Source of the DNA: Chloroflexus aurantiacus J-10-fl | GTDB taxonomy: Bacteria > Chloroflexota > Chloroflexia > Chloroflexales > Chloroflexaceae | Assembly: GCF_000018865.1 (NCBI RefSeq) | Contig: NC_010175.1 | Span: forward strand, 744,001-808,000 | DNA: 64,000 nucleotides | Direction: 5' to 3' | Shown: piece by piece, positions 1 to 64,000 of the stretch | Numbering within the stretch: the first letter of the stretch is position 1 | Layout: every line of letters begins with the position of its first letter | Translations under genes and position numbers: made by a program | The notes under the pieces: model-generated | What the model was told of the DNA's origin: nothing | What the model saw: the letters and a program-made list of their open reading frames with translations, nothing else | Database searches by the model: none

Positions 1-319
1 CCAGCCCAGACTGCAATGCCTGTTTCAGTTCAGCCGATGGTGGTTGCGCAGTCGCTTGCGGGAAGAGCACCTCTTCGCGGCAACGGAGCATGGCCGGCGG
101 TTGCCAGCAGTCTTTGACGCCGGCCCGCAGGCGGGTAAAGACACTGGACAGGGCCGGTTGCAACGGCGGCCAGGTTGCCTGTGGTTGCTGCCCGACAACA
201 CGCCATGCCGATTCCCGTAGCGACTCGCTGACGGCATCATTACGCTCACCGAGGGCGGCCAGTGTCCAGGAGTGCAAAACCTGCCAGGCAACAGTTGAGG
301 GGTCTTCAGCATGTGTCAT
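1..319 (-). CDS. Hypothetical protein, N-terminal part, runs off the window edge
   Basis: An uninterrupted reading frame starts with ATG at 319 and continues past base 1, giving about 106 residues beginning MTHAEDPSTVAWQVLHSW. A GGAG ribosome-binding site lies about 8 bases upstream of the ATG. The segment is rich in Trp, Leu and Ala and looks mostly helical; I see no motif that identifies a family. The plus-strand frame and the other minus frame over the same bases look like shadows because they lack a ribosome-binding site. The missing C-terminus prevents a functional call. Confidence 0.6.
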   Translation of the reverse strand, partial: MTHAEDPSTVAWQVLHSWTLAALGERNDAVSESLRESAWRVVGQQPQATWPPLQPALSSVFTRLRAGVKDCWQPPAMLRCREEVLFPQATAQPPSAELKQALQSGL

Positions 320-420
320 TCCAGTTACTCCATGCTATATCACGATCTTCTCTGCATAGTGTAGCAAATGACCACTTCACAAATGTGGATTTGAACCTGA
401 TAAGAGGATGAAGATTTTGT

Positions 421-458
421 AAGGAAATAGGAAATAGGAAATAGGAAATAGGAGGTGG
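421..458. repeat. Heptameric AGGAAAT tandem repeat
   Basis: About four perfect copies of AGGAAAT are followed by a degenerate GGAGGTGG. Similar seven-base purine units recur at about 9060-9190 (opposite strand) and 21990-22036, so this is a dispersed simple repeat confined to intergenic DNA. No gene is visible between 320 and 590. Confidence 0.7.
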
Positions 459-593
459 AAAGCAGAGCATAGCGTTTGTATAGTGATGTTTATAGTTGTG
501 AAAGGCGTTGAGTTGTAGTTATTATATCATATCAAATCTGGGTGCAGAAAAGTCATGCACGGAGATAGTGCTGATCTACCCCTGGAACGCGCA

Positions 594-843
594 CCTCCGG
601 CTCGCTCTTCACCTTGCAACGATACGCCATGCCTGATGCCGGCGGGATGCTGCAACCCTGAACCGGCTCGCGACAGCGGGTGGAATTCGGCACGAGAGGT
701 TTTCGCCCCTGGGAACTGGGAGCGCGAGCCTCCGGCTCGCTCTTCACCTGGCAACGATACGCCATGCCTGATGCTGGCGGGATGTTGCAACCCTGAACCG
801 GCTCGCGACAGCGGGTGGAATTCGGCACGAGAGGTTTTCGCCC
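594..843. repeat. Two direct copies of a 115-bp intergenic repeat
   Basis: Bases 594-708 and 729-843 are near-identical (a few substitutions) and separated by 20 bases, giving a 135-base period. The overlapping open frames carry no ribosome-binding site and no recognisable protein, so I treat the block as non-coding. The unit is not seen elsewhere in the window. Confidence 0.75.
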
Positions 844-886
844 ACTCACATCATTCCCCGACCCCCTCCCAACCTCCCCCCGCTGG

Positions 887-1622
887 CTATGTATTACCCA
901 CATGTCGCGCTGCGTTAGGCCGGGCTGCACGTGCTCCCCGTGGCGCAGGCTTCCAGCCTGCGTGGAGGCATCATCGCCATCGCCGTCAGGTGCTGGCCGT
1001 GACCGCTGGTGCATAGGCACGAATCGCTTGCAACATAACCGTCTACGCACAGGTATCGCATGCATGCCCGACCGACTCGATGATCGAAACGAGCACATTC
1101 AGCACCCCCGTGACCAGGATGGGTAACGGCGTACCACGCGCCGGATCGTGTGTACGGCTGGCGCGGCAGCATGGCTGCCGCACTCCAAACTGCGCGACAC
1201 GCCCATGATGCGCGTGTAAGGCAACCAATCCAGCACGTGCTGGCACGGCTGGAGCGGTGCGCTGTCACCGGGCCAGTCGCCCAAAACAACATCCATGGCG
1301 ATCATACCCGCTGATACACACGTGGTTGACACCAGGTATGGGGAATGCATAGCCGCTGGGGATGGGAGAGGAGAGGGTAGACGTTCGATCCAGGGCTTCC
1401 TGATAGGGTAGACGTTGTATTCGATCATCTGTCCTGGCCGTCCGTGACTGCCGCCAGGGGCGGGAGCTTGCTCGTGGCTCCTCCCTCCAGCAATGGTACC
1501 GGCACCATGCGCGCCGGAGGCGTGCGCTCCCAGCTCCCGGCTGGGGAGCACGCCCGTCTTCACTCCCCCGATCCGCTCCGGCACGCGGGCAATGCAGTAT
1601 TAGAGTTATGGGTAATGCATAG
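887..1622. mobile_element. Non-autonomous element with CTATGCATTACCCA-type inverted ends, copy 1
   Basis: The left end reads CTATGTATTACCCACA (887-902) and the right end is the inverted TATGGGTAATGCATAG (1607-1622). A third inverted copy at 1337-1352 divides the block into two modules. The whole 736 bases match, in reverse orientation and with modest divergence, the block at 24322-25171. It contains no plausible gene. The same 16-base ends bound the Tn5-like IS at 22523-24006, so mobilisation by that transposase family is a reasonable inference. A copy of the 40-base GCGGCAGC palindromic repeat sits inside at about 1155-1190. Confidence 0.65.
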
Positions 1623-1721
1623 CCGCTGAGGGGAGGTGACGCAGGTGCTCCCCCGCGGGGGGGCGGTGACACAGGTAATCCCCCGCTGGAGGCACGGGCG
1701 GGCTGGGGATATGCTCCCGCC

Positions 1722-1746
1722 CCCCCAGCGGGGGCGGGCCCGGGTG
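1722..1746 (-). terminator. GC-rich hairpin downstream of the FAD oxidoreductase gene
   Basis: CCCGCCCCCCCAGCGGGGGCGGG can fold into a very stable stem just beyond the stop codon at 1775. No convincing U-tract follows, and similar GC hairpins (CCCCCAGCGGGGG) occur throughout the spacers of this window, so it may be a repeat rather than a dedicated terminator. Confidence 0.4.
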
Positions 1747-1774
1747 GGGGCGGGTTGCAGGGAGTCCTGAACCA

Positions 1775-2995
1775 TCACTCCACAGCTAACGTTGGACGGT
1801 CGATCCTAAACGGGGCGAGCGCAGAGGGGATGGTACCGGTCTGTACGGCTTCGGCCAGATGGCGACCAACAATAGCCGCAAATGGCATGCCGTGACCGGA
1901 GAATCCGCCGATAGCGAAGAGACCGGGCACAGGGTTGACCACGATTGGCAGATAGTCGGCGGTGAAGGCCATTGCCCCCGACCAGCGTCGTTCGATGTTG
2001 ATGCCGGCCAGGGTTGGGAAGAGACGTCCCAGACTGGTCTCAAGCGCCCCCTGAACTTCAGGACTAACCTCGCCGGGCTGCACCCCAACGTCGTGATTGG
2101 GTGCAATAGCCCGACAGCCACCGAACAACACCTGTCCGGTCACGGTCTGTTGACCATATTCACCGGTAGGAGTGAAGCTGGCTCCGAAGCCACAGGCAAT
2201 GAACGGCTCAACCGGCACGGTACAGAGTACCTGCCCGCGTACCATCGTAATCCGCCGGGCAAGTTCCGGTAGCACGTCACCACTCCAGGCATTAACGGCA
2301 ATCACTGCCGCAGCAGTGTCGATGGTACCGCGATCTGTGATCAGGTGTAGCCTGCCGTTGGCGGTGATTACCTGGCGCAGGGTGACACCCCAGCTACAAA
2401 GGGCACCATGACGTTGCGCAGCGGCCAGCAACCCGTACACCAATCGCCCGGAATGGAGCGTTCCGGCAGCCGGGTTGAAGCGGGCGCCACTGACGGCTGC
2501 CCCTAACGGAATCGCCACCAGCTCCTGGGCAGTTGTGCGGTCGAGCAACTGCGCCGGAAAGCCATCACCCTGCAATGCCGCGACTGTTGCGCCGGCAATC
2601 GTCAGTTGTGCTTCACCAATCGCCAGATTGAGATTGCCGTGCAGACGCAGATCGCACTCAATCTGTTCTTGCTGGATCAGATCAACCATCAAGCGCTGTC
2701 CGGCCAGACTGAGAGCGTACAGTTCGCGTGCGGTGGATGCTCCGTAACGGGCAGTCGCAGCAAGGTAATTCTCGGCCAGACCGGCGGCGAGGATACCACC
2801 ATTGTGGCCACTGGCACCGGCTGCCGGCCCGTGCCGGTCGATAACGAGTGGTTGCAGACCGGCCCGTGTGAGCCAGAGGGCTGTCGCTGCACCGACTACG
2901 CCGGCACCTACGACGACTACGTCAGCGGTTGATGGTAGATCGATACCCGGCAGCGGTGCCTGATGAAGGGTAGCATGCCAGTGTGAACGCAACAT
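1775..2995 (-). CDS. FAD-dependent amine/amino-acid oxidoreductase (DadA/glycine oxidase type)
   Basis: The 406-residue protein has the N-terminal dinucleotide-binding signature VVVVGAGVVGAATALWL at about residues 26-42, an acidic end to the second strand (VIDRHG), and a C-terminal FAD-contact motif (GLFAIGGFSGHGMPFA), as in the DAO/DadA family that oxidatively deaminates amino acids or sarcosine-like amines. Length is typical of the family. ATG at 2995 is preceded by AGGATG at good spacing. No transmembrane segment is visible, so it is probably cytosolic or loosely membrane-associated. It stands alone: the next minus-strand genes upstream belong to copper delivery and are separated by about 70 bases. 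The substrate cannot be deduced. Confidence 0.85.
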   Translation of the reverse strand: MLRSHWHATLHQAPLPGIDLPSTADVVVVGAGVVGAATALWLTRAGLQPLVIDRHGPAAGASGHNGGILAAGLAENYLAATARYGASTARELYALSLAGQRLMVDLIQQEQIECDLRLHGNLNLAIGEAQLTIAGATVAALQGDGFPAQLLDRTTAQELVAIPLGAAVSGARFNPAAGTLHSGRLVYGLLAAAQRHGALCSWGVTLRQVITANGRLHLITDRGTIDTAAAVIAVNAWSGDVLPELARRITMVRGQVLCTVPVEPFIACGFGASFTPTGEYGQQTVTGQVLFGGCRAIAPNHDVGVQPGEVSPEVQGALETSLGRLFPTLAGINIERRWSGAMAFTADYLPIVVNPVPGLFAIGGFSGHGMPFAAIVGRHLAEAVQTGTIPSALAPFRIDRPTLAVE

Positions 2996-3068
2996 ACAAT
3001 CATCCTGTTGTCTGAGAACTACGGTAGCCCATGTATTGTACCGTAATGCTCATCCAACCGGCCAATGA

Positions 3069-3467
3069 TTACCGTACTTCGATGCGCAACTGTTCACCCT
3101 GATGGACAGAACAGATCAACTCGTAAACACCGGGACTCCAGTACCGTTGCACAAACCGCTGACCGGGAACGATACGGAACGGGCCAATCGTGACTTCCGC
3201 GCTATCGTTGTTCTGGATCACGAGCGTATCGTGTTGACGCAGGTCGATGATGATCGTCGAGGGAAAAATAGTGACTTCTTCGCCTGCGGCCAGCCTTGCC
3301 GCTGTGCCGGGTGGAATTTCAAACACCAGTTGCCGCTGACGATTGGTTGTCGCCTGCCAGAGAAGACTCCCACCAATCGCGATCATGGCTATCGCAACGA
3401 AGAGCACAACAATACGTGACGGAAAGCGGCTGATAATCGGCAGCCGCTGTTGGAAAGGGTGAGCCAT
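3069..3467 (-). CDS. Membrane-anchored cupredoxin-like protein of the copper-delivery cluster
   Basis: The product has one N-terminal membrane anchor (SRIVVLFVAIAMIAIGGSLLW) and an exported beta-rich domain. The segment from FEIPPGTAARL to the terminal ICSVHQGEQLRIEV resembles a cupredoxin fold, with the end YELICSVHQGEQ matching the Cys-x2-His loop of type I copper proteins; a clear downstream copper Met is missing, so copper binding is uncertain. I chose ATG 3467 because AGGAG lies about 11 bases upstream; ATGs at 3509 and 3524 are alternatives. The 3524 start would lie 16 bases after the sco stop codon, consistent with co-transcription. By context it probably helps deliver copper to a respiratory oxidase. 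Confidence 0.7.
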   Translation of the reverse strand: MAHPFQQRLPIISRFPSRIVVLFVAIAMIAIGGSLLWQATTNRQRQLVFEIPPGTAARLAAGEEVTIFPSTIIIDLRQHDTLVIQNNDSAEVTIGPFRIVPGQRFVQRYWSPGVYELICSVHQGEQLRIEVR

Positions 3468-3540
3468 CTGTTTGCTAAGCTCCTGCCGGTGGCGCGTTCC
3501 TTCATTCATATATGATGTTGTCATTACTCGCACTGCCAGT

Positions 3541-4137
3541 CTAGCCACGCGGTGGATTGCGCAACAGTGCCTGCACATCGCTCACAATGTCATCCACCGG
3601 TGTGCCATGTGCCCAGAGTAGTCGCCAGTTGCCGGCCTGATCGATGGCATAAATGTAGCCAGAATGGTCAATGGTATAGCCCAGACCCGAATTGGGTAGC
3701 TCGCGTTTGATGACCGTTACCCCATAGCTTTTGTAGACCTGTTCCAGCACCGCCCGATCTCCGTTCAATCCCAGAAACGTTGGGTTGAACGCTGCCAGAT
3801 AACGTTGCATCAAATCAGGCGTATCGCGCTCAGGATCGACCGAGACAAAGACCACCTGCACCTTCGCCGCATCATTACCAAGCTTCTCCATCACCCGCTT
3901 CAAGTCACCGAGTGCGGTCGGACAGATGTCAGGACAATGGGTAAACCCAAAAAAGACCAGAACAATCTTGTCACGATAGTTGCTCAGACGAAACTCATTG
4001 CCAAACTGATCGACTAGCGGTATTTCTGGAGCCGGATTCGGCGGTTCGAGCACAGTACCGCGAAATTCATATGCGCCACAACCGCTGAGCAGCAGGGCGC
4101 TCAATACGGCAAGGATTAAGGTGATGAGATGTTTCAT
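3541..4137 (-). CDS. Sco1/SenC-type copper chaperone lipoprotein
   Basis: The mature part shows the thioredoxin-like Sco fold with the copper-binding CPDIC motif (FFGFTHCPDICPT) and the later conserved histidine region (YTIDHSGYIYAID). Sco proteins load the CuA centre of cytochrome c oxidase or reduce its cysteines. The N-terminus is a lipoprotein signal (LLLSGC lipobox), so it is membrane-tethered outside the cytoplasm. I start at ATG 4137 (MKHLITL), preceded by AGGTAAC, rather than the in-frame ATG at 4152. At about 199 residues it has family length. It lies between a PCuAC chaperone gene and a cupredoxin-like gene, a common copper-insertion grouping. Confidence 0.9.
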   Translation of the reverse strand: MKHLITLILAVLSALLLSGCGAYEFRGTVLEPPNPAPEIPLVDQFGNEFRLSNYRDKIVLVFFGFTHCPDICPTALGDLKRVMEKLGNDAAKVQVVFVSVDPERDTPDLMQRYLAAFNPTFLGLNGDRAVLEQVYKSYGVTVIKRELPNSGLGYTIDHSGYIYAIDQAGNWRLLWAHGTPVDDIVSDVQALLRNPPRG

Positions 4138-4282
4138 ATCGGTTACCTGCACTACACTGATAGGGTGGAGACGGGCCGCTGCCCATCCCCACGCTCTGCC
4201 TGTTTATCACATTCAAGGGCGAACCGAAGATGTCGTCCAACGTCTACCGCATCAGAAAGCCTTGATTCAGTTCTCCAATTCC

Positions 4283-4317
4283 CCCTCTCCCGCGCTGCGC
4301 GGGAGAGGGCGGGGGTG
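4283..4317. repeat. GC-rich hairpin between the PCuAC and sco genes
   Basis: CCCTCTCCCGCGCTGCGCGGGAGAGGG forms a near-perfect 12-base stem. It sits in the 230-base gap between two genes of the same direction and could act as a partial terminator or an mRNA stabiliser. It resembles other GC-rich intergenic hairpins in the window. The flank at 4215-4260 weakly resembles module sequence of the 24.3-kb element. Confidence 0.55.
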
Positions 4318-4370
4318 AGGGCATTCATCCCGAACGCGCTCGCATGTTCTGTTCGCCCCGTCCAGATCGC

Positions 4371-4922
4371 CTACGGCATGCGCACCGGTGCCTTGACCTC
4401 GATGGTTTGCCCGCTACGCGTGGTGAGTTTGATCGTCACTTCATCACCCTCTTTGAGGTCACGGTTCAGACCGATCAACATCACGTGGAAACCACCCGGC
4501 TTCAGTTCAACCTGACCATTGGCCGGCACCTCGATGGCTTCAACCTGTCGCATCTGCATGACATTATTTTCCATCACCACGTTATGCAGTTCAACCGATG
4601 CTGCAACATCGCTCTCGGCCTTCACAATCGCGTCCGCAGCGCCATTGTTGACGATCACCATATACGCGGCGCTGACAGCCGAACTGCCTGCATTCGCGTG
4701 ACCATTGCCGTGGCTGTTGCCCATCCCGGCCATTGGGGTGGCCTGATTGCCCATATTCCCCATCGCGCCGGACTGATCGCCGGCCATATTCATCATCGCG
4801 GCCCGCACCCACGGATCGCGCACCGTAATCCCACTACCGGTCGTACCACTTTGATTCGCCCCACAACCGACCAATACCACCAGCAAAGCTGCTGTAATCG
4901 AAAGGAAAAAGAGACGTCGCAT
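4371..4922 (-). CDS. Periplasmic copper chaperone PCuAC (DUF461)
   Basis: The C-terminal two thirds carry the PCuAC signature: a His in VELHNVVMENN, a Met about ten residues later (MQMRQVE) and the closing GGFHVMLIGL with His-x-Met. In the family this set binds Cu(I) and passes it to Sco or CuA. The N-terminus is a lipoprotein signal (LVVLVGC). Unusually, a Met/His/Gly/Asn-rich insertion at about residues 45-85 (repeated GNMGNQ, MAGMG, NSHGNGH) may add weak copper sites. ATG 4922 is chosen because GAGGTG lies just upstream; ATG 4958 would add an unnatural leader. The gene is upstream of sco in one minus-strand cluster. Confidence 0.9.
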   Translation of the reverse strand: MRRLFFLSITAALLVVLVGCGANQSGTTGSGITVRDPWVRAAMMNMAGDQSGAMGNMGNQATPMAGMGNSHGNGHANAGSSAVSAAYMVIVNNGAADAIVKAESDVAASVELHNVVMENNVMQMRQVEAIEVPANGQVELKPGGFHVMLIGLNRDLKEGDEVTIKLTTRSGQTIEVKAPVRMP

Positions 4923-4991
4923 TGTAGCACCTCGCAACGTAAAGACAAAACAAGACACGACTACTAAACCCTGCCCAGGCTTCCGTATCGT

Positions 4992-5369
4992 CTATCCAAC
5001 TAACAGGCCGGGGCGGGGCGTGCGAGGTGGCGGCGGTTCAGGAGCGTAGAGGACGGAACGGAACGAAACAGTGATAACAGCGCTGATGCGCTGGATCACA
5101 ATGGAGCCAATAGCAACAGCAATCAGTAACAGCGGCAATATGTCGTACCGTACCGGCGGCGCCGGCGTATCGGCGTGGTCGGCGTGACGATGAGGCGCAT
5201 CGCACAAGAAATACTCTACCCCTGCCCTGTTCACCGACGACAGATGCAGGCAGTGGATGATACACGAGAGCGCCGGCCACGGCCCGATCAGAAAGGCCAG
5301 CGTCCACAGTATGACGGTGCGGCTAAAACGGAGCGGCACCTTGTTTGCGCCAAAATGCACAATCATCAC
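4992..5369 (-). CDS. Small membrane protein at the head of the copper-delivery cluster
   Basis: The 125-residue product has two likely membrane segments (TVILWTLAFLIGPWPALSCIIHCLHL and ILPLLLIAVAIGSIVIQ) and between them a His/Cys/Asp-rich stretch (CDAPHRHADHAD) that could ligate metal. The C-terminus is proline-rich. I do not recognise a family. It reads in the same direction as the PCuAC gene, 70 bases upstream of it, which suggests a common transcript. The ribosome-binding site is weak (GGTG), so the exact start (5369 or 5366) is uncertain. Support is composition and context rather than homology. Confidence 0.55.
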   Translation of the reverse strand: MMIVHFGANKVPLRFSRTVILWTLAFLIGPWPALSCIIHCLHLSSVNRAGVEYFLCDAPHRHADHADTPAPPVRYDILPLLLIAVAIGSIVIQRISAVITVSFRSVLYAPEPPPPRTPRPGLLVG

Positions 5370-5678
5370 CGGTAGTATACATCAAACTCGCTCCATCTGC
5401 GGTAGAGATGTCTTCACAATTTCTCAATAGTTTCTACCGAATATCTGAAAAAGGTTCAGCTATACCTGAGTCGTGATTGATGTTCGGCACTGATCAGCGT
5501 TCCAGTCACACCGTTACCGCTGCGATAACAAATAACGACTACAGCCGCAACTGCGAATCACTCGATGGTACGCAGAATAGTCTGCGCTGATGAAGCGGAA
5601 TCACTGCACGGTAACTCACCGGTGTGAATAGTGCCTTCAACAATGCATGTATTGCGATAAGGATGTGGAGGTTTTCTT
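5370..5678 (+). other. Intergenic leader between divergent genes
   Basis: These roughly 310 bases separate the copper cluster (minus) from the beta-helix lipoprotein gene (plus). They are more AT-rich than their surroundings and must hold both promoters. I see no convincing sigma-70 pair, RNA gene or repeat. The only clear signal is the GGAGG ribosome-binding site at about 5665-5669 for the plus-strand gene. Confidence 0.4.
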
Positions 5679-7406
5679 ATGCAAAGATTACTCGCAGGAT
5701 GTTTCATTGGCGTGCTCGGTTTCATAACCGCTTGCAGTGCCCCCCTTGTGTCTTCAACGAGCAGCACAACTACAACACAGATCACAGCCGAATCGGTGGC
5801 AGAACAGCCCGCCACAACGACAAACATCCCACAGTTGACCCCAGCCGCTGCGGTCGTTGTGACATCCGCAGCCGAAGCGATCCCGATTGAATTGCACGGT
5901 GATCAGATCAGTGCCGGTACCGGTGTAGAGGTCAATGGAACTGTCGCAACGATCACGAGTGGCGGTGCCTACCGAATCAGTGGTCAGCTCCAGGCCGGAA
6001 GCATTGTTGTGAATGCCGCCGCGACAGACGACGTTACGCTCTATCTTGACGGCGTGACAATTCATAGCGTGGAGAGTGCCCCTCTCTACATCGACCGTGC
6101 CGGTCAGGTGACCATTGTCCTGGTCGATGGCAGCATCAATACCCTCAGCGATGAAGCAAGAACAGCCGATCAAAGTAGTGCGCCGAATGCAACGCTCTAC
6201 AGTGATGCCGATCTGGTGATTACCGGTCAGGGACAGTTGATTGTTGCAGCTCATTTCAACGACGGTATTGCTTCCACGAAAGGGCTGGTCATTGAAGACG
6301 GGCATATTCAGGTAACGGCTGTTGATGATGGGTTGCGCGGCAAAGAGTATCTCCTGCTGCGTGGTGGTCAGATCGACATGACAGCCGGTGGTGATGGCTT
6401 CACTGCCGATGCTGATGGACAGGGGGTGATCATGATCGAAGGCGGCCAGGTAACAATAACGGCGAACGGTGATGGGGTACAGGCCGCAGCAGATATTGTG
6501 GTACAAGGAGGAATGCTTGACATTATAGCCGGCGGTGGCAGCACAGCCACCCTGTCTGCCGACGCATCGGCGAAGGGTCTTAAAGCAGCGGGACAGATCA
6601 TCATCAACGATGGTGAGATCAGGCTTGATGTTGCTGAAGATGGTCTGCACGCCGATACCTCAATTACTATCAATGGTGGCACATTCACGATTGCCGCCGC
6701 TGACGATGCAATCCACGCTGAACAGCAGGTAACTATCACGGCTGGCGAAATGAATGTGACAGATTCGTATGAAGGGATTGAGGGTCAGCACATCCGCATT
6801 GATGGCGGTACGATCACGATCATTGCCAGCGATGATGCGCTGAACGCTGCCGATGGCAGCGGTGCCCAGGGTGGCGGTTTCGGTGGCATGGGTGGTGGAC
6901 AATGGACGCTAACCATGACCGGCGGCTCGCTAACAGTAGATGCCGGTGGCGATGGGATCGATGTTAATGGTAGCATCACGATGAGTGGTGGTGTTATGGT
7001 GGTATACGGGCCAACAGAGTCCATGAATGCTGCCCTCGACTATGACCGGGCTTTTACCATAAGCGCTGGTCAATTGATCGCCGTTGGTAGTGCCGGTATG
7101 GCGATGGCACCAGATACCAGCTCGACCCAACCCGCTGTGCTGATCAACCTCAGCACGGTGCAGACAGCAGGAACATCAATTGCTATCGTGAATGCTGCTG
7201 GCGAACCAATTGTTAGCCTGACACCAGATAAATCGTATCAATCACTCGTCTACTCAGGCACCGGTTTAACAGTGGGCGAACAGTATCAGGTTGTGGTTGG
7301 CGGAGCGGTCAACACGAGCTTCGTGCAGAACGACATCATTACGCGAGTGGGTACGACAACAGGGCCAGGCGGGCCGGGAAACCCGATGCGTCCGCCACGT
7401 CCATAG
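5679..7406 (+). CDS. Secreted beta-helix carbohydrate-binding lipoprotein (DUF4353 / Cthe_2159-like)
   Basis: The 575-residue protein begins with a lipoprotein signal (lipobox FITAC), a Ser/Thr-rich linker and then repeated motifs of the right-handed beta-helix type: ITSGGAYRISGQL, VTLYLDGVTI, LVITGQGQLIV, DDGLRGKEYL, GDGFTADADG, DGVQAAADI, GGTITIIASDDALNAADG. This is the pattern of the DUF4353 family, whose structurally studied member Cthe_2159 is a polygalacturonate-binding beta-helix protein. Many Asp-Gly turns suggest calcium sites. It ends in a Gly/Pro-rich tail. The start is well supported by GGAGG nine bases before ATG. It is monocistronic and converges with the GNAT gene 22 bases downstream. 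A surface glycan-binding or adhesion role is inference. Confidence 0.8.
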   Translation: MQRLLAGCFIGVLGFITACSAPLVSSTSSTTTTQITAESVAEQPATTTNIPQLTPAAAVVVTSAAEAIPIELHGDQISAGTGVEVNGTVATITSGGAYRISGQLQAGSIVVNAAATDDVTLYLDGVTIHSVESAPLYIDRAGQVTIVLVDGSINTLSDEARTADQSSAPNATLYSDADLVITGQGQLIVAAHFNDGIASTKGLVIEDGHIQVTAVDDGLRGKEYLLLRGGQIDMTAGGDGFTADADGQGVIMIEGGQVTITANGDGVQAAADIVVQGGMLDIIAGGGSTATLSADASAKGLKAAGQIIINDGEIRLDVAEDGLHADTSITINGGTFTIAAADDAIHAEQQVTITAGEMNVTDSYEGIEGQHIRIDGGTITIIASDDALNAADGSGAQGGGFGGMGGGQWTLTMTGGSLTVDAGGDGIDVNGSITMSGGVMVVYGPTESMNAALDYDRAFTISAGQLIAVGSAGMAMAPDTSSTQPAVLINLSTVQTAGTSIAIVNAAGEPIVSLTPDKSYQSLVYSGTGLTVGEQYQVVVGGAVNTSFVQNDIITRVGTTTGPGGPGNPMRPPRP

Positions 7407-7428
7407 CAACATCACGCCTTGAAATGGC

Positions 7429-8622
7429 CTAACCCTCTTCCCACACCCACGATCCCGCCGGTTTTCCGACCAGATAGCCAGTTCCGGCGGGATCGCGGGC
7501 GACAGCGTAGATTACGTATTTTCCCGCATCCCAGCCAATCCACCGCGCAAAGAGTTCATCCGTTGCATCGCGCCACGCAATTGCCAGGTTCCGATCCCGA
7601 TGCTGAAGCTCTGTCCACTGTTGGGGAATGGCAATCGCAATCTGCGCCGGCGCATGGGGTGCCCGCAACAGACGGGGGCCGTCGTTGAGAATGGCAATAT
7701 CCGGTAGATCGGTGATCAGGAGACGATCCCGTTGATTATGTAAACCCTTACTACCATGCGCGCTGGCCGGCAGCCAGGTGATCCCAAACCGAGAGGCTGT
7801 TACCAGATTCAACTCATTGTGTACCGGATAGTAGCCACGCACAAATTCACCGGCTACCGCATGCAGATGATTGAAATTGAGCAGTGCATTCGGCAACTGC
7901 AAGGGATCAACCGTCCAGTGAATACAGCGCACCCCCTGACTCAGCGCCAGACGAGCCTGTTCCTGTTTCAAGCGTGTTGCCAACCCGTGGTTGCGATACG
8001 CAGGATCAACCGCCATCACCTGCGACTCGATTGCCAGCTCGTTGTCGGCGATAGGATGACAACCGAAACGCCAGAAACCGAGCAAAAACCCGGCCACCTG
8101 ACCATCTACCGTCGCCACCAGCGCCGTGCCGGGAGCAAACTCAGCGCTAAACAGGTCGGTTGGATAGGGCTGGCTACCCCACACGCTACGGTAGAGCGCT
8201 GTAATCGCCGTTGTATCATCAGCCTGCGGCGTGCCAATCCAGAGACCGGCTGGACGTGGTCGTTTAGGGGCAAACGTCACCCCATCGGCTGGTCGATACA
8301 CCGTGGCCGGCGTTGCAGCAATCAGTGCTCGCAGCACATCATCGGGCAATCGTTCGTGTAGCTCGTGGAGCCGTAGGGTGTAATGACGCTGACCGTTGAT
8401 AATTGTGCGGGGAAACAGCATCCCAAACCCGACCGTGCAATCGCCTGCCCGAAACTCAACCACGATTCCGCCCATACGGGGAAAGGTGCTCTTGACAAAA
8501 TGGGGCGGGAGAAGAGTCGGGTTTTGCGGTGCACCCGACTGTTGCCACAATCGATCAATGGTTGCGCTCCAGTCCGGTGCTGTTGGGTCGAGATAATGCG
8601 CAGTGAGTGTGGAGTCTGTCAT
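7429..8622 (-). CDS. GNAT-family N-acetyltransferase, long form
   Basis: In this 397-residue protein the central part (about residues 135-290) has GNAT features: a substrate-entry helix (DTTAITALYRSVWG), a strand pair (ALVATVDGQVAGFLLGF) and the acetyl-CoA pyrophosphate-binding loop VDPAYRNHGLATRLKQEQ. The N-terminal 110 and C-terminal 100 residues are extra and not recognised. The motif ESQVMAVDPAYRNHGLATRLK supports a working acetyl-CoA site. The ribosome-binding site before ATG 8622 is weak. The gene is monocistronic between the beta-helix lipoprotein (convergent) and a small inverted-repeat element upstream. Substrate unknown. Confidence 0.8.
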   Translation of the reverse strand: MTDSTLTAHYLDPTAPDWSATIDRLWQQSGAPQNPTLLPPHFVKSTFPRMGGIVVEFRAGDCTVGFGMLFPRTIINGQRHYTLRLHELHERLPDDVLRALIAATPATVYRPADGVTFAPKRPRPAGLWIGTPQADDTTAITALYRSVWGSQPYPTDLFSAEFAPGTALVATVDGQVAGFLLGFWRFGCHPIADNELAIESQVMAVDPAYRNHGLATRLKQEQARLALSQGVRCIHWTVDPLQLPNALLNFNHLHAVAGEFVRGYYPVHNELNLVTASRFGITWLPASAHGSKGLHNQRDRLLITDLPDIAILNDGPRLLRAPHAPAQIAIAIPQQWTELQHRDRNLAIAWRDATDELFARWIGWDAGKYVIYAVARDPAGTGYLVGKPAGSWVWEEG

Positions 8623-8662
8623 AATGGAGCCAGGTGCTATTGCCGGTCAATGGTATGGACAT

Positions 8663-8881
8663 CCCAGGTTGCTACCTTTGTCACCACAGAGACACGGAGG
8701 ACACAGAGCATGTGGATAACCCGGATGGCTACCGTGAGACGTGACATAGCACGTCCATGGGAGCTGACTGCTCCCCAAATCATTCATGCGGTTACGCTAT
8801 ACGGTGTTGAGTACAACGTCGTGCTGTTCATCCTGGCCGCCAGCCTCCGTGGCTTGCTTACAGCATAGGTGGCAACTTGGG
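8663..8881. mobile_element. Small inverted-repeat (MITE-like) element with CCCAAGTTGCCACCT ends, copy 1
   Basis: The left end CCCAGGTTGCTACCT (8663-8677) and the right end AGGTGGCAACTTGGG (8867-8881) are inverted repeats matching at 13 of 15 bases. Internal landmarks are CACCACAGAGACACGGAGG near the left end and a CGTCGTG-TGTTCATC block near the right. The same ends and landmarks reappear at 48668-48981, and internal pieces at 45880-46440. No coding potential. The element is 219 bases. Confidence 0.65.
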
Positions 8882-8941
8882 TTATTATAACGTCAATACA
8901 ACGTCAGTCTGATTGTCACCGGCATCACCATCAACCACTCA

Positions 8942-9200
8942 TTGCCCCCAACCCACCCCTCCCGCGCCCGCCAATGCCGTATCGCATGGTTTGGCGTGCA
9001 GAAGCATAAAAGCATAGCTTCTGCATCCTCGCTCACCTCCCCCTGCTTTCTCGCCCCTACTTCCTACTTGCTTCTTCCTAATTCCTATCTCCTACCTCCT
9101 CTCTCCTATTTCCTCCCCTGCTCAACCACCCCTATTCCCTCTCTCCTCCCCCCTACTTCCTATTTCCTATCTCCTATCTCCTACCTCCTCACCCACCCCG
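8942..9200. repeat. Polypyrimidine tract with degenerate TTCCTAY heptamers
   Basis: This spacer is strongly biased to C and T on the plus strand, with many degenerate copies of a seven-base unit (TTCCTAT, CTCCTAC). It is the complement of the GGARRTA purine repeats at 421-458 and 21990-22036. A 119-residue frame over it is low-complexity Leu/Pro/Ser/Tyr without a ribosome-binding site and I do not accept it as a gene. It lies upstream of the tusA-like gene. Confidence 0.6.
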
Positions 9201-9316
9201 CAATAGTTGCAACTCGTACAGAATATGTTGTCACTTCTTTCTGTTTAAGCTCCAGGCAAAATGCTATTCTTATCACAAGAAATGCAATCGGTCAGTGTTG
9301 ACCGCAGGAGGCAACT

Positions 9317-9562
9317 ATGACAACCCCAAACGTAACTATCGACAAAGAGATCGATGCCCGTGGTAGCCATTGCCCTGGGCCAATGATGGAACTGATCCGC
9401 GGTATCAAGAGTGTTCCCCTCGGTTCAGTGGTCGCCGTCCTATCGAGTGACCCTGGTTCAGCCAAGGATATTCCGATCTGGGTGCAGAAGGCCGGTCACG
9501 AGTTTATTGGTGCCTTCCCCGAACAAGGCTTCACCCGTTTTGTTGTGCGGAAAGTGCGTTGA
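9317..9562 (+). CDS. TusA-family sulfurtransferase
   Basis: The 81-residue protein carries the TusA signature around one cysteine: DARGSHCPGPMMEL, followed by the KSVPLGSVVAVLSSDPG strand and a C-terminal FTRFVVRK strand. TusA proteins carry persulfide sulfur on this Cys for tRNA thiolation, molybdenum-cofactor enzymes or sulfur oxidation. GCAGGAGGC precedes ATG at ideal distance. The neighbour 180 bases downstream is an SQR-like flavoprotein, a pairing that argues for sulfide or polysulfide metabolism rather than tRNA modification. Only one cysteine is present, as expected. Confidence 0.9.
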   Translation: MTTPNVTIDKEIDARGSHCPGPMMELIRGIKSVPLGSVVAVLSSDPGSAKDIPIWVQKAGHEFIGAFPEQGFTRFVVRKVR

Positions 9563-9742
9563 TGCACATTGATCCGGGTTCGATACGAGTACGCGCCCAT
9601 CAAAATAATGCGGCGCAAGGTGTATATTGGTTTTAATCTGTACCTGGAGCCTGTCCGCATGCGTCTCACTGACCGGTGCGAAGGCATTGCCTTCGCGCAA
9701 CCCGGTATGGTCGCGCGGCTAAGCTCTTAGAAGGTAACTACA

Positions 9743-10882
9743 ATGACGACGAAACAAATTGTTGTGTTAGGTGGTGGCGTCGGCGGTACTCTGGTCGCGA
9801 ATCTGTTGGCCGGACAGTTGACGCGCAAGCAGGCACAAATTACGTTGATTGATCGTACCGGTAAGCATGTGTACCAGCCAGGCTGGCTGTATGTCCCGTT
9901 CGGTGGCCCACCTCCAGAGCGATGGGAACGCAGTGAACGCTCACTGTTGCGACGCTCAGTAGACCTGATTGTCGGTGATGCTGTGCGTATCGAACCGAAT
10001 GAGCGGTATGTCGAGATGGCAGATGGCACCCAAATACCGTTTGATTACCTGATTATCGCTACCGGTGCACGCCTTGAACCATCTGCTGTCCCTGGCTACA
10101 CGGAAGGGGCGCACCATTTCTACAGCGCCGAAGCTGCGCTCCGTCTCCACGCCGCACTGCGTGAGTTTAACGGTGGAAAGATTGTGATCGGCGTGGCCGA
10201 TATTCCTTACAAGTGTCCTCCCGCGCCACTGGAGTTCACGTTTATGCTTGAGGATGAACTGCGGAAACGTGGCCTGCGCGAGAAGACCGAGATTACCTAT
10301 CTATCGCCGATTGGCCGGGTGTTCACTATTGAGAGCGTGGCCCAGTTTGTCACCCCGATGATGGAAGAACGGGGGATTAACTACGAACTCTTCTTCAACA
10401 CCGAACAGATCGATCCGGTAGAGCGCACCATCTCATCACTCGAAGGAACAACGTTGCCTTACGATCTGCTGGTGCTGGTGCCACCGCATCGGGGCGCACG
10501 CATCATCAGCGAGTCGGGCCTGGGGGATGGCCAGGGCTGGTTGCCCACCAACCGTGAAACACTCCAGCACAAACAGTTTCCCTACATCTACGGCCTGGGT
10601 GATGCCACCGATCTGCCGGTCAGTAAGAGCGGCGCTGCTGCCCACTTCGAGGCCAAAGTCATCGCTCACCGGATTATCGGCGAGATTAAAGGTAAGCCGA
10701 GCGACGAACGGTATCAGGGCCAGGTGATGTGTTTTCTCGAAACCGGCTATGGGCAGGCGACGCAACTGGTCTTCGATTACAATCATCCGCCGCAACCACC
10801 CAAACCGAGTGCGTATTATCACTACGAAAAGGCTCTGCTCAATCGCGCCTACTGGCATTTAGTGCCAACCGGTATCGTGTGA
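9743..10882 (+). CDS. Sulfide:quinone oxidoreductase-like FAD/NAD(P) oxidoreductase
   Basis: The 379-residue flavoprotein has the FAD motif VVLGGGVGGTLVANLL at residues 7-22, the ATG motif DYLIIATGARLEP at 101-113 and a C-terminal flavin motif YIYGLGDATDLPVSKSG at about 281-297. Sequence around QPGWLYVPFGG and YKCPPAP is characteristic of the SQR branch. There are only two cysteines, C158 (in KCPPAP) and C330 (in VMCFLE), corresponding to the redox pair; the third cysteine of classical SQR is absent. There is no membrane segment, but SQRs are monotopic. AAGGT lies about nine bases before the ATG. With the TusA gene upstream it suggests sulfide or polysulfide oxidation to the quinone pool, as inference. 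Confidence 0.8.
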   Translation: MTTKQIVVLGGGVGGTLVANLLAGQLTRKQAQITLIDRTGKHVYQPGWLYVPFGGPPPERWERSERSLLRRSVDLIVGDAVRIEPNERYVEMADGTQIPFDYLIIATGARLEPSAVPGYTEGAHHFYSAEAALRLHAALREFNGGKIVIGVADIPYKCPPAPLEFTFMLEDELRKRGLREKTEITYLSPIGRVFTIESVAQFVTPMMEERGINYELFFNTEQIDPVERTISSLEGTTLPYDLLVLVPPHRGARIISESGLGDGQGWLPTNRETLQHKQFPYIYGLGDATDLPVSKSGAAAHFEAKVIAHRIIGEIKGKPSDERYQGQVMCFLETGYGQATQLVFDYNHPPQPPKPSAYYHYEKALLNRAYWHLVPTGIV

Positions 10883-10988
10883 TCGCATCGACACCCCATG
10901 ACGATACCGCACGGTTATCACTACGACCGGCGTTCAACCCTCGTCTGATTGGCAGTGGGCGGGTAGCTGGCACGGGCACACACTGGCT

Positions 10989-11022
10989 GATGGAGAGATG
11001 GTACCTGCACGATCTCTCCATC
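10989..11022. terminator. 11-bp stem hairpin between the SQR-like and tyrosine phenol-lyase genes
   Basis: GATGGAGAGAT (10989-10999) and ATCTCTCCATC (11012-11022) are perfect inverted repeats with a 12-base loop. It lies about 105 bases after the SQR stop and 97 bases before the lyase start. There is no U-run, so it may be a Rho-dependent end, a leader structure of the lyase mRNA or an operator. Confidence 0.45.
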
Positions 11023-11077
11023 CACCATCCAGACCCACAACAAGCGTGCCCGGTTATCGGAGGTGTCGTACCGCTGA

Positions 11078-12538
<1,461 letters not shown>

Positions 12539-12605
12539 CGACCGGACGGTAAATACTGGTAAATACTGGTGACGTATAGTCACCTTCCCTGTCGCCCAAC
12601 ATCAG

Positions 12606-12631
12606 GGGGCGCACGGCTGTGCGCCCCCCTT
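12606..12631 (+). terminator. Terminator hairpin after tyrosine phenol-lyase
   Basis: GGGGGCGCAC and GTGCGCCCCC form a perfect 10-bp stem with a GGCT loop, followed by CTTATAAG. It lies about 70 bases after the stop codon of the lyase. The downstream T-run is short, so efficiency is uncertain. Confidence 0.65.
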
Positions 12632-12639
12632 ATAAGACC

Positions 12640-13070
12640 CGCTACTGCACACGCTGTTTTTGCCATCACCCAGGCTCCACACCTGAGCGACACCCCACCC
12701 TGCGTAAGCGCCGGTATCGCTCTGGAGGGGGCGTGCTCCCGCCCCCACCGGGGCGGGCCGGGGTGAGGGCGTGCTCCCCCTCACCACACGGGATGATGGA
12801 GGTCGTGCCCGGTATGTCTCCCTCTCACCGGTCTGACAACGCACGCCGCCATCACAACCGCTCGCGTGCTGACCTACCCACATCCCCGCCCGTATGGAGT
12901 GCGGCAGCCATGCTGCCGCGCCAGCCGTGCTCACTGCTCCCGGACACCGGGCAGCGCCGGTCTCTCACGAGAGGATCAGGGCGTGATCTGCATTACCCCC
13001 CTCCCCAACGCATTACCCATAACGATGATGCATACCCGCGTGCGGGACAGGCCGGGGTAGGGGCCTATCT
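12640..13070. repeat. Spacer of GC-rich repeat fragments
   Basis: This gene-free stretch holds GC-rich hairpin arms (about 12725-12790), one copy of the 40-base palindromic repeat containing GCGGCAGCCATGCTGCCGC (12890-12935) and, at about 13008-13050, an isolated fragment resembling one end of the 24.3-kb element (GCATTACCCATAAC followed by a CCCGCGTGC block). No ribosome-binding sites or recognisable protein fragments are present. Confidence 0.6.
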
Positions 13071-13072
13071 CA

Positions 13073-14721
13073 TCACCGCTCACCAATCATCCCTTCACGA
13101 GCATACACCACGCGGCCACCGAGGATCGTCATCTCAACCTGAATCTCTTTTATCTCTTCAACCGGACAGGTGAAGTAATCGCGATCCAGCACCACCATAT
13201 CGGCCAGAAAACCGGGCGCCAGCGGGCCTTTCAGATGCTCTTCGCGCGTCAACCAGGAACCGGCTACCGTGTAGGCAAAGAGCGCCTCTTCACGACTAAC
13301 CGCCTGATCCGGTGCGATGAGTGTTCCCTTCCAGGTCTTTCGGGTGACTAAACTGTACAACCCAATAAACGGATTGAAGTGAACGGTACTCGGCACATCG
13401 CTGGTCGCAATCACCCGAATCCCGCGATCAAGATAGGTTCGCATCGGCTTGTAGCGGGCAGCCAGATCAGGGCCAACATCGCGGAACAGATCATCGCCTT
13501 CATAGTAGATGAAGGTTGGCTGAATCACCACGGCCAACCCATAACGGGCCATGTGTTGCAGACTCTCGTCGGTGGCAAAATAGCCGTGAATGAGATTATG
13601 GCGATGTTCTGCCGGATGCGCCGCCAGCACATCAGCAAACGCACGGGCCGCCTCGTGATGTGCCCGGTCGCCAATCGCATGAATGCCGATGTCCCAGCCC
13701 AGCGTATGCCCAAGGGTAAAAAATTCGCGCAGGTCTGCTGGATCGAGACGGTTGTAATCGTAGACCGATCCTCGCCTACAAAGGGCTGAAACATCCAGGC
13801 CGTATGCGATGTCGTTCCGCCATCAATTGCCATCTTCAGGCCACCAATGCGAAGCCATTCATCACCCAGACCGCTCAGACCACCGAGTGCCCTGGCACGG
13901 GCATCGAGTTCACTGCGCGTTTCACTCTCGCGAAAGCCATGCCACGAGATGAGCAGATTCACGCGCACGGGCAAACGACCGGCACGTCGCGCCGCCAGAT
14001 AAGCCTGAATCTCCCATGGTTGCAGGCCCGGATCGAGAATGCTGGTAATTCCATACGCCAGATACGCCCGACCGGCCATGTCCAGCGCTTCAACGCACGC
14101 ATCCTGCGTCGGACGCGGGATCAGGCGCCGGCAGAGTTCCTTCGCCGCTGCCCGCAAAATCCCACTGGGTGTACCGTCCGCCTCACGTTCGATCTTGCCA
14201 CCTGCCGGCTCAGGCGTACTGGCTGTTATACCGGCCAACTCCAGTGCTCGCGAATTCACCACATCCATGTTGAAGAACCGTTTGAGGAGCACCGGATGTG
14301 CTGTCGTCGCCGCGTCGAGATCGTGACGATTGGGTAATCGGCCCTCTTGAAAGAGTGACTCGTTCCAGCCCTCTCCAATGATCCAGTGACCAGGTGGGGT
14401 AACCGCTGCCGCCGCCCGCACCCGCTCAACCATACCGGCGATGGACGTACAATCATCGAGGCCGATCCGCTGCAACTTCAGGCCCATCTCCAGCATATGG
14501 TTGTGGGCATCGTGAATACCAGGGATAACCGCCCGCCCGTTCAGGTCAATCCGCCGGGTTGACTGACCGGCCAGCGCCAGCACTGCGGCATCGTCACCGA
14601 TTGCCACGATCCGACCATCTTTGCAGGCCACGGCACTACACTGTGGCAATTCCCGGTGGAGCGTATACACGACAGCGTTGTAGATGATCAAATCAGGAGC
14701 CAGATCGCGAGCTATCAGCAT
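13073..14721 (-). pseudogene. YtcJ-like metal-dependent amidohydrolase, frameshifted
   Basis: Two frames together make one amidohydrolase of about 550 residues. The N-terminal frame starts at ATG 14721 (AGGAAG upstream) and has the family's GRAVIPGIHDAHNHM metal motif and GHWIIGEGWNESLF. It stays in frame to FVGEDR near 13766, then loses sense; adding one base at about 13764-13766 restores VYDYNRLDPADLREFF, HAIGDRAHH and the C-terminal frame ending at 13073, which includes VIATSDVPS. Members hydrolyse amides or N-acyl compounds. The gene follows the ROK kinase gene by 26 bases. A single missing base could be a sequencing error, but as given the gene is broken. Confidence 0.8.
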
Positions 14722-14747
14722 AACGCTTCCTTTCTATACCGGGCCGT

Positions 14748-15650
14748 CTATACCCCGCCTGCCGTATGCATCGCCAGCGCAATTGCCCCCAACACGCCGG
14801 CCCGTTGCCCCAGTGCAGGTGGCACAATCAACCTGTCAGGGTGATCGAGAATGTGAGGATGCTGCAAATAACCATTCAGCCAGCGCTGCGTCGCAGCCCG
14901 CACCAATGGAAACATCTGCGGCTGACTCATCACCCCACCGCCGATGATAATGCGTTCCGGCGAAAGGATGCAGAGCAGATTTGCCAGCGCCTGACCGAGA
15001 TAATCAGCTTCGAGTTCCCACGCCGGATGGTCAGCCGGCAGCTCCTCAGCCGGAGTCTGCCAGCGTGCCTTAAGCGCCGGCCCACAAGCCAACCCCTCCA
15101 GACAATCGCTATGGTACGGACAGATACCGGGGAAGGGATCACGCGCCGGATCACGCACCAGACGCATATGCCCCATCTCCGGGTGGATCAAGCCGTGTAC
15201 CAGCTTCCCACCAACCACTGCCCCGCCGCCAATGCCGGTACCGACTGTGATGTACACCGCCACATCGCAGTCACGCGCTGCTCCCCATTGCCGTTCGCCG
15301 AGGAGCGCCACATTGACATCAGTATCGAAGCCTATCGGTCGCCCAAGGGCCTGGTGCAGTGTCCGCACAACATCAGTGTGCGCCCATCCCGGCTTCGGCG
15401 TCGTCGTGATTGAGCCATACGACGGCGAGGCCGGATTGAGATCGACCGGCCCAAACGAACCCACGCCGATGGCCGCCAGGTGTTCCGGTTCGTGGGCACG
15501 AAAAAAGGCGATGGCATTGGCCAGCGTCTCGGCAGGTGTCGTGGTTGGAAAACGCACCTCAGCCCGAATATCATCCGGCCCGGTGCCAATCGCACAAACC
15601 CACTTGGTTCCACCGGCCTCAATCCCACCGTAGAGAGGGGCATGCGTCAT
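14748..15650 (-). CDS. ROK-family sugar kinase, probably fructokinase
   Basis: The 300-residue protein has the ROK phosphate motif [15 protein letters not shown] at the N-terminus, the catalytic region [14 protein letters not shown], the [10 protein letters not shown] motif and a zinc cluster [26 protein letters not shown] (His, Cys, His, Cys). This Cys-x2-x-His-x2-Cys arrangement with that wording is typical of ROK fructokinases (ATP plus fructose to fructose 6-phosphate). GCGAGG precedes ATG 15650. It lies 69 bases downstream of the lysA stop and 26 bases before the broken amidohydrolase, all co-directional. Confidence 0.85.
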
Positions 15651-15719
15651 ACAAACCTCGCTTCTACCACGAGCAGTTCAGATCGCACCTGCTACGATCT
15701 AACGATACAGACGTATGCT

Positions 15720-17024
15720 TCACCGATCCAGCAACAGATCACGGGCCAGCACATCGGCTTCTGTTTCCCGACGCTGGATCAGACGTGCCTGTCCATCGGC
15801 AACCAGGACGAGGGCCGGACGCGGTACCAGGTTATAGGTACTGGACATACTCAGCGTGTAGGCACCCGCTGTTGCCACTGCCAGCAGATCATCCGGCTGC
15901 ACAGTCGGCAGCGCAATATCGCGTAACAACACGTCACCCGACTCGCAGTAACGTCCACCGACATTAACCGTCATCGCTGGCGGCGAAGCCGGCTTATTGG
16001 CCAGCACCGCACTATAGCGCGCCCCGTAAAGGGCCGGACGAATATTGTCGGCCATACCACCGTCAATATGCACCCAGTGCTCGCCTTTACGACCTACCAC
16101 GCGGTACAAAGCCACACCGGCCCGGGCAACGATGGAACGGCCTGGTTCGACGGTCAAGCGTGGTAACGGTAACCGGTATCGTTCACAGGCTGCACACAAC
16201 GCCGCACTCACCACCTGCGCATAACGACCAATATCGGTTGCCGGCTGATCAGCAGTGTACGGCACACCCAGACCACCGCCAGGACTGAGTTCAACCGGCG
16301 CCACACCAAAGCGATCCCGTATCCGCGCAGCCAGCGCCACCAACACCTCAACGGTCGCCGTCACCTGTTCAAGCGCAAAGAGTTGCGAGCCGATATGCGC
16401 ATGCAATCCCAACCAGCGCAGGCTGGGTGCGGCCAGGGTTTGAGCGACAGCCTCATCAAGCGCCTCCAGGGGCAGGCCGAATTTTGCCGTGGCGCTCCCT
16501 GTAGCGATATGCGCGTGCGTATCCGCTTCGATAGCGGGCGCCACTCGCAACAAGACGCCCTGCGGCGTGGTGAGATGGGATGTAAGCGCGCAGAGTCGCT
16601 GCAATTCGTCAAGGTTATCAACGACAATCGCCCCAACCCGCCACGCAATCGCCCGCTCCAGTTCCTGATCACTCTTCGCATTCCCGTGCAGGTGAACCCG
16701 ATCCATCGGTAGACCCGCTCGCTGCGCCACCAACAACTCGGTTGCTGAAACGACATCCAACCCCAGTCCTTCTTGCGCCACGATCTGGGCCAGCGCCGTA
16801 TTCAACAGCGCCTTCCCGGCGTAATGGACGATTGACGGGCCAGGGTAGGCGGTGGCAAATGCCTGCCGATAGGCACGCATCGCACCGCGCAGCGTCAGAT
16901 CATCAAGCAGATACAGAGGAGTTCCAAACTGTTCGGCCAGCGCAACCGTATCGCAGCCGCCAATCCACAAACGGCCATCAACAACACTTACCGTCTCCGG
17001 CCAGACATGCGACGCCAGTGTCAT
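15720..17024 (-). CDS. lysA: Diaminopimelate decarboxylase
   Basis: The 434-residue fold-III PLP enzyme carries the PLP lysine in VHYAGKALLN (K71), the HIGSQ motif, the glycine-rich phosphate loop ELSPGGGLGVPY and the substrate-binding YCESGD near the C-terminus (GGRYCESGDVLL). It converts meso-diaminopimelate to L-lysine, the last step of lysine biosynthesis. The start overlaps the stop of the upstream HD-domain gene (ATGA at 17021-17024), so translation is probably coupled. GGGGAA serves as ribosome-binding site. Length and motifs are those of a complete enzyme. Confidence 0.93.
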   Translation of the reverse strand: MTLASHVWPETVSVVDGRLWIGGCDTVALAEQFGTPLYLLDDLTLRGAMRAYRQAFATAYPGPSIVHYAGKALLNTALAQIVAQEGLGLDVVSATELLVAQRAGLPMDRVHLHGNAKSDQELERAIAWRVGAIVVDNLDELQRLCALTSHLTTPQGVLLRVAPAIEADTHAHIATGSATAKFGLPLEALDEAVAQTLAAPSLRWLGLHAHIGSQLFALEQVTATVEVLVALAARIRDRFGVAPVELSPGGGLGVPYTADQPATDIGRYAQVVSAALCAACERYRLPLPRLTVEPGRSIVARAGVALYRVVGRKGEHWVHIDGGMADNIRPALYGARYSAVLANKPASPPAMTVNVGGRYCESGDVLLRDIALPTVQPDDLLAVATAGAYTLSMSSTYNLVPRPALVLVADGQARLIQRRETEADVLARDLLLDR

Positions 17025-17659
17025 GCGTTATTCCCCGCCAGACCCAGCCGTGGCGCGGCTGCGCGCAGTGCAGCAATCACCTCGCCGATCAGCGCATCCA
17101 GCTCCATACCAATGACTTCAGCGCCATGCACAATACCTTCGCGGCTGACTTTGGCAGCAAAGGCTTTATCTTTCATCTTTTTGCGCACTGACGAAACTTC
17201 AACGCTATAGATGCTCTTGTCAGGGCGCACTAATGCTACCGCAGTCACAAAACCACTCAACTCGTCAACCGCATACAGCGTGCGCTCCAGCGGCGACTCA
17301 GGCGCGATCCCGCTATAATCGGCATGGCTGAGGATAGCGCGCAAGACTTCAGGCGACCACCCGGCACTGCGTAGATAGGCAACACCGTAGAACGGGTGCC
17401 CCGGCAGTTCGGCAGGTACCTCTTCGCCCCGCAACAGCGCCTCGGCAATCGCAGTTGTAGCCGGCCCGGCCTCCGGCATGTGGGGGTAGCGCTCGAAATC
17501 GAGATCATGAAGCAGCCCAACCGCTGTCCATAAATCGACGTCAGCCCCTTGCTTTGTCGCAAAATGAGTCATACAGGCTGCAACCGCCTCGCAATGCTTC
17601 CGCAGGCTATCCGAGGCGATCCACTCATGCATAATCTGACGAGCTGTATCGGTGAGCAT
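17021..17659 (-). CDS. HD-domain phosphohydrolase
   Basis: The product of about 212 residues has the HD metal motif: H28-like in LRKHCEAVAACM, then LLHDLDFERYPHMPEAG (HD dyad), and downstream His in GHPFYGVAYL and ILSHADYSG. These match HD-superfamily phosphohydrolases acting on nucleotides or phosphoesters. ATG 17659 is preferred because GAGGAG is just upstream; an in-frame ATG at 17677 exists. The last four bases overlap lysA, implying an operon, though a metabolic link is not evident. Confidence 0.8.
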   Translation of the reverse strand: MLTDTARQIMHEWIASDSLRKHCEAVAACMTHFATKQGADVDLWTAVGLLHDLDFERYPHMPEAGPATTAIAEALLRGEEVPAELPGHPFYGVAYLRSAGWSPEVLRAILSHADYSGIAPESPLERTLYAVDELSGFVTAVALVRPDKSIYSVEVSSVRKKMKDKAFAAKVSREGIVHGAEVIGMELDALIGEVIAALRAAAPRLGLAGNNA

Positions 17660-17678
17660 CACGGCTCCTCTTATCATA

Positions 17679-17709
17679 GATGAAGGAACGAGTACCCTGT
17701 TCCTTCATC
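17679..17709. promoter_or_regulatory. Hairpin in the leader of the HD-domain/lysA transcript
   Basis: GATGAAGGAAC (17679-17689) and GTTCCTTCATC (17699-17709) form a perfect 11-bp stem with a nine-base loop, 20 bases upstream of the ATG at 17659. It could be an operator palindrome, a leader hairpin or the terminator of something now lost. No long-range riboswitch-like structure is evident. Confidence 0.45.
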
Positions 17710-17824
17710 ATACCACGTTTATCCGAAAGCTATACAATCTGTCCAGGCAACGCATACTGGTGAACTTTCGTTATGTCAAATCTGGTGTCACAGAAGTCAT
17801 TGCACACTAACACTTGATCGCAGA

Positions 17825-18480
17825 TGCCCCTGAGCGCGAATACGCCGACCCGGCCTTCCCGCTGCGCACACCGTGGGATCACAACCGTTACCAGACAGAA
17901 TTGCCCGTGGCGTGCGGTATGGAGTGCGGCAGCCATGCTGCCGCGCCAGCCGTGCTCACGATCCGGCGCGTGGTACAGCGTTAACCCTGTTGGCCACAGG
18001 GATGCTGTGTGTGCTCATCACGATTGTGGAGTCTGTCAGGCTAGCCAACGATCACACCAGCACTGCCCCTGAGCGCTGATGCGCCGACCCGGCCTTCCCG
18101 CTGCGCACACCGTGGGATCACAACCGTTACCAGACAGAATTGCCCGTGGCGCGCGGTATGGAGTGCGGCAGCCATGCTGCCGCGCCAGCCGTGCTCACGA
18201 TCCGGCGCGTGGTACAGCGTTAACCCTGTTGGCCACAGGGATGCTGTGTGTGCTCATCACGATTGTGGAGTCTGTCAGGCTAGCCAACGATCACACCAGC
18301 ACTGCCCCTGAGCGCGAATACGCCGACCCGGCCTTCCCGCTGCGCACACCGTGGGATCACAACCGTTACCGGACAGAATTGCCCGTGGCGCGTAGTATGG
18401 AATGCAACAGCAGGGCTGCCGCAGCAGCCCTGCTCTCGATCACGTGCGTGTATCAGCGGTTCCCCCACAATTCACGGAGG
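17825..18480. repeat. Tandem array of a 239-bp repeat (2.7 copies)
   Basis: Units begin with TGCCCCTGAGCGC at 17825, 18064 and 18303, an exact 239-base period. The first two units are almost identical; the third diverges after about 90 bases and degrades by 18480. Each unit contains the 40-base GCGGCAGCCATGCTGCCGC palindromic repeat and a block (GTGCTCATCACGATTGTGGAG) related to sequence in the 24.6-25.1 kb element module. The period is not a multiple of three and no frame has a ribosome-binding site, so the array is non-coding. Confidence 0.85.
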
Positions 18481-18538
18481 CAACACGCCTGTAGACCGGT
18501 CCGGCTGTTTAACCTTCCGTCAAGACTTGCTCCTATCA

Positions 18539-21091
18539 TCACCCCATCCGCACACGCCGCAGACGGAGCGAATTAGTCACCACAAAGACCGACGAGAAGG
18601 CCATTGCAGCCGCGGCCAGCACCGGGCTTAACTGCCAGCCGGTCAACGGGTAGAAGACACCCGCCGCCACCGGGATCAACAACACATTGTAGGCAAACGC
18701 CCAGAAGAGATTCCAGCGAATGGTGCGTACTGTGGCGCGACTGAGGGCAATTGCCTGCACCACGCCCCGCGGATCGCTGCGCATCAACGTAATATCCGCC
18801 GTCTCCATCGCCACATCGGTACCGCTCCCCATCGCAATCCCCACGTCAGCCTGGGCCAGCGCCGGCGCATCATTAATCCCATCACCCACCATCGCTACCC
18901 GGCGTGGTTTGCCATGCGGCCCACTCTGCTGCAAGCGAGCCACAATCGCCGCCTTTTCATCCGGCTTCACTTCAGCATACACGGCTGTTGCCGGAATACC
19001 GACCGCCGCCGCTATCGCTGCTGCCGTGCGCTGATTATCACCGGTCAGCAACGCAACCTCAATCCCGGCCTGATGCAGCTTTGCTACCGCCTCCGCAGCG
19101 GTTGGTTTGACCGTATCGGCCAGCGCGATCACACCCCACGCCTCACTATCAACGGCCACCGCAATCGCGGTTTTCCCTTCATTCTGCAACTGATCGACGA
19201 TAGCCTCTAAAGCGTGTATCTCAACCCCTCGCTCACGCAACCAGCGCAGCGTTCCCACCAGCACAGTCTGCCCACCGACCTCAGCTTCCACCCCGGCACC
19301 ACTGACAGCCTGAAAGCGCGTCGGTCGCTCGACAGCCAGACCACGCTCCTGCGCCGCCTTCACAATTGCCACCCCTAATGGATGCTCGCTGCGACTCTCA
19401 GCCGCCGCCGCAATCTGTAGCAACACCTGATCTCCCGTGCCGTCGGACTGGGTTCCCTGCGCCAGCACCGGCCTGGCCACCATCACAACATCGGTCACTG
19501 CGGGGCGACCATGCGTAATGGTACCGGTCTTATCGAACACCACCGCGTGCAGACTTGCCGCACGTTCCAGAGCCTCGGCATTGCGGATCAAAATACCGTG
19601 TGACGCACCGGTACCGGTGCCAACCATAATTGCAGTCGGCGTGGCCAATCCCAACGCACACGGACAGGCAATCACCAGCACCGCCACCGCAAAAATGAGC
19701 GCCTGGGTCAACCCCACCCCGGCCCACAACCAGCCGAGAAAGGTAATCAACGCAATCACAATCACTATCGGCACAAAGACAGCAGAAACCCGATCAACCA
19801 GCGCCTGTACCGGTGCTTTCGAGCCTTGCGCCTCTTGCACGAGACGAATAATCTGCGCCAGCGCCGAATCCTTACCGATCCGTGTCGCCCGCATCTGAAA
19901 ACTACCGCTGCGATTAATCGTCGCCCCGAAGACCGGATCGCCACTGCGCTTCTCAACCGGCAAACTCTCACCGGTGAGCATACTCTCATCAATCGTCGAC
20001 TCACCGGAGACAATCACCCCATCGACCGGAATCTTCTCCCCCGGTCGCACAATAATCATCTCACCTACCCGCACCTCGGTGAGCGGCACATCAACTTCTT
20101 GACCGCCCCGCACCACTCGTGCGGTCTTCGGCTGAAGCCCGATCAACGCCTTAATCGCGGCACTCGTCTGCCCCTTCGCACGCGCCTCCAGATACTTCCC
20201 AACCAGAATCAGCGTAATGATCAATGCCGCCGTCTCGAAATAGACATGGCCGGGCGCACCGCTGAGCAACATTGCCAGACTGTAGAAATAGGCAGCCGAC
20301 GAACCGAGGGCAATGAGCGTATCCATAGTGGCGGTACGGGCACGCAATGCCCGCCACGCATGCCGGTAGAAATCGCGACCGGAGTAAAACTGCACCGGTG
20401 TCGCCAGCGCCAGAAAGAGCCAGTTGAGCAGGTCATCGCGGGCAGCGACCATGGCCATAATCTCACCCATAGCCGCATCACGCATTGTCGCCATCATCGC
20501 CGCCCCCTCACCGATTAACCAGGGGGCAATCAGACCAAAATCACGCGCCATCGACAACACGAAGAGCGGCAGCCCAAAGACCACACCAACCAGCAATCGC
20601 CGCCGCCGCACCGTCATCTCTGCTTCACGTGCCCGCGCCTCCACATCTTCAGCGGCCTCATCGGTAGCAGACGGCAAAATCACCCCATACCCGGCCTGCT
20701 CCACCGCCGCCACCAGATCGGTGCGCTCAACCATCCCCGGCACATAACGCACCAGCGCCTGCTCACTGGCCAGATTCACTTCCGCCGCCAACACCCCCGG
20801 CAGCTTACGCAACGCCTTCTCGACCCGTGCCGAACAACTGGCACAGGTCATCCCGGTGATCGCCAGCGTGATCTCATCGACAACCACCCCATACCCGGCC
20901 TGCTCCACCGCCGCCTGCAACGCTTCGGGCTGAACCAGCCCCGGATCGTAGCGCACCAGCGCCTGCTCACCGGCCAGATTCACCTCGGCAGCCAGCACAC
21001 CCGGTGCCTTACGCAACGCCTTCTCGACCCGCGCCGAGCAGCTTGCACAGGTCATCCCGGTGATTGGCAATATCACTTCACGCTCGGCCAT
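18539..21091 (-). CDS. copA: Copper-exporting P1B-type ATPase with two metal-binding domains
   Basis: The 850-residue protein starts with two heavy-metal-associated domains, each with MTCASC (Cys15/18 and Cys83/86) and nearly identical to one another, followed by membrane helices, the actuator motif TGES (residues 373-376), the copper-transport CPC motif in the membrane (476-478), the phosphorylation site DKTGT (Asp520), the SEHPLG nucleotide motif and the hinge [12 protein letters not shown]. It pumps Cu(I) out of the cytoplasm at the cost of ATP. AAGGAG precedes ATG 21091. It is downstream of copZ and csoR, probably one regulon, but a hairpin lies between copZ and copA. Confidence 0.95.
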
Positions 21092-21152
21092 GGTAACAAC
21101 TCCTTCCTCGACAGACTGCGATTGTACAGCCTATCTCCACCATCTGAGTGAA

Positions 21153-21176
21153 AGAGGCGCACTGATGTGCGCCTCT
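21153..21176 (-). terminator. Hairpin between copZ and copA
   Basis: On the minus strand AGAGGCGCAC-ATCA-GTGCGCCTCT forms a perfect 10-bp stem followed by TTCAC. Its position 32 bases after copZ and 62 bases before copA suggests a partial terminator that keeps copA expression below that of copZ. Confidence 0.6.
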
Positions 21177-21207
21177 GAACATCGTTGCGAATGAAGACAG
21201 CTAGAGG

Positions 21208-21432
21208 CTAACAAGCCGTACCCAACGGCGTTACATCCTCGTATCCCGCTTCCTTAATCGCAGACACAATATCGGTAATATCGACCGCATCATCGTGAAC
21301 GACGGTCACAATCTTACTGCTCAGATCAACCTCAACCTGACTGACCCCCTGCAAAGCACTGACTTCCTTGCGCACCGCGTGCACACAGTGCTGACACGAC
21401 ACCCCAGGAACACGGAATTGCTCAGTTACCAT
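21208..21432 (-). CDS. copZ: Copper chaperone CopZ
   Basis: The 74-residue single heavy-metal-associated domain has the copper-binding motif VSCQHC in the first loop and the AIKEAGYE helix and turn of the family. CopZ carries Cu(I) to the CopA ATPase and to the CsoR repressor. AAGGAG lies seven bases before the ATG. It is the middle gene between csoR and copA. The C-terminus carries an extra Cys (GTAC). Confidence 0.93.
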   Translation of the reverse strand: MVTEQFRVPGVSCQHCVHAVRKEVSALQGVSQVEVDLSSKIVTVVHDDAVDITDIVSAIKEAGYEDVTPLGTAC

Positions 21433-21450
21433 TGCTCATCTCCTTATTGG

Positions 21451-21723
21451 CTAATGAATACGCTCAAACACCTGCATCAACTCAGCAATCACCCGCTCGC
21501 GCTCACCAACATCCTCGCTCCGAATAGCCGTGATCACACAACTATGGAGGTGACGGTTCAAAATCAGCGCATCCAGCTTTGCCAGCGCCTGCGCAATCGC
21601 CCGCGTCTGATTCAGGACATCGATACAATAGGCGTCCTCTTCGACCATGCGCTTCACGCCGCGAATATGACCCTCAATGATATTCAGACGATTGAGAATC
21701 TGCTGTTTTTGGTCTTGATCCAT
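21451..21723 (-). CDS. csoR: CsoR-family copper-sensing repressor
   Basis: The 90-residue four-helix protein starts MDQDQKQQILNRLNIIEGHIRGV, the DUF156 signature. The Cys-His-Cys copper ligands are present at the expected spacing: Cys33 (DAYCIDVLNQ), His58 (LNRHLHS) and Cys62. Binding of Cu(I) should release the repressor from its operator and induce copZ/copA. ATG 21723 is chosen because GAAGGG is just upstream and the family begins there; the open frame extends to 21816. CopZ starts 18 bases after its stop. Confidence 0.92.
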   Translation of the reverse strand: MDQDQKQQILNRLNIIEGHIRGVKRMVEEDAYCIDVLNQTRAIAQALAKLDALILNRHLHSCVITAIRSEDVGERERVIAELMQVFERIH

Positions 21724-21929
21724 ATTCAACCCTTCTTCGAGTGAAAACAGCCTTTGGGTGGTAGTACTCGCCAGCATGCCCCATGGTCCTAGAGAGATTT
21801 GACCGCCATCGCCCATCTCAAGCCGTAAAGCCGTCGTCTACCTCATCAATCATCCCGTGAAACACAACAACTCGCGGCAAGAGAGTCCCGATCAGACAGG
21901 TCACAGCCCCATCCCTTTTCCCTCCCCCC

Positions 21930-22036
21930 CAGGGGGGAGGGGGGTACACAAGCAGTATACCACACGAGTTTTCGTGATGCAAGGAGGGGATGGAGGAAAT
22001 AGGAGGTAGGAGGTAGGAGATAGGAGATAGGGGAGA
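21930..22036. repeat. GC hairpin and GGARRTA purine repeat
   Basis: A perfect-looking inverted run of C and G (CCCTCCCCCCCAGGGGGGAGGG, about 21924-21947) is followed by degenerate seven-base units GGAAATA, GGAGGTA, GGAGATA (21990-22036), the same purine family seen at 421-458. There is no gene in this spacer. Confidence 0.6.
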
Positions 22037-22056
22037 GGCTCAGCGGATTCCTCGCC

Positions 22057-22281
22057 GGTCACAGCGACAACGTGCGCACACGATCTGCCCTGGGCGCACG
22101 CGCCTCCGGCGCACCTGGTAGGGGCGGGTTGGGAACCCGCCCCTCCTCCTTCATCGACGCAGCAAGACGGCAAACGCCGGTGCCTCGTGGTGGATTGATC
22201 CATCGGCGGTCGCACCGCTCCCCACCGGCCACAGCGACAACGTGCGCACACGATCTGCCCTGGGCGCACGCGCCTCCGGTG
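22057..22281. repeat. Two direct copies of a 55-bp repeat, period 170
   Basis: The unit beginning ACAGCGACAACGTGCGCAC occurs at 22061 and 22231 and stays nearly identical for about 50 bases through GGGCGCACGCGCCTCCGG. The 115 bases between contain no recognisable gene. Confidence 0.7.
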
Positions 22282-22339
22282 CGCCCACCACCTGACCCGA
22301 CACATCGGTCTCTCTGCCGGTTGCAGATAAGACTCGTGT

Positions 22340-22522
22340 GCTCGTCCCGATCATCTTGCCTGACACAGAACCTGCATCAGCGCTATCAGCAACGTTCGGT
22401 AGCACGATCCCCTCGTTCCTCCCCCCAGCGGGGGGAGGTTAGGAGGGGGGCGATTTGCCTGACACCGCACCTGCGTCAGCGCCATCAGAAACGTTCTGCG
22501 GCACGATCCCCCCGTTCCCCCC
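22340..22522. repeat. Left part of the ~100-bp GC-hairpin repeat array
   Basis: One complete and one interrupted unit containing TGACACNGNACCTGC, CAGCRMCATCNG, ACGTTC and GCACGATCCCCCCG, each ending in the CCTCCCCCCAGCGGGGGGAGG hairpin. The second unit stops in the hairpin where the Tn5-like element begins (22523); the array resumes after the element. Confidence 0.7.
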
Positions 22523-24006
22523 CTATGCATTACCCACATCTCGGGCTCACGTGCAGATTGTGGTAGTCTTATGCGGAGTCATCAACAAGGAGGCAGGGTG
22601 ACGCGACAATGCCAGCATGGGCTGAACACGACCTGCGCTACGCCCGACTCGGTGATGCCCGCTTGAATCGGCGGCTGATCTGTCTCGTCGCGGCAGTGGC
22701 TGCGCAGCCGACCGCCAGCGTGCCACAAGCGTGTGGGAGTCGGGCAGCCACCAAAGGGGCCTATCGGTTCTGGCGTTCGGAACGGGTTACCCCGGACGCA
22801 ATCCGGGCGGCACACGATCACGCAACCGTCGAGCGTGTGCGTGCGCATCCGCTGATTCTGGTCATCCAAGACACGACGGAGCTGAACGTTACGCATCATC
22901 CAGCCACCCACGGACTGGGGTTGTTGGACAATGCGAGCCAGCGGGGGTTGAAGGTTCATTCGGCACTCGCGGTGAGCAGCGACGGGGTGCCGTTGGGGTT
23001 CATCCATCAAGCAGTGTGGACCCGCAACCCAGACGAGATTGGAAAGCGTCATCGGCGGCGACAGCGGGCAACGACGGACAAGGAGAGCCAGCGCTGGCTG
23101 ACGGCGCTCGCAGCCACCCAGCAGGCCGTCCCGCCTGACGTCACGGTGATCACCGTGGCGGATCGGGAAGCGGATAGCTCCGACCTGGTTGCCGCACCAC
23201 GTCGCCCAGGCGACCATCGCCTGATCCGGGCGACCCACCATCGTCGGGTAACCCATGAGGCCCGGTATCTCTGGCAGGCCATCCGATGCAGCCCGGTGTG
23301 CGGGTACGTGACCATTCCGGTGCAGCGGGTGCATGACCGACTGCCACGCCAAGCCACTATCACCGTGCGCACAACACCGCTGACCATCCTGCCCCCGCGC
23401 CATCATCGGCAGCGGGCCTCCCTGTCCCCGCGCTCGGTGCACGTCATCCTGGCCGAAGCGGAGCAGCCGCCCCCTGGCGTCCCTCCCATCTGCTGGTTGT
23501 TGCTCACCACGCTGCCGGTCACCACGCTGGCCGAGGCGCTCCCGTGCATCCGCTGGTACCAGTATCGGTGGGTGGTGGAGCGGTATCACGACGTCCTCAA
23601 CAGCGGGTGTCGGCTGGAGGACCTGCAATTGGAACACGCGGCACGGATTCAGCGCGCTCTGGCAACCTAGTGCATCGTCGCGTGGCGCTTGTTGTGGCTC
23701 ACGTATGAGGCACGGCAGCACCCCACGGCCTCGGGTGAGCGTGCCCTGGAACCGCACGAGTGGCAAGTACTCTCCTGTATCCACCACCATACCCCGATCC
23801 CACCGGCCACACCGCCGACGCTGCGTGACGCGATACGATGGATTGCCCACTTAGGCGGGTTCCTGGGACGGAAACGCGATGGCGAGCCGGGGGTGACGAC
23901 TATCTGGCGTGGCCTCCGCCGCCTGCACGACCTCGCCATGCTCTGGCAACTCTTGTGCTCAATCTACCCTGTCTTGGTTGACACATGACTTATGGGTAAT
24001 GCATAG
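22523..24006 (+). mobile_element. Tn5/IS50-like insertion sequence (IS4 clan), decayed
   Basis: The element is bounded by inverted ends CTATGCATTACCCACA (22523-22538) and, inverted at 23991-24006, CTATGCATTACCCATA (15 of 16 identical). It contains one transposase gene split by an amber codon. It lies in the hairpin of the ~100-bp repeat array: GC-hairpin sequence directly abuts both ends. I could not identify an unambiguous target-site duplication. Related ends without a transposase bound the elements at 887-1622 and 24322-25171. The exact outer limits are inferred from these ends. Confidence 0.7.
22609..23988 (+). pseudogene. Tn5-like transposase with an in-frame amber codon
   Basis: The frame reads 353 codons, then TAG at 23668-23670, then 105 more sense codons to 23988. 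The DDE triad is visible: Asp88 (VIQDTTEL), Asp185 (VADREADSSD) and Glu324 (YRWVVERYHD). The Tn5 YREK motif is present as Y317, R320, E324, but the final Lys position (331) is Asn. After the TAG the frame continues with the expected C-terminal helices (IVAWRLLWLTYEAR, AIRWIAHLGGF). The uninterrupted length, about 459 residues, fits the Tn5 transposase family (476). Readthrough is possible but unproven; with the YREK change, inactivation is the simpler reading. Confidence 0.8.
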
Positions 24007-24321
24007 GTTCCCCCCCGCGGGGGGAGGTTAGGAGGGGGGGCGATTTGCCTGACACAGCACCTGCGTCAGCACCATCGGCAACGTTCGGTAGCACGATCCC
24101 CCCCGTTCCTCCCCCCAGCGGGGGGAGGTTAGGAGGGGGGGCGATTTGCCTGACACAGCACCTGCGTCAGCACCATCGGCAACGTTCGGTAGCACGATCC
24201 CCCCCGTTCCTCCCCCCAGCGGGGGGAGGAACGGGGGGGGCGATTTGCTTGACACAGCACCTGCATCAGCGCCATCAGCGACGTTCTGCAGCACGATCCC
24301 CCCCGTTCCTCCCCCCAGCGG
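24007..24321. repeat. Right part of the ~100-bp GC-hairpin repeat array
   Basis: Units starting CGATTTGCYTGACACAGC lie at 24041, 24142 and 24241 (periods 101 and 99). Each ends in a CCCCCCAGCGGGGGGAGG hairpin except the last, whose hairpin is cut at CCCCCAGCGG by the next element. They match the units left of the IS, so the IS appears to have inserted in a pre-existing array. Short frames inside are repeat artefacts. Confidence 0.8.
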
Positions 24322-25171
24322 CTATGCATTACCCATAACTCGAATACTGCATTGCCCGCGTGCCGGAGCGGGTCGGGGGCGTGATGACGGGCGCGCTCCC
24401 CAGTCGGAAGCTGGGAGCGCGCGCCTCCGGCGCGCATGGTGCCGGTACCAGTGCTGGAGGGAGGAGCCAGGCGCAAGCTCCCGCCCCTGGCGGCATTCAC
24501 GGACGGCCAGGACAGATGATTGAACACAACGTCTACCCTATCAGGAAGCCCTGGATCAAACGTCTGCCCTCCCCTCTCCCGCCCCCGCTATGCATTACCC
24601 ACAAATGGGTGCTGTTGTGGACGACTGGCCCGGTGACAGTGCGCCGCTCCAGCCGTGCCAGCACGTGCTGGATGGATTGCATTACCCGCTCGTCATGCGC
24701 GTGTCGCGCGGTGTGGAGTGCGGCAGCCATGCTGCCGCGCCAGCCGTGCTCGCGATCACGTGGAGGTCGCAGCGGTTACCCCGCAGCTCTGCGCACAGTG
24801 GGATCACGTTTCAGTGTCGATACCGTTGCCGACCACCATTACCCGTGGCGCGACGTTTGGCGTGCGGCAGCCATGCTGCCGCGCCAGCCGTGCTTACGAT
24901 CCGGTGCGTGGCCCACCGTTACCCATCCTGGTCACGGAGGTGCTGGATGTGCTCGTGCCGATCAGCGAGTCGGTCAGACATGAATGCGATCCCTGGGCGT
25001 AGACGGTTATGTTGCACGAGATTCGTGCCTGTGCACCAGCGGCCACGGCCAGCACCTGCCGGCGGAGGCGAGGATGCCTCCACGAAGGCTGGAAGCCTGC
25101 GCCACGGGGAGCCGCCACGGGGAGCGCTTGCAGCCCGGCCTAACGCAGCGTGACATGTGGGTAATGCATAG
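24322..25171. mobile_element. Non-autonomous element with CTATGCATTACCCA-type ends, copy 2
   Basis: The ends are CTATGCATTACCCATA at 24322 and the inverted TGTGGGTAATGCATAG ending at 25171. An internal copy of the end at 24588 separates module A (24322 to about 24580) and module B (24588-25171). It matches copy 1 at 887-1622 in inverted orientation; module B is longer here because it carries an additional copy of the 40-base palindromic repeat (two copies, about 24710-24755 and 24855-24905). No transposase or other gene is present. Shared ends link it to the Tn5-like IS next door. Confidence 0.65.
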
Positions 25172-25216
25172 CCCAGCGGGGGAGGTCGGGAGGGGGGTGA
25201 TAATGCATTCCACTCC

Positions 25217-26065
25217 CTACTCCCCACTCCCCATCACCTCATCCTGATCGCGCCGCAGCACCGTCCGCAACCTGGCAACCAGCCGATGAAGCTGTTCATC
25301 ATCTCGTGCGTCAGCCCGTCGCGGATGGGGCAGATCAACGACAACTTCCGCCAACACCCGTGCCGGTCGCCGACTCAACACAACCACCCGGTCAGCCAGC
25401 AATACCGCTTCGGCAAGATTATGGGTCACCAGCAGCACTGCCGGACGCGGTTCAATTGTAGCCAGCAGATCGAGCAGCTCACCCTGCAACTGCTCACGGG
25501 TGAGTTCATCGAGCGCACTAAACGGTTCATCAAGCAACAGCACGGGTGGCGCAAGCGCCAGCGCCCGGGCCAGCGCCACCCGCTGTTGCATACCACCCGA
25601 CAACTGACGCGGCAATCGCCCTGCTGCATCGCTCAATCCCATTCGCGCCAACAACGCAGCTACCCGCTCGGCTCGCGCCGCAGGCGGCCACCCGGCCAGC
25701 TCAAGCGGTAAGGCCACATTCGCTGCTGCATCACGCCACTCCAGCAGTGCCGCCGCCTGAAAGGCAATCCCAAAGCGATGCTCACGCCGTGCCTGTGCAG
25801 GCGCGAGACCAAACAAACGCACATCGCCAGTATCGGGTTGTTCCAAACCGGCTACAATTCGCAGCAACGTGCTCTTGCCACATCCGCTTGGCCCAACCAG
25901 GGCAACCACTTCACCAGCCGCCACCACCACATCAATGCCGGCCAACGCCTGCACATCGCCTGTGCGGGTACGGTAGCACTTGGTGACCCCGTGTATCTCG
26001 ATAGCAGGTTGTAGCGGCTTCACCACCGGTTGATCTGTAGCCGGTTCAGCAAGTGTTATCAGCAT
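25217..26065 (-). CDS. ABC transporter ATP-binding protein (nitrate/sulfonate/taurine type)
   Basis: The 282-residue ATPase shows Walker A GPSGCGKST, Q-loop region FQAAALLEWRD, signature LSGGMQQRVALARALA, Walker B VLLLDEPFSALD and the switch His in LLVTHNLAEAV. The wording is that of the SsuB/TauB/NrtD branch importing small anions or nitrogenous compounds. A 20-residue N-terminal extension precedes the core. GCAGG stands just before ATG 26065. No permease or binding-protein gene is next to it, so its partners must be elsewhere. It follows the aldehyde dehydrogenase gene by 24 bases and is probably co-transcribed with it. Confidence 0.85.
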   Translation of the reverse strand: MLITLAEPATDQPVVKPLQPAIEIHGVTKCYRTRTGDVQALAGIDVVVAAGEVVALVGPSGCGKSTLLRIVAGLEQPDTGDVRLFGLAPAQARREHRFGIAFQAAALLEWRDAAANVALPLELAGWPPAARAERVAALLARMGLSDAAGRLPRQLSGGMQQRVALARALALAPPVLLLDEPFSALDELTREQLQGELLDLLATIEPRPAVLLVTHNLAEAVLLADRVVVLSRRPARVLAEVVVDLPHPRRADARDDEQLHRLVARLRTVLRRDQDEVMGSGE

Positions 26066-26089
26066 ATCCTGCGTCTGCCCGTCCTCTCG

Positions 26090-27634
26090 TTACCGTTGCT
26101 CTGGCAGCAGCGTGTAATCGGGAAAATTACCGTACAACCGCTCTCCCGGCGCGCCGACTGTCACTGCTTCAACCAGATACTTACCACCCACAAAACAACC
26201 CTTCCAGGATGCGCCCATCCCGCCAAACACCTCATCGCGATCACCACGCGAGCGCATACGGTTGATGCCGACCTTGAATGCACGCAACTCACTTGCAATC
26301 ATCTGGCCCAACCTGAGATCATCGGTCGCAATCGAGGACACCAGATTCCCATTCGAGATATTCATCTCGCTGATCAGCTCCTCGATACTATCAACAATCA
26401 CAATCGTATCAATCGGGCCAAACGGTTCGTTGTGGTGCAGGCGGCAATTCCGTGGCACATTCAACAACGCAATCGGCGCCATATAGGCCGAAATGTCCTG
26501 ATCGGGTAAAAACAGCTCTGGGTTCAATTCGCCTTCGTACAGACAAACCGCACCGGCACCCAGCGCCTCGCTGTAGAGCACACGTAGCTCTTCAACCTTC
26601 CTCGCATTGATGAGGGGGCCAAAATCGAGCCGTGGCAACGGATCACCAGCCCGATCAACCAGTACCGGATTGCCGATCTGCAAGCTCTTTAGAACCGGCA
26701 AATACACATCCAGGAACTTGGGAAAGAGTCGGCGCTGAACAACATAACGGATGTAGGCCGTACACCGCTGTTTACCGTAAGCAAAGCCCTTTTTAATCTG
26801 CTGAGCCAGACTCGCCCAATCAGAGAAATCCCAGATGCCGTAGCAGTTCACCCCTTCCATCTCCAGCATGTAGCGTTTGTTGCGGTCGTAGAGCGACGCA
26901 GCAATATCACGTCCGTTAGTTTTCCCGCCTACAAACGCCAGACACGCTACATCGGCATTCCGTACCAGAGCATCGCTGAGCGCACCACCCGATCCACTGA
27001 CCAGCGAGACAGGCAGGCCAGCCCGACGGGCAATCGCAAAACCTAGCGTTAACGCGAACAAGCCACCATCTGACGGGGTTTTGGCAATGACGGCATTACC
27101 GGCCAGTGCCTGCACCAATACCGCGTGGACTAACACCGAGTACGGATAGTTCCACGAGGCAATATTCGATATCAGACCGAGCGGCTGGCGGTTACTCAGC
27201 ATCCATTCGATCTGATCAATATACCATTCGACACCATCAAGACAGCGATCAACATCATCACACGCCAGATGGTATGGCTTGCCAATCTCCCACATCAGCA
27301 GATATGCGATCAGATCGCGGTGCTGTCGTAAGCCATCAACCGTCTCCCGCACCCGTCGCCGTCGCTCATCGAGATCAGTTCGTGCCCAGGTCTCATGTTC
27401 ACGAGCGGCAAAACGCACAGCCCGCTTTGCCGTTTCGAGGTCAATCATGGGCATGCGGCCCAATTCCGTGCCATCAATGGGCGTACTGTAATGCTTACCA
27501 TGCCCCGGCCATCCCCACGTTCCCTCGATCAAATTGAGAACGTGCCCTTCACTGTTAAAGGCCTCTGGTACAACAGATCGTAATTGTGCCAGGAGATGCG
27601 ACCATTCACACTCTGGTGCGATGATTTTGCTCAT
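26090..27634 (-). CDS. Aldehyde dehydrogenase family protein
   Basis: The 514-residue protein has the ALDH hallmarks: the oxyanion Asn in ISNIASWNYPYSVLVHA, the general-base Glu in MLEMEGVNCYGIW, the nucleophilic Cys in FAYGKQRCTAYIRYV and the late NEPFGPIDTIVIV block. It oxidises an aldehyde to acid or acyl-CoA with NAD(P). The wording around both catalytic residues departs from standard ALDH (EMEGVN rather than ELGGKN; KQRCTA rather than GQVCTA), so it is a divergent subfamily with unpredictable substrate. AGAGGG precedes ATG 27634. The downstream ABC ATPase is probably in the same transcript. Confidence 0.85.
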   Translation of the reverse strand: MSKIIAPECEWSHLLAQLRSVVPEAFNSEGHVLNLIEGTWGWPGHGKHYSTPIDGTELGRMPMIDLETAKRAVRFAAREHETWARTDLDERRRRVRETVDGLRQHRDLIAYLLMWEIGKPYHLACDDVDRCLDGVEWYIDQIEWMLSNRQPLGLISNIASWNYPYSVLVHAVLVQALAGNAVIAKTPSDGGLFALTLGFAIARRAGLPVSLVSGSGGALSDALVRNADVACLAFVGGKTNGRDIAASLYDRNKRYMLEMEGVNCYGIWDFSDWASLAQQIKKGFAYGKQRCTAYIRYVVQRRLFPKFLDVYLPVLKSLQIGNPVLVDRAGDPLPRLDFGPLINARKVEELRVLYSEALGAGAVCLYEGELNPELFLPDQDISAYMAPIALLNVPRNCRLHHNEPFGPIDTIVIVDSIEELISEMNISNGNLVSSIATDDLRLGQMIASELRAFKVGINRMRSRGDRDEVFGGMGASWKGCFVGGKYLVEAVTVGAPGERLYGNFPDYTLLPEQR

Positions 27635-27650
27635 GCCATCCCTCTTCCGG

Positions 27651-27678
27651 TACTGTGATATTTAGCACAATCACAGTA
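27651..27678 (-). promoter_or_regulatory. Palindromic operator candidate upstream of the ALDH gene
   Basis: TACTGTGA and TCACAGTA (27651-27658 and 27671-27678) form a perfect 8-bp inverted repeat with a 12-base gap, 17 bases before the ALDH start. The half-site TGTGA resembles a CRP/FNR half-site but the spacing is wider than their usual six bases, so another regulator is more likely. Confidence 0.45.
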
Positions 27679-27806
27679 TATCATGCCGGTTACTATCATT
27701 CTCACAAACTGCTAAATATGTTGACATACAATATACCACCTCTTATTCAGGCAGCTCCTGTGCTACACTATACAGCAACAATGGTTAAGTTGAGAGAGTA
27801 AGCAAT

Positions 27807-30800
27807 ATGAACATCCTGATTCGTCCACGACGGCAGAGACGAGGTGCCATACCCTCAAACAAATACATTATTGAAGTTGAATATAGTGATGGTCGTCGCA
27901 TCGTCTCAGAAGAAGAAGTACAATTTGACCTTACCCCTCCCGAACCAAACAACCCTGCCGACATCACTCGCTACGGTCAGGAACTCTTCCGCCGCCTCTT
28001 TCCGACGCGGCTGAGCCACCAGTTTCGCGTCTCACAGCGTACTGCCGCACAGCAACAGCAACCACTCCGGCTACGCCTTGCTCTCGATCCGCAGGATGCC
28101 GAATTACAGGCCATCCCCTGGGAACTCTTACACTTCCCTGCAACCGACAATCAAAGCCAGCTCATCCCCCTGACCACGAGCGATCAAATCCTCTTCTCAC
28201 GGTATATCGACAGTGAACAATTTGCCCTTTTTGAACCAATTGATCATCATCCGATCCGCTTACTACTCATCTTCAGCGAGCCAACCGATCTTGATCGCTG
28301 GCAATTATCGCCATTTGATCGCCCGGCAACCGAACGCGACTTTCGGCAACGCTTTCGCCCATTTGTTGATACCGGCCAGTTAAAGTTCGACATCTTACCC
28401 CGTGCTGAAGAGGCCGAACTTCGCCTTGCCCTTGAACGCGGCTCACTTCAGACCGAGGAAGCGCGGGGTTACGATGTAGTTCTCTACTTTGGTCATGCCC
28501 TGTTTCTTCCAGAACGTGGTACTCGCCTCCTGCTTGAACACGGCCCACAGCGGCGAGGTCGGCTCTTCGATGGTGAAGAGCTTATCAGGCTTCTCACCCA
28601 ATTACCGGCCACACACAAGCCGGCAATGATCGCCCTCATCGCCTGTAACAGTGCAACTGTTGATCTGCATGCCCCGCTGAGCAACTTAGCTGCACGCCTG
28701 ATTGCAGAAAGCGGCATTCCCGCCGTGCTGGCCATGCAACGACTGGTCGCTATTGAGCTGGCGCGCACATTTACTCAACATCTGACGGAAATGCTACTGC
28801 GCAACGGCATCGTTGATCTGGCCGTCACCACAGCTCGCCGTCGTATCTATCGTACCGACAGCATTCATTGGAGTACACCGGTTTTGTATACGCGGCTGGC
28901 GAGCGGACGTCTCTTCCAACCCAGTGAACTCCTCAGATACATTGAGTGGCTCTTACAACAGGACAACATACAGCGGTGGGCCGGCACTGAATATATCGAC
29001 GTCGAATGCATTTCTGTCCCCGCCGATCAATACAGCCACCTGATGCAACATCGCCCTGAAAACCCTCTGCAGAGCAGATCAGCTCGTGACACATTATTGG
29101 AAAACATCAAGTCGGTTGTCCGCACCGGCAGTGGCGAATGCATGGTTCTCACCGGCAACCGTCAATCGGGTCAGACAACCATTCTGCGACGTGTCTGCCA
29201 CGATTTAGCACGTGACGCCCTGCTCGATATCGAAACACCCGTTGGTGTCCTTGTCTCACTTACCGGTTACGAGCAGACACGTGGCGACTTGCGACTACGC
29301 GATCATATTGTCGAACAACTTAACCGCCAACACCCCACTTTCGCTAATCATGTTCACGATCTCTTTCAGGGTAGAGCCAGCGGCCCTCACAAACGACCTC
29401 GACTGGCTTTTCTCCTTGATGATCTGGATCAGGTACCAGAAGCGTATTGGCAGGAATTGTTGCGCGACCTGCAAACCCTTCGCCAGTACCTGCCCGATCA
29501 GAGTTTTGTAGTCGCTGCCCCACAGACATTTATCTCACAAACTGTTGATCAGAATATCAAACTCTTAATTCTCCAGCCACTCGATGAAGAGAGTATCACC
29601 TTACACATTCGACAACGTAAGCATCGCGATGCACGACGCATCATCGAACGAATCCGAGAAAATCGCTTGCAGCACCTTGCCAGTGATCCACGGATGCTCA
29701 CACTTATTTACGAACGTCTCACAACTGACGTTCAACAAAATATCTCTTACCACCAAATTATTGAAGGTTTTCTTGATCAGGAACTGCGTAATCTCGATAC
29801 TCGTTACCAGATGGGCAACATTGCCCGGACAAGTCTCTACAGCATCGCATGGCAGTTATACTGGCAGATGAAAGAATACCTTTCAATCAACGAGGTTTTC
29901 ACACTGTTTGCCCAGGTACGAGGCAATCGCGATTACAGTTTAGAAGACCTTTTTCGCCAACTGAGCAATACGCAACTCCTCACGATAACCGGGCAACACG
30001 CCATCAATTTTACAAATCGAGCTGTTGCTGCGTATTGTGCAGCCCAGGCGCTCTATACAAGCCCAGATCGCAACCAGCGTTTACTTGATATTATTGCGCT
30101 TTGTGCAGATGTGAGTCTACAACGCTGGTGGGAAGATGTCTTGTACGCCTTGATCAGTTTCCTAGACAAACCAGCAGAATTACTTCAGTATATTGCAAAT
30201 TCACTTCGCGCTGGCAATAACCGTATAGCTGTCCTTGCTGCCCGCTGTTTAGAGGTTTTGCCGCCATCCAGACTGAAAGACCTACCAGTCGATCTACGTA
30301 ACGAGTTGATTGACACGTGTTTACTGCAACTTGATGAACAACGCGAGCCTGATGTTACACGCCGTGAAACCCTGGTTAGATCACTGGGAAAGCTCAATTA
30401 CCCACAGGTCCATCAGCAATTGCGCCGTATATTGATTGACAAAGTACGCCAGACAAGTAGCGGTTTACGCTACGAGTATACAAACATCCGCATTGCCGCC
30501 GCTCGTGCATTGCGCGATCTTTACCTCCCGCAGTTTAATCGAAGGACAAGAGATGCAAAATCTACTGAAGGTTTTGATCGAACTAAGATTTCAATTAAGC
30601 AATTGCGTGATGATCGGCCTTTAATCGAGTTAATGGATTGCTGGTTGAGAGGAGATCAAGGCCGCAGTGACTTGCGTCGTCATATTAGCGTATCACCCCT
30701 ACCCTCTGAACGGGCAATCGCTGCCTTTGCACTGGCCGATGTCAGTACAACTCCAGCACAGCAATTATGTGATGCACGCTTTCTTCTGCGTGTTATTACT

Positions 30801-31391
30801 GCACCATCAGATACGACTGCCACCAGAATTAGCGACGACTGGATCGACACGATGTGGGCGGCGGCTGACGCGCTGACACTTTTTGACCCGGAGTATGTTG
30901 TGCCACTCATTGTCACATTGATTCGTCGCAAATCTAGCATGCCCGATCCGGCAGCCCAACAGATAGCCTATCTTGCCGGTCGCTTACGTATCAATCAGCC
31001 GGTCGTTATCGAGTGGCTTATCTCACTACTCATTACCAACCCCCGTCAAAACGTTAAAGCCCGCGCACTACAATCACTGGCCTGGATTGGTAACACTGCC
31101 GCAAACCACCCAATTACTCTCGCTGATGGTCACGAGAATATTACCGTTAAGCAGCTCATTGAAGAGATTGCGCTTTGGCGGCAGGCTTTACCAAATTTCG
31201 CATTGGGTACATTTCAGCTCGACCTGCCAAACAATAGCGATCAACCTGTTTACCTGCAACGAAAAGCCATTGAAGCCCTGGCATGGATCGGCGATAAGCA
31301 AACATTAAGTGAATTGGACAAATACTGCCAGCACTTGCCCCTTGAACTGCGTACCCAGTGGTACGTCACACGCTCGAACTTACAGCGATAG
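27807..31391 (+). CDS. CHAT protease-like / STAND NTPase / HEAT-like repeat protein
   Basis: The 1194-residue protein has three parts. Residues 1 to about 365 are a CHAT (caspase-like) domain: IPWELLHF, catalytic His in VVLYFGHALFLP (H230), catalytic Cys in ALIACNSATVD (C280) and the closing HWSTPVLYTRL. About 425-680 is a NACHT/STAND-like NTPase: phosphate loop GNRQSGQTT at 450-458, Walker B LAFLLDDLD at 534-541. The Walker A lysine is Gln456 (codon CAG), so ATP hydrolysis is doubtful. About 780-1194 is helical and repeat-like (IAVLAARCLEVLP, IRIAAARALRDLY, VKARALQSLAWIG, KAIEALAWIG), suggesting HEAT repeats as a sensor. CHAT-STAND proteins are associated with immunity and cell death; a defence role is inference. 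It is monocistronic; GAGAG precedes the ATG. Confidence 0.85.
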   Translation: MNILIRPRRQRRGAIPSNKYIIEVEYSDGRRIVSEEEVQFDLTPPEPNNPADITRYGQELFRRLFPTRLSHQFRVSQRTAAQQQQPLRLRLALDPQDAELQAIPWELLHFPATDNQSQLIPLTTSDQILFSRYIDSEQFALFEPIDHHPIRLLLIFSEPTDLDRWQLSPFDRPATERDFRQRFRPFVDTGQLKFDILPRAEEAELRLALERGSLQTEEARGYDVVLYFGHALFLPERGTRLLLEHGPQRRGRLFDGEELIRLLTQLPATHKPAMIALIACNSATVDLHAPLSNLAARLIAESGIPAVLAMQRLVAIELARTFTQHLTEMLLRNGIVDLAVTTARRRIYRTDSIHWSTPVLYTRLASGRLFQPSELLRYIEWLLQQDNIQRWAGTEYIDVECISVPADQYSHLMQHRPENPLQSRSARDTLLENIKSVVRTGSGECMVLTGNRQSGQTTILRRVCHDLARDALLDIETPVGVLVSLTGYEQTRGDLRLRDHIVEQLNRQHPTFANHVHDLFQGRASGPHKRPRLAFLLDDLDQVPEAYWQELLRDLQTLRQYLPDQSFVVAAPQTFISQTVDQNIKLLILQPLDEESITLHIRQRKHRDARRIIERIRENRLQHLASDPRMLTLIYERLTTDVQQNISYHQIIEGFLDQELRNLDTRYQMGNIARTSLYSIAWQLYWQMKEYLSINEVFTLFAQVRGNRDYSLEDLFRQLSNTQLLTITGQHAINFTNRAVAAYCAAQALYTSPDRNQRLLDIIALCADVSLQRWWEDVLYALISFLDKPAELLQYIANSLRAGNNRIAVLAARCLEVLPPSRLKDLPVDLRNELIDTCLLQLDEQREPDVTRRETLVRSLGKLNYPQVHQQLRRILIDKVRQTSSGLRYEYTNIRIAAARALRDLYLPQFNRRTRDAKSTEGFDRTKISIKQLRDDRPLIELMDCWLRGDQGRSDLRRHISVSPLPSERAIAAFALADVSTTPAQQLCDARFLLRVITAPSDTTATRISDDWIDTMWAAADALTLFDPEYVVPLIVTLIRRKSSMPDPAAQQIAYLAGRLRINQPVVIEWLISLLITNPRQNVKARALQSLAWIGNTAANHPITLADGHENITVKQLIEEIALWRQALPNFALGTFQLDLPNNSDQPVYLQRKAIEALAWIGDKQTLSELDKYCQHLPLELRTQWYVTRSNLQR

Positions 31392-31551
31392 GATGACCGT
31401 ATTACAAGCCGCTTCCTTCCACGCCGACAACAATCCACCGGCGTGTCGCTGGTGGCACACCCGCCGGCATTGCAGTATGGACATGTCCCTGGAATGACGC
31501 ACACCGTTGAGCAAGAGTTGACAAAAAACAGCGCGTGCACCAAACAAACAA

Positions 31552-31582
31552 CCCCCGGCAACCGTATCTGGTTGCCGGGGGT
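31552..31582 (-). terminator. Intrinsic terminator of the rRNA operon
   Basis: On the minus strand CCCCCGGCAACC-AGATAC-GGTTGCCGGGGG forms a perfect 12-bp stem followed by TTGTTTGTTTGG. It lies about ten bases beyond the 5S rRNA 3' end, as expected for a rho-independent terminator. Confidence 0.85.
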
Positions 31583-31591
31583 CATCATCGG

Positions 31592-31709
31592 TTGGGTGCG
31601 TGGACCTAGGTTCCCAGCGGAGAGCCGCCAGTAGGATCGGCGCTGCGATGTTTCACGACCCGGTTCGGGATGGATCGGGGTGGGTCCACCGCGCTCCTCA
31701 CACACCCAG
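31592..31709 (-). rRNA. rrf: 5S ribosomal RNA
   Basis: The minus strand shows the 5S pattern: terminal helix TGGGTGTG...CGCACCCA, the conserved loop around CCCGAACCGGG and the CTGGCGG/CCGCTGGGAAC arm. The length of about 118 bases fits. It is the last gene of the operon, about 90 bases after the 23S 3' end. Ends are set from the terminal helix and could shift by one or two bases. Confidence 0.85.
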
Positions 31710-31795
31710 TGGTTGAAGGTCGTCCCTTCACCCCTCACGCGATTGTCCTTCTTGCTGCCTGCACCATCACCACGCTCCCGTCCCGGCCCCCTCGC

Positions 31796-34752
<2,957 letters not shown>

Positions 34753-34918
34753 AATGGGCCGAACGGCACCTGGTGCACGGGTGGACAACGCGCACCAGGG
34801 ATGGTGATGATGCAGGTTCTCTCTCAACAATCGCGTGAGTTGTCAAGGTACGACAATCGCACCCACACTGAATGACGAGTAGCCGAACACCACAGCAATT
34901 AGTATAGGGATAACTCCC

Positions 34919-36408
<1,490 letters not shown>

Positions 36409-36663
36409 GGTGTTGAGTTACAGCATTTCGCTGCTTCCCTTCACCGAATTGACGTGGTGCTTAATTCGGCTATTCTCGTCATTCAGTTGTGAAGGTGCTT
36501 GCGCGGAACGTCGGAGAAAACAAAACCAGGAAAGTTCAGCGTTACTGAAGTTTCCTGGCGACGTCTCTGAATTGTCTTCAGCGCGTTTCGCTCGGTTTCG
36601 CTCTCCACTTGTTTGGTCTACCTCGCTGTCTGCGAGTGAGACCTCGTTCGTTCCAGCTCGCGT

Positions 36664-36692
36664 AGTATAGCACGTCGGTCGTAGGTTGTCAA
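36664..36692 (-). promoter_or_regulatory. Consensus sigma-70 promoter of the rRNA operon
   Basis: On the minus strand TTGACA (36687-36692) is separated by exactly 17 bases from TATACT (36664-36669). This near-perfect promoter lies about 260 bases upstream of mature 16S, with a leader containing a TTTCCTGG/CCAGGAAA-type hairpin (about 36520-36560) that probably serves processing or antitermination. Confidence 0.8.
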
Positions 36693-36844
36693 GAGGTCTT
36701 CAAAAATCAACTTTCATCCCTTCAGAAAGAGATAAAACGCCCCTCTTCGTTTGATCGGTTGAATGGATTTTTTACAACTTTTTTGACCATTCACGGTTGT
36801 GATACGATGAAGATGATCCGGGTAAGCATGATTGATGAGGTGCT

Positions 36845-37846
36845 ATGCTGAAACTCTCGCATATCCTAGACGGCGTGTCAGTGGTTGAAATTGCCAGCTA
36901 TATTCCAGGCCCCCTGTGTGGTGCGCTGCTGGCCAGTCTCGGCGCAACGGTGGTGAAGATTGAGCGTCCAGGTGGCGACCCAATGCGTGCTTTCCCACCC
37001 TCTGATCATAGTGGTGAGCATCCGCTATTTGCGATCCTGAACCGCACAAAGCAATGCTACACGCTAAATTTGCGTCAACCCGCCGACCAGACGAAGCTGT
37101 ATGATCTGATCCGATCTGCTGATGTGTTGATCGATGGTCTCCGTCCCGGTGCGCTTGGTCGACTTGGTCTGACAGATGAAACGTTGCTGGAAACCAATCC
37201 CCGATTGCTGATTGTGGCGATCAGTGGTTTACCACCTGAACACCCTCATCGCCATATGGCGTTGCATGACCTGAATGCCCAGTCTCTTGCCGGTGTTCTC
37301 GCTGCAAGTGCAGATGATCCGCGCACACCAGGAGTGCATGCGGCTGATATGGTGAGTGGTCTGGCCGCCGCAGCCGGGGTGCTCGCAGGATTGTTAGCTC
37401 GCCACACGTCTAATCGCGGCGGGCGGATCGAAACATCACTGCTGAGTGCTGCGCAGTGGCTGAATATGCCTGCCCTTGCCCTGGCCCTGGCCGGTCTCTT
37501 GACTGATGATACGCTCAACGGTCAATTCGCCTGTTATCGCCTCTACCAGACTGCCGACCACCGGTATCTGGCCGTAGCAGCCCTGGAAGCGCATTTCTGG
37601 CAACGTGTCTGTACGGTTATCGAACGACCAGATTTAATCCCACTCCAATATGATCGATCAGCACAACCAATGGTGATCAGCGCTCTGTCTGACATTTTTC
37701 GCCAACGACCGCTGCACGAATGGCAGGCTATCTTTGATTCATTAGACACGTGTGTATCGCCCGTTTTGACTCCTCTGGACGCAGCGCGCGAACGTTCGAT
37801 CATGCCCGATGCGGGATTCGGCTCGCTATTTACGGTGCAGGATTGA
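36845..37846 (+). CDS. Family III CoA-transferase (CaiB/BaiF, AMACR-like)
   Basis: The 333-residue protein shows the family III fold: SVVEIASYIPGPLCGALLASLGATVVKIERPGGDP at the N-terminus, LNLRQPADQ and DVLIDGLRPGAL, the catalytic-Asp region LHDLNAQSLAGVLAA and a membrane-like helix pair. The HDLN wording is that of the alpha-methylacyl-CoA racemase branch, but the protein is shorter than usual (about 360-400), so racemase versus transferase cannot be settled. GAGGTG precedes ATG 36845. Its 3' end overlaps the convergent redoxin gene by 17 bases. Known Chloroflexus CoA-transferases act in the 3-hydroxypropionate bi-cycle, but nothing here ties this gene to that pathway. Confidence 0.8.
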   Translation: MLKLSHILDGVSVVEIASYIPGPLCGALLASLGATVVKIERPGGDPMRAFPPSDHSGEHPLFAILNRTKQCYTLNLRQPADQTKLYDLIRSADVLIDGLRPGALGRLGLTDETLLETNPRLLIVAISGLPPEHPHRHMALHDLNAQSLAGVLAASADDPRTPGVHAADMVSGLAAAAGVLAGLLARHTSNRGGRIETSLLSAAQWLNMPALALALAGLLTDDTLNGQFACYRLYQTADHRYLAVAALEAHFWQRVCTVIERPDLIPLQYDRSAQPMVISALSDIFRQRPLHEWQAIFDSLDTCVSPVLTPLDAARERSIMPDAGFGSLFTVQD

Positions 37847-38732
37847 CCGGTTGCCCCTCTGCAAGTTGGGCAATCGCCGGTCGTAGTTCGGCAAACGTGA
37901 TACCGCCCTCATACCGGGCCTGGATAATGCCATCGCGATCAACCAGGAATGTCCATGGCTCGGTGCGCAGGTTCCATTCTTTCATTGCATCGACCATTCT
38001 GGCCTGCTGAAATGACTCGCCAAATGGGTACGGATAGACTTCCACATGAATGAAATTGACCCGATCACCGAATTCGCTCTTGAGTTGCTTCAGGACTGCC
38101 ATATTTGGTGCACATACCGCTGTCTGGCAGTAACCCGGTGTCGCAAAAGAGACGACGAACGGCTTGCCAGCCTTCATCGCCTCGGCAATCGTCATCTGGT
38201 AGAAGTCCGGGTCAGGACGCGGATCAGAAGTAAGCTGATCAAGTGCAGGCACATCAGCAGCCGTCAGATTCTGCACGGGGATCGCTCGGTCGCCTACCAT
38301 CGGGGCGAACGCACGTTCACTGACGTCAAGACGAATACGCGAAGACTGTGGCCCATCGGTTTGCGGAATGGTGATTTCGGCTTCCCAACCACCCGCCCGG
38401 TCGAAGGTGGCGTAGGCAACGTAGAGACCGACCGGGAGTCCCTGACCACGATACACTGCCTGGGTTGTCGCTACCGGCTTTGTGCGATCACCACCGGGGC
38501 CAACGTAATATAGGGTCACATCGAGGGTCAGGTCAGGATCGTTCAGCGGTACACCACCCTGCAGTAAACCAAACGGAAGGCGATTAACACCAACGACCAG
38601 CTCGGATGCTGCGATCACCGGTGCAATTGGCAATGCCGCAGGGGTTGGTGCTGCCGCAGGTTGACCACACCCCGCCACAACGAGCATCAACAACGTGGCA
38701 GTCAAGAACACAGAAAGATGCTGGCGCGTCAT
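37830..38732 (-). CDS. Thioredoxin-like lipoprotein
   Basis: The product of about 300 residues begins with a lipoprotein signal (VVAGC lipobox) and an Ala/Pro-rich linker. The middle (residues 40-150) is a beta-rich domain. The C-terminal part is thioredoxin-like: GKPFVVSFATPGYCQTAVCAPNMAVLKQL (two Cys separated by four residues), TEPWTFLVDRDGIIQARYEGG with the cis-Pro analogue in TEPW. The wide C-x4-C spacing resembles SCO-like or peroxiredoxin-like redoxins rather than thioredoxin itself. ATG 38732 is preceded by GGAG. It is the last gene of a minus-strand cluster with a YtkA-like protein and a membrane protein. Confidence 0.8.
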   Translation of the reverse strand: MTRQHLSVFLTATLLMLVVAGCGQPAAAPTPAALPIAPVIAASELVVGVNRLPFGLLQGGVPLNDPDLTLDVTLYYVGPGGDRTKPVATTQAVYRGQGLPVGLYVAYATFDRAGGWEAEITIPQTDGPQSSRIRLDVSERAFAPMVGDRAIPVQNLTAADVPALDQLTSDPRPDPDFYQMTIAEAMKAGKPFVVSFATPGYCQTAVCAPNMAVLKQLKSEFGDRVNFIHVEVYPYPFGESFQQARMVDAMKEWNLRTEPWTFLVDRDGIIQARYEGGITFAELRPAIAQLAEGQPVNPAP

Positions 38733-38745
38733 GATGAACTCCATC

Positions 38746-39144
38746 TTATTGCAGAACGTCGCGCTGAAAGGTGGCCCGATAGGTGTTCGCCGCCCATTCA
38801 ACCACGACGGTAATTTCCCATAACCCTTCCATTGTATATGCAGTACGTGCCCAGTAGCGCCCCGGCCCATCCGGAGTGGCTACCGGTCGCGTGACCCCCA
38901 TCGGCATCGCCGGCATGTCGAGGTCGAGATAGACGTAAGCGTCGTTGATCGCATTTCCTTGCTGATCATGCAGCAATACAACAAAATCGACCGCAGTGTT
39001 GATACGTGGACGATCAGGCGTTTCCAGGGTAATCGTCAGGCCATCGACAGTTTGGGTTTCCCGTACCGGTGCTGCTCCACTGCTACACGCAACAACGACC
39101 AGCACGGCTACCAGGAAACAAAATGCTCGTATCCAATAGCTCAT
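38746..39144 (-). CDS. YtkA/FixH-like exported protein
   Basis: The 132-residue lipoprotein (VLVVVACSSG lipobox) has an immunoglobulin-like beta domain (GLTITLETPDRPRINTAVDF, LLHDQQGNAINDAYVYLDLDMPAMPMG, GRYWARTAYTMEGLWEITV), as in the YtkA-like/FixH family often found near copper and oxidase assembly genes. The Met-rich DMPAMPMG loop could bind copper. Start 39144 overlaps the stop of the upstream membrane-protein gene by four bases, and the redoxin gene starts 14 bases after its stop, so the three form one unit. Confidence 0.8.
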   Translation of the reverse strand: MSYWIRAFCFLVAVLVVVACSSGAAPVRETQTVDGLTITLETPDRPRINTAVDFVVLLHDQQGNAINDAYVYLDLDMPAMPMGVTRPVATPDGPGRYWARTAYTMEGLWEITVVVEWAANTYRATFQRDVLQ

Positions 39145-39794
39145 ACATCACGATCCGGTTTTAACCCGGCACGTACTCCTTCAACAAGCAATGGTAATGC
39201 CACCAGTTGCACGAGATGAAATAGACCGTTGTGATCAATGATAACCTTACCTGACCGTACTTCGAGTGAACTGGTTTGAATGGCAGCAGCGAGGATGGTG
39301 ATCAGGATACCGGACGTGATCAATCCGGCACCTGGAAATCGCCGACGATAGGCAAGATCGATGTAGATGCTCAATGCTGCGAGCATTGCCACCAATTCAT
39401 ACAGAATGAAAGCAAGAAACCCCCGCTGGAGGCGCCGACTGAACCAGGCGAACGCAGGAGCCGCACTGGCAAGGACGGGCAAGGTTCGGCGTCCGACCAT
39501 TTCTCCCCAGCGATCACTTACGGCGCCGGTGGTGAAGAGGGCCACCGTCAAGCCAAGCAGAACGTTCAGCGGTTGCCAGAGCCGTTCACGGGTATGTGCC
39601 GAGAGGCGCAAACCGTGAATGATTGCGCCTAGCAGGCTACTGACCGCCAGCAGAGCAAAGGCTGCCTGCCAGACACGAGCACGCCAGCCGGTACCTGCGC
39701 GTAACCGCCAAATTGCTGCCAGCGCTGCGATAGCCAGCATCAGATCGGTTGCCGCAGTTGTTTGTTCACGCTGATCTGACTCTATTTGCAACAT
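39141..39794 (-). CDS. Polytopic membrane protein of the redoxin/YtkA cluster
   Basis: The protein of about 217 residues has six or seven hydrophobic segments (for example DLMLAIAALAAIWRL, VWQAAFALLAVSSLLGAIIHGL, PLNVLLGLTVALFTTGAV, GFLAFILYELVAMLAALSIYIDL, GLITSGILITILAAAIQ) and a late LFHLVQLVALPLLVEGVR helix. The His in each of IIHGL and GLFHLVQ is reminiscent of the DUF6962-type family, but no function is known to me. ATG 39794 is preferred over 39824 because an AGAAAG site lies upstream. It is the first gene of a three-gene minus-strand unit. Confidence 0.75.
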   Translation of the reverse strand: MLQIESDQREQTTAATDLMLAIAALAAIWRLRAGTGWRARVWQAAFALLAVSSLLGAIIHGLRLSAHTRERLWQPLNVLLGLTVALFTTGAVSDRWGEMVGRRTLPVLASAAPAFAWFSRRLQRGFLAFILYELVAMLAALSIYIDLAYRRRFPGAGLITSGILITILAAAIQTSSLEVRSGKVIIDHNGLFHLVQLVALPLLVEGVRAGLKPDRDV

Positions 39795-39877
39795 ATACCG
39801 AATCTTTCTGTTAGGGCAGCCCAAACGAGAGCAATGTATGGCTTCCCCAACAAACAGACGACAGCCGAATCACAGCA

Positions 39878-40159
39878 TCAGAGCACAATTTTGCGCTCAG
39901 TGATCAGCCGCTGTCGTATACGCCGAAAGAGGGTATCGTAATCAAGGCGGCCTTGCGTAATCTCGTATTTATACGCTTGCAGTAACTGATGAACCTCGGC
40001 ATTCAGGCGATCTTCGACCTCCAGCTCATCGGTCATGATCTCGCGGATCGCTGCCCGCAATTCGGGGTCACTGGCCTGAAACAAAACCCCATCTGTCTCG
40101 GCCAAAACATCAACCAGCATTGCAGCTAATTGCTCAACTTTTGCTGGTGAGAGCTTCAT
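39878..40159 (-). CDS. DUF507 family protein
   Basis: The 93-residue helical protein (MKLSPAKVEQLAAMLVDVL, AAIREIMTDELEVEDRLNAEV, YDTLFRRIRQRLITERKIVL) matches the DUF507 pattern seen in Chloroflexota and delta-proteobacteria. Members have no assigned function. AGGAGG precedes the ATG at ideal spacing. It follows the class II aldolase gene by 17 bases and is probably the last gene of that unit. Confidence 0.8.
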   Translation of the reverse strand: MKLSPAKVEQLAAMLVDVLAETDGVLFQASDPELRAAIREIMTDELEVEDRLNAEVHQLLQAYKYEITQGRLDYDTLFRRIRQRLITERKIVL

Positions 40160-40176
40160 ACCATCCTCCTCGTCAC

Positions 40177-40854
40177 TTAAATCCGACCAGCAGCGCGAAA
40201 GGCACGTCGCACTTCCTGCAATTCGGCGAGTCGTTCTGGCGGCAAAGGACGTGCTCCCCCAAACAGATGAGCTGCCAGCAACGTGCGTGCGCAGTGTTCA
40301 ATCTGCTCCATACGGTGAAAGGCTTGCAGTAATGTTGTGCCGTATGTTACGGCACCGTGATAGGCAAGCAAGATCGCTTCATGATCGGCAACAAATGGCT
40401 CAATAGCTGCCCCCATCTCGGTCGTACCGGTCAGTGCGTATGGGGCAGTTGGGATCGGGCCAAGGGCAATCAGCGCTTCCGGCAATAATGGCTCGGCCAG
40501 ACTGACACCTGCCAGGGTTGCTCCGACCGCTGTAGGCGGATGGGCGTGAATACACGCCATGATGTCGGGCCGATGACGATAGACAAAGAGATGGAGATAG
40601 CGCTCTGATGACGGTTGGCGGCCCGGTGCACCACGCACCAATCGACCATCGAGGTCAATGACGAGTAGATCGTCAACCGTCAACATCCCCTTAGCCAGGC
40701 CGGCAGGGGTAATCAGGATGGTGTCATCTGGCAGGCGTGCCGAGAGATTACCGTCGCCGGCAACCACCAGCCCACGTTCGTAGAGTAAACGACCACAAAG
40801 AACCATTTCGGCACGTAATGCCGTTTCAACATCAAGAGGAAGATCGGTTGTCAT
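40177..40854 (-). CDS. Class II aldolase/adducin family protein (fuculose-phosphate aldolase-like)
   Basis: The product of about 225 residues has the family motifs: GLVVAGDGNLSARLPDDTILITPAG (phosphate site), ACIHAHPPTAVGATLAG with the zinc ligands His-x-His, and the third His in ILLAYHGAVTYG. Family members cleave sugar phosphates such as L-fuculose 1-phosphate, or act as epimerases and dehydratase-like enzymes. ATG 40854 (MTTDLPLDVE) is used; the frame extends to 40899 without a good site. The start overlaps the end of the preceding gene by 23 bases, indicating translational coupling. Substrate not determinable. Confidence 0.85.
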   Translation of the reverse strand: MTTDLPLDVETALRAEMVLCGRLLYERGLVVAGDGNLSARLPDDTILITPAGLAKGMLTVDDLLVIDLDGRLVRGAPGRQPSSERYLHLFVYRHRPDIMACIHAHPPTAVGATLAGVSLAEPLLPEALIALGPIPTAPYALTGTTEMGAAIEPFVADHEAILLAYHGAVTYGTTLLQAFHRMEQIEHCARTLLAAHLFGGARPLPPERLAELQEVRRAFRAAGRI

Positions 40855-41923
40855 AGCGTTTCTGTTGACGTAAGCGAATGAGCAAGAACGCCGCCACAAT
40901 CCAGCCCGACCAGGCGAGCAGTGGACGGCTAAAGCGCATTGCGAGCATCACCACCAGGAGCAGCACGCGCAGGCTTTTGACAAGCAAACGCCGGCTAACA
41001 TCAGGTCGTGGCGTTGCTGTCCAGTCAATCTGTTGCAGACGCGGTAATAACCCTCGTTCAACACATCCTTCCAGCGAAAAGAGGTAGACTGTATCGGTAT
41101 AGTGCGCCGCCAGTTGTAAATCTCGTTCCAGGGCATCCCACGTCAACGGTGGCAGATCTTCGGCACTACTGGCCCGCACGGCACTGCCCACAATACATCC
41201 GACCCCAATTGCATCGGCAGAAGGACCATAACTATCGATCAGAGCACCACCAAGATCGTTACCCAACTGGTTGATGGGAACGCTGCTAAAGCAAAGCAGC
41301 ACCTCAACATCAGCCGGAAGATCGACGATATCAAGGGCACGCTGAATCGTCGTTGTTGCTGCACGGCGATCATCTACGATGAGTGGCAACTGGTAGGTAT
41401 GAACCTCGTAGCCGTCGTGATGAATCTCAGCGATCAGATCGATATAGGCAGCACGCGCACTCTCGTAGAGCACATTCTCGTGCGCCAGCCAGATACGGCG
41501 GGCAATATCACGAATACCACGGCGGCGACTGGCAATCACTTCACCCAACGGCGGTTCAATGTCAAGACCAATGGCCTGGAACTGCAACTGGTGTGCCTGT
41601 GCCCACTGCCGTACCGACCGGTAACGCTCGATGGCCTGTGGATAATTTTGCAGGTTGAACCAGAAACCCTCTTCTGCCGGCAAGAGCAGCCACGCAATAA
41701 CCGGAATCCGATGCTGATTGAGCGTCGTAATCGCCTGCGCTGTCTCGTGTGACAGGTTGTGGAGCGCAACGGCAACACCATACTCGCCCGCCGCCAGGAA
41801 TGAGAGTAGTCCTGGCGTAGCAAGTAACTCAAGCAGGGGCGGCCCTTCCAATTCACAGAAGAAGATGATCTGTGGCCGCCCCAAGACAGGTGGTATTCTC
41901 ACTGGCGCTGATGTCGTTTGCAC
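40832..41923 (-). CDS. Conserved-looking hypothetical protein with C-terminal membrane anchor
   Basis: The 363-residue product starts with GTG at 41923. Residues 15-300 look like an alpha/beta barrel: IIFFCELEGPPLLELL, IPVIAWLLLPAEEGFW, LQFQAIGLDIEPPLGEV, DLIAEIHHDGYEVHTYQLPLIVDD, DVEVLLCFSSVPI, TDTVYLFSLEGCVERG. The segment AIGLDIEPP suggests a glycosidase-type acidic centre, but I recognise no family. The C-terminus has one or two membrane segments (LLLVVMLAMRF, LLAWSGWIVAAFLLI), anchoring it from the cytoplasmic side. It is coupled to the downstream aldolase gene by overlap. Confidence 0.7.
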   Translation of the reverse strand: MQTTSAPVRIPPVLGRPQIIFFCELEGPPLLELLATPGLLSFLAAGEYGVAVALHNLSHETAQAITTLNQHRIPVIAWLLLPAEEGFWFNLQNYPQAIERYRSVRQWAQAHQLQFQAIGLDIEPPLGEVIASRRRGIRDIARRIWLAHENVLYESARAAYIDLIAEIHHDGYEVHTYQLPLIVDDRRAATTTIQRALDIVDLPADVEVLLCFSSVPINQLGNDLGGALIDSYGPSADAIGVGCIVGSAVRASSAEDLPPLTWDALERDLQLAAHYTDTVYLFSLEGCVERGLLPRLQQIDWTATPRPDVSRRLLVKSLRVLLLVVMLAMRFSRPLLAWSGWIVAAFLLIRLRQQKRYDNRSSS

Positions 41924-41947
41924 ATCTGCATTATAGCACTCTCAATT

Positions 41948-43369
41948 TCACCCTGTTGCCAGTTGGGGATGGCGTTGCCAGTGTTGCGTCGCCTGTTCAA
42001 AGGCATACGCCAGTTGGAGCACGCTTAGATCGGCACGTGGACGGCCGATGATTTGGATCCCAACCGGTAGTCCATCGCGGGTAAAGCCAGCCGGTACCGA
42101 AATGGCCGGCAGGTTGCAGACAGAGATGTAGTAACACGAACGCATCCATTCAATATAGTTCTGCATTGGTATCCCGTTAATCTCGGTAATGTACGGTTGT
42201 TCAACCGGAAACGGTGGCACCTGGCTCACCGGGGCAATGATGAATTCATAGGTTTGCATGAATTCATACACACGGGCCAGGAGAGCAGCGTGGAGACGCA
42301 TAGCTCGCCCAACTTGCGGCCCGCTTAAGGCGCGTCCGGCTTCAATATTCCAGACCACAGTGTCTTTGATGCGGTGACGTTCGCGATCCAGTAACTCGCC
42401 AAGGGTCAGTTCGTAGCGGAAAGCGCGCATGACTTGAAAGACCTCGTCAGCATCACTGAGATCGGGTGTTGCCTCTTCAACAATACAGCCGATCTGGGTG
42501 AAGACATCGCGTTGGGCAGCGATAACCTCAGCCACCCGCAGATCAACCGGTAATCCACCCAAATCAGGACTCCAGGCAATACGTACACCGCGCAAATCAC
42601 GCTCTAGTGGTTGGGCAAAGAGCGAGGGCGGTTCACTGATCGAGAGCGGCGCTCGCAAGTCGGGGCCGGCGATAGCCTGCAAGATCAGGGCAATATCGGC
42701 AACCGTGCGTGCCATCGGGCCATCGATAGCAAACGGTAGAAAAGGGGTCGGGTCAGGCCAGACCGGCACTCTTCCCGGCGAAGGACGAAAGCCCACGACA
42801 TTGCAGTAGCCGGCCGGGTTGCGTAACGATCCGCCCAGATCGCTGCCGTCGGCAATCGCAATCATCCCACAAGCCAGGGCAACGGCAGCCCCACCACTAC
42901 TCCCCCCACACGTCTTACTCAGATCGTAGGGATTGCGGGTAGGGCCAAAGACAGGGTTGAAGGTTTGCGAACCGGCACCAAATTCCGGGGTATTCGTCTT
43001 CCCAACCGTGACCGCGCCGGCTGCTTTGAGCCGGGCAACGATCAGCGCATCAAAATCGGGAACGAAATCAGCAAAAATCGGAGAACCATAGGTTGTTCGC
43101 ATCCCCTTCGTCTCGGCCAGGTCCTTGTGAGCGACCGGCAAACCGGCTAACGGACCAGGATCATCACCCCGGGCAAGAGCTTCATCAACCGCTCGCGCAC
43201 GAGCCTGGGCACCATCAATGTCGAGGGTCACGATAGCGTTGACCAGCGGATTCAGCGTGGCGATGCGTTCGAGATGGGCAACCAGCACTTCAGTCGCCGA
43301 AACAGCGCGTTGTCGAATCAGGTGCGCAATAGTGGTAGCCGGCTGGAGACATAGCCCGGTATCAGTCAT
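41948..43369 (-). CDS. Amidase signature family amidohydrolase
   Basis: The product of about 473 residues has the complete Ser-cisSer-Lys signature: Lys in LAGLPVAHKDLAETKG, the Gly/Ser stretch TCGGSSGGAAVALA and nucleophile region GSDLGGSLRNPAGYCNVVG. The C-terminal PAISVPAGFTRDGLPVGIQIIGRP is also typical. It hydrolyses amides to acid and ammonia; specificity is not predictable. ATG 43369 is chosen because GAGG lies just upstream; an open frame continues to 43639 but that part has no coding character and overlaps the divergent gene. It is divergent to the saccharopine dehydrogenase-like gene (144 bases between starts). Confidence 0.9.
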   Translation of the reverse strand: MTDTGLCLQPATTIAHLIRQRAVSATEVLVAHLERIATLNPLVNAIVTLDIDGAQARARAVDEALARGDDPGPLAGLPVAHKDLAETKGMRTTYGSPIFADFVPDFDALIVARLKAAGAVTVGKTNTPEFGAGSQTFNPVFGPTRNPYDLSKTCGGSSGGAAVALACGMIAIADGSDLGGSLRNPAGYCNVVGFRPSPGRVPVWPDPTPFLPFAIDGPMARTVADIALILQAIAGPDLRAPLSISEPPSLFAQPLERDLRGVRIAWSPDLGGLPVDLRVAEVIAAQRDVFTQIGCIVEEATPDLSDADEVFQVMRAFRYELTLGELLDRERHRIKDTVVWNIEAGRALSGPQVGRAMRLHAALLARVYEFMQTYEFIIAPVSQVPPFPVEQPYITEINGIPMQNYIEWMRSCYYISVCNLPAISVPAGFTRDGLPVGIQIIGRPRADLSVLQLAYAFEQATQHWQRHPQLATG

Positions 43370-43512
43370 AGGTGTACCTCTTCCCTGATCAAAAGCGTTG
43401 CTGCGCAGCAATTGTAGCAGACTGACGTACAACACGTGCCGGCAACGCTGCACCCGCCGGGATGGGTGATAATAGGAAGGTGGTACCGCAACGTCAATAC
43501 GGAGCAACAACC

Positions 43513-44556
43513 ATGGCTGAATGGATGATCTACGGCGCCAACGGCTATACCGGACGACTGATCGCGCGTGCAGCAGTGCAGGCAGGTTTGCGACCACGGC
43601 TCGCCGGGCGCAATGCAACACAGATAACGGCGCTGGCAAATGAACTGCATCTACCCTTTACCATCTGCCGATTGGATGATGAAGCAGCCCTGCGTCGTGC
43701 GCTTGAAGGCATGCAGCTCGTTCTCCACTGCGCCGGCCCATTCCAGGAGACCAGTGCGCCAATGGTGCAGGCATGTCTGAACAGTGGTGTCCACTATCTT
43801 GACATCACGGGTGAGATAAGTGTTTTTGAAGCACTGGCACGTCAGGATCAGACTGCCCGCCAGGCCGGAGTCATGCTTATGCCAGGGGTCGGCTTTGATG
43901 TCGTACCCTCCGATTGTCTGGCGGCGCATCTGGCACGTCGCCTACCGGGTGCGAACAATCTGGTGCTGGCATTTCAGGCGCTCGGCAGCATCTCACGCGG
44001 CACAGCCATCACAATGCTGACCATGGCCCATCGCGGATGCGAACGGCGAGACGGGCGGCTTGTCAGCACACCACCACTCCATGAGGTGCGAACCTTTGAT
44101 TTCGGGCGTGGACCACAACCGTGTGTGAGTATTCCGTGGGGCGATGTTGCTACGGCCTACTACACGACTGGTATTCCCAACATCAAGGTTTTTGTCGCCA
44201 TTTCGCGCCGAAACCTGCCGTGGCTCGGCCTGGTACGCGCCATACTTCCCCTGATCCACCTCAAACCAATCCGCACCAGTCTCCAGAACTGGCTACGCCA
44301 TACGCTTGATGGCCCGGATACCACAACACGGGCAAAAGGAAAGAGTATCATCGTCGGTGAAGTCACCGACAGAACCGGACAGCGAGTTACCGGTCGGCTT
44401 ATCGGGCCTGAAGGATATTCGCTTACGGTGGCAACAGCGTTGCTCATTGTGCGCCGTGTTCTGGCAGGTACTTACGAGGCAGGTTTTCATACACCGGCAG
44501 GGTTGTATGGGCCAGATCTGATCTGTGAGGTGCCCGGAGTGCAGATAACAGGTTGA
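43513..44556 (+). CDS. Saccharopine dehydrogenase-like NAD(P)-binding protein
   Basis: The 347-residue protein begins MAEWMIYGANGYTGRLIARAAVQAG, the Rossmann motif of the saccharopine dehydrogenase-like family, continues with LAGRNATQI, VLHCAGPF, HYLDITGEI and the GVGFDVVPSDCLAAHLA block. Members of this branch include trans-acting enoyl reductases and uncharacterised oxidoreductases; true saccharopine metabolism is unlikely. ATG 43513 follows GGAG by nine bases; the frame extends to 43462 without a site. No co-directional neighbour is close. Confidence 0.85.
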   Translation: MAEWMIYGANGYTGRLIARAAVQAGLRPRLAGRNATQITALANELHLPFTICRLDDEAALRRALEGMQLVLHCAGPFQETSAPMVQACLNSGVHYLDITGEISVFEALARQDQTARQAGVMLMPGVGFDVVPSDCLAAHLARRLPGANNLVLAFQALGSISRGTAITMLTMAHRGCERRDGRLVSTPPLHEVRTFDFGRGPQPCVSIPWGDVATAYYTTGIPNIKVFVAISRRNLPWLGLVRAILPLIHLKPIRTSLQNWLRHTLDGPDTTTRAKGKSIIVGEVTDRTGQRVTGRLIGPEGYSLTVATALLIVRRVLAGTYEAGFHTPAGLYGPDLICEVPGVQITG

Positions 44557-44866
44557 TTGAAGGCATTATCTTGATCGGACTCGTGCTCCGCCTGAAGAGC
44601 ACATTGCGCAGCCAGAAAGACGGAGCACCGGCTATGATGGGCGGAAACAGTAGCCAATGAGATCAGACTGACACGATACGTCTTCACTTGACGGCGATGC
44701 CCGGCGACGTGTTCTGTATCGTAGCCAGTGAGTTTTTAATCTGAATTCAGGGTAAGTATACATAGTTATATATCAATATCTTTAGTTGCATAAACCTATC
44801 ATCTCTTTTATAATCTGCCTAACAAATCGATGCTGTAACAACGTAAGGTATTAAGGTATATCCATC
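44557..44866 (+). other. Intergenic region upstream of the first winged-helix regulator
   Basis: The second half (about 44740-44820) is AT-rich with TATACATAGTTATATATC and CTTTTATAATCTG, the latter a plausible -10 element (TATAAT at 44810-44815), so the regulator promoter is probably here. No gene or repeat is visible. Confidence 0.4.
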
Positions 44867-45643
44867 ATGCATCGCGGGGTTGCACTTCTCCTGGAACCGG
44901 ATCACACACGCCGGATGAACCTGATACATACTTTGCATCAATGGTACTGGGCCGTGCTCAATGTAACCAATCTCGACATGGCCACCCACATTGTCCAGCA
45001 TTGTGTGGTGCCATTGTGCATTCTACATCTCTCCGATCTGGAACATACTTCCGCAGCGCTATCGCGCTTCCTCGCCACGGTATCGGCAGACCAAACCGTC
45101 ATTATGCTGGTCGATGACTCGCCGGCACCGCTGCGCCCACCGCAATCATCGGCCCACGTGATGTGGATGCCCACTACACCGATGGACATTACCCCAGATA
45201 CCACTATGCTCGCAGTCGTGCGCGAGCTGGCCTATCGCCTTGATCTGGTGCCAGCACCGCAGCAGCAGCCAGTCTTTCGCCTCGACCCCATCCAGAAGCG
45301 CGTGCAGATCGATGATCGGGTGATTACGCTCAGCGAGAGCGAACTGATCATCCTTGACTACCTGTACCAGGCGAATGGCCGTATCTGCACCTTTCTCGAG
45401 ATCGCCCGGTTGCTGTATCCACGACTGCATGTCTACGACACCGATGAACTGCGCCGGCTGATTGGCAGCCGGATACAGCGCTTGCGACGCAAGCTCGAAG
45501 CTGATCCTGCCGCCCCACGGTATCTGCACCTGGTTCGTGGGGTCGGCTTTCGGCTCGTGATCGCGCCGCTGGAGCCAGCCGGATCACACGAGGTTGAGAT
45601 ACCGGTCTCTGAAGAAGCGATACGTGACGGAGCACTACCATAG
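44867..45643 (+). CDS. Winged-helix response-regulator-like protein with degenerate receiver (paralog 1)
   Basis: The 258-residue protein has an N-terminal receiver-like half (ALLLEPDHTRRMNLIHTLHQWYWAVLNV) and a C-terminal OmpR/PhoB-type winged helix (residues about 145-235: FRLDPIQKRVQIDDRVITLSESE, LLYPRLHVYDTDELRRLIGSRIQRLRRKLE, LHLVRGVGFRLV). At the usual phospho-Asp position the strand reads PLCILHLSDLE, with His where Asp is expected, so phosphorylation control is probably lost. No histidine kinase is adjacent. A paralog follows at 46929. The start overlaps no neighbour; its ribosome-binding site is weak. Confidence 0.75.
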   Translation: MHRGVALLLEPDHTRRMNLIHTLHQWYWAVLNVTNLDMATHIVQHCVVPLCILHLSDLEHTSAALSRFLATVSADQTVIMLVDDSPAPLRPPQSSAHVMWMPTTPMDITPDTTMLAVVRELAYRLDLVPAPQQQPVFRLDPIQKRVQIDDRVITLSESELIILDYLYQANGRICTFLEIARLLYPRLHVYDTDELRRLIGSRIQRLRRKLEADPAAPRYLHLVRGVGFRLVIAPLEPAGSHEVEIPVSEEAIRDGALP

Positions 45644-46928
45644 TTCCTATCGCCACATGGCTTTTGCCAGCAACGCATGTCCAGTTCAGGCACGCGCCAC
45701 GGGATATTCCTGGAGGAGCTACGACGTAACACGACACGGCGCCACTCGATGCACACGTCGTCGCACGAGACGCTGCTCTGAGACAGGTTGCGTTTCCTGC
45801 TACTGATGAGCGGTCCTTGTACTGCTCGTCTGGTATTACACTCCAGGTTGCTTCCTTACGTACCGCTACGACCCGCTGTGCTCTCGTTGCCTCTGTGGTG
45901 CACCTCTCGCCACAGAGACTCAGAGGATGTCTATAAGCACTCCGGGTTGCTCCTGATAGGTTCTCTCTCACCCGCTATGCTCTCGGTGCCTCTGTGGTGC
46001 ACCTCTCACCAAAGAGACACCGAGGACACATATGGATCGCAGCTATTCAGCCAGCAAGTAGTGCTCCTTCTCCAGGATCACGATTCACCTGATGTTTACC
46101 CACAACGGCTATCCGGTCGAGTTCGTCGTTACCTCAGGCAGCTACAGCGATACCGTCAGCCTGGAGGATGCTTCCTTCGATTACCTAGATGTACGTGCTG
46201 AGGCCGGCATCTGCGTGCTCCCGGTCCTCAGAAAAATGCCAGGTGTCCCGTGCCACCGTGGCTAGCTCTTTGCCGTCGTCCTCTCGCACGTCCGTCAAGC
46301 GGACCGGCAGCTTGCTTAGAACGCTCTTGCCCTCATTGATCCCTGCGGTTACGCCATAAGACATTGAGCGCAACCGTCGTGTTGTTCATCCTGGTAGTCG
46401 GCCTCCGTGAGCTGCTACAGCATAAGAGCAACGGGTGAATAACGCATATCGCACCGTCGGCAGCACCTCAGCGGTATATGGCGCAAATCGCAACAAGCCA
46501 CATCCATAGCAAGAGAACATTTACGTGCTGATACCAGTTGTGGTATAGCTATCATCGGTATCGTTTTACGTAGGGAAATTCATTCAGAATCCGGACTGCC
46601 TGGATTACCCCCACTCAAGACGGTTATTGCCGGTCATGGACAAGCGGTACAGTCCATACACACTGCGTACATAATACTGAGTAGATATTGATAATGAGTC
46701 CAATCTATCTATGCCAAAAATATTTGACTCCCATTCCATATCGATCAATATCGACGTGGAATTTATATATTTAATGATTGTGAGGCACGAGTATATACTA
46801 TCAAAAACATGAATTGCGTAGCGACAGGTAGTACTAAATATTGGTAGGAGTTATGGTTGATTGCAAGTTTCGTCGAATTATTGTATGATTAGCCCCATAC
46901 ACAATGAATTCATCACGAGGTTGTCATC
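45644..46928. repeat. Spacer of degenerate inverted-repeat fragments between the regulator paralogs
   Basis: At 45877-45928 and 45975-46028 lie two related blocks with inverted GCCTCTGTGGTGCACCTCT and CACAGAGAC elements, and at 46375-46440 a fragment matching the right half of the 8663-8881 element (GTCGTGTTGTTCATCCTG, CAGCATAAG). From 46550 to 46900 the sequence becomes AT-rich and presumably holds the promoter of the second paralog. Frames in this stretch have no ribosome-binding sites and no recognisable protein. Confidence 0.55.
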
Positions 46929-47660
46929 ATGTTCCATGGAACCGCTCTCCTGGTTGAGCGTGATTCGCACCGCCGTGATGCCCTGATTTGTGGCCTGAGC
47001 CAGTCGTATTGGGCTATTTTGGCGGTGAGTGACCCTGCAATTGCGCTTCATTGTTTGGAAACACGCACCTTTGATCTGTTGATTTTCAATGTAGACCTGT
47101 TATCGTCGGTCCACTGGCGCATAGCAGCAAGGTATGTGCAACAATGCCCGAATGTGATCACCATATGGTACAACGGGAGTTCCCCCTCTCCATGCTATCA
47201 ATCACACCTGTCGGAACGTGGTGGATCGGGTTCTGTCCAGGCGATCATCGACCACATCCAACAGCAAGTAGCGCTGCACGCAGCACAAAAGCGGAAACAC
47301 CTCGCCGAACCACAGGCGCAGGCGACCTATGAGGTACCGGTACCATTGCTGGTCGATCCCTATCAAGGGAGCGTCTTTATTGCCGACACCGTCATTAAAG
47401 TGAGCAAAGGTGACATTGCCCTCTTACGTTGTCTTGCCGAGTCACCGCACCAGAAAGCGTCATTTGAAGCACTGGCTGCGGTTCTGTATCCGCATGCATT
47501 CTCGCGCTCGGAAGCCCGCGAGCTAATCAAAGCGCGTATCCACTATCTGCGCCAAAAGCTGGAGGTTGACCCAGACAAACCGGTTATTTGTTCGATTCGT
47601 GGATTTGGTTATGCATTACGCTCGCCGGTGGCTTTTTTGCCGGAGCAGCAACGACGATGA
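46929..47660 (+). CDS. Winged-helix response-regulator-like protein with degenerate receiver (paralog 2)
   Basis: The 243-residue protein parallels the gene at 44867: ALLVERDSHRRDALICGLSQSYWAILAV at the N-terminus and a winged helix at the C-terminus (VFIADTVIKVSKGDIALLRCL, ARELIKARIHYLRQKLEVDPDKPVICSIRGFGYAL). The phospho-acceptor strand reads FDLLIFNVDLLS, with Asn in place of Asp, so it too is probably not controlled by phosphorylation. ACGAGGTTG precedes the ATG. The pair probably arose by duplication; the spacer now holds repeat debris. Targets unknown. Confidence 0.75.
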   Translation: MFHGTALLVERDSHRRDALICGLSQSYWAILAVSDPAIALHCLETRTFDLLIFNVDLLSSVHWRIAARYVQQCPNVITIWYNGSSPSPCYQSHLSERGGSGSVQAIIDHIQQQVALHAAQKRKHLAEPQAQATYEVPVPLLVDPYQGSVFIADTVIKVSKGDIALLRCLAESPHQKASFEALAAVLYPHAFSRSEARELIKARIHYLRQKLEVDPDKPVICSIRGFGYALRSPVAFLPEQQRR

Positions 47661-48667
47661 AACGAGGGAACCCGGCAGTAGAGATACGCTCGTGATCGAG
47701 GAATACGATGTCGGTGTGCGGAATGATGGTAACCTCGCATCAACGCAATGAGCGCTCGCTATCATGAAAGGTATTTGCTCAGGCAGACAAATGCTTTTCT
47801 GTAGACAGTACGTTATACAAATTGTGGTTGGCTCATGTTCAAACTCGGTGCAATAGGGGACTACGCAGCCCTTACACCGCAGTAAACACCGATGGTTGAC
47901 CGTTTTGAGATGTGCGCAGTGCACTGTAGTTAAGGGGCTATTGCTATCTGCAAGCGTTAACTTGTCCGAGCTGTGGGTGTGGTATAGCTCCCCGTTGTAG
48001 CTCTTAGTTGGTTTGGCTGCACCACTTTTTTTGAACAGGAGCCATTGTGATTATATTGTTGTTGTGGTCTTGTGCAAGATTGTCGTGCTGCGAAAGGAAG
48101 AACTGGTGGGTGCCTGTCACACACAAGCCTCCACAGCATGGGGTATCTCCAAAGAATGGATCCACGTCAGGATTGGCAGTCCGGGCAGCTTGAGAGAATT
48201 GGAATACCGTGGATACGGCGTGGCAGGTAGCACATCGAAAATAGTTTCGAGCGATGCGTGCATCCAGTGTAGCGACATCCCCTATCAGCGAGTTTAGGAG
48301 CGGACAGAACTTGCAAAAGGACACGTGAGATAGGGTTTGAGGGCGAACTGAAAGCCCTCTCCACACGCTCCTCTACTGCAATAAGGGATAAGGAGCGTGT
48401 GGAGAGCAACGCTGGTGATTCCTGATAGGAACACTAGAGGCTTTACCTATGGCTTCCTGATGTGGTAGAAGACGTGTTCGATCAAATATTCTGTCCGCTC
48501 CTGAACGGTTCGGGAGATTCGGGAACCCGCGGCCTGCTTCAGGGCTTCCCCATGCGGCAAAAGCTGCGTTAGCTCATATTTTCTATCCGTCCATGAATAT
48601 AGCACAAGGATGGAGTTGACTCGACTCGCCATTGAGCATGTGCGAGTACCGGTAATCTTACGATAAT
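47661..48667. other. Gene-free spacer with one strong hairpin
   Basis: No reading frame here combines length, ribosome-binding site and a recognisable motif. The segment 48450-48560 distantly resembles module A of the 24.3-kb element (CTTCCTGATNNGGTAGA, TTCGATCA, CTGTCC). The most structured part is the 16-bp-stem hairpin at 48357-48406, listed separately. Confidence 0.5.
48357..48406. repeat. Perfect 16-bp inverted repeat
   Basis: CTCTCCACACGCTCCT (48357-48372) and AGGAGCGTGTGGAGAG (48391-48406) are exact inverted copies with an 18-base loop. There is no U-tract. It could be a transcribed hairpin, a small RNA element or a remnant of an element end. Confidence 0.7.
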
Positions 48668-48981
48668 CCAAGTTGCCACCTTACGTCACTACAGCGGTGC
48701 TGGTCGTTGAGCGCTACGGGGGAGGTGTGGAACACGGATGGACGCGGGTGAGGCGGATGAACGCGGATAGATCGTCACCCAAGGTGCCACCTTATACCAC
48801 CACAGAGACACGGCGGATAGGCATACCAGATGTGCGTGACGTAGTGCGTTTACAGAACTGGCTGCTACCCAAACGATGCATACCGGTCAGGCACGCTGCA
48901 CAATGTTGTGCGCAGCGTCGTGTTGTTCATCATAGCAGGTAGTCTTTCGTGGCCTGCTCACAGTGCAGGTGGCAACTTGGG
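48668..48981. mobile_element. MITE-like element with CCAAGTTGCCACCT ends, copy 2
   Basis: The ends CCAAGTTGCCACCT (48668-48681) and AGGTGGCAACTTGG (48967-48980) are perfect 14-base inverted repeats. An internal CCCAAGGTGCCACCT at 48779 followed by CACCACAGAGACACGG suggests one element nested in another. The right half carries GTCGTGTTGTTCATC as in the copy at 8663-8881. No coding potential. Confidence 0.65.
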
Positions 48982-49007
48982 TTGCGATACATTTATACCA
49001 GCCAGAT

Positions 49008-49535
49008 TTATCGGCCAGGCATCTGGCGCAAAATCTGCTGACGCTCTTCAGCGGTTACCAGACCAAAACTATCACCACGGTTGAGATAGACAATCTCCTC
49101 ATTCTTGATACCAACAATCAAATCTGACAGACCGTCACTATTCATATCAGCCAGACGCATCGTGATCGGTGTCAGATCCTCATTTGCACCAACCAGATAC
49201 GGACCTACGATTGTTCGGGTCTTGTTCACATCACCACCGGGAATCTCGAGAATAAGCACCTGACGGTCAAGATTCATTGCGATCAGACGGGTAGGACCGA
49301 CTGTCTCCTCGGCCCGCCCCACTTCTGCCGTGAGATGGAATGTACGTGGTCGTCCGTATCTCCAATCATCGAGTAGCGTCTGCCCCCACCCAACAAGAGC
49401 GCTCACCAATACGTACAGGGCAAGAACTGCCAGCAGACCGGTGACGATGTATGCAGAATTGCCGAGTGCCGGCCTGGGCACGGCAATCGAAGACATTCGA
49501 CGTGGTGAGCGGATTTCACGACTGGTCACTGCCAT
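49008..49535 (-). CDS. Single-pass membrane protein with an FG-GAP/VCBS-like segment
   Basis: The product of about 175 residues has one membrane helix (YIVTGLLAVLALYVLVSALVG, about residues 29-49) and an exterior domain with a calcium-type repeat motif LADMNSDGLSDLIVGIKN, as in FG-GAP repeats of beta-propellers. One repeat cannot make a propeller by itself. ATG 49535 is preferred since GGAGG lies eight bases before it. It stands alone, reading away from the gene at 49985. Function unknown. Confidence 0.7.
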   Translation of the reverse strand: MAVTSREIRSPRRMSSIAVPRPALGNSAYIVTGLLAVLALYVLVSALVGWGQTLLDDWRYGRPRTFHLTAEVGRAEETVGPTRLIAMNLDRQVLILEIPGGDVNKTRTIVGPYLVGANEDLTPITMRLADMNSDGLSDLIVGIKNEEIVYLNRGDSFGLVTAEERQQILRQMPGR

Positions 49536-49577
49536 GGCGGGCCTCCTCTGAAATACACGCTTAGAACAAAAGTTCAA

Positions 49578-49984
49578 TCGCTCACTTGTTCGGAATTATA
49601 ACAGAGGCGTATTGAGCTGTCAAGAACTTTTGTGCTGAATTTTAGCACGATAGGTTGAATGAATCTCTTGTACCCGACACACCGACTTTTGCGTGGGACA
49701 CTTCTGTCCCTTACAGAAGACAGCCATTGGATGCAAATTGTCAAACACTAGATAATTTCTTGCGCATGCCACATACGACAGGTATACTACAGCAAACAGG
49801 TGTAGAATTGCATTCTGCTGGCTGTACGTATCACAACAGATAGCCCATCTCGATGCCCCTTGTACTTGTTGCATAAGCTTTACATCGAACTGTTCACAAA
49901 AGACACGCCATCATTGTATCCACTACAAATCAGTTATGTTTTTCCCCTGGAGAACGCCAAGTAATCGGATTATACGGAGGTAAA
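49578..49984 (+). other. Upstream region of the 30-residue ORF and flavin-binding gene
   Basis: About 400 AT-richer bases between divergent genes. A possible -10 (TATACT at about 49791-49796) is seen but its -35 is poor. No RNA gene or repeat is visible. The region ends with a strong CGGAGG ribosome-binding site before the ATG at 49985. Confidence 0.35.
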
Positions 49985-50077
49985 ATGGCTATACGTATAT
50001 TCGCTCTGAATATCGAAGAAGTGCTAGAAAACTGGGAAGTCGAGCAGCCCCTACGCGAAATCATTGCAACGTATTAG
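49985..50077 (+). CDS. Small ORF of 30 codons with strong ribosome-binding site
   Basis: MAIRIFALNIEEVLENWEVE is followed by ten more residues to a TAG at 50075-50077. ATACGGAGG precedes the ATG at ideal spacing, and the next gene starts 14 bases after the stop with its own GGGAGG, so the two look like a translated pair. The peptide is acidic and potentially helical. It may be a real microprotein, a leader peptide or the surviving N-terminus of a deleted gene. It is too short for homology by eye. Confidence 0.45.
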   Translation: MAIRIFALNIEEVLENWEVEQPLREIIATY

Positions 50078-50090
50078 GGAGGAAAAGCCA

Positions 50091-50579
50091 ATGAGTTCAC
50101 CACGCATTACTCGCCCCCACTTCCCGCCGGGATACGTCGAACGTGCTAGAGAATTGCTACCCTGGAGTCATGTCGAACAACGCCTGACTCACGCCATCAA
50201 TTACTGGTTATGCACGGTACGGCCAGATGGCCGTCCGCATGCTGTGCCCAAGTGGGCGGTCTGGGTGGATGGCAAGCTCTACTTTGACGGCAGCCCGGCA
50301 ACACGCCACGCGCGAAACATTGCGACAAACCCTCACGTTGTGATTCATCTGGAAAGCGGCGAGGATGTTGTGATTGTCGAAGGGATTGCCCGTGCCATCG
50401 ACACACCTGCCCCTGAAGTAGCCACCCTCGTAGCGCAAGCCTATACAACGAAATACGCTACGATGGGCTATGCGCCTGATCCCCATCAGTGGGATAACGG
50501 TGGCCTGTTCGCAATTACTCCCCACACGGTCATTGCCTGGACAGCATTCACTGAAGACCCGACGAAGTTTGTCTTGTGA
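50091..50579 (+). CDS. Pyridoxamine 5'-phosphate oxidase-like flavin/F420-binding protein
   Basis: The 162-residue protein has the split-barrel pattern of this family: LTHAINYWLCTVRPDGRPHAVPKWAVWVDGKLYFDGSPATRHARNIATNPHVVIHLESGEDVVIVEGIA. The R-P-H-A-V-P and RHARNI-NP-V sites contact flavin or F420 phosphate in relatives. Members are small-molecule reductases or oxidases; substrate is unknown. Start 50091 is well supported (GGGAGG), and the upstream frame to 50064 overlaps the 30-codon ORF. Its downstream end borders an IS inserted at 50596. Confidence 0.85.
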   Translation: MSSPRITRPHFPPGYVERARELLPWSHVEQRLTHAINYWLCTVRPDGRPHAVPKWAVWVDGKLYFDGSPATRHARNIATNPHVVIHLESGEDVVIVEGIARAIDTPAPEVATLVAQAYTTKYATMGYAPDPHQWDNGGLFAITPHTVIAWTAFTEDPTKFVL

Positions 50580-50595
50580 CTCCGGAATGATAGGA

Positions 50596-51720
50596 TCAGG
50601 AGTTACGCAGTTCCCGACTGATGGTGTATACGTGAGGCGATAACCCGTGTCCGCGTTTGTTGCACTCGTCGCTCCGTCTCCCGTGTTCCTGGTTGATGAT
50701 GGAGGTGTGCGCTGATGAACCCACCGAAAGGTGACGAACTGGATTATATCCACGTTCTCGTCGTAGCGCAGCACGTGGTCAGCACCACAGCAGCAGCACG
50801 CTGCCATCTGGGAGATCCCACAAACGATCCGGCGCATGATGCCTAGACGCGTCTGCTGCACCGGTGTCGTTCGGATGGCACCACCTTGTGGGAAGAGGTT
50901 CGCCCTTGTGTGTCGGTGACCACGGGCTGCTCGATGATCGACGACACGACGCTGGACACGCCGTAGCGCCGGGCGATGGAGCTGGTCACGCGCCAGTGGT
51001 CGGGCAACCATCAGCGAGTCGTCGTGGGTATCAATCTGATCAGGATGCTGTGGACTGATGGGAATGCCCACCTGCCCGGTGACTTCCGTATCGACGACAA
51101 CGCACACGACGGGTTGACCAAGAACGACCACGTTCGGACGATGGTGCAGGCAGCGGCCGCACGCGGGTTTCAACCTCGCCTGCTTGCCTTCGACCGCTGG
51201 TATGCCAGCCTGGAGAACCTGAACCTGGTGCGCTCGCTGCCCTGGCAGTGGCTGACCCACCTGAACGCCAATCGCCTGGTTGATCCTGATGGGTCGGGCA
51301 ACCGACTGATCAGGGACGTACCGATTCCGTCTGTGGGCACAATCGTGCATCTAAAGAGCTATGGCTTCATCAAGGTGGTCGCGATGGCCACCCCAGACGG
51401 TGGCAGTGACGACTGGGCCACAAGCGACCTGGCGATGGGTGCTGACCAGTGGGCGGAGTACGCCCGATACCGGTGGCTGATCGAAGCGTCCCAGCGCGGT
51501 AGTACGCAGGACTGCGGCATCGAACGCGCCCAGCCCCGCGCCGCCCGTGCCCAGCGGAATCCTATCGATCTGGCGCTTCGGGCCTTCCTCCGCCTGGAAT
51601 GTCACCGGTTGCGGACAGGCACGTCATGGTTTGAGGCCAAAGCCGCCATTGTCCGTGAGGCAATACGGGCCTACCTGGCCCATCCATGCTATACCCAGCT
51701 CTCAACTACGTAACTCCTGA
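50596..51720 (+). mobile_element. 1125-bp IS4-clan (IS701-like) insertion sequence, copy 1
   Basis: Ends TCAGGAGTTACGCAGTT (left) and inverted TCAGGAGTTACGTAGTT (right) differ at one base. The total length equals that of copy 2 at 59194-60318. Outside the ends the host sequence forms an inverted pair (ATGATAG left, CTATCAT right), meaning the insertion split a palindrome that probably was the terminator of the gene at 50091. I see no direct target-site duplication. Confidence 0.8.
50715..51713 (+). pseudogene. IS701-like DDE transposase, two in-frame stops (copy 1)
   Basis: The 333-codon frame (ATG after GGAGGTG) is interrupted by TAG at codon 44 (50844-50846) and TAG at codon 84 (50964-50966). 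The first catalytic Asp region MIDDTTLD, the second LLAFDRWYASLENL and the Glu region YRWLIEASQRG remain readable, so the fold is clear although it cannot be made as a full-length protein by normal decoding. The second stop is shared with copy 2. Confidence 0.8.
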
Positions 51721-51830
51721 CTATCATAATGCACCACCAATCGACGGCAAGTATCCATCCAACTGAAGCACTATTCCACATCCCAACGTTGACGGTAGTC
51801 TGCGTCAAGACGGGCCGAACGTCCACATTT

Positions 51831-52201
51831 GGGCCGGATTGCGCGTGTGTCGCGCAATCCGGCCACCTTCCCATCCCGCACGCAGAAAACATCTACTCTC
51901 CGGACGTGTCGGTGTTTGCCGTCCTGTTCAACCTACCGATAGAGCCAGCACACCACACAGCGATCCTCCACAAGCAAAGCTTTCCTCAATTTCATAAGGT
52001 TGCGTGGGGCGAGGCGGCAAAGAAACGCTCCCGGAAGGCACGGACGGTTACCTGTCCCGCGTAACGCTCGCCATCTGTCGTTGGATAGGTGTTTTCAAAT
52101 ACACAGTCATCGGTCATTGCGGCTATCATGGCGTCAACATCATGCCGGTTGCTGGCATCGTTGAAGCGTTGAATCACTTCAAGCGGGGATGTCGTCAGCA
52201 T
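51831..52201 (-). pseudogene. SnoaL-like (NTF2-fold) protein, frameshifted
   Basis: The N-terminal frame (MLTTSPLEVIQRFNDASNRHDVDAMIAAMTDDCVFE, then FRERFFAASPHATL) is a normal SnoaL/ketosteroid-isomerase-like start, but stops at 51992. In another frame the expected continuation is visible: EDRCVVCWLYR, a TAG, VEQDGKHRHVRRVDVFCVRDGKV. So the gene carries at least one indel and one nonsense codon. It ends in a perfect hairpin (GGCCGGATTGCGCG and its inverse, about 51832-51863). An AGGAGGTG lies some 20 bases upstream of the ATG, too far for an ideal start, so the exact start is unsure. Confidence 0.7.
51832..51863. terminator. 14-bp stem hairpin at the end of the SnoaL-like pseudogene
   Basis: GGCCGGATTGCGCG and CGCGCAATCCGGCC are perfect inverted repeats with a four-base loop (TGTG) between them. 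There is no long U-run on either strand. Probably the terminator of the minus-strand SnoaL/cupin locus. Confidence 0.6.
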
Positions 52202-52240
52202 ATCTGCATGCATGGTGTCGGATATGGTTATTCACCTCCT

Positions 52241-52610
52241 TTATTCTTTTAGTCGCCGGACGATGTCTGCAAGTTCGATCAACACATTCAGTTCATCACC
52301 GGCAACCCAGGCGTCGAGTCCCGGCTGCATGATTGCTACATCTCCTGGACCAAATTCCATCTCGGTACCGTCATCCATGCGGATTCGTTGACGACCTGTG
52401 AGGAAGATCTTCACATGGAATCGCTGACAACTTTCCCCGCCAACGACAGGCTTGACGTTCTTCGACCATTGCCAGCCAGGTTTAAGGGTTTCGCGGTAGA
52501 ATGTCAGCCTTCCGACAGTGATCACATCAATCTTGCCGTTCTCGAGTGACCGCTGCGCCTTGTCGGGAACATCGGTTTTTGCCTATGATGTTCTCAATCT
52601 GGTTGGTCAT
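52241..52610 (-). pseudogene. Cupin-domain protein with a +1/-1 frameshift near the N-terminus
   Basis: ATG 52610 has GGAGAAGG upstream and starts MTNQIENIIGKN; the frame then breaks at a run of five A (about 52575-52581), and the next frame continues DVPDKAQRSLENGKIDVITVGRLTFYRETLKPGW, HVKIFLTGRQRIRMDDGTEMEFGPGDVAIMQPG through to 52241, a complete small cupin domain. The break lies in a homopolymer, so programmed slippage or a sequencing error are possible besides real decay. Small cupins bind a metal and often act on small ligands; the metal His set is not complete by eye. Confidence 0.7.
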
Positions 52611-52799
52611 AAGCCTTCTCCTTGCCTGATTGAGATGAGTTCTACGGCAATGGTTAGTGTTAACGAAACATGTCTAGCCAGCCCTCCGTCCTGAAATTCT
52701 CGATCAAGGCGCCGGTGAGCGTGCGAATTGCCTCTACGCTCAACGCTGCTCGCCGACAATCTTCCAGCCGGAGATCACCGTGCAATGGAACTTTCAGTA

Positions 52800-53630
52800 T
52801 CACTGATCACCAGGCTTTACTACTGGCAGCCCGGCATCGATCCATGCCTGCACACCGCCTTCGAGAATCTGCACATTGGTGAAGCCCATCTCATGGAGCA
52901 GTCCGCCGCCCAACGCGCCTAACGGCCCAAGGCCACAGGTGGTCACGATAGGTCTGGCATGGTCGGCCAGCCGGGGGTCGCGCCAGTCTTCCGGGGCTGT
53001 GTGATCAGCCGCGTAGGTCAGTGTGCCGTAAGAAAGATTGATGGCGCCGGGGATCGCACCGGTCTGGGCGACTTCTGCTGCGTCGCGCACATCAATGATG
53101 AGCAAGTCTGGCTCTCTTTTCAAGCGGCGGTGAAGATCGGCGGCTTTGATAGTTGGCACGCTGCGATAGGCTGCGTCGACCATGGCTTGAAAGGTTTTCG
53201 GCGGCGGCGGCCAGGCTGGCAGCGCACCGAGCTGTTGCAGCAGGCTCAACGCATCGACCAGTATGCGACTATCGACAAACTTGCCATCGACGACATGATC
53301 GATAGTCCAGGCCGCCACCTTGACAGCGCGATGGGTGGGAGGGATGCCCAGAAATTCGCCGCGGTGCGTGCCCGTCCAGGTCGAGCGCGCCATCACATAC
53401 TCCCCCTCGGCCACCATCTCCTCATTCACCCATACGAGATCAGGGAAGGCCTTGAAGAAAGATTCGCCAAGAAAGGCTTTGAGGCCGGCAGCTCCGGGAC
53501 CCTGACCAGGTAAGGGGTCAAGTTCAACATAATCGGGCGGGCAGATTTCATCGATCACAGCCAGATTCTTGTCATTGAGCACCTCTTTGACGAAGCGACG
53601 GATCACAGATTTTGCATCATGGGGCGACAT
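52800..53630 (-). CDS. SnoaL-like domain fused to a rhodanese domain
   Basis: The product of about 276 residues has two domains. Residues 1-135 are SnoaL-like ([72 protein letters not shown]). Residues about 155-275 are rhodanese: [37 protein letters not shown] and the active-site Cys in [23 protein letters not shown]. The active loop CGLGPLG is of the single-domain sulfurtransferase kind. AGGAGAAAG precedes ATG 53630. I do not know this fusion as a described protein; the pair could couple sulfur transfer to binding of a small hydrophobic ligand. It is the only intact gene of its decaying neighbourhood. Confidence 0.8.
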
Positions 53631-53643
53631 GGGCTTTCTCCTT

Positions 53644-53745
53644 ATGGTAGGTCTGCGCGAAGATCGCATCAATCACCTTGATCGTGCCTTTATTCCAGAC
53701 TTGAAACTCACGATTGACAAGCTCTTTGATCGGTTACGTTGACAT
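53644..53745 (-). pseudogene. Remnant of a second SnoaL-like gene
   Basis: GGAGGAATTC precedes ATG 53745, which reads MST then TAA; after the stop the same frame continues PIKELVNREFQVWNKGTIKV and then [11 protein letters not shown], the typical N-terminus of a SnoaL-like protein, and then runs into the ribosome-binding site of the SnoaL-rhodanese gene. Only the first 35 codons survive. Its good ribosome-binding site suggests it was once the first gene of the locus. Confidence 0.6.
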
Positions 53746-53881
53746 GAATTCCTCCTTATTTAAGGACCTATCTTGCTATATAGAGTGTTTTCCTTCCTCT
53801 GTTTGCAGAGCCTTACAAACCGGTTGACAGTAGTTCAAACGCCGTAGAAGAGGTGCAGCGCCAATTTCCCGCGCCGCTTTG

Positions 53882-54400
53882 TCAACCCTTAACCATCAGC
53901 AACACGAACCAACCAGATACGTAGAGTGAGGAGATGATGACGCCAAGCTCGGTTGCACTGAGCCAGGGAATACGCCGCTGGAAAAAACTCTGTCGTATGG
54001 GCTTTATTTGTCGGTCAGTCGGATCAAAGTATTCGGTGGCGATCGCTCCGGTATACGTCCACGTCTTCAGTTCAGGCGGAACTTGAACAGCCCGAATCCC
54101 ATCGAATGCCGCATCTTGAGTAAGCAAGAAATGGGCATGGGCTATTTGCCGTCGGTAGACGTCCACCAGATAGTTGTCGGTCGCCGCAAATTGATTCCAA
54201 CAGATACTCATGACGATGCCCAGAATGCTGGCAAGCAACCACAGCTCTAGGGTACTCTGGGCAACGGCGATAGCAAAGAGACCGGTGTTGATTGTCAAGA
54301 AGAAGTTGAAACGGATCCACATTCGGCTTAAATGGTCTTTGAGATAGTTCACTCGTAGCTCATATTCTCGCTGCAAATAGTCTCTTGGTAAGAATGCCAT
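53882..54400 (-). CDS. Three-helix membrane protein, possibly RipA-like
   Basis: The product of about 172 residues has two adjacent membrane helices (FNFFLTINTGLFAIAVA, LWLLASILGIVMSICW), a cytoplasmic helical region (YLVDVYRRQIAHAHFLL) and a C-terminal helix (ELGVIISSLYVSGWFVLLMV). The start MAFLPRDYLQREYELRVNYLKDHLSRMWIRF is amphipathic. It resembles small RipA-type or two-helix sensor proteins, but the match is impressionistic. ATG 54400 follows AGGATTGG; the frame extends to 54457 without coding character. A second membrane-protein gene lies upstream. Confidence 0.65.
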   Translation of the reverse strand: MAFLPRDYLQREYELRVNYLKDHLSRMWIRFNFFLTINTGLFAIAVAQSTLELWLLASILGIVMSICWNQFAATDNYLVDVYRRQIAHAHFLLTQDAAFDGIRAVQVPPELKTWTYTGAIATEYFDPTDRQIKPIRQSFFQRRIPWLSATELGVIISSLYVSGWFVLLMVKG

Positions 54401-54463
54401 TTCCAATCCTTCTATGTGCAGTACTTGCACCATCCACCGGCAAGTACACGCCAGCAAAATATC

Positions 54464-54824
54464 TCACCATACTACGTAAACCCATCCATATGCATTGACG
54501 CTGCTGTAGGCTCGCCACGTAAACACGCCAATGGTAATCACCAGGACGACGGTCAACCACGATGGGAAGGATATCCACACGTGCACGCCAGGCATTGCAA
54601 TCGTGATCACAACAACTATGCAGATCAAGGCCATGCGCTTGCGGCGTAAGCGAAAGGCGTCAATCTGTCGGTCGAGGTCATGAGGCACAGGATTGCCGCC
54701 TGCCCGCACGAACAGCGCGTTAATACGCGGCTGGAGAAGCGCATGGACGTATGTCAACAGTCCAGCAATGATCAGGAGAAGCAGAAGCTTGAGTCCGAGG
54801 ATCGGGTTGATTGTCAGTCCTTCA
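54464..54824 (-). CDS. Small membrane protein, start uncertain
   Basis: The frame ending at 54464 encodes three membrane helices (LGLKLLLLLIIAGLLTYVHAL, MALICIVVVITIAMPGVHVW, SWLTVVLVITIGVFTW) with the conserved-looking loop QPRINALFVRAGGNPVPHDLDRQIDAFRLRRKRM between the first two. The open frame extends to 54982 but its first 55 residues look non-coding. A CTG or a missing N-terminus near 54824 is possible; no ATG is in the right place. The gene may therefore be truncated. It is co-directional with the gene at 53882. Confidence 0.5.
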
Positions 54825-55210
54825 TCCCCATTCCTCTCAGCAGCACTGGCACCAGTCCTGATACGAGAGCAGTGTCTTGACACATGACAAGCGAGGGGTC
54901 GATATAAGTACCTACCCGCCTGCCCAACGGCAGCCCCAATCAGATGCGTTAATTGACGGCGACGAGAGTGCAGCAGGGACACACCATCGGAATAGAAGTG
55001 AGGGTATGGATAATCTTCAGCACGCTAACAACGGTCTCTACACGCTACCCTCACTTGTTCCTGCCAACCCAGACATATGCGACCTTCTGATTGCGTACAA
55101 CGATAGCACAGACCCACTTGCCTTTTTTGCCATTTCTTGCCAAAACGGCGAGGCAACGTGGTGTAAGGTGCGCTATAATCTGCACCATCACGGTTCTTGT
55201 TCGCGAAAGG

Positions 55211-57877
55211 ATGTGTCCTGTGTCTGCAACAGATGTTGCGTTGGACACCTGCACCACGTGTGGAGAGGCGTTAAGGTTATTGCGCCGTCGCGCTCGCCTG
55301 TCGCAACGCGAACTCTCGATCGCTACCGGCTACAGCGAATCGCACATTAGCCGCATCGAAAATAACGAACGTCCTCTCGACCGTCATTCGCTGCTGGCGC
55401 TCTTTGTGCCGGCCTTACAACTCCAGGCGGAGCCGGAGACGGTGGCGCGTTGGCTAGCCCTTTGCACATCTACACCCTCGTCTCGGTCTGAGAGCGCCCG
55501 ATCAACAGAGTCCACCTTTGCTGAGTCGCCTGCGTACTCACCCACACCGGCGCTGCCGCTCCAACTTACCTCCTTTATTGGGCGTATCGAAGAGGTGTCA
55601 GAGGTGTGCACTCTCTTGCAGCGCCCAGATGTGCGCCTCCTCTCCTTCACTGGCATTGGCGGCTGTGGCAAAACCAGATTGGCGCTGCGTGTGGCGGAAA
55701 TGGTGGCACCTGGTTACGCACACGGCGTGCATTGGGTCGAGCTTGCGGCGTTGGAGCAGCCGCATGTGCTGCCACAACTTATGCTCGAACGCTGGCAATT
55801 ACGTTGCGGCGCCACCGATCATCCGCTCGATGTATTGAGCAACTTTGTGAGTAACCGGCGCATGTTGCTTGTCCTGGATAATTGCGAACACCTTATAGAA
55901 GCGGTTGCGACTCTAGTGCTGAAGTTGTTGCAGCGATGCCCGTCACTGCAGATCCTGGCAACCAGCCGCGAGATTCTGTCTGTACCGGGTGAAGTTCATT
56001 ACCACGTTCAGCCGCTGTCCCTTCCTCCAGTCTGGCGCAGCAGTTCCCCTTCCGCCACCGAGATCATGCGGTATGAAGCGATCCAACTCTTCGTAGCGCG
56101 CAGTCAGGCTGTCTTTCCCGCCTTTACTTTGACTGACACCAATGCGGCGGCAGTGGCCGCCATCTGCCAGCGGCTCGACGGTATCCCGCTCGGAATCGAA
56201 CTGGCGGCAGCGTGGATGTCCACCCTGGCGCCGCAGCAGCTTGCAGAGCATCTGCAAATGGACTTCAGCTTGCTGGTGGATCAACGTCGCAGTGTATTGC
56301 CCCGCCACCAGACGTTGCGTGCCGCCATCGAATGGAGCTATCGCCTCCTTACCGACCCCGAACGTACACTGTTGCGCTATCTGGCTGTCTTGCGCGGCAC
56401 CTGGTCGCTGGCAATCGCAGAAGCAATTGCCGGCGAAGCGGGATTTAGCGCCACCCATCAACTGTTGTACATACTTAATCGCCTGGTCAGCAAGTCGCTC
56501 ATTACGGTCGATCATCGGAACGAAGGTGAAGCGTGGTATCGACTGCTGGAGCCGCTACGCGAGTACCTTCTGACAATGCTAAGCGAGGAAGAAGAAGCCC
56601 GCATTCAGCAACATCGTCTGCGCTATTACGCGCATCTTGTAGAAACGGCGGAGGCGGGTTTATCCGGCGCTTTGCAACAATCGTGGTTGGATCGGATGGA
56701 GCGTGAACACGACAATTTACGCGCCGCCCTAAGTTGGGGCTGCGATCACGCCGGGGTACCAGCCCAACTTGCCGCGTTGCTGGCATCCCGCATCTGGCGC
56801 TTCTGGTTGGTGCGTGGCTATTATTGCGAGGGGCGCCGCTGGCTAGAGGAAATGCTCACGCGTACTGCTCCATCCGGGCAGGTGCGCATCCGCCTGTTGT
56901 ATGGCGCTGGCGTGCTCGCACGGCTCCAGCTCGATCTGGACGCTGCGGCTCGATTTGCCGGGGAGCAACTGCAACTGGCAGCAGAACTGAATGACCTGCG
57001 CGGCCTTGCCGATGGCTATGGGGTCATGGGATGGATCGAGGCGTTTCAAGGCAACCTGCAAGAGGCGACGCGATTCTTTGAGCAGCGACTGCTCATCTCC
57101 CGTCAACTCAACTATCAGCGTGGAATTGCCTATGCCTTGCGCGGCCTGGGCGAAAGCGCAACAGCACAAGCCAATTATCGAGAGGCAGGTGCTTATTTAC
57201 AGGAAGCACTGAGCATCTTTACCGAATTGGGCGACCGTCGGTACATCGCGCAAATCTGGCGGGACTTTGGCCGTCTTGCTTACCACGAAGATGATCTGGA
57301 ATCTGCCATCACAGCATTTCAGTCCAGCCTGGCAATCTATCAGGAGGTGGCTGATGCGCATAGTGTGGCCGAGTTGTTGCTCGATCTGTCTCGGCTTGCC
57401 CTTGCCAATCATGATTTGGCAGCCGCCGTTGCCCACCAGGCTGCCGCCGATCGCTTGATCGAGGACACAATCGATCGCCAACTCCGTTGCGCATCTGACC
57501 TCAATCGTGCGCGAATCGCCCTCCACCAGCAAGATGTCCCGGCGGCCAGGGAGTATCTGAAAGAGGCGCTGCAGATTCTGGCGGTGCTTCATGATCGACC
57601 CGCCATGATAACGGGTATCGAACTGTCGGCTGCCGTTGCGCTGGCTATGCAAGAGCCGGTACACGCTCTCTGCCTGTGGAGTGCAGCCAGACGTTTTCGC
57701 CAGGGAAGCGGTCTGTGGGCACCTCGCTTCGAATCTCGCTGGACGCAACAGGAGATCGATACGCTTCGTCTGCGCATGCCGCCGGACGACTTCAGCGCTT
57801 TCTGGCAAATCGGTCAGGTATGGCCGCTAGAGCAGGCTGTAACTCAGGCACACATCCTCCTGGTTGGGCGATCCTGA
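55211..57877 (+). CDS. XRE helix-turn-helix / NB-ARC ATPase / TPR regulator
   Basis: The protein of about 888 residues starts with an XRE-type DNA-binding domain ([37 protein letters not shown]), a Ser/Pro-rich linker, an NB-ARC/AP-ATPase module (FIGRIEEV, Walker [14 protein letters not shown], Walker [17 protein letters not shown]-like [15 protein letters not shown]) and a C-terminal TPR array (repeats such as [29 protein letters not shown] and [20 protein letters not shown]). This STAND architecture is common among regulators of Chloroflexota and actinobacteria and senses a ligand or protein via the TPRs. Start at 55211 (ATG after AAAGG); GTG 55220 is an alternative. No obvious target gene is adjacent. 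Confidence 0.85.
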
Positions 57878-58771
57878 TCTGTACTCGGATCACGGATGAC
57901 TTTGACTCACAACACGCCATTAAAGAACTACCCCCGAAAGCGAGGCAGGGTAGGGCGTATCGCACGGCACCGCTGGATGCAGTGCAATCACGACACGCTC
58001 GCAACCCATTACTCTGGCGCTACACCTGAACGCAACTGCCCGTGAAGCGGTTCGTGTGCTGGTGACAAACTTCCAGCGATTCACCGGTGACACCCTGACA
58101 GTGCGCCGATACAAGACTGACAACCCACACGATGCACAGTGGAGTCAATATTTGATATAGTTCGGTATTCATGCACCAGCCAGACAGTACCGGGGAGGAG
58201 CTGACTGCAAGCCACGTGTACACCCATCTTCAAGCGCGGGATGCGCCTGGCCCAGCGGTGCCTGCCCGGTCCTGGTTGCCGGCGATGGTGGACGGGTTCA
58301 CACGGACGATCTCGGTGCGGTTCCTGCCGATGTTTCCTGCATGCGCCTGACCGGCAGCGACACTGTCTGGTACGGCGTGGCAGTCTGGCCTGGCGTTCAT
58401 TGTCTGGTTACGTGTGCAGCTCGATGCTGTCGGGCATGCGGCCCAGTCGGTTTTGTTGGGTAATGGCGCGTTTGCTGCCGTGGGAATGTGGTGGGAGTTG
58501 ACGTCACGGATGGGGCTGCTCGTGCGCTCAGCCCGCCATTGCCGCCTGCCGCCGCTGCGGGCGACGGGTTGCGACCGACCACGCCTGTATGGTGATGGTG
58601 ATCGCACTTCTCCCTGCATGAATTTCAGAGGTCAGGCAGGGAATTGCCTGACTTCAATCGAGTATCTGTGGTGTTTCCGCCAAGAAAACAGGACGCAGCA
58701 ACCTACGTTGTTATGATAGCCTCTCTGGGATTTCCAGGTGTCAAGGTGAGGCTTTAAACCTGCTGGTTTTT
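57878..58771. other. Gene-poor spacer with a probable transposase fossil
   Basis: No intact gene is visible. The plus-strand frame at about 58380-58600 reads AAQSVLLGNGAFAAVG and LLVRSARHCRLPPLRATGCDRP, followed by RLYGDGD, which resembles the mid-region of DDE-type transposases ahead of an RGRPRxYGD block, but the surrounding frames are broken. Another frame at 57990-58160 ends ATAREAVRVLVTNFQRFTGD without a start codon. I list the stretch as decayed mobile DNA with low confidence. Confidence 0.35.
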
Positions 58772-58969
58772 TCACGCCATTGGTAATCGCAACATGCGTC
58801 GGATTGCTTTTGGATGCCAGAATGGCGTTGACGCTAGTAATCGTCCATCTTGCTCACATTGTGCCTCTAACCACAATGCTTGCTGATCAGGCACATCTGG
58901 CGGCGGTGATGGTGGTGCAGGCGGCGGTGGAGGGGTGAGTAGGCCCAATCTCATCAAGCTCCGGCGCAT
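58772..58969 (-). CDS. Small proline-rich protein (65 residues)
   Basis: ATG 58969 follows AGGAG at good spacing and encodes MRRSLMRLGLLTPPPPPAPP, then a conserved-looking tail (PDQQALWLEAQCEQDGRLLA, FWHPKAIRRMLRLPMA). The frame extends to 59077 but the extra part overlaps AT-rich leader sequence. I recognise no family. The polyproline run followed by an amphipathic tail suggests a short linker or adaptor, or a truncated remnant. Confidence 0.5.
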   Translation of the reverse strand: MRRSLMRLGLLTPPPPPAPPSPPPDVPDQQALWLEAQCEQDGRLLASTPFWHPKAIRRMLRLPMA

Positions 58970-59193
58970 ATCAATCTCCTTGTCTGAAGAAAATAGTCTT
59001 GTATATATAAAACCGGAATATTGGTCAAATAGTTGCACACATTTTTGGGTTGATTTTAGACGAACATATGTTTTCAATAGATTAGGCTACGGTAGATGCA
59101 TTATTAATTTGAAGCGTTAGCGCTTTTCATGCGTTCGATAGCGCAAGAATGTCTTGCTTGACCACATCGCAGGTACTTTTGGTTGGTTATCTA

Positions 59194-60318
59194 TCAGGAG
59201 TTACGCAGTTCCCGACTGATGGTGTATACGTGAGGCTACAAACCGTGTCCTCGCTTGTTGCACTCGTCGCTCCGTCTACCGTGTTCCTGGCTGATGATGG
59301 AGGTGTGCGCTGATGAACCCACCAACGTGTGACGAACTGGACTATATCCACGTTCTCGTCGCAGCGCAGCACGTGGTCAGCACGACCGAAGCAGCACGCT
59401 GCCATCCGGGAGCGCCCACAAACGGTCCGGCGCATGCTGCCTCCACGCGTCTGCTGCACCGGTGTTGTGCGGATGGCACTGCCGTGTGGGAAGCGGTTCG
59501 CCCTTGTGTGTCGGTGACCACGGGCTGCTTGATGATCGACGACACGACGCTGGACACGCCGTAGAGCCGGGCGATTGCGCTCGTCACGCGCCAGTGGTTG
59601 GGCAACCATCAGCGAGTCGTCGTGGGTATCAATCTGATCAGTATGCTGTGGACTGATGGGAACGTCCACCTGCCCTGCGACGTCCGCATCTACGACAACG
59701 CACACGACGGATTGACCAAGCACGACCACATCCGGGCGATAGTGCAGGCAGCGGCGGCACGCGGGTTTCTGCCTCGCCTGCTCGCCGTCGCTAGCTGGTA
59801 TGCCAGCCTGGAGCACCTGAACCTGGTGCGCTCGCTCCACTGGCCGTGGCTGACCCACCTGAACGCCAATCGTCTGGTTGATCCCGATGGGTCGGGTAAC
59901 CGACCGATCAGGGACGTACCGATTCCGGCTGCGGGCGCGGTCGTGCATCTGACGGGCGATGGCGTCAGCACGGTGGTCGCGCTGGCCACCCCAGCCGGTG
60001 GCAGTGACGACTGGGCCACGAGCGACCTGGCGATGGGTGCTGACCAGTGGGCGGAGTACGCCCGCTCTCGATGGCGCATCGAAGCGTACCATCGCGGTAG
60101 CACGCAGGACTGCGGCATCGAACGCGCCCAGTACCGCGCCGCTCGTGCCCAGCGGAATCATATCGGTCTGGCGCTGCGGGCCTTCCTCCGCCCGGAATGT
60201 CACCGGTTGCGGACAGGCACGTCGTGGTTTGAGGCCACAGCCGCCATTGTCCGTGAGGCGATACGAGCCTACCTGGCCCATCCACGCTCTACCCAGCTCT
60301 CAACTGCGTAATTCCTGA
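59194..60318 (+). mobile_element. 1125-bp IS4-clan (IS701-like) insertion sequence, copy 2
   Basis: The ends TCAGGAGTTACGCAGTT and inverted TCAGGAATTACGCAGTT match those of copy 1, and the length is identical, so no indel has occurred in either copy since they parted. Host bases next to the ends (ATCTA left, AAATTT right) show no clear duplication. Sequence identity to copy 1 is high by eye, with scattered substitutions. Confidence 0.8.
59313..60311 (+). pseudogene. IS701-like DDE transposase, amber codon and lost catalytic Asp (copy 2)
   Basis: The 333-codon frame is interrupted once, by TAG at codon 84 (59562-59564), the same codon as in copy 1. Codon 44, a stop in copy 1, is TCC here. The first Asp region MIDDTTLD and the Glu region SRWRIEAYHRG are kept, but where copy 1 has LLAFDRWYASL this copy reads LLAVASWYASL, losing the second catalytic Asp. 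The copy should be dead even if the amber codon were read through. Confidence 0.8.
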
Positions 60319-60498
60319 AAATTTCAAACATGCTCTGTGTAGCTGGCGAGCACCTATCGCTTACCGGGTCGAACTTTGAATCGAGCAACTGGTCAGGCTC
60401 AGTCGTAGCGAGCGCTATTCGACTGGCCGGGCATACTGTTGGGCCAGCGCAACCAGTCCAGTCCGTATACAGGTGTGGTGGATATCGGAGAGGGCGGC

Positions 60499-62301
60499 TC
60501 AGAGTTGCCACACGAGAGGCATGGTCAACAGCAGAGTTATGAAACAAACCACAGTTTGCCCGAAACCGACACGGAAGAAGTCGCCGAAGCGGTAATTACC
60601 TGGGCCCATCATTAGCACGTTGACCGGGTGGGCAATCGGAGTGAGGAAGGCGACGGAGCAGCCCATGGCTACCGCCACTGCCACCGCCTGTGGGTTGGTG
60701 CCTGCGCTCATCGCGGCACTGACTGCTATAGGGCCAATGATCAACGCAGCGACCTGCCCCCCAACCAGTTGCGTTACCAGCACGGTGGCGAGGAATAACC
60801 CCGCAATCAGCGCAAGTGGACCGTATGCTGCCAGACTTTCAGTGAGGATAGAACCCAAGCGTGCACCCAAGCCGGTCGAGACAAGCGCTGTGCCAATTGG
60901 CAATAACCCTGCAATCAGTACCACAACCCGCCACTCTATTGCACGGTAGGCATCGTCCATACTGATGCAGCCGGCCAGTACCAGCGCCGCAGCTCCGGCC
61001 AGCATCGCCTCGGACGTCGCAACCCAGCCCACCGCAGCAATGAGCAGCACCACAGCAGTGATTAGTGCCGCCCAGAAGGCCTTCCGTCCGGGAGACGGGG
61101 CAACATGGGGTGTATCCAGCACAATGAAGCCGGGCTCAGCAGCGAGCTGACGTACCCGCGTCGCCGAGCCGGTCATCAGCAGCGCGTCGCCAGTCTCAAG
61201 CGGGAAGTCGCCCACATTGGTGCGATAGCTTCGTCCATCGCGCCAGAGAGCCACGGCAGTCAGCCCGAACCTGGTGCGGAACTGGAGTTGCCTGAGCGTC
61301 TGGCCGATAACAGGCGCCCGTGGCCCGATCACCACCTCGGCAAGCTCGATTGGTACGTTCCGGTTCAGATCGGACACACCGTTGCGGCCAATCTGCAGGC
61401 CGATGGACGCGAGCTGGCGAACGTTGGCTTCTTGCCCTAACAGAAGCAGGATGTCACCTGCAAGCAACCGATCATCTGGTGCGGGGTTGAGCCTCGCTTC
61501 GTGGCTGCGCCAGATCGCCAGCACAGTGGTTCCCGTGTGTGTGCCGATTGCACTCTCAGCCAGGGTTTTACCAACCACATCGGCACCCTCTGGAACCCAC
61601 ACTTCCCATAGGCGTTCGTCGAGGCGGTAGATGCTGCGAAGATCTACTGTGGAGACAGCGGTGCTCCCAACACTCTCGCGAGCTGGCAAGAGCCGGCGCC
61701 CGACGAGCAGCATATAGATCATACCGGTGACGACCAGCGGCCCGCCAGAGCGAAGGAAGTCGCCCATGGTCAGCCCACGCTGGCCCTGGGCCACCAGATT
61801 GCCGCTGAGAATGATGTTTGCGGTCGTGAAGAGAGTGGCCATACCGCCGAGCAAGGTGCCGAACGAGAGCGGGATCAGCAGTTTCGATGGCGGCACCCGA
61901 TTCTGGTGTGCGATACGTACCGCAGCAGGGAGCAGCACGGCTCCGGCTGCGATGTTGTTTACCACCAGTGAAAGGATGACCCCCGCAGCCATGAACACAG
62001 CAACCATGCGACCCTCGTCCTGGCCGCTGAGCGCAGCCAGGCGGGAGGCGAGCCACGCAACCACGCCGGTCTGCTCTAGTGCCGCCGTAATGACGAAGAG
62101 CCCGACGATGGTGACGACGGCGCTATTGCTGAAGCCACTCAGGGCTTCCTGCGGAGTAAGCACGCGGGTGACTCCGAGAGCGATTAACACCAGAAGTGCG
62201 GCAAGGTCGGCGCGGAGCCGATTGCTAACGATCAATCCAAGTCCGATAAGCGTGATTATAAAGAGCACCAACTCTGGAGTACTTAAGAGTGGCACAGACA
62301 T
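60499..62301 (-). CDS. SLC13-type permease with two RCK-C (TrkA-C) domains
   Basis: The 600-residue protein has membrane helices at both ends and a soluble middle. The N-terminal half contains ALSGFSNSAVVTIVGLFVITAAL and VNNIAAGAVLLPAAV, the C-terminal half GGQVAALIIGPIAVSAAMSAGTNPQAVAVAVAMGCSVAFLTPIAHPVN, both typical of the divalent anion:Na+ symporter (CitMHS/ArsB clan). The middle (residues about 215-390) has two TrkA-C domains (ERLWEVWVPEGADVVGKTLAES, IELAEVVIGPRAPVIGQTL) that probably sense a ligand. The substrate may be sulfate or a dicarboxylate. ATG 62301 follows GAGGT; a TTG at 62307 is in frame. It is followed on the plus side by IS copy 2. Confidence 0.88.
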   Translation of the reverse strand: MSVPLLSTPELVLFIITLIGLGLIVSNRLRADLAALLVLIALGVTRVLTPQEALSGFSNSAVVTIVGLFVITAALEQTGVVAWLASRLAALSGQDEGRMVAVFMAAGVILSLVVNNIAAGAVLLPAAVRIAHQNRVPPSKLLIPLSFGTLLGGMATLFTTANIILSGNLVAQGQRGLTMGDFLRSGGPLVVTGMIYMLLVGRRLLPARESVGSTAVSTVDLRSIYRLDERLWEVWVPEGADVVGKTLAESAIGTHTGTTVLAIWRSHEARLNPAPDDRLLAGDILLLLGQEANVRQLASIGLQIGRNGVSDLNRNVPIELAEVVIGPRAPVIGQTLRQLQFRTRFGLTAVALWRDGRSYRTNVGDFPLETGDALLMTGSATRVRQLAAEPGFIVLDTPHVAPSPGRKAFWAALITAVVLLIAAVGWVATSEAMLAGAAALVLAGCISMDDAYRAIEWRVVVLIAGLLPIGTALVSTGLGARLGSILTESLAAYGPLALIAGLFLATVLVTQLVGGQVAALIIGPIAVSAAMSAGTNPQAVAVAVAMGCSVAFLTPIAHPVNVLMMGPGNYRFGDFFRVGFGQTVVCFITLLLTMPLVWQL

Positions 62302-62317
62302 TATCAATACCTCACCG

Positions 62318-62725
62318 CTAGGCTTGCAAGACCAGGACTACAACGCCCACCTGCACCATTGATATCCAGCCATTCGGCGACGAGGATCGCTCTGACAGAA
62401 AGGTGAAGATTGTTACCAGTACGACACTAAGCTTGTCGATCAGGACAACCTTCGACGCCTCATCGATCTTCAGTGCCCAAAAGTAGTACACCCACACGGT
62501 GCCAGTGGCCAGACCCGAGAGGATCAGGAAGCCCGGGTCTTGCCACTGAGCGTGAGCAGGTTGAACCATTTGCCTGCCAGCTAGCACGAACAGGATGACT
62601 GCGGTGCGGATCAGGACAGCAAGATCAGAGTCAATGCCATGGACGCCAATCTCAGCGAAGATCGGGCTGAGTGCCGCGAAGACCGCCGGGAGTAGCACTC
62701 AAAAGAGCCAGGAGGTTGTGTTCAT
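62318..62725 (-). pseudogene. EamA-like small transporter with TGA at codon 9
   Basis: ATG 62725 (GAGGAAA upstream) encodes MNTTSWLF and then TGA; the frame continues VLLPAVFAALSPIFAEIGVHGID, TAVILFVLAG, ILSGLATGTVWVYYFWALKIDEASKVVLIDKLSVVLVTIF, a single EamA repeat of about 135 residues as in small EmrE/EamA-type transporters. Trp is the usual residue at the stop position (TGG to TGA). A GTG directly after the stop could restart translation. The C-terminal helix after SERSSSPNGW is also unusual. It is 10 bases upstream of the SLC13 permease. Confidence 0.7.
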
Positions 62726-62778
62726 CGAGGTTTCCTCACTCTGTCGGCGCATGCCCCTATCTCAATCTGCTCTCTGAG

Positions 62779-62812
62779 TGACGCCGGATACACTGCGATG
62801 CATCCGGCGTCA
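62779..62812. terminator. 11-bp stem hairpin upstream of the EamA gene
   Basis: TGACGCCGGAT (62779-62789) and ATCCGGCGTCA (62802-62812) form a perfect stem with a 12-base loop. On the minus strand it lies between the mgtE fossil and the EamA gene and is plausibly the terminator of the former. Confidence 0.55.
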
Positions 62813-62944
62813 ACAAAATTAGCTTCTCCCTTAGCCCGCAGGATCGCCTGATAGAATTTATCAGCCGAAGATGCAGCGGTTGACCGCGAGATTTATTGCG
62901 TGGATATGGTAATGATTACGCTGCATTATAGCACTTTGGCATCA

Positions 62945-63245
62945 TTGGTGCAAACTGCGGCTTGCCGTGAAGAAGTCTTCCAGGGTCTGATCGCCTATTA
63001 TGGCGCAGATGACTCATAACCAGAGTCGCGACCTGTGAATCGGAACGGCCGCGCTGGAGATGATCAGCGGCAGAAACGTAAACAAAATGACCAGCCAGTC
63101 GGCGTGCTTGCGGATCATTCGCGGGGCACGATCTGCAAATACGGCTCGTCCAGAGCTTCAGAACCACCGATCTTCTGAATGTCTTCGGACCCTCTTGATC
63201 GACGACATCAAGAATATCATCGACCGTGTCAACATAGCATGTTGG
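62945..63245 (-). pseudogene. mgtE (magnesium transporter) fossil
   Basis: Pieces of MgtE are readable across frames: CYVDTVDDILDVVDQE (CBS-domain end), then one frame over EDIQKIGGSEALDEPYLQIV, then LPLIISS and, in a further frame, GRSDSQVATLVMS, which corresponds to the family's GGNSGSQ-type membrane motif. At least three indels and several stops separate them, and both the N-terminal CBS region and the rest of the membrane domain are missing or unreadable. It is a decayed fragment and not functional. Confidence 0.6.
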
Positions 63246-63617
63246 TGACGCAAGCAGGCTTGATAGGGGTTGCCGTATGGCAGACAATGGCATACAAAAC
63301 ACATTTGTATGTTCAGCCTGTTATCGGCGAAGTATCGCATGAGGCAGCACATACCGACACTGTCGCGGTTGGGCAGGTTACATTGACGGCGCGTGTCCGG
63401 GTGTGGCATAGCCCCTGCATTCACCGCCAGGTTACCTCTCACCATTGCACCCAGCCGATTGTGCCCCACCCGTGCGATGCAGCGCAGGGATATCGCCGCC
63501 TGGTGAATTGCAATCCATCCCCAAAAAACCACCAATGCCCTATCGATCCCGCCAATTGTATCAGGCAGCAGACCGTTGTTGCCTGAGACAGGGTAACCGG
63601 CCTGGAGGAGAGCAACT
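63246..63617. other. Spacer without a supported gene
   Basis: Overlapping frames exist on both strands (up to about 130 residues) but none has a ribosome-binding site or a recognisable motif. The TGGAGGAGAG at about 63602-63611 is the ribosome-binding site of the following gene. Confidence 0.4.
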
Positions 63618-63848
63618 ATGGCCTTCGTGCAAAAGTTCTGGACCGCTATCCTACCCCAAGCCTGGGCAGAAGCGATGCGCGCTGAGTCGCAAAGCTGGAT
63701 GATGCGTTGTCCCTGCGGCTTTGAACGCTCTATCTGGGACAGCGGAGGCGTCCGCTGGAAGGCCAGGGGTAGCCCACGACGGCTGCAGCGCTGTCCACAG
63801 TGCAGGAAATGGACGTGGCATACGGTTTATCGACGATCAGGGACGTAA
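63618..63848 (+). CDS. Small zinc-ribbon-like protein
   Basis: The 76-residue protein has two Cys pairs: RCPCGFERSIWDSGG and LQRCPQCRKWTWHTVYR, consistent with one bound zinc. The N-terminus (FVQKFWTAILPQAWAEAMRAESQSWM) is helical. The same kind of small protein occurs in other environmental bacteria, without known function; nucleic-acid binding or protein interaction is possible. GGAGGAG lies ahead of the ATG at good spacing. The gene is complete and alone at the window end. Confidence 0.7.
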   Translation: MAFVQKFWTAILPQAWAEAMRAESQSWMMRCPCGFERSIWDSGGVRWKARGSPRRLQRCPQCRKWTWHTVYRRSGT

Positions 63849-64000
63849 CTGGCAGCGGTCTTGTCACCCTGCGTTGTCAGTCGGTCTCCCTGTGGACAGC
63901 GGTTGACCCTGGCCTTATGTCGCTTCCGCTGCGCATGTGCTGCTTCGGTGCGGATAGGTTTGCGCACTTTAGGAGTTTTGGGCGTGCATGATCACCTCTT
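63849..64000. other. Window end without a visible gene
   Basis: The last 150 bases contain no frame with a ribosome-binding site in either direction. AGAGGTGATC near the extreme end (minus strand) resembles a ribosome-binding site followed by an ATG, but its frame closes after six codons. Confidence 0.3.

Follow-up and report, generated by a model that had tools for sequence, protein, structure and literature searches.

Rhodaneses carry sulfur as a persulfide on a cysteine, and their fusion partners are often redox proteins or enzymes that modify tRNA or cofactors; the SnoaL and YdhR folds hold small molecules, some of them aromatic. CoADR-RHD and the NAD(H)-dependent persulfide reductase have a C-terminal rhodanese, as does the protein described here (3ict, 6pfz and 3nt6, where the fold match is to the rhodanese part), but their partner is a flavin disulfide reductase and not a SnoaL domain. 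The single-domain rhodaneses of PDB 2hhg and 1qxn (Wolinella polysulfide-sulfur transferase) match nearly the whole rhodanese half of our protein in sequence, including its N-terminal helix, and match it in fold as well, but carry no fused pocket domain. Where our loop reads GPLG, that of 2hhg has GGxRS, and so does that of 6mxv, a tandem rhodanese. The polyketide enzymes SnoaL, SnoaL2, AknH and TsrD share Pfam family and fold with the SnoaL half, for which the fold matches were 1sjw (TM 0.82) and 5x7l (0.90), by target length, and also 4lgq; these enzymes are stand-alone proteins, in contrast to the fused SnoaL domain found here, and the few genes looked at near the fusion gave no sign of a polyketide pathway. 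In the titles and abstract beginnings of the open-licence literature searched, neither a SnoaL-rhodanese nor a YdhR-rhodanese fusion was described.

The fusion lies in a stretch of 64,000 nucleotides from Chloroflexus aurantiacus J-10-fl, a photosynthetic bacterium of hot springs (NC_010175.1, positions 744,001 to 808,000), referred to below as the window, and the features of the locus are collected in Table 1.

Table 1 Features of the fusion locus, in window positions
Feature	Position	Strand	Remarks
Insertion-sequence copy	50595..51720	+	DDE transposase match
SnoaL_2 pseudogene	51862..52213	-	pair partner of cupin; comparison with G125
Cupin pseudogene	52241..52612	-	2-nt loss near start against the intact G125 cupin
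SnoaL-rhodanese fusion gene	52800..53630	-	276 aa; ORF, Pfam, AlphaFold2, G700 ortholog
Rhodanese domain PF00581	52836..53141	-	residues 164-265; Pfam E 1.2e-17
Codon of conserved rhodanese cysteine C232	52935..52937	-	in the rhodanese loop
Proline-rich junction	53202..53216	-	residues 139-143
SnoaL domain PF07366	53229..53606	-	residues 9-134; Pfam E 1.6e-31
Probable SnoaL N-terminal scrap	53620..53745	-	directly upstream of fusion; TAA at codon 4
HTH / NB-ARC / TPR regulator	55211..57877	+	divergent, about 1.6 kb upstream of fusion; Pfam
Second copy of the same insertion sequence	59193..60318	+	91%, same orientation

The fusion protein and its occurrence

The fusion reads from an ATG at 53630 to a stop at 52800 without a lesion across its 276 codons, and an AAGGAG ribosome-binding site stands 7 bases 5' of the ATG. 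Both Pfam domains are complete and score above their curated cut-offs (109.2 bits against 28.4 for PF07366, 64.7 against 22.2 for PF00581), which bears out the pairing of an NTF2-fold SnoaL domain with a rhodanese proposed in a sequence-only reading of this DNA, and its statement that the fusion was kept intact between damaged neighbours likewise holds. The meeting point of the two halves coincides with the C-terminus of stand-alone SnoaL relatives and with the start (M-A-K-T-F) of most rhodanese relatives that stand alone; judged by its sequence, the fusion is two complete proteins linked by a few prolines, with neither half truncated. In the whole genome (one contig of 5,258,541 bases) the fusion gives the single PF07366 match and one of the 14 PF00581 matches at E 0.001.

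An AlphaFold2 model of the protein contains two well-folded domains (mean pLDDT 95.8, pTM 0.65), with blocks of lower confidence at the linker (residues 141-150, pLDDT 73) and at residues 271-276 (81), and at this pTM the predicted placement of the domains relative to each other is uncertain. The input was alignment A1, of 41 rows, in which about 12 N-terminal residues are misplaced in each rhodanese row; alignment A2 was left out because, according to its summary, the rhodanese rows seemed to be aligned onto the SnoaL half. The matches returned by a fold search with the model were SnoaL-type proteins and rhodaneses.

The fusion is absent from 7 other Chloroflexus genomes, where the weak matches are to other rhodaneses. 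Overlapping draws took in 400 genomes from the phylum, 158 from the class, and 47 and 29 from two additional classes, and among the matches listed for them none outside its own genome covered both halves. None of 176 plasmid records covered 80% of the fusion query, a phage search gave no match to the fusion, a pattern scan of genome contigs returned two distant rhodanese halves and nothing else, and the two halves did not occur as neighbouring separate genes in any locus examined before the draw described next. An ordinary relative of the GGQA type is widespread by comparison, the L060 query matching 124 plasmid records, 97 of them over at least 80% and all at less than 60% identity. A further draw, of 396 genomes belonging to the same class as G125, the genome that also holds the intact cupin pair discussed below, contained 36 with a match at E 1e-22 and brought to light a full-length, intact ortholog in G700, from another Chloroflexota class than that of the window. 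It is 77% identical over residues 3-273, and the TGA counted in the G700 match is its terminator. The same domain pair is thereby present in a second genome, and a random joining of two neighbouring genes in one strain was rejected on the strength of this ortholog. The SnoaL version was found in these two genomes only, and the correspondence of their junctions (ten residues in the window, PAWPPPVKTF in G700) points to one origin.

Between the two orthologs the differences by codon position are 36/33/122 in 272 codons, and dN/dS is 0.147 overall, 0.106 for the SnoaL half and 0.200 for the rhodanese half. Both halves have been under purifying selection since the two lines parted.

At the DNA level other members of the genus gave nothing at the fusion and matches of only 38-73 bases in the regulator gene. 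For the window's larger ORFs beyond the last shared gene (49008-49577), no match turned up in the 40 kb of G001 or the 40 kb of G003 that surround that gene. Horizontal entry is the likely reason for this absence, and the fusion module was probably acquired horizontally by this Chloroflexus.

The rhodanese loop and a change of partner domain

PMC10135228 describes active rhodaneses as transferring sulfur via an essential loop cysteine. The counterpart of C232 in an alignment of the window's protein with PDB 2hhg and 6mxv is their loop cysteine, so that the cysteine called active in the sequence-only reading is the right residue, although it sits in an unusual loop. This cysteine is kept in all 14 aligned fusion proteins and in each of the 20 rhodanese-half proteins compared, the window's included. 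Also invariant in the 14 fusions are G235, P236, G238, G241 and G242, while position 237 varies between L (12 proteins) and M (2 proteins), and position 243 holds K in 13 proteins, the window's copy alone having G there. The loop is CGLGPLG in the window and CxxGP[LM]G in its fused relatives, and as aligned the odd form CxxGP[LM]GxxGG is recognisable as a signature of the fused rhodanese subfamily. The GGxRS that follows the cysteine in the nearest solved relatives is not matched by the window's rhodanese, which is no bar to PF00581 membership since loops vary among rhodaneses. The window's loop has a proline and lacks the arginine of 2hhg and 6mxv, and a loop so built may indicate another acceptor, another chemistry or lost catalysis.

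The 19 stand-alone relatives first found are mostly of another type, with CxxGGQA in 16, CAGGAQA in one, CDAGPMS in L057 and CEVGYNA in L058. Scored against these, the window's rhodanese half comes lowest of 20 and departs at 8 of the 36 positions conserved in at least 90% of them; in the corresponding ranking of 34 the SnoaL half stands 22nd from the bottom, and of its 12 conserved positions 10 are kept. A rhodanese half in decay, as the lowest score and the 8 lost positions would suggest, was mainly rejected because the GP[LM]G loop is conserved in the fused subfamily, the change K243G being what stays of it.

The relatives that carry this loop came from the matches in the class of G125, from which 19 stretches were taken, namely those with rhodanese-half matches plus G700 and G745; a fragment at a contig end (G612:C238, rhodanese half, 78%) and SnoaL-only matches were left out. 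At 12 loci in 11 Chloroflexota genomes a rhodanese of the same subfamily is fused to a YdhR domain (PF08803), so that Pfam assigns the 14 fusion proteins a rhodanese in 14, YdhR in 12 and SnoaL in 2. Matched stretches of the YdhR fusions are 51-75% identical to the window's protein, with the same subfamily loop and, near several, the same kind of regulator; the difference lies in the N-terminal domain, which belongs to the YdhR mono-oxygenase-like family in these proteins and to SnoaL in the window's. The subfamily also has stand-alone members (L137 and L138, with L140 and L141 more distant). At L139 (8706-9998) three tandem rhodanese units of the same subfamily stand behind a hydrophobic N-terminus.

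In a tree built from 38 rhodanese rows, both SnoaL fusions fall into a single clade (94/92) nested among the YdhR fusions, and not one of 200 bootstrap trees has a branch that separates the YdhR fusions from all other rows. The nesting depends on forks with values of 94/97 and 86/99, neither of them starred. Constraining the YdhR fusions to a clade of their own costs 26.3 log units with a p-AU of 0.028, a moderate value for a group that was named after the tree had been seen. The nesting of SnoaL-linked rhodaneses among YdhR-linked ones makes it probable that the partner domain was swapped, and the simplest account would be an ancestor in which YdhR preceded the rhodanese and later gave way to SnoaL. 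That the fusion and its family are real is close to certain. The window's gene is one of two SnoaL versions found in a wider rhodanese fusion family and not the lone survivor of a dead pathway; the sequence-only reading, which had the fusion kept while a pathway degraded around it, did not foresee relatives with another partner domain.

Neighbouring genes and function

The same reading had taken a broken SnoaL gene, a frameshifted cupin gene and a SnoaL remnant for traces of that pathway. The cupin frameshift is there, two nucleotides being missing relative to G125, whose intact cupin is 83% identical over 106 aa. The downstream remnant is indeed broken, yet it proves to be a near full-length SnoaL_2 gene carrying two additional bases and a TAG that the intact G125 neighbour lacks; cupin and SnoaL_2 together find their intact counterparts in G125, which belongs to another class, with a 79% match along 764 bases. 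Upstream of the fusion an early stop is present, and the identification as SnoaL comes from position and from a weak similarity, with phmmer giving an E of 0.0032 at best in a comparison with ORFs of the loci analysed and the stretch 53745-53620 having no Pfam match. Over the frames read, dN/dS against G125 is 0.11 for the cupin and 0.20 for SnoaL_2, so that their divergence still shows the imprint of selection and the damage is recent.

Neither fusion half was matched within 19 kb around the intact G125 pair, whose upstream gene we take to encode a PLP-dependent decarboxylase. A search of the 18 loci that hold relatives of the fusion gave no match for the G125 cupin and, for the G125 SnoaL_2, weak ones to the SnoaL genes of G700 only. 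The pair is therefore not linked to the fusion elsewhere and is no evidence for the fusion's pathway. G700 supplies an intact version of the locus, with the fusion flanked by two SnoaL genes and a UbiE-like methyltransferase after the second. As G700 too places a SnoaL gene upstream, the scrap in the window fits what would be an eroded array, and to that extent the degraded pathway can stand, while membership of the cupin and SnoaL_2 in it is unsupported.

Across the family certain genes recur beside the rhodanese. Three queries, the regulator of the window, an L135 methyltransferase and an L137 sulfurtransferase, were run at E 1e-15 against the 18 related loci (212.6 kb, several of them cut by contig ends). 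Counting the loci that had yielded the last two queries, the regulator was found in 8, the UbiE-like methyltransferase in 6 and the second sulfurtransferase in 3. The 21 control loci (343 kb) gave no match to the regulator or the methyltransferase and one to the sulfurtransferase, a partial match at L086, a stand-alone rhodanese locus; the contrast is indicative, since most of the controls belong to other classes and some are loci of rhodaneses only distantly related. The second sulfurtransferase lies 17-44 bp from the rhodanese gene in its 3 loci. Regulator matches lie at 0.3-5 kb, and at least two of the 8 differ in make-up (in L131 BTAD replaces the HTH match); the closest relatives of the window's regulator in the set, L125 (47% over 602 aa) and L128 (58% over 277 aa), are both near YdhR fusions. 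The methyltransferase and sulfurtransferase queries had no match in the 64 kb window, and likewise none in 12 and 15 of the 18 related loci respectively. In G626 (L137, 7157-9316) a UbiE-like methyltransferase, a stand-alone rhodanese of the subfamily and a two-domain sulfurtransferase lie on one strand within about 2.2 kb as an apparent operon.

Our leading but tentative reading is that the fusion is a two-domain enzyme, a putative regulated module for sulfur transfer to a small molecule. The C-terminal rhodanese would carry sulfur as a persulfide on C232, and the small-molecule acceptor would be bound by the pocket domain at the N-terminus, which is SnoaL here and YdhR in the majority of fused relatives, with the HTH/NB-ARC/TPR regulator presumably switching the module on. 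In some relatives a second sulfurtransferase could plausibly load the sulfur onto the cysteine, and in some a UbiE-like methyltransferase may cap the product. This mechanism of transfer to a small molecule is offered with slightly more reserve than the reading as a whole. Extended to a class of ligand-directed sulfurtransferases in the Chloroflexota, with the CxxGP[LM]GxxGG rhodanese, an exchangeable YdhR or SnoaL pocket, a dedicated donor, a methyltransferase capping the new thiol and a compound-sensing regulator of STAND type, it becomes unlikely in so complete a form.

It is also possible, though we find it doubtful, that the rhodanese half handles reactive sulfur or cyanide by itself, the SnoaL or YdhR domain serving only to dimerise or to sense a ligand with no shared reaction. 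The stand-alone members L137 and L138 imply that no fused pocket is needed for the rhodanese to work, a scaffold would tolerate two unrelated partner folds, and the pTM of the model indicates no fixed domain interface; SnoaL and YdhR are, however, small-molecule enzyme folds, as their Pfam names say, and not arbitrary dimerisers, and in the SnoaL version both halves are under purifying selection. An improbable alternative is that the rhodanese has lost sulfur transfer and become a binding or regulatory domain, leaving the SnoaL half as the only enzyme: the arginine-free, proline-bearing CxxGPLG loop and the lowest score among the 20 against the profiles of the stand-alone relatives first found would agree with it, but C232 is invariant in every fusion and 3 of 18 relatives have the second sulfurtransferase gene almost adjoining. 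Very improbable is a relic that has no present function in this strain and would be the next to break after its neighbours, for despite the damaged genes and the insertion sequences that lie to either side, the K243G of this copy alone and the low dN/dS of the broken cupin and SnoaL_2, which keeps the fusion's own dN/dS from excluding a recent loss of use, the reading frame and ribosome-binding site are intact and divergence from G700 is constrained.

The family is of interest in two respects. One rhodanese subfamily with two unrelated small-molecule pocket domains and a partly common kind of regulator renders substrate-directed sulfur transfer directly testable, and the family is a probable case of partner exchange between gene fusions. 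If the family does consist of ligand-directed sulfurtransferases, exchange of the pocket domain would change the substrate and keep the chemistry.

Mobile elements and other features of the locus

Just after the fusion lies an open frame of 48 aa (52806-52663), which drew no match from Pfam or from any of 399 other genomes. A membrane protein of the 8xMP family (53882-54403; PF24838, E 6.4e-14) and an unassigned frame of 172 aa (54464-54982) separate the fusion from the regulator. Predictions of control sites were uninformative, with no terminators and with 2 promoter-like sites against 1.0 expected.

The two insertion-sequence copies bracket the fusion and the regulator, a possible composite-transposon-like arrangement, and three further copies are present elsewhere in the genome at 86-90%. 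A stretch of about 330 bp at 48659-48989 recurs whole or in part, with some 43 further matches in the same genome at up to 91% identity, and is a dispersed repeat of a perhaps MITE-like kind.
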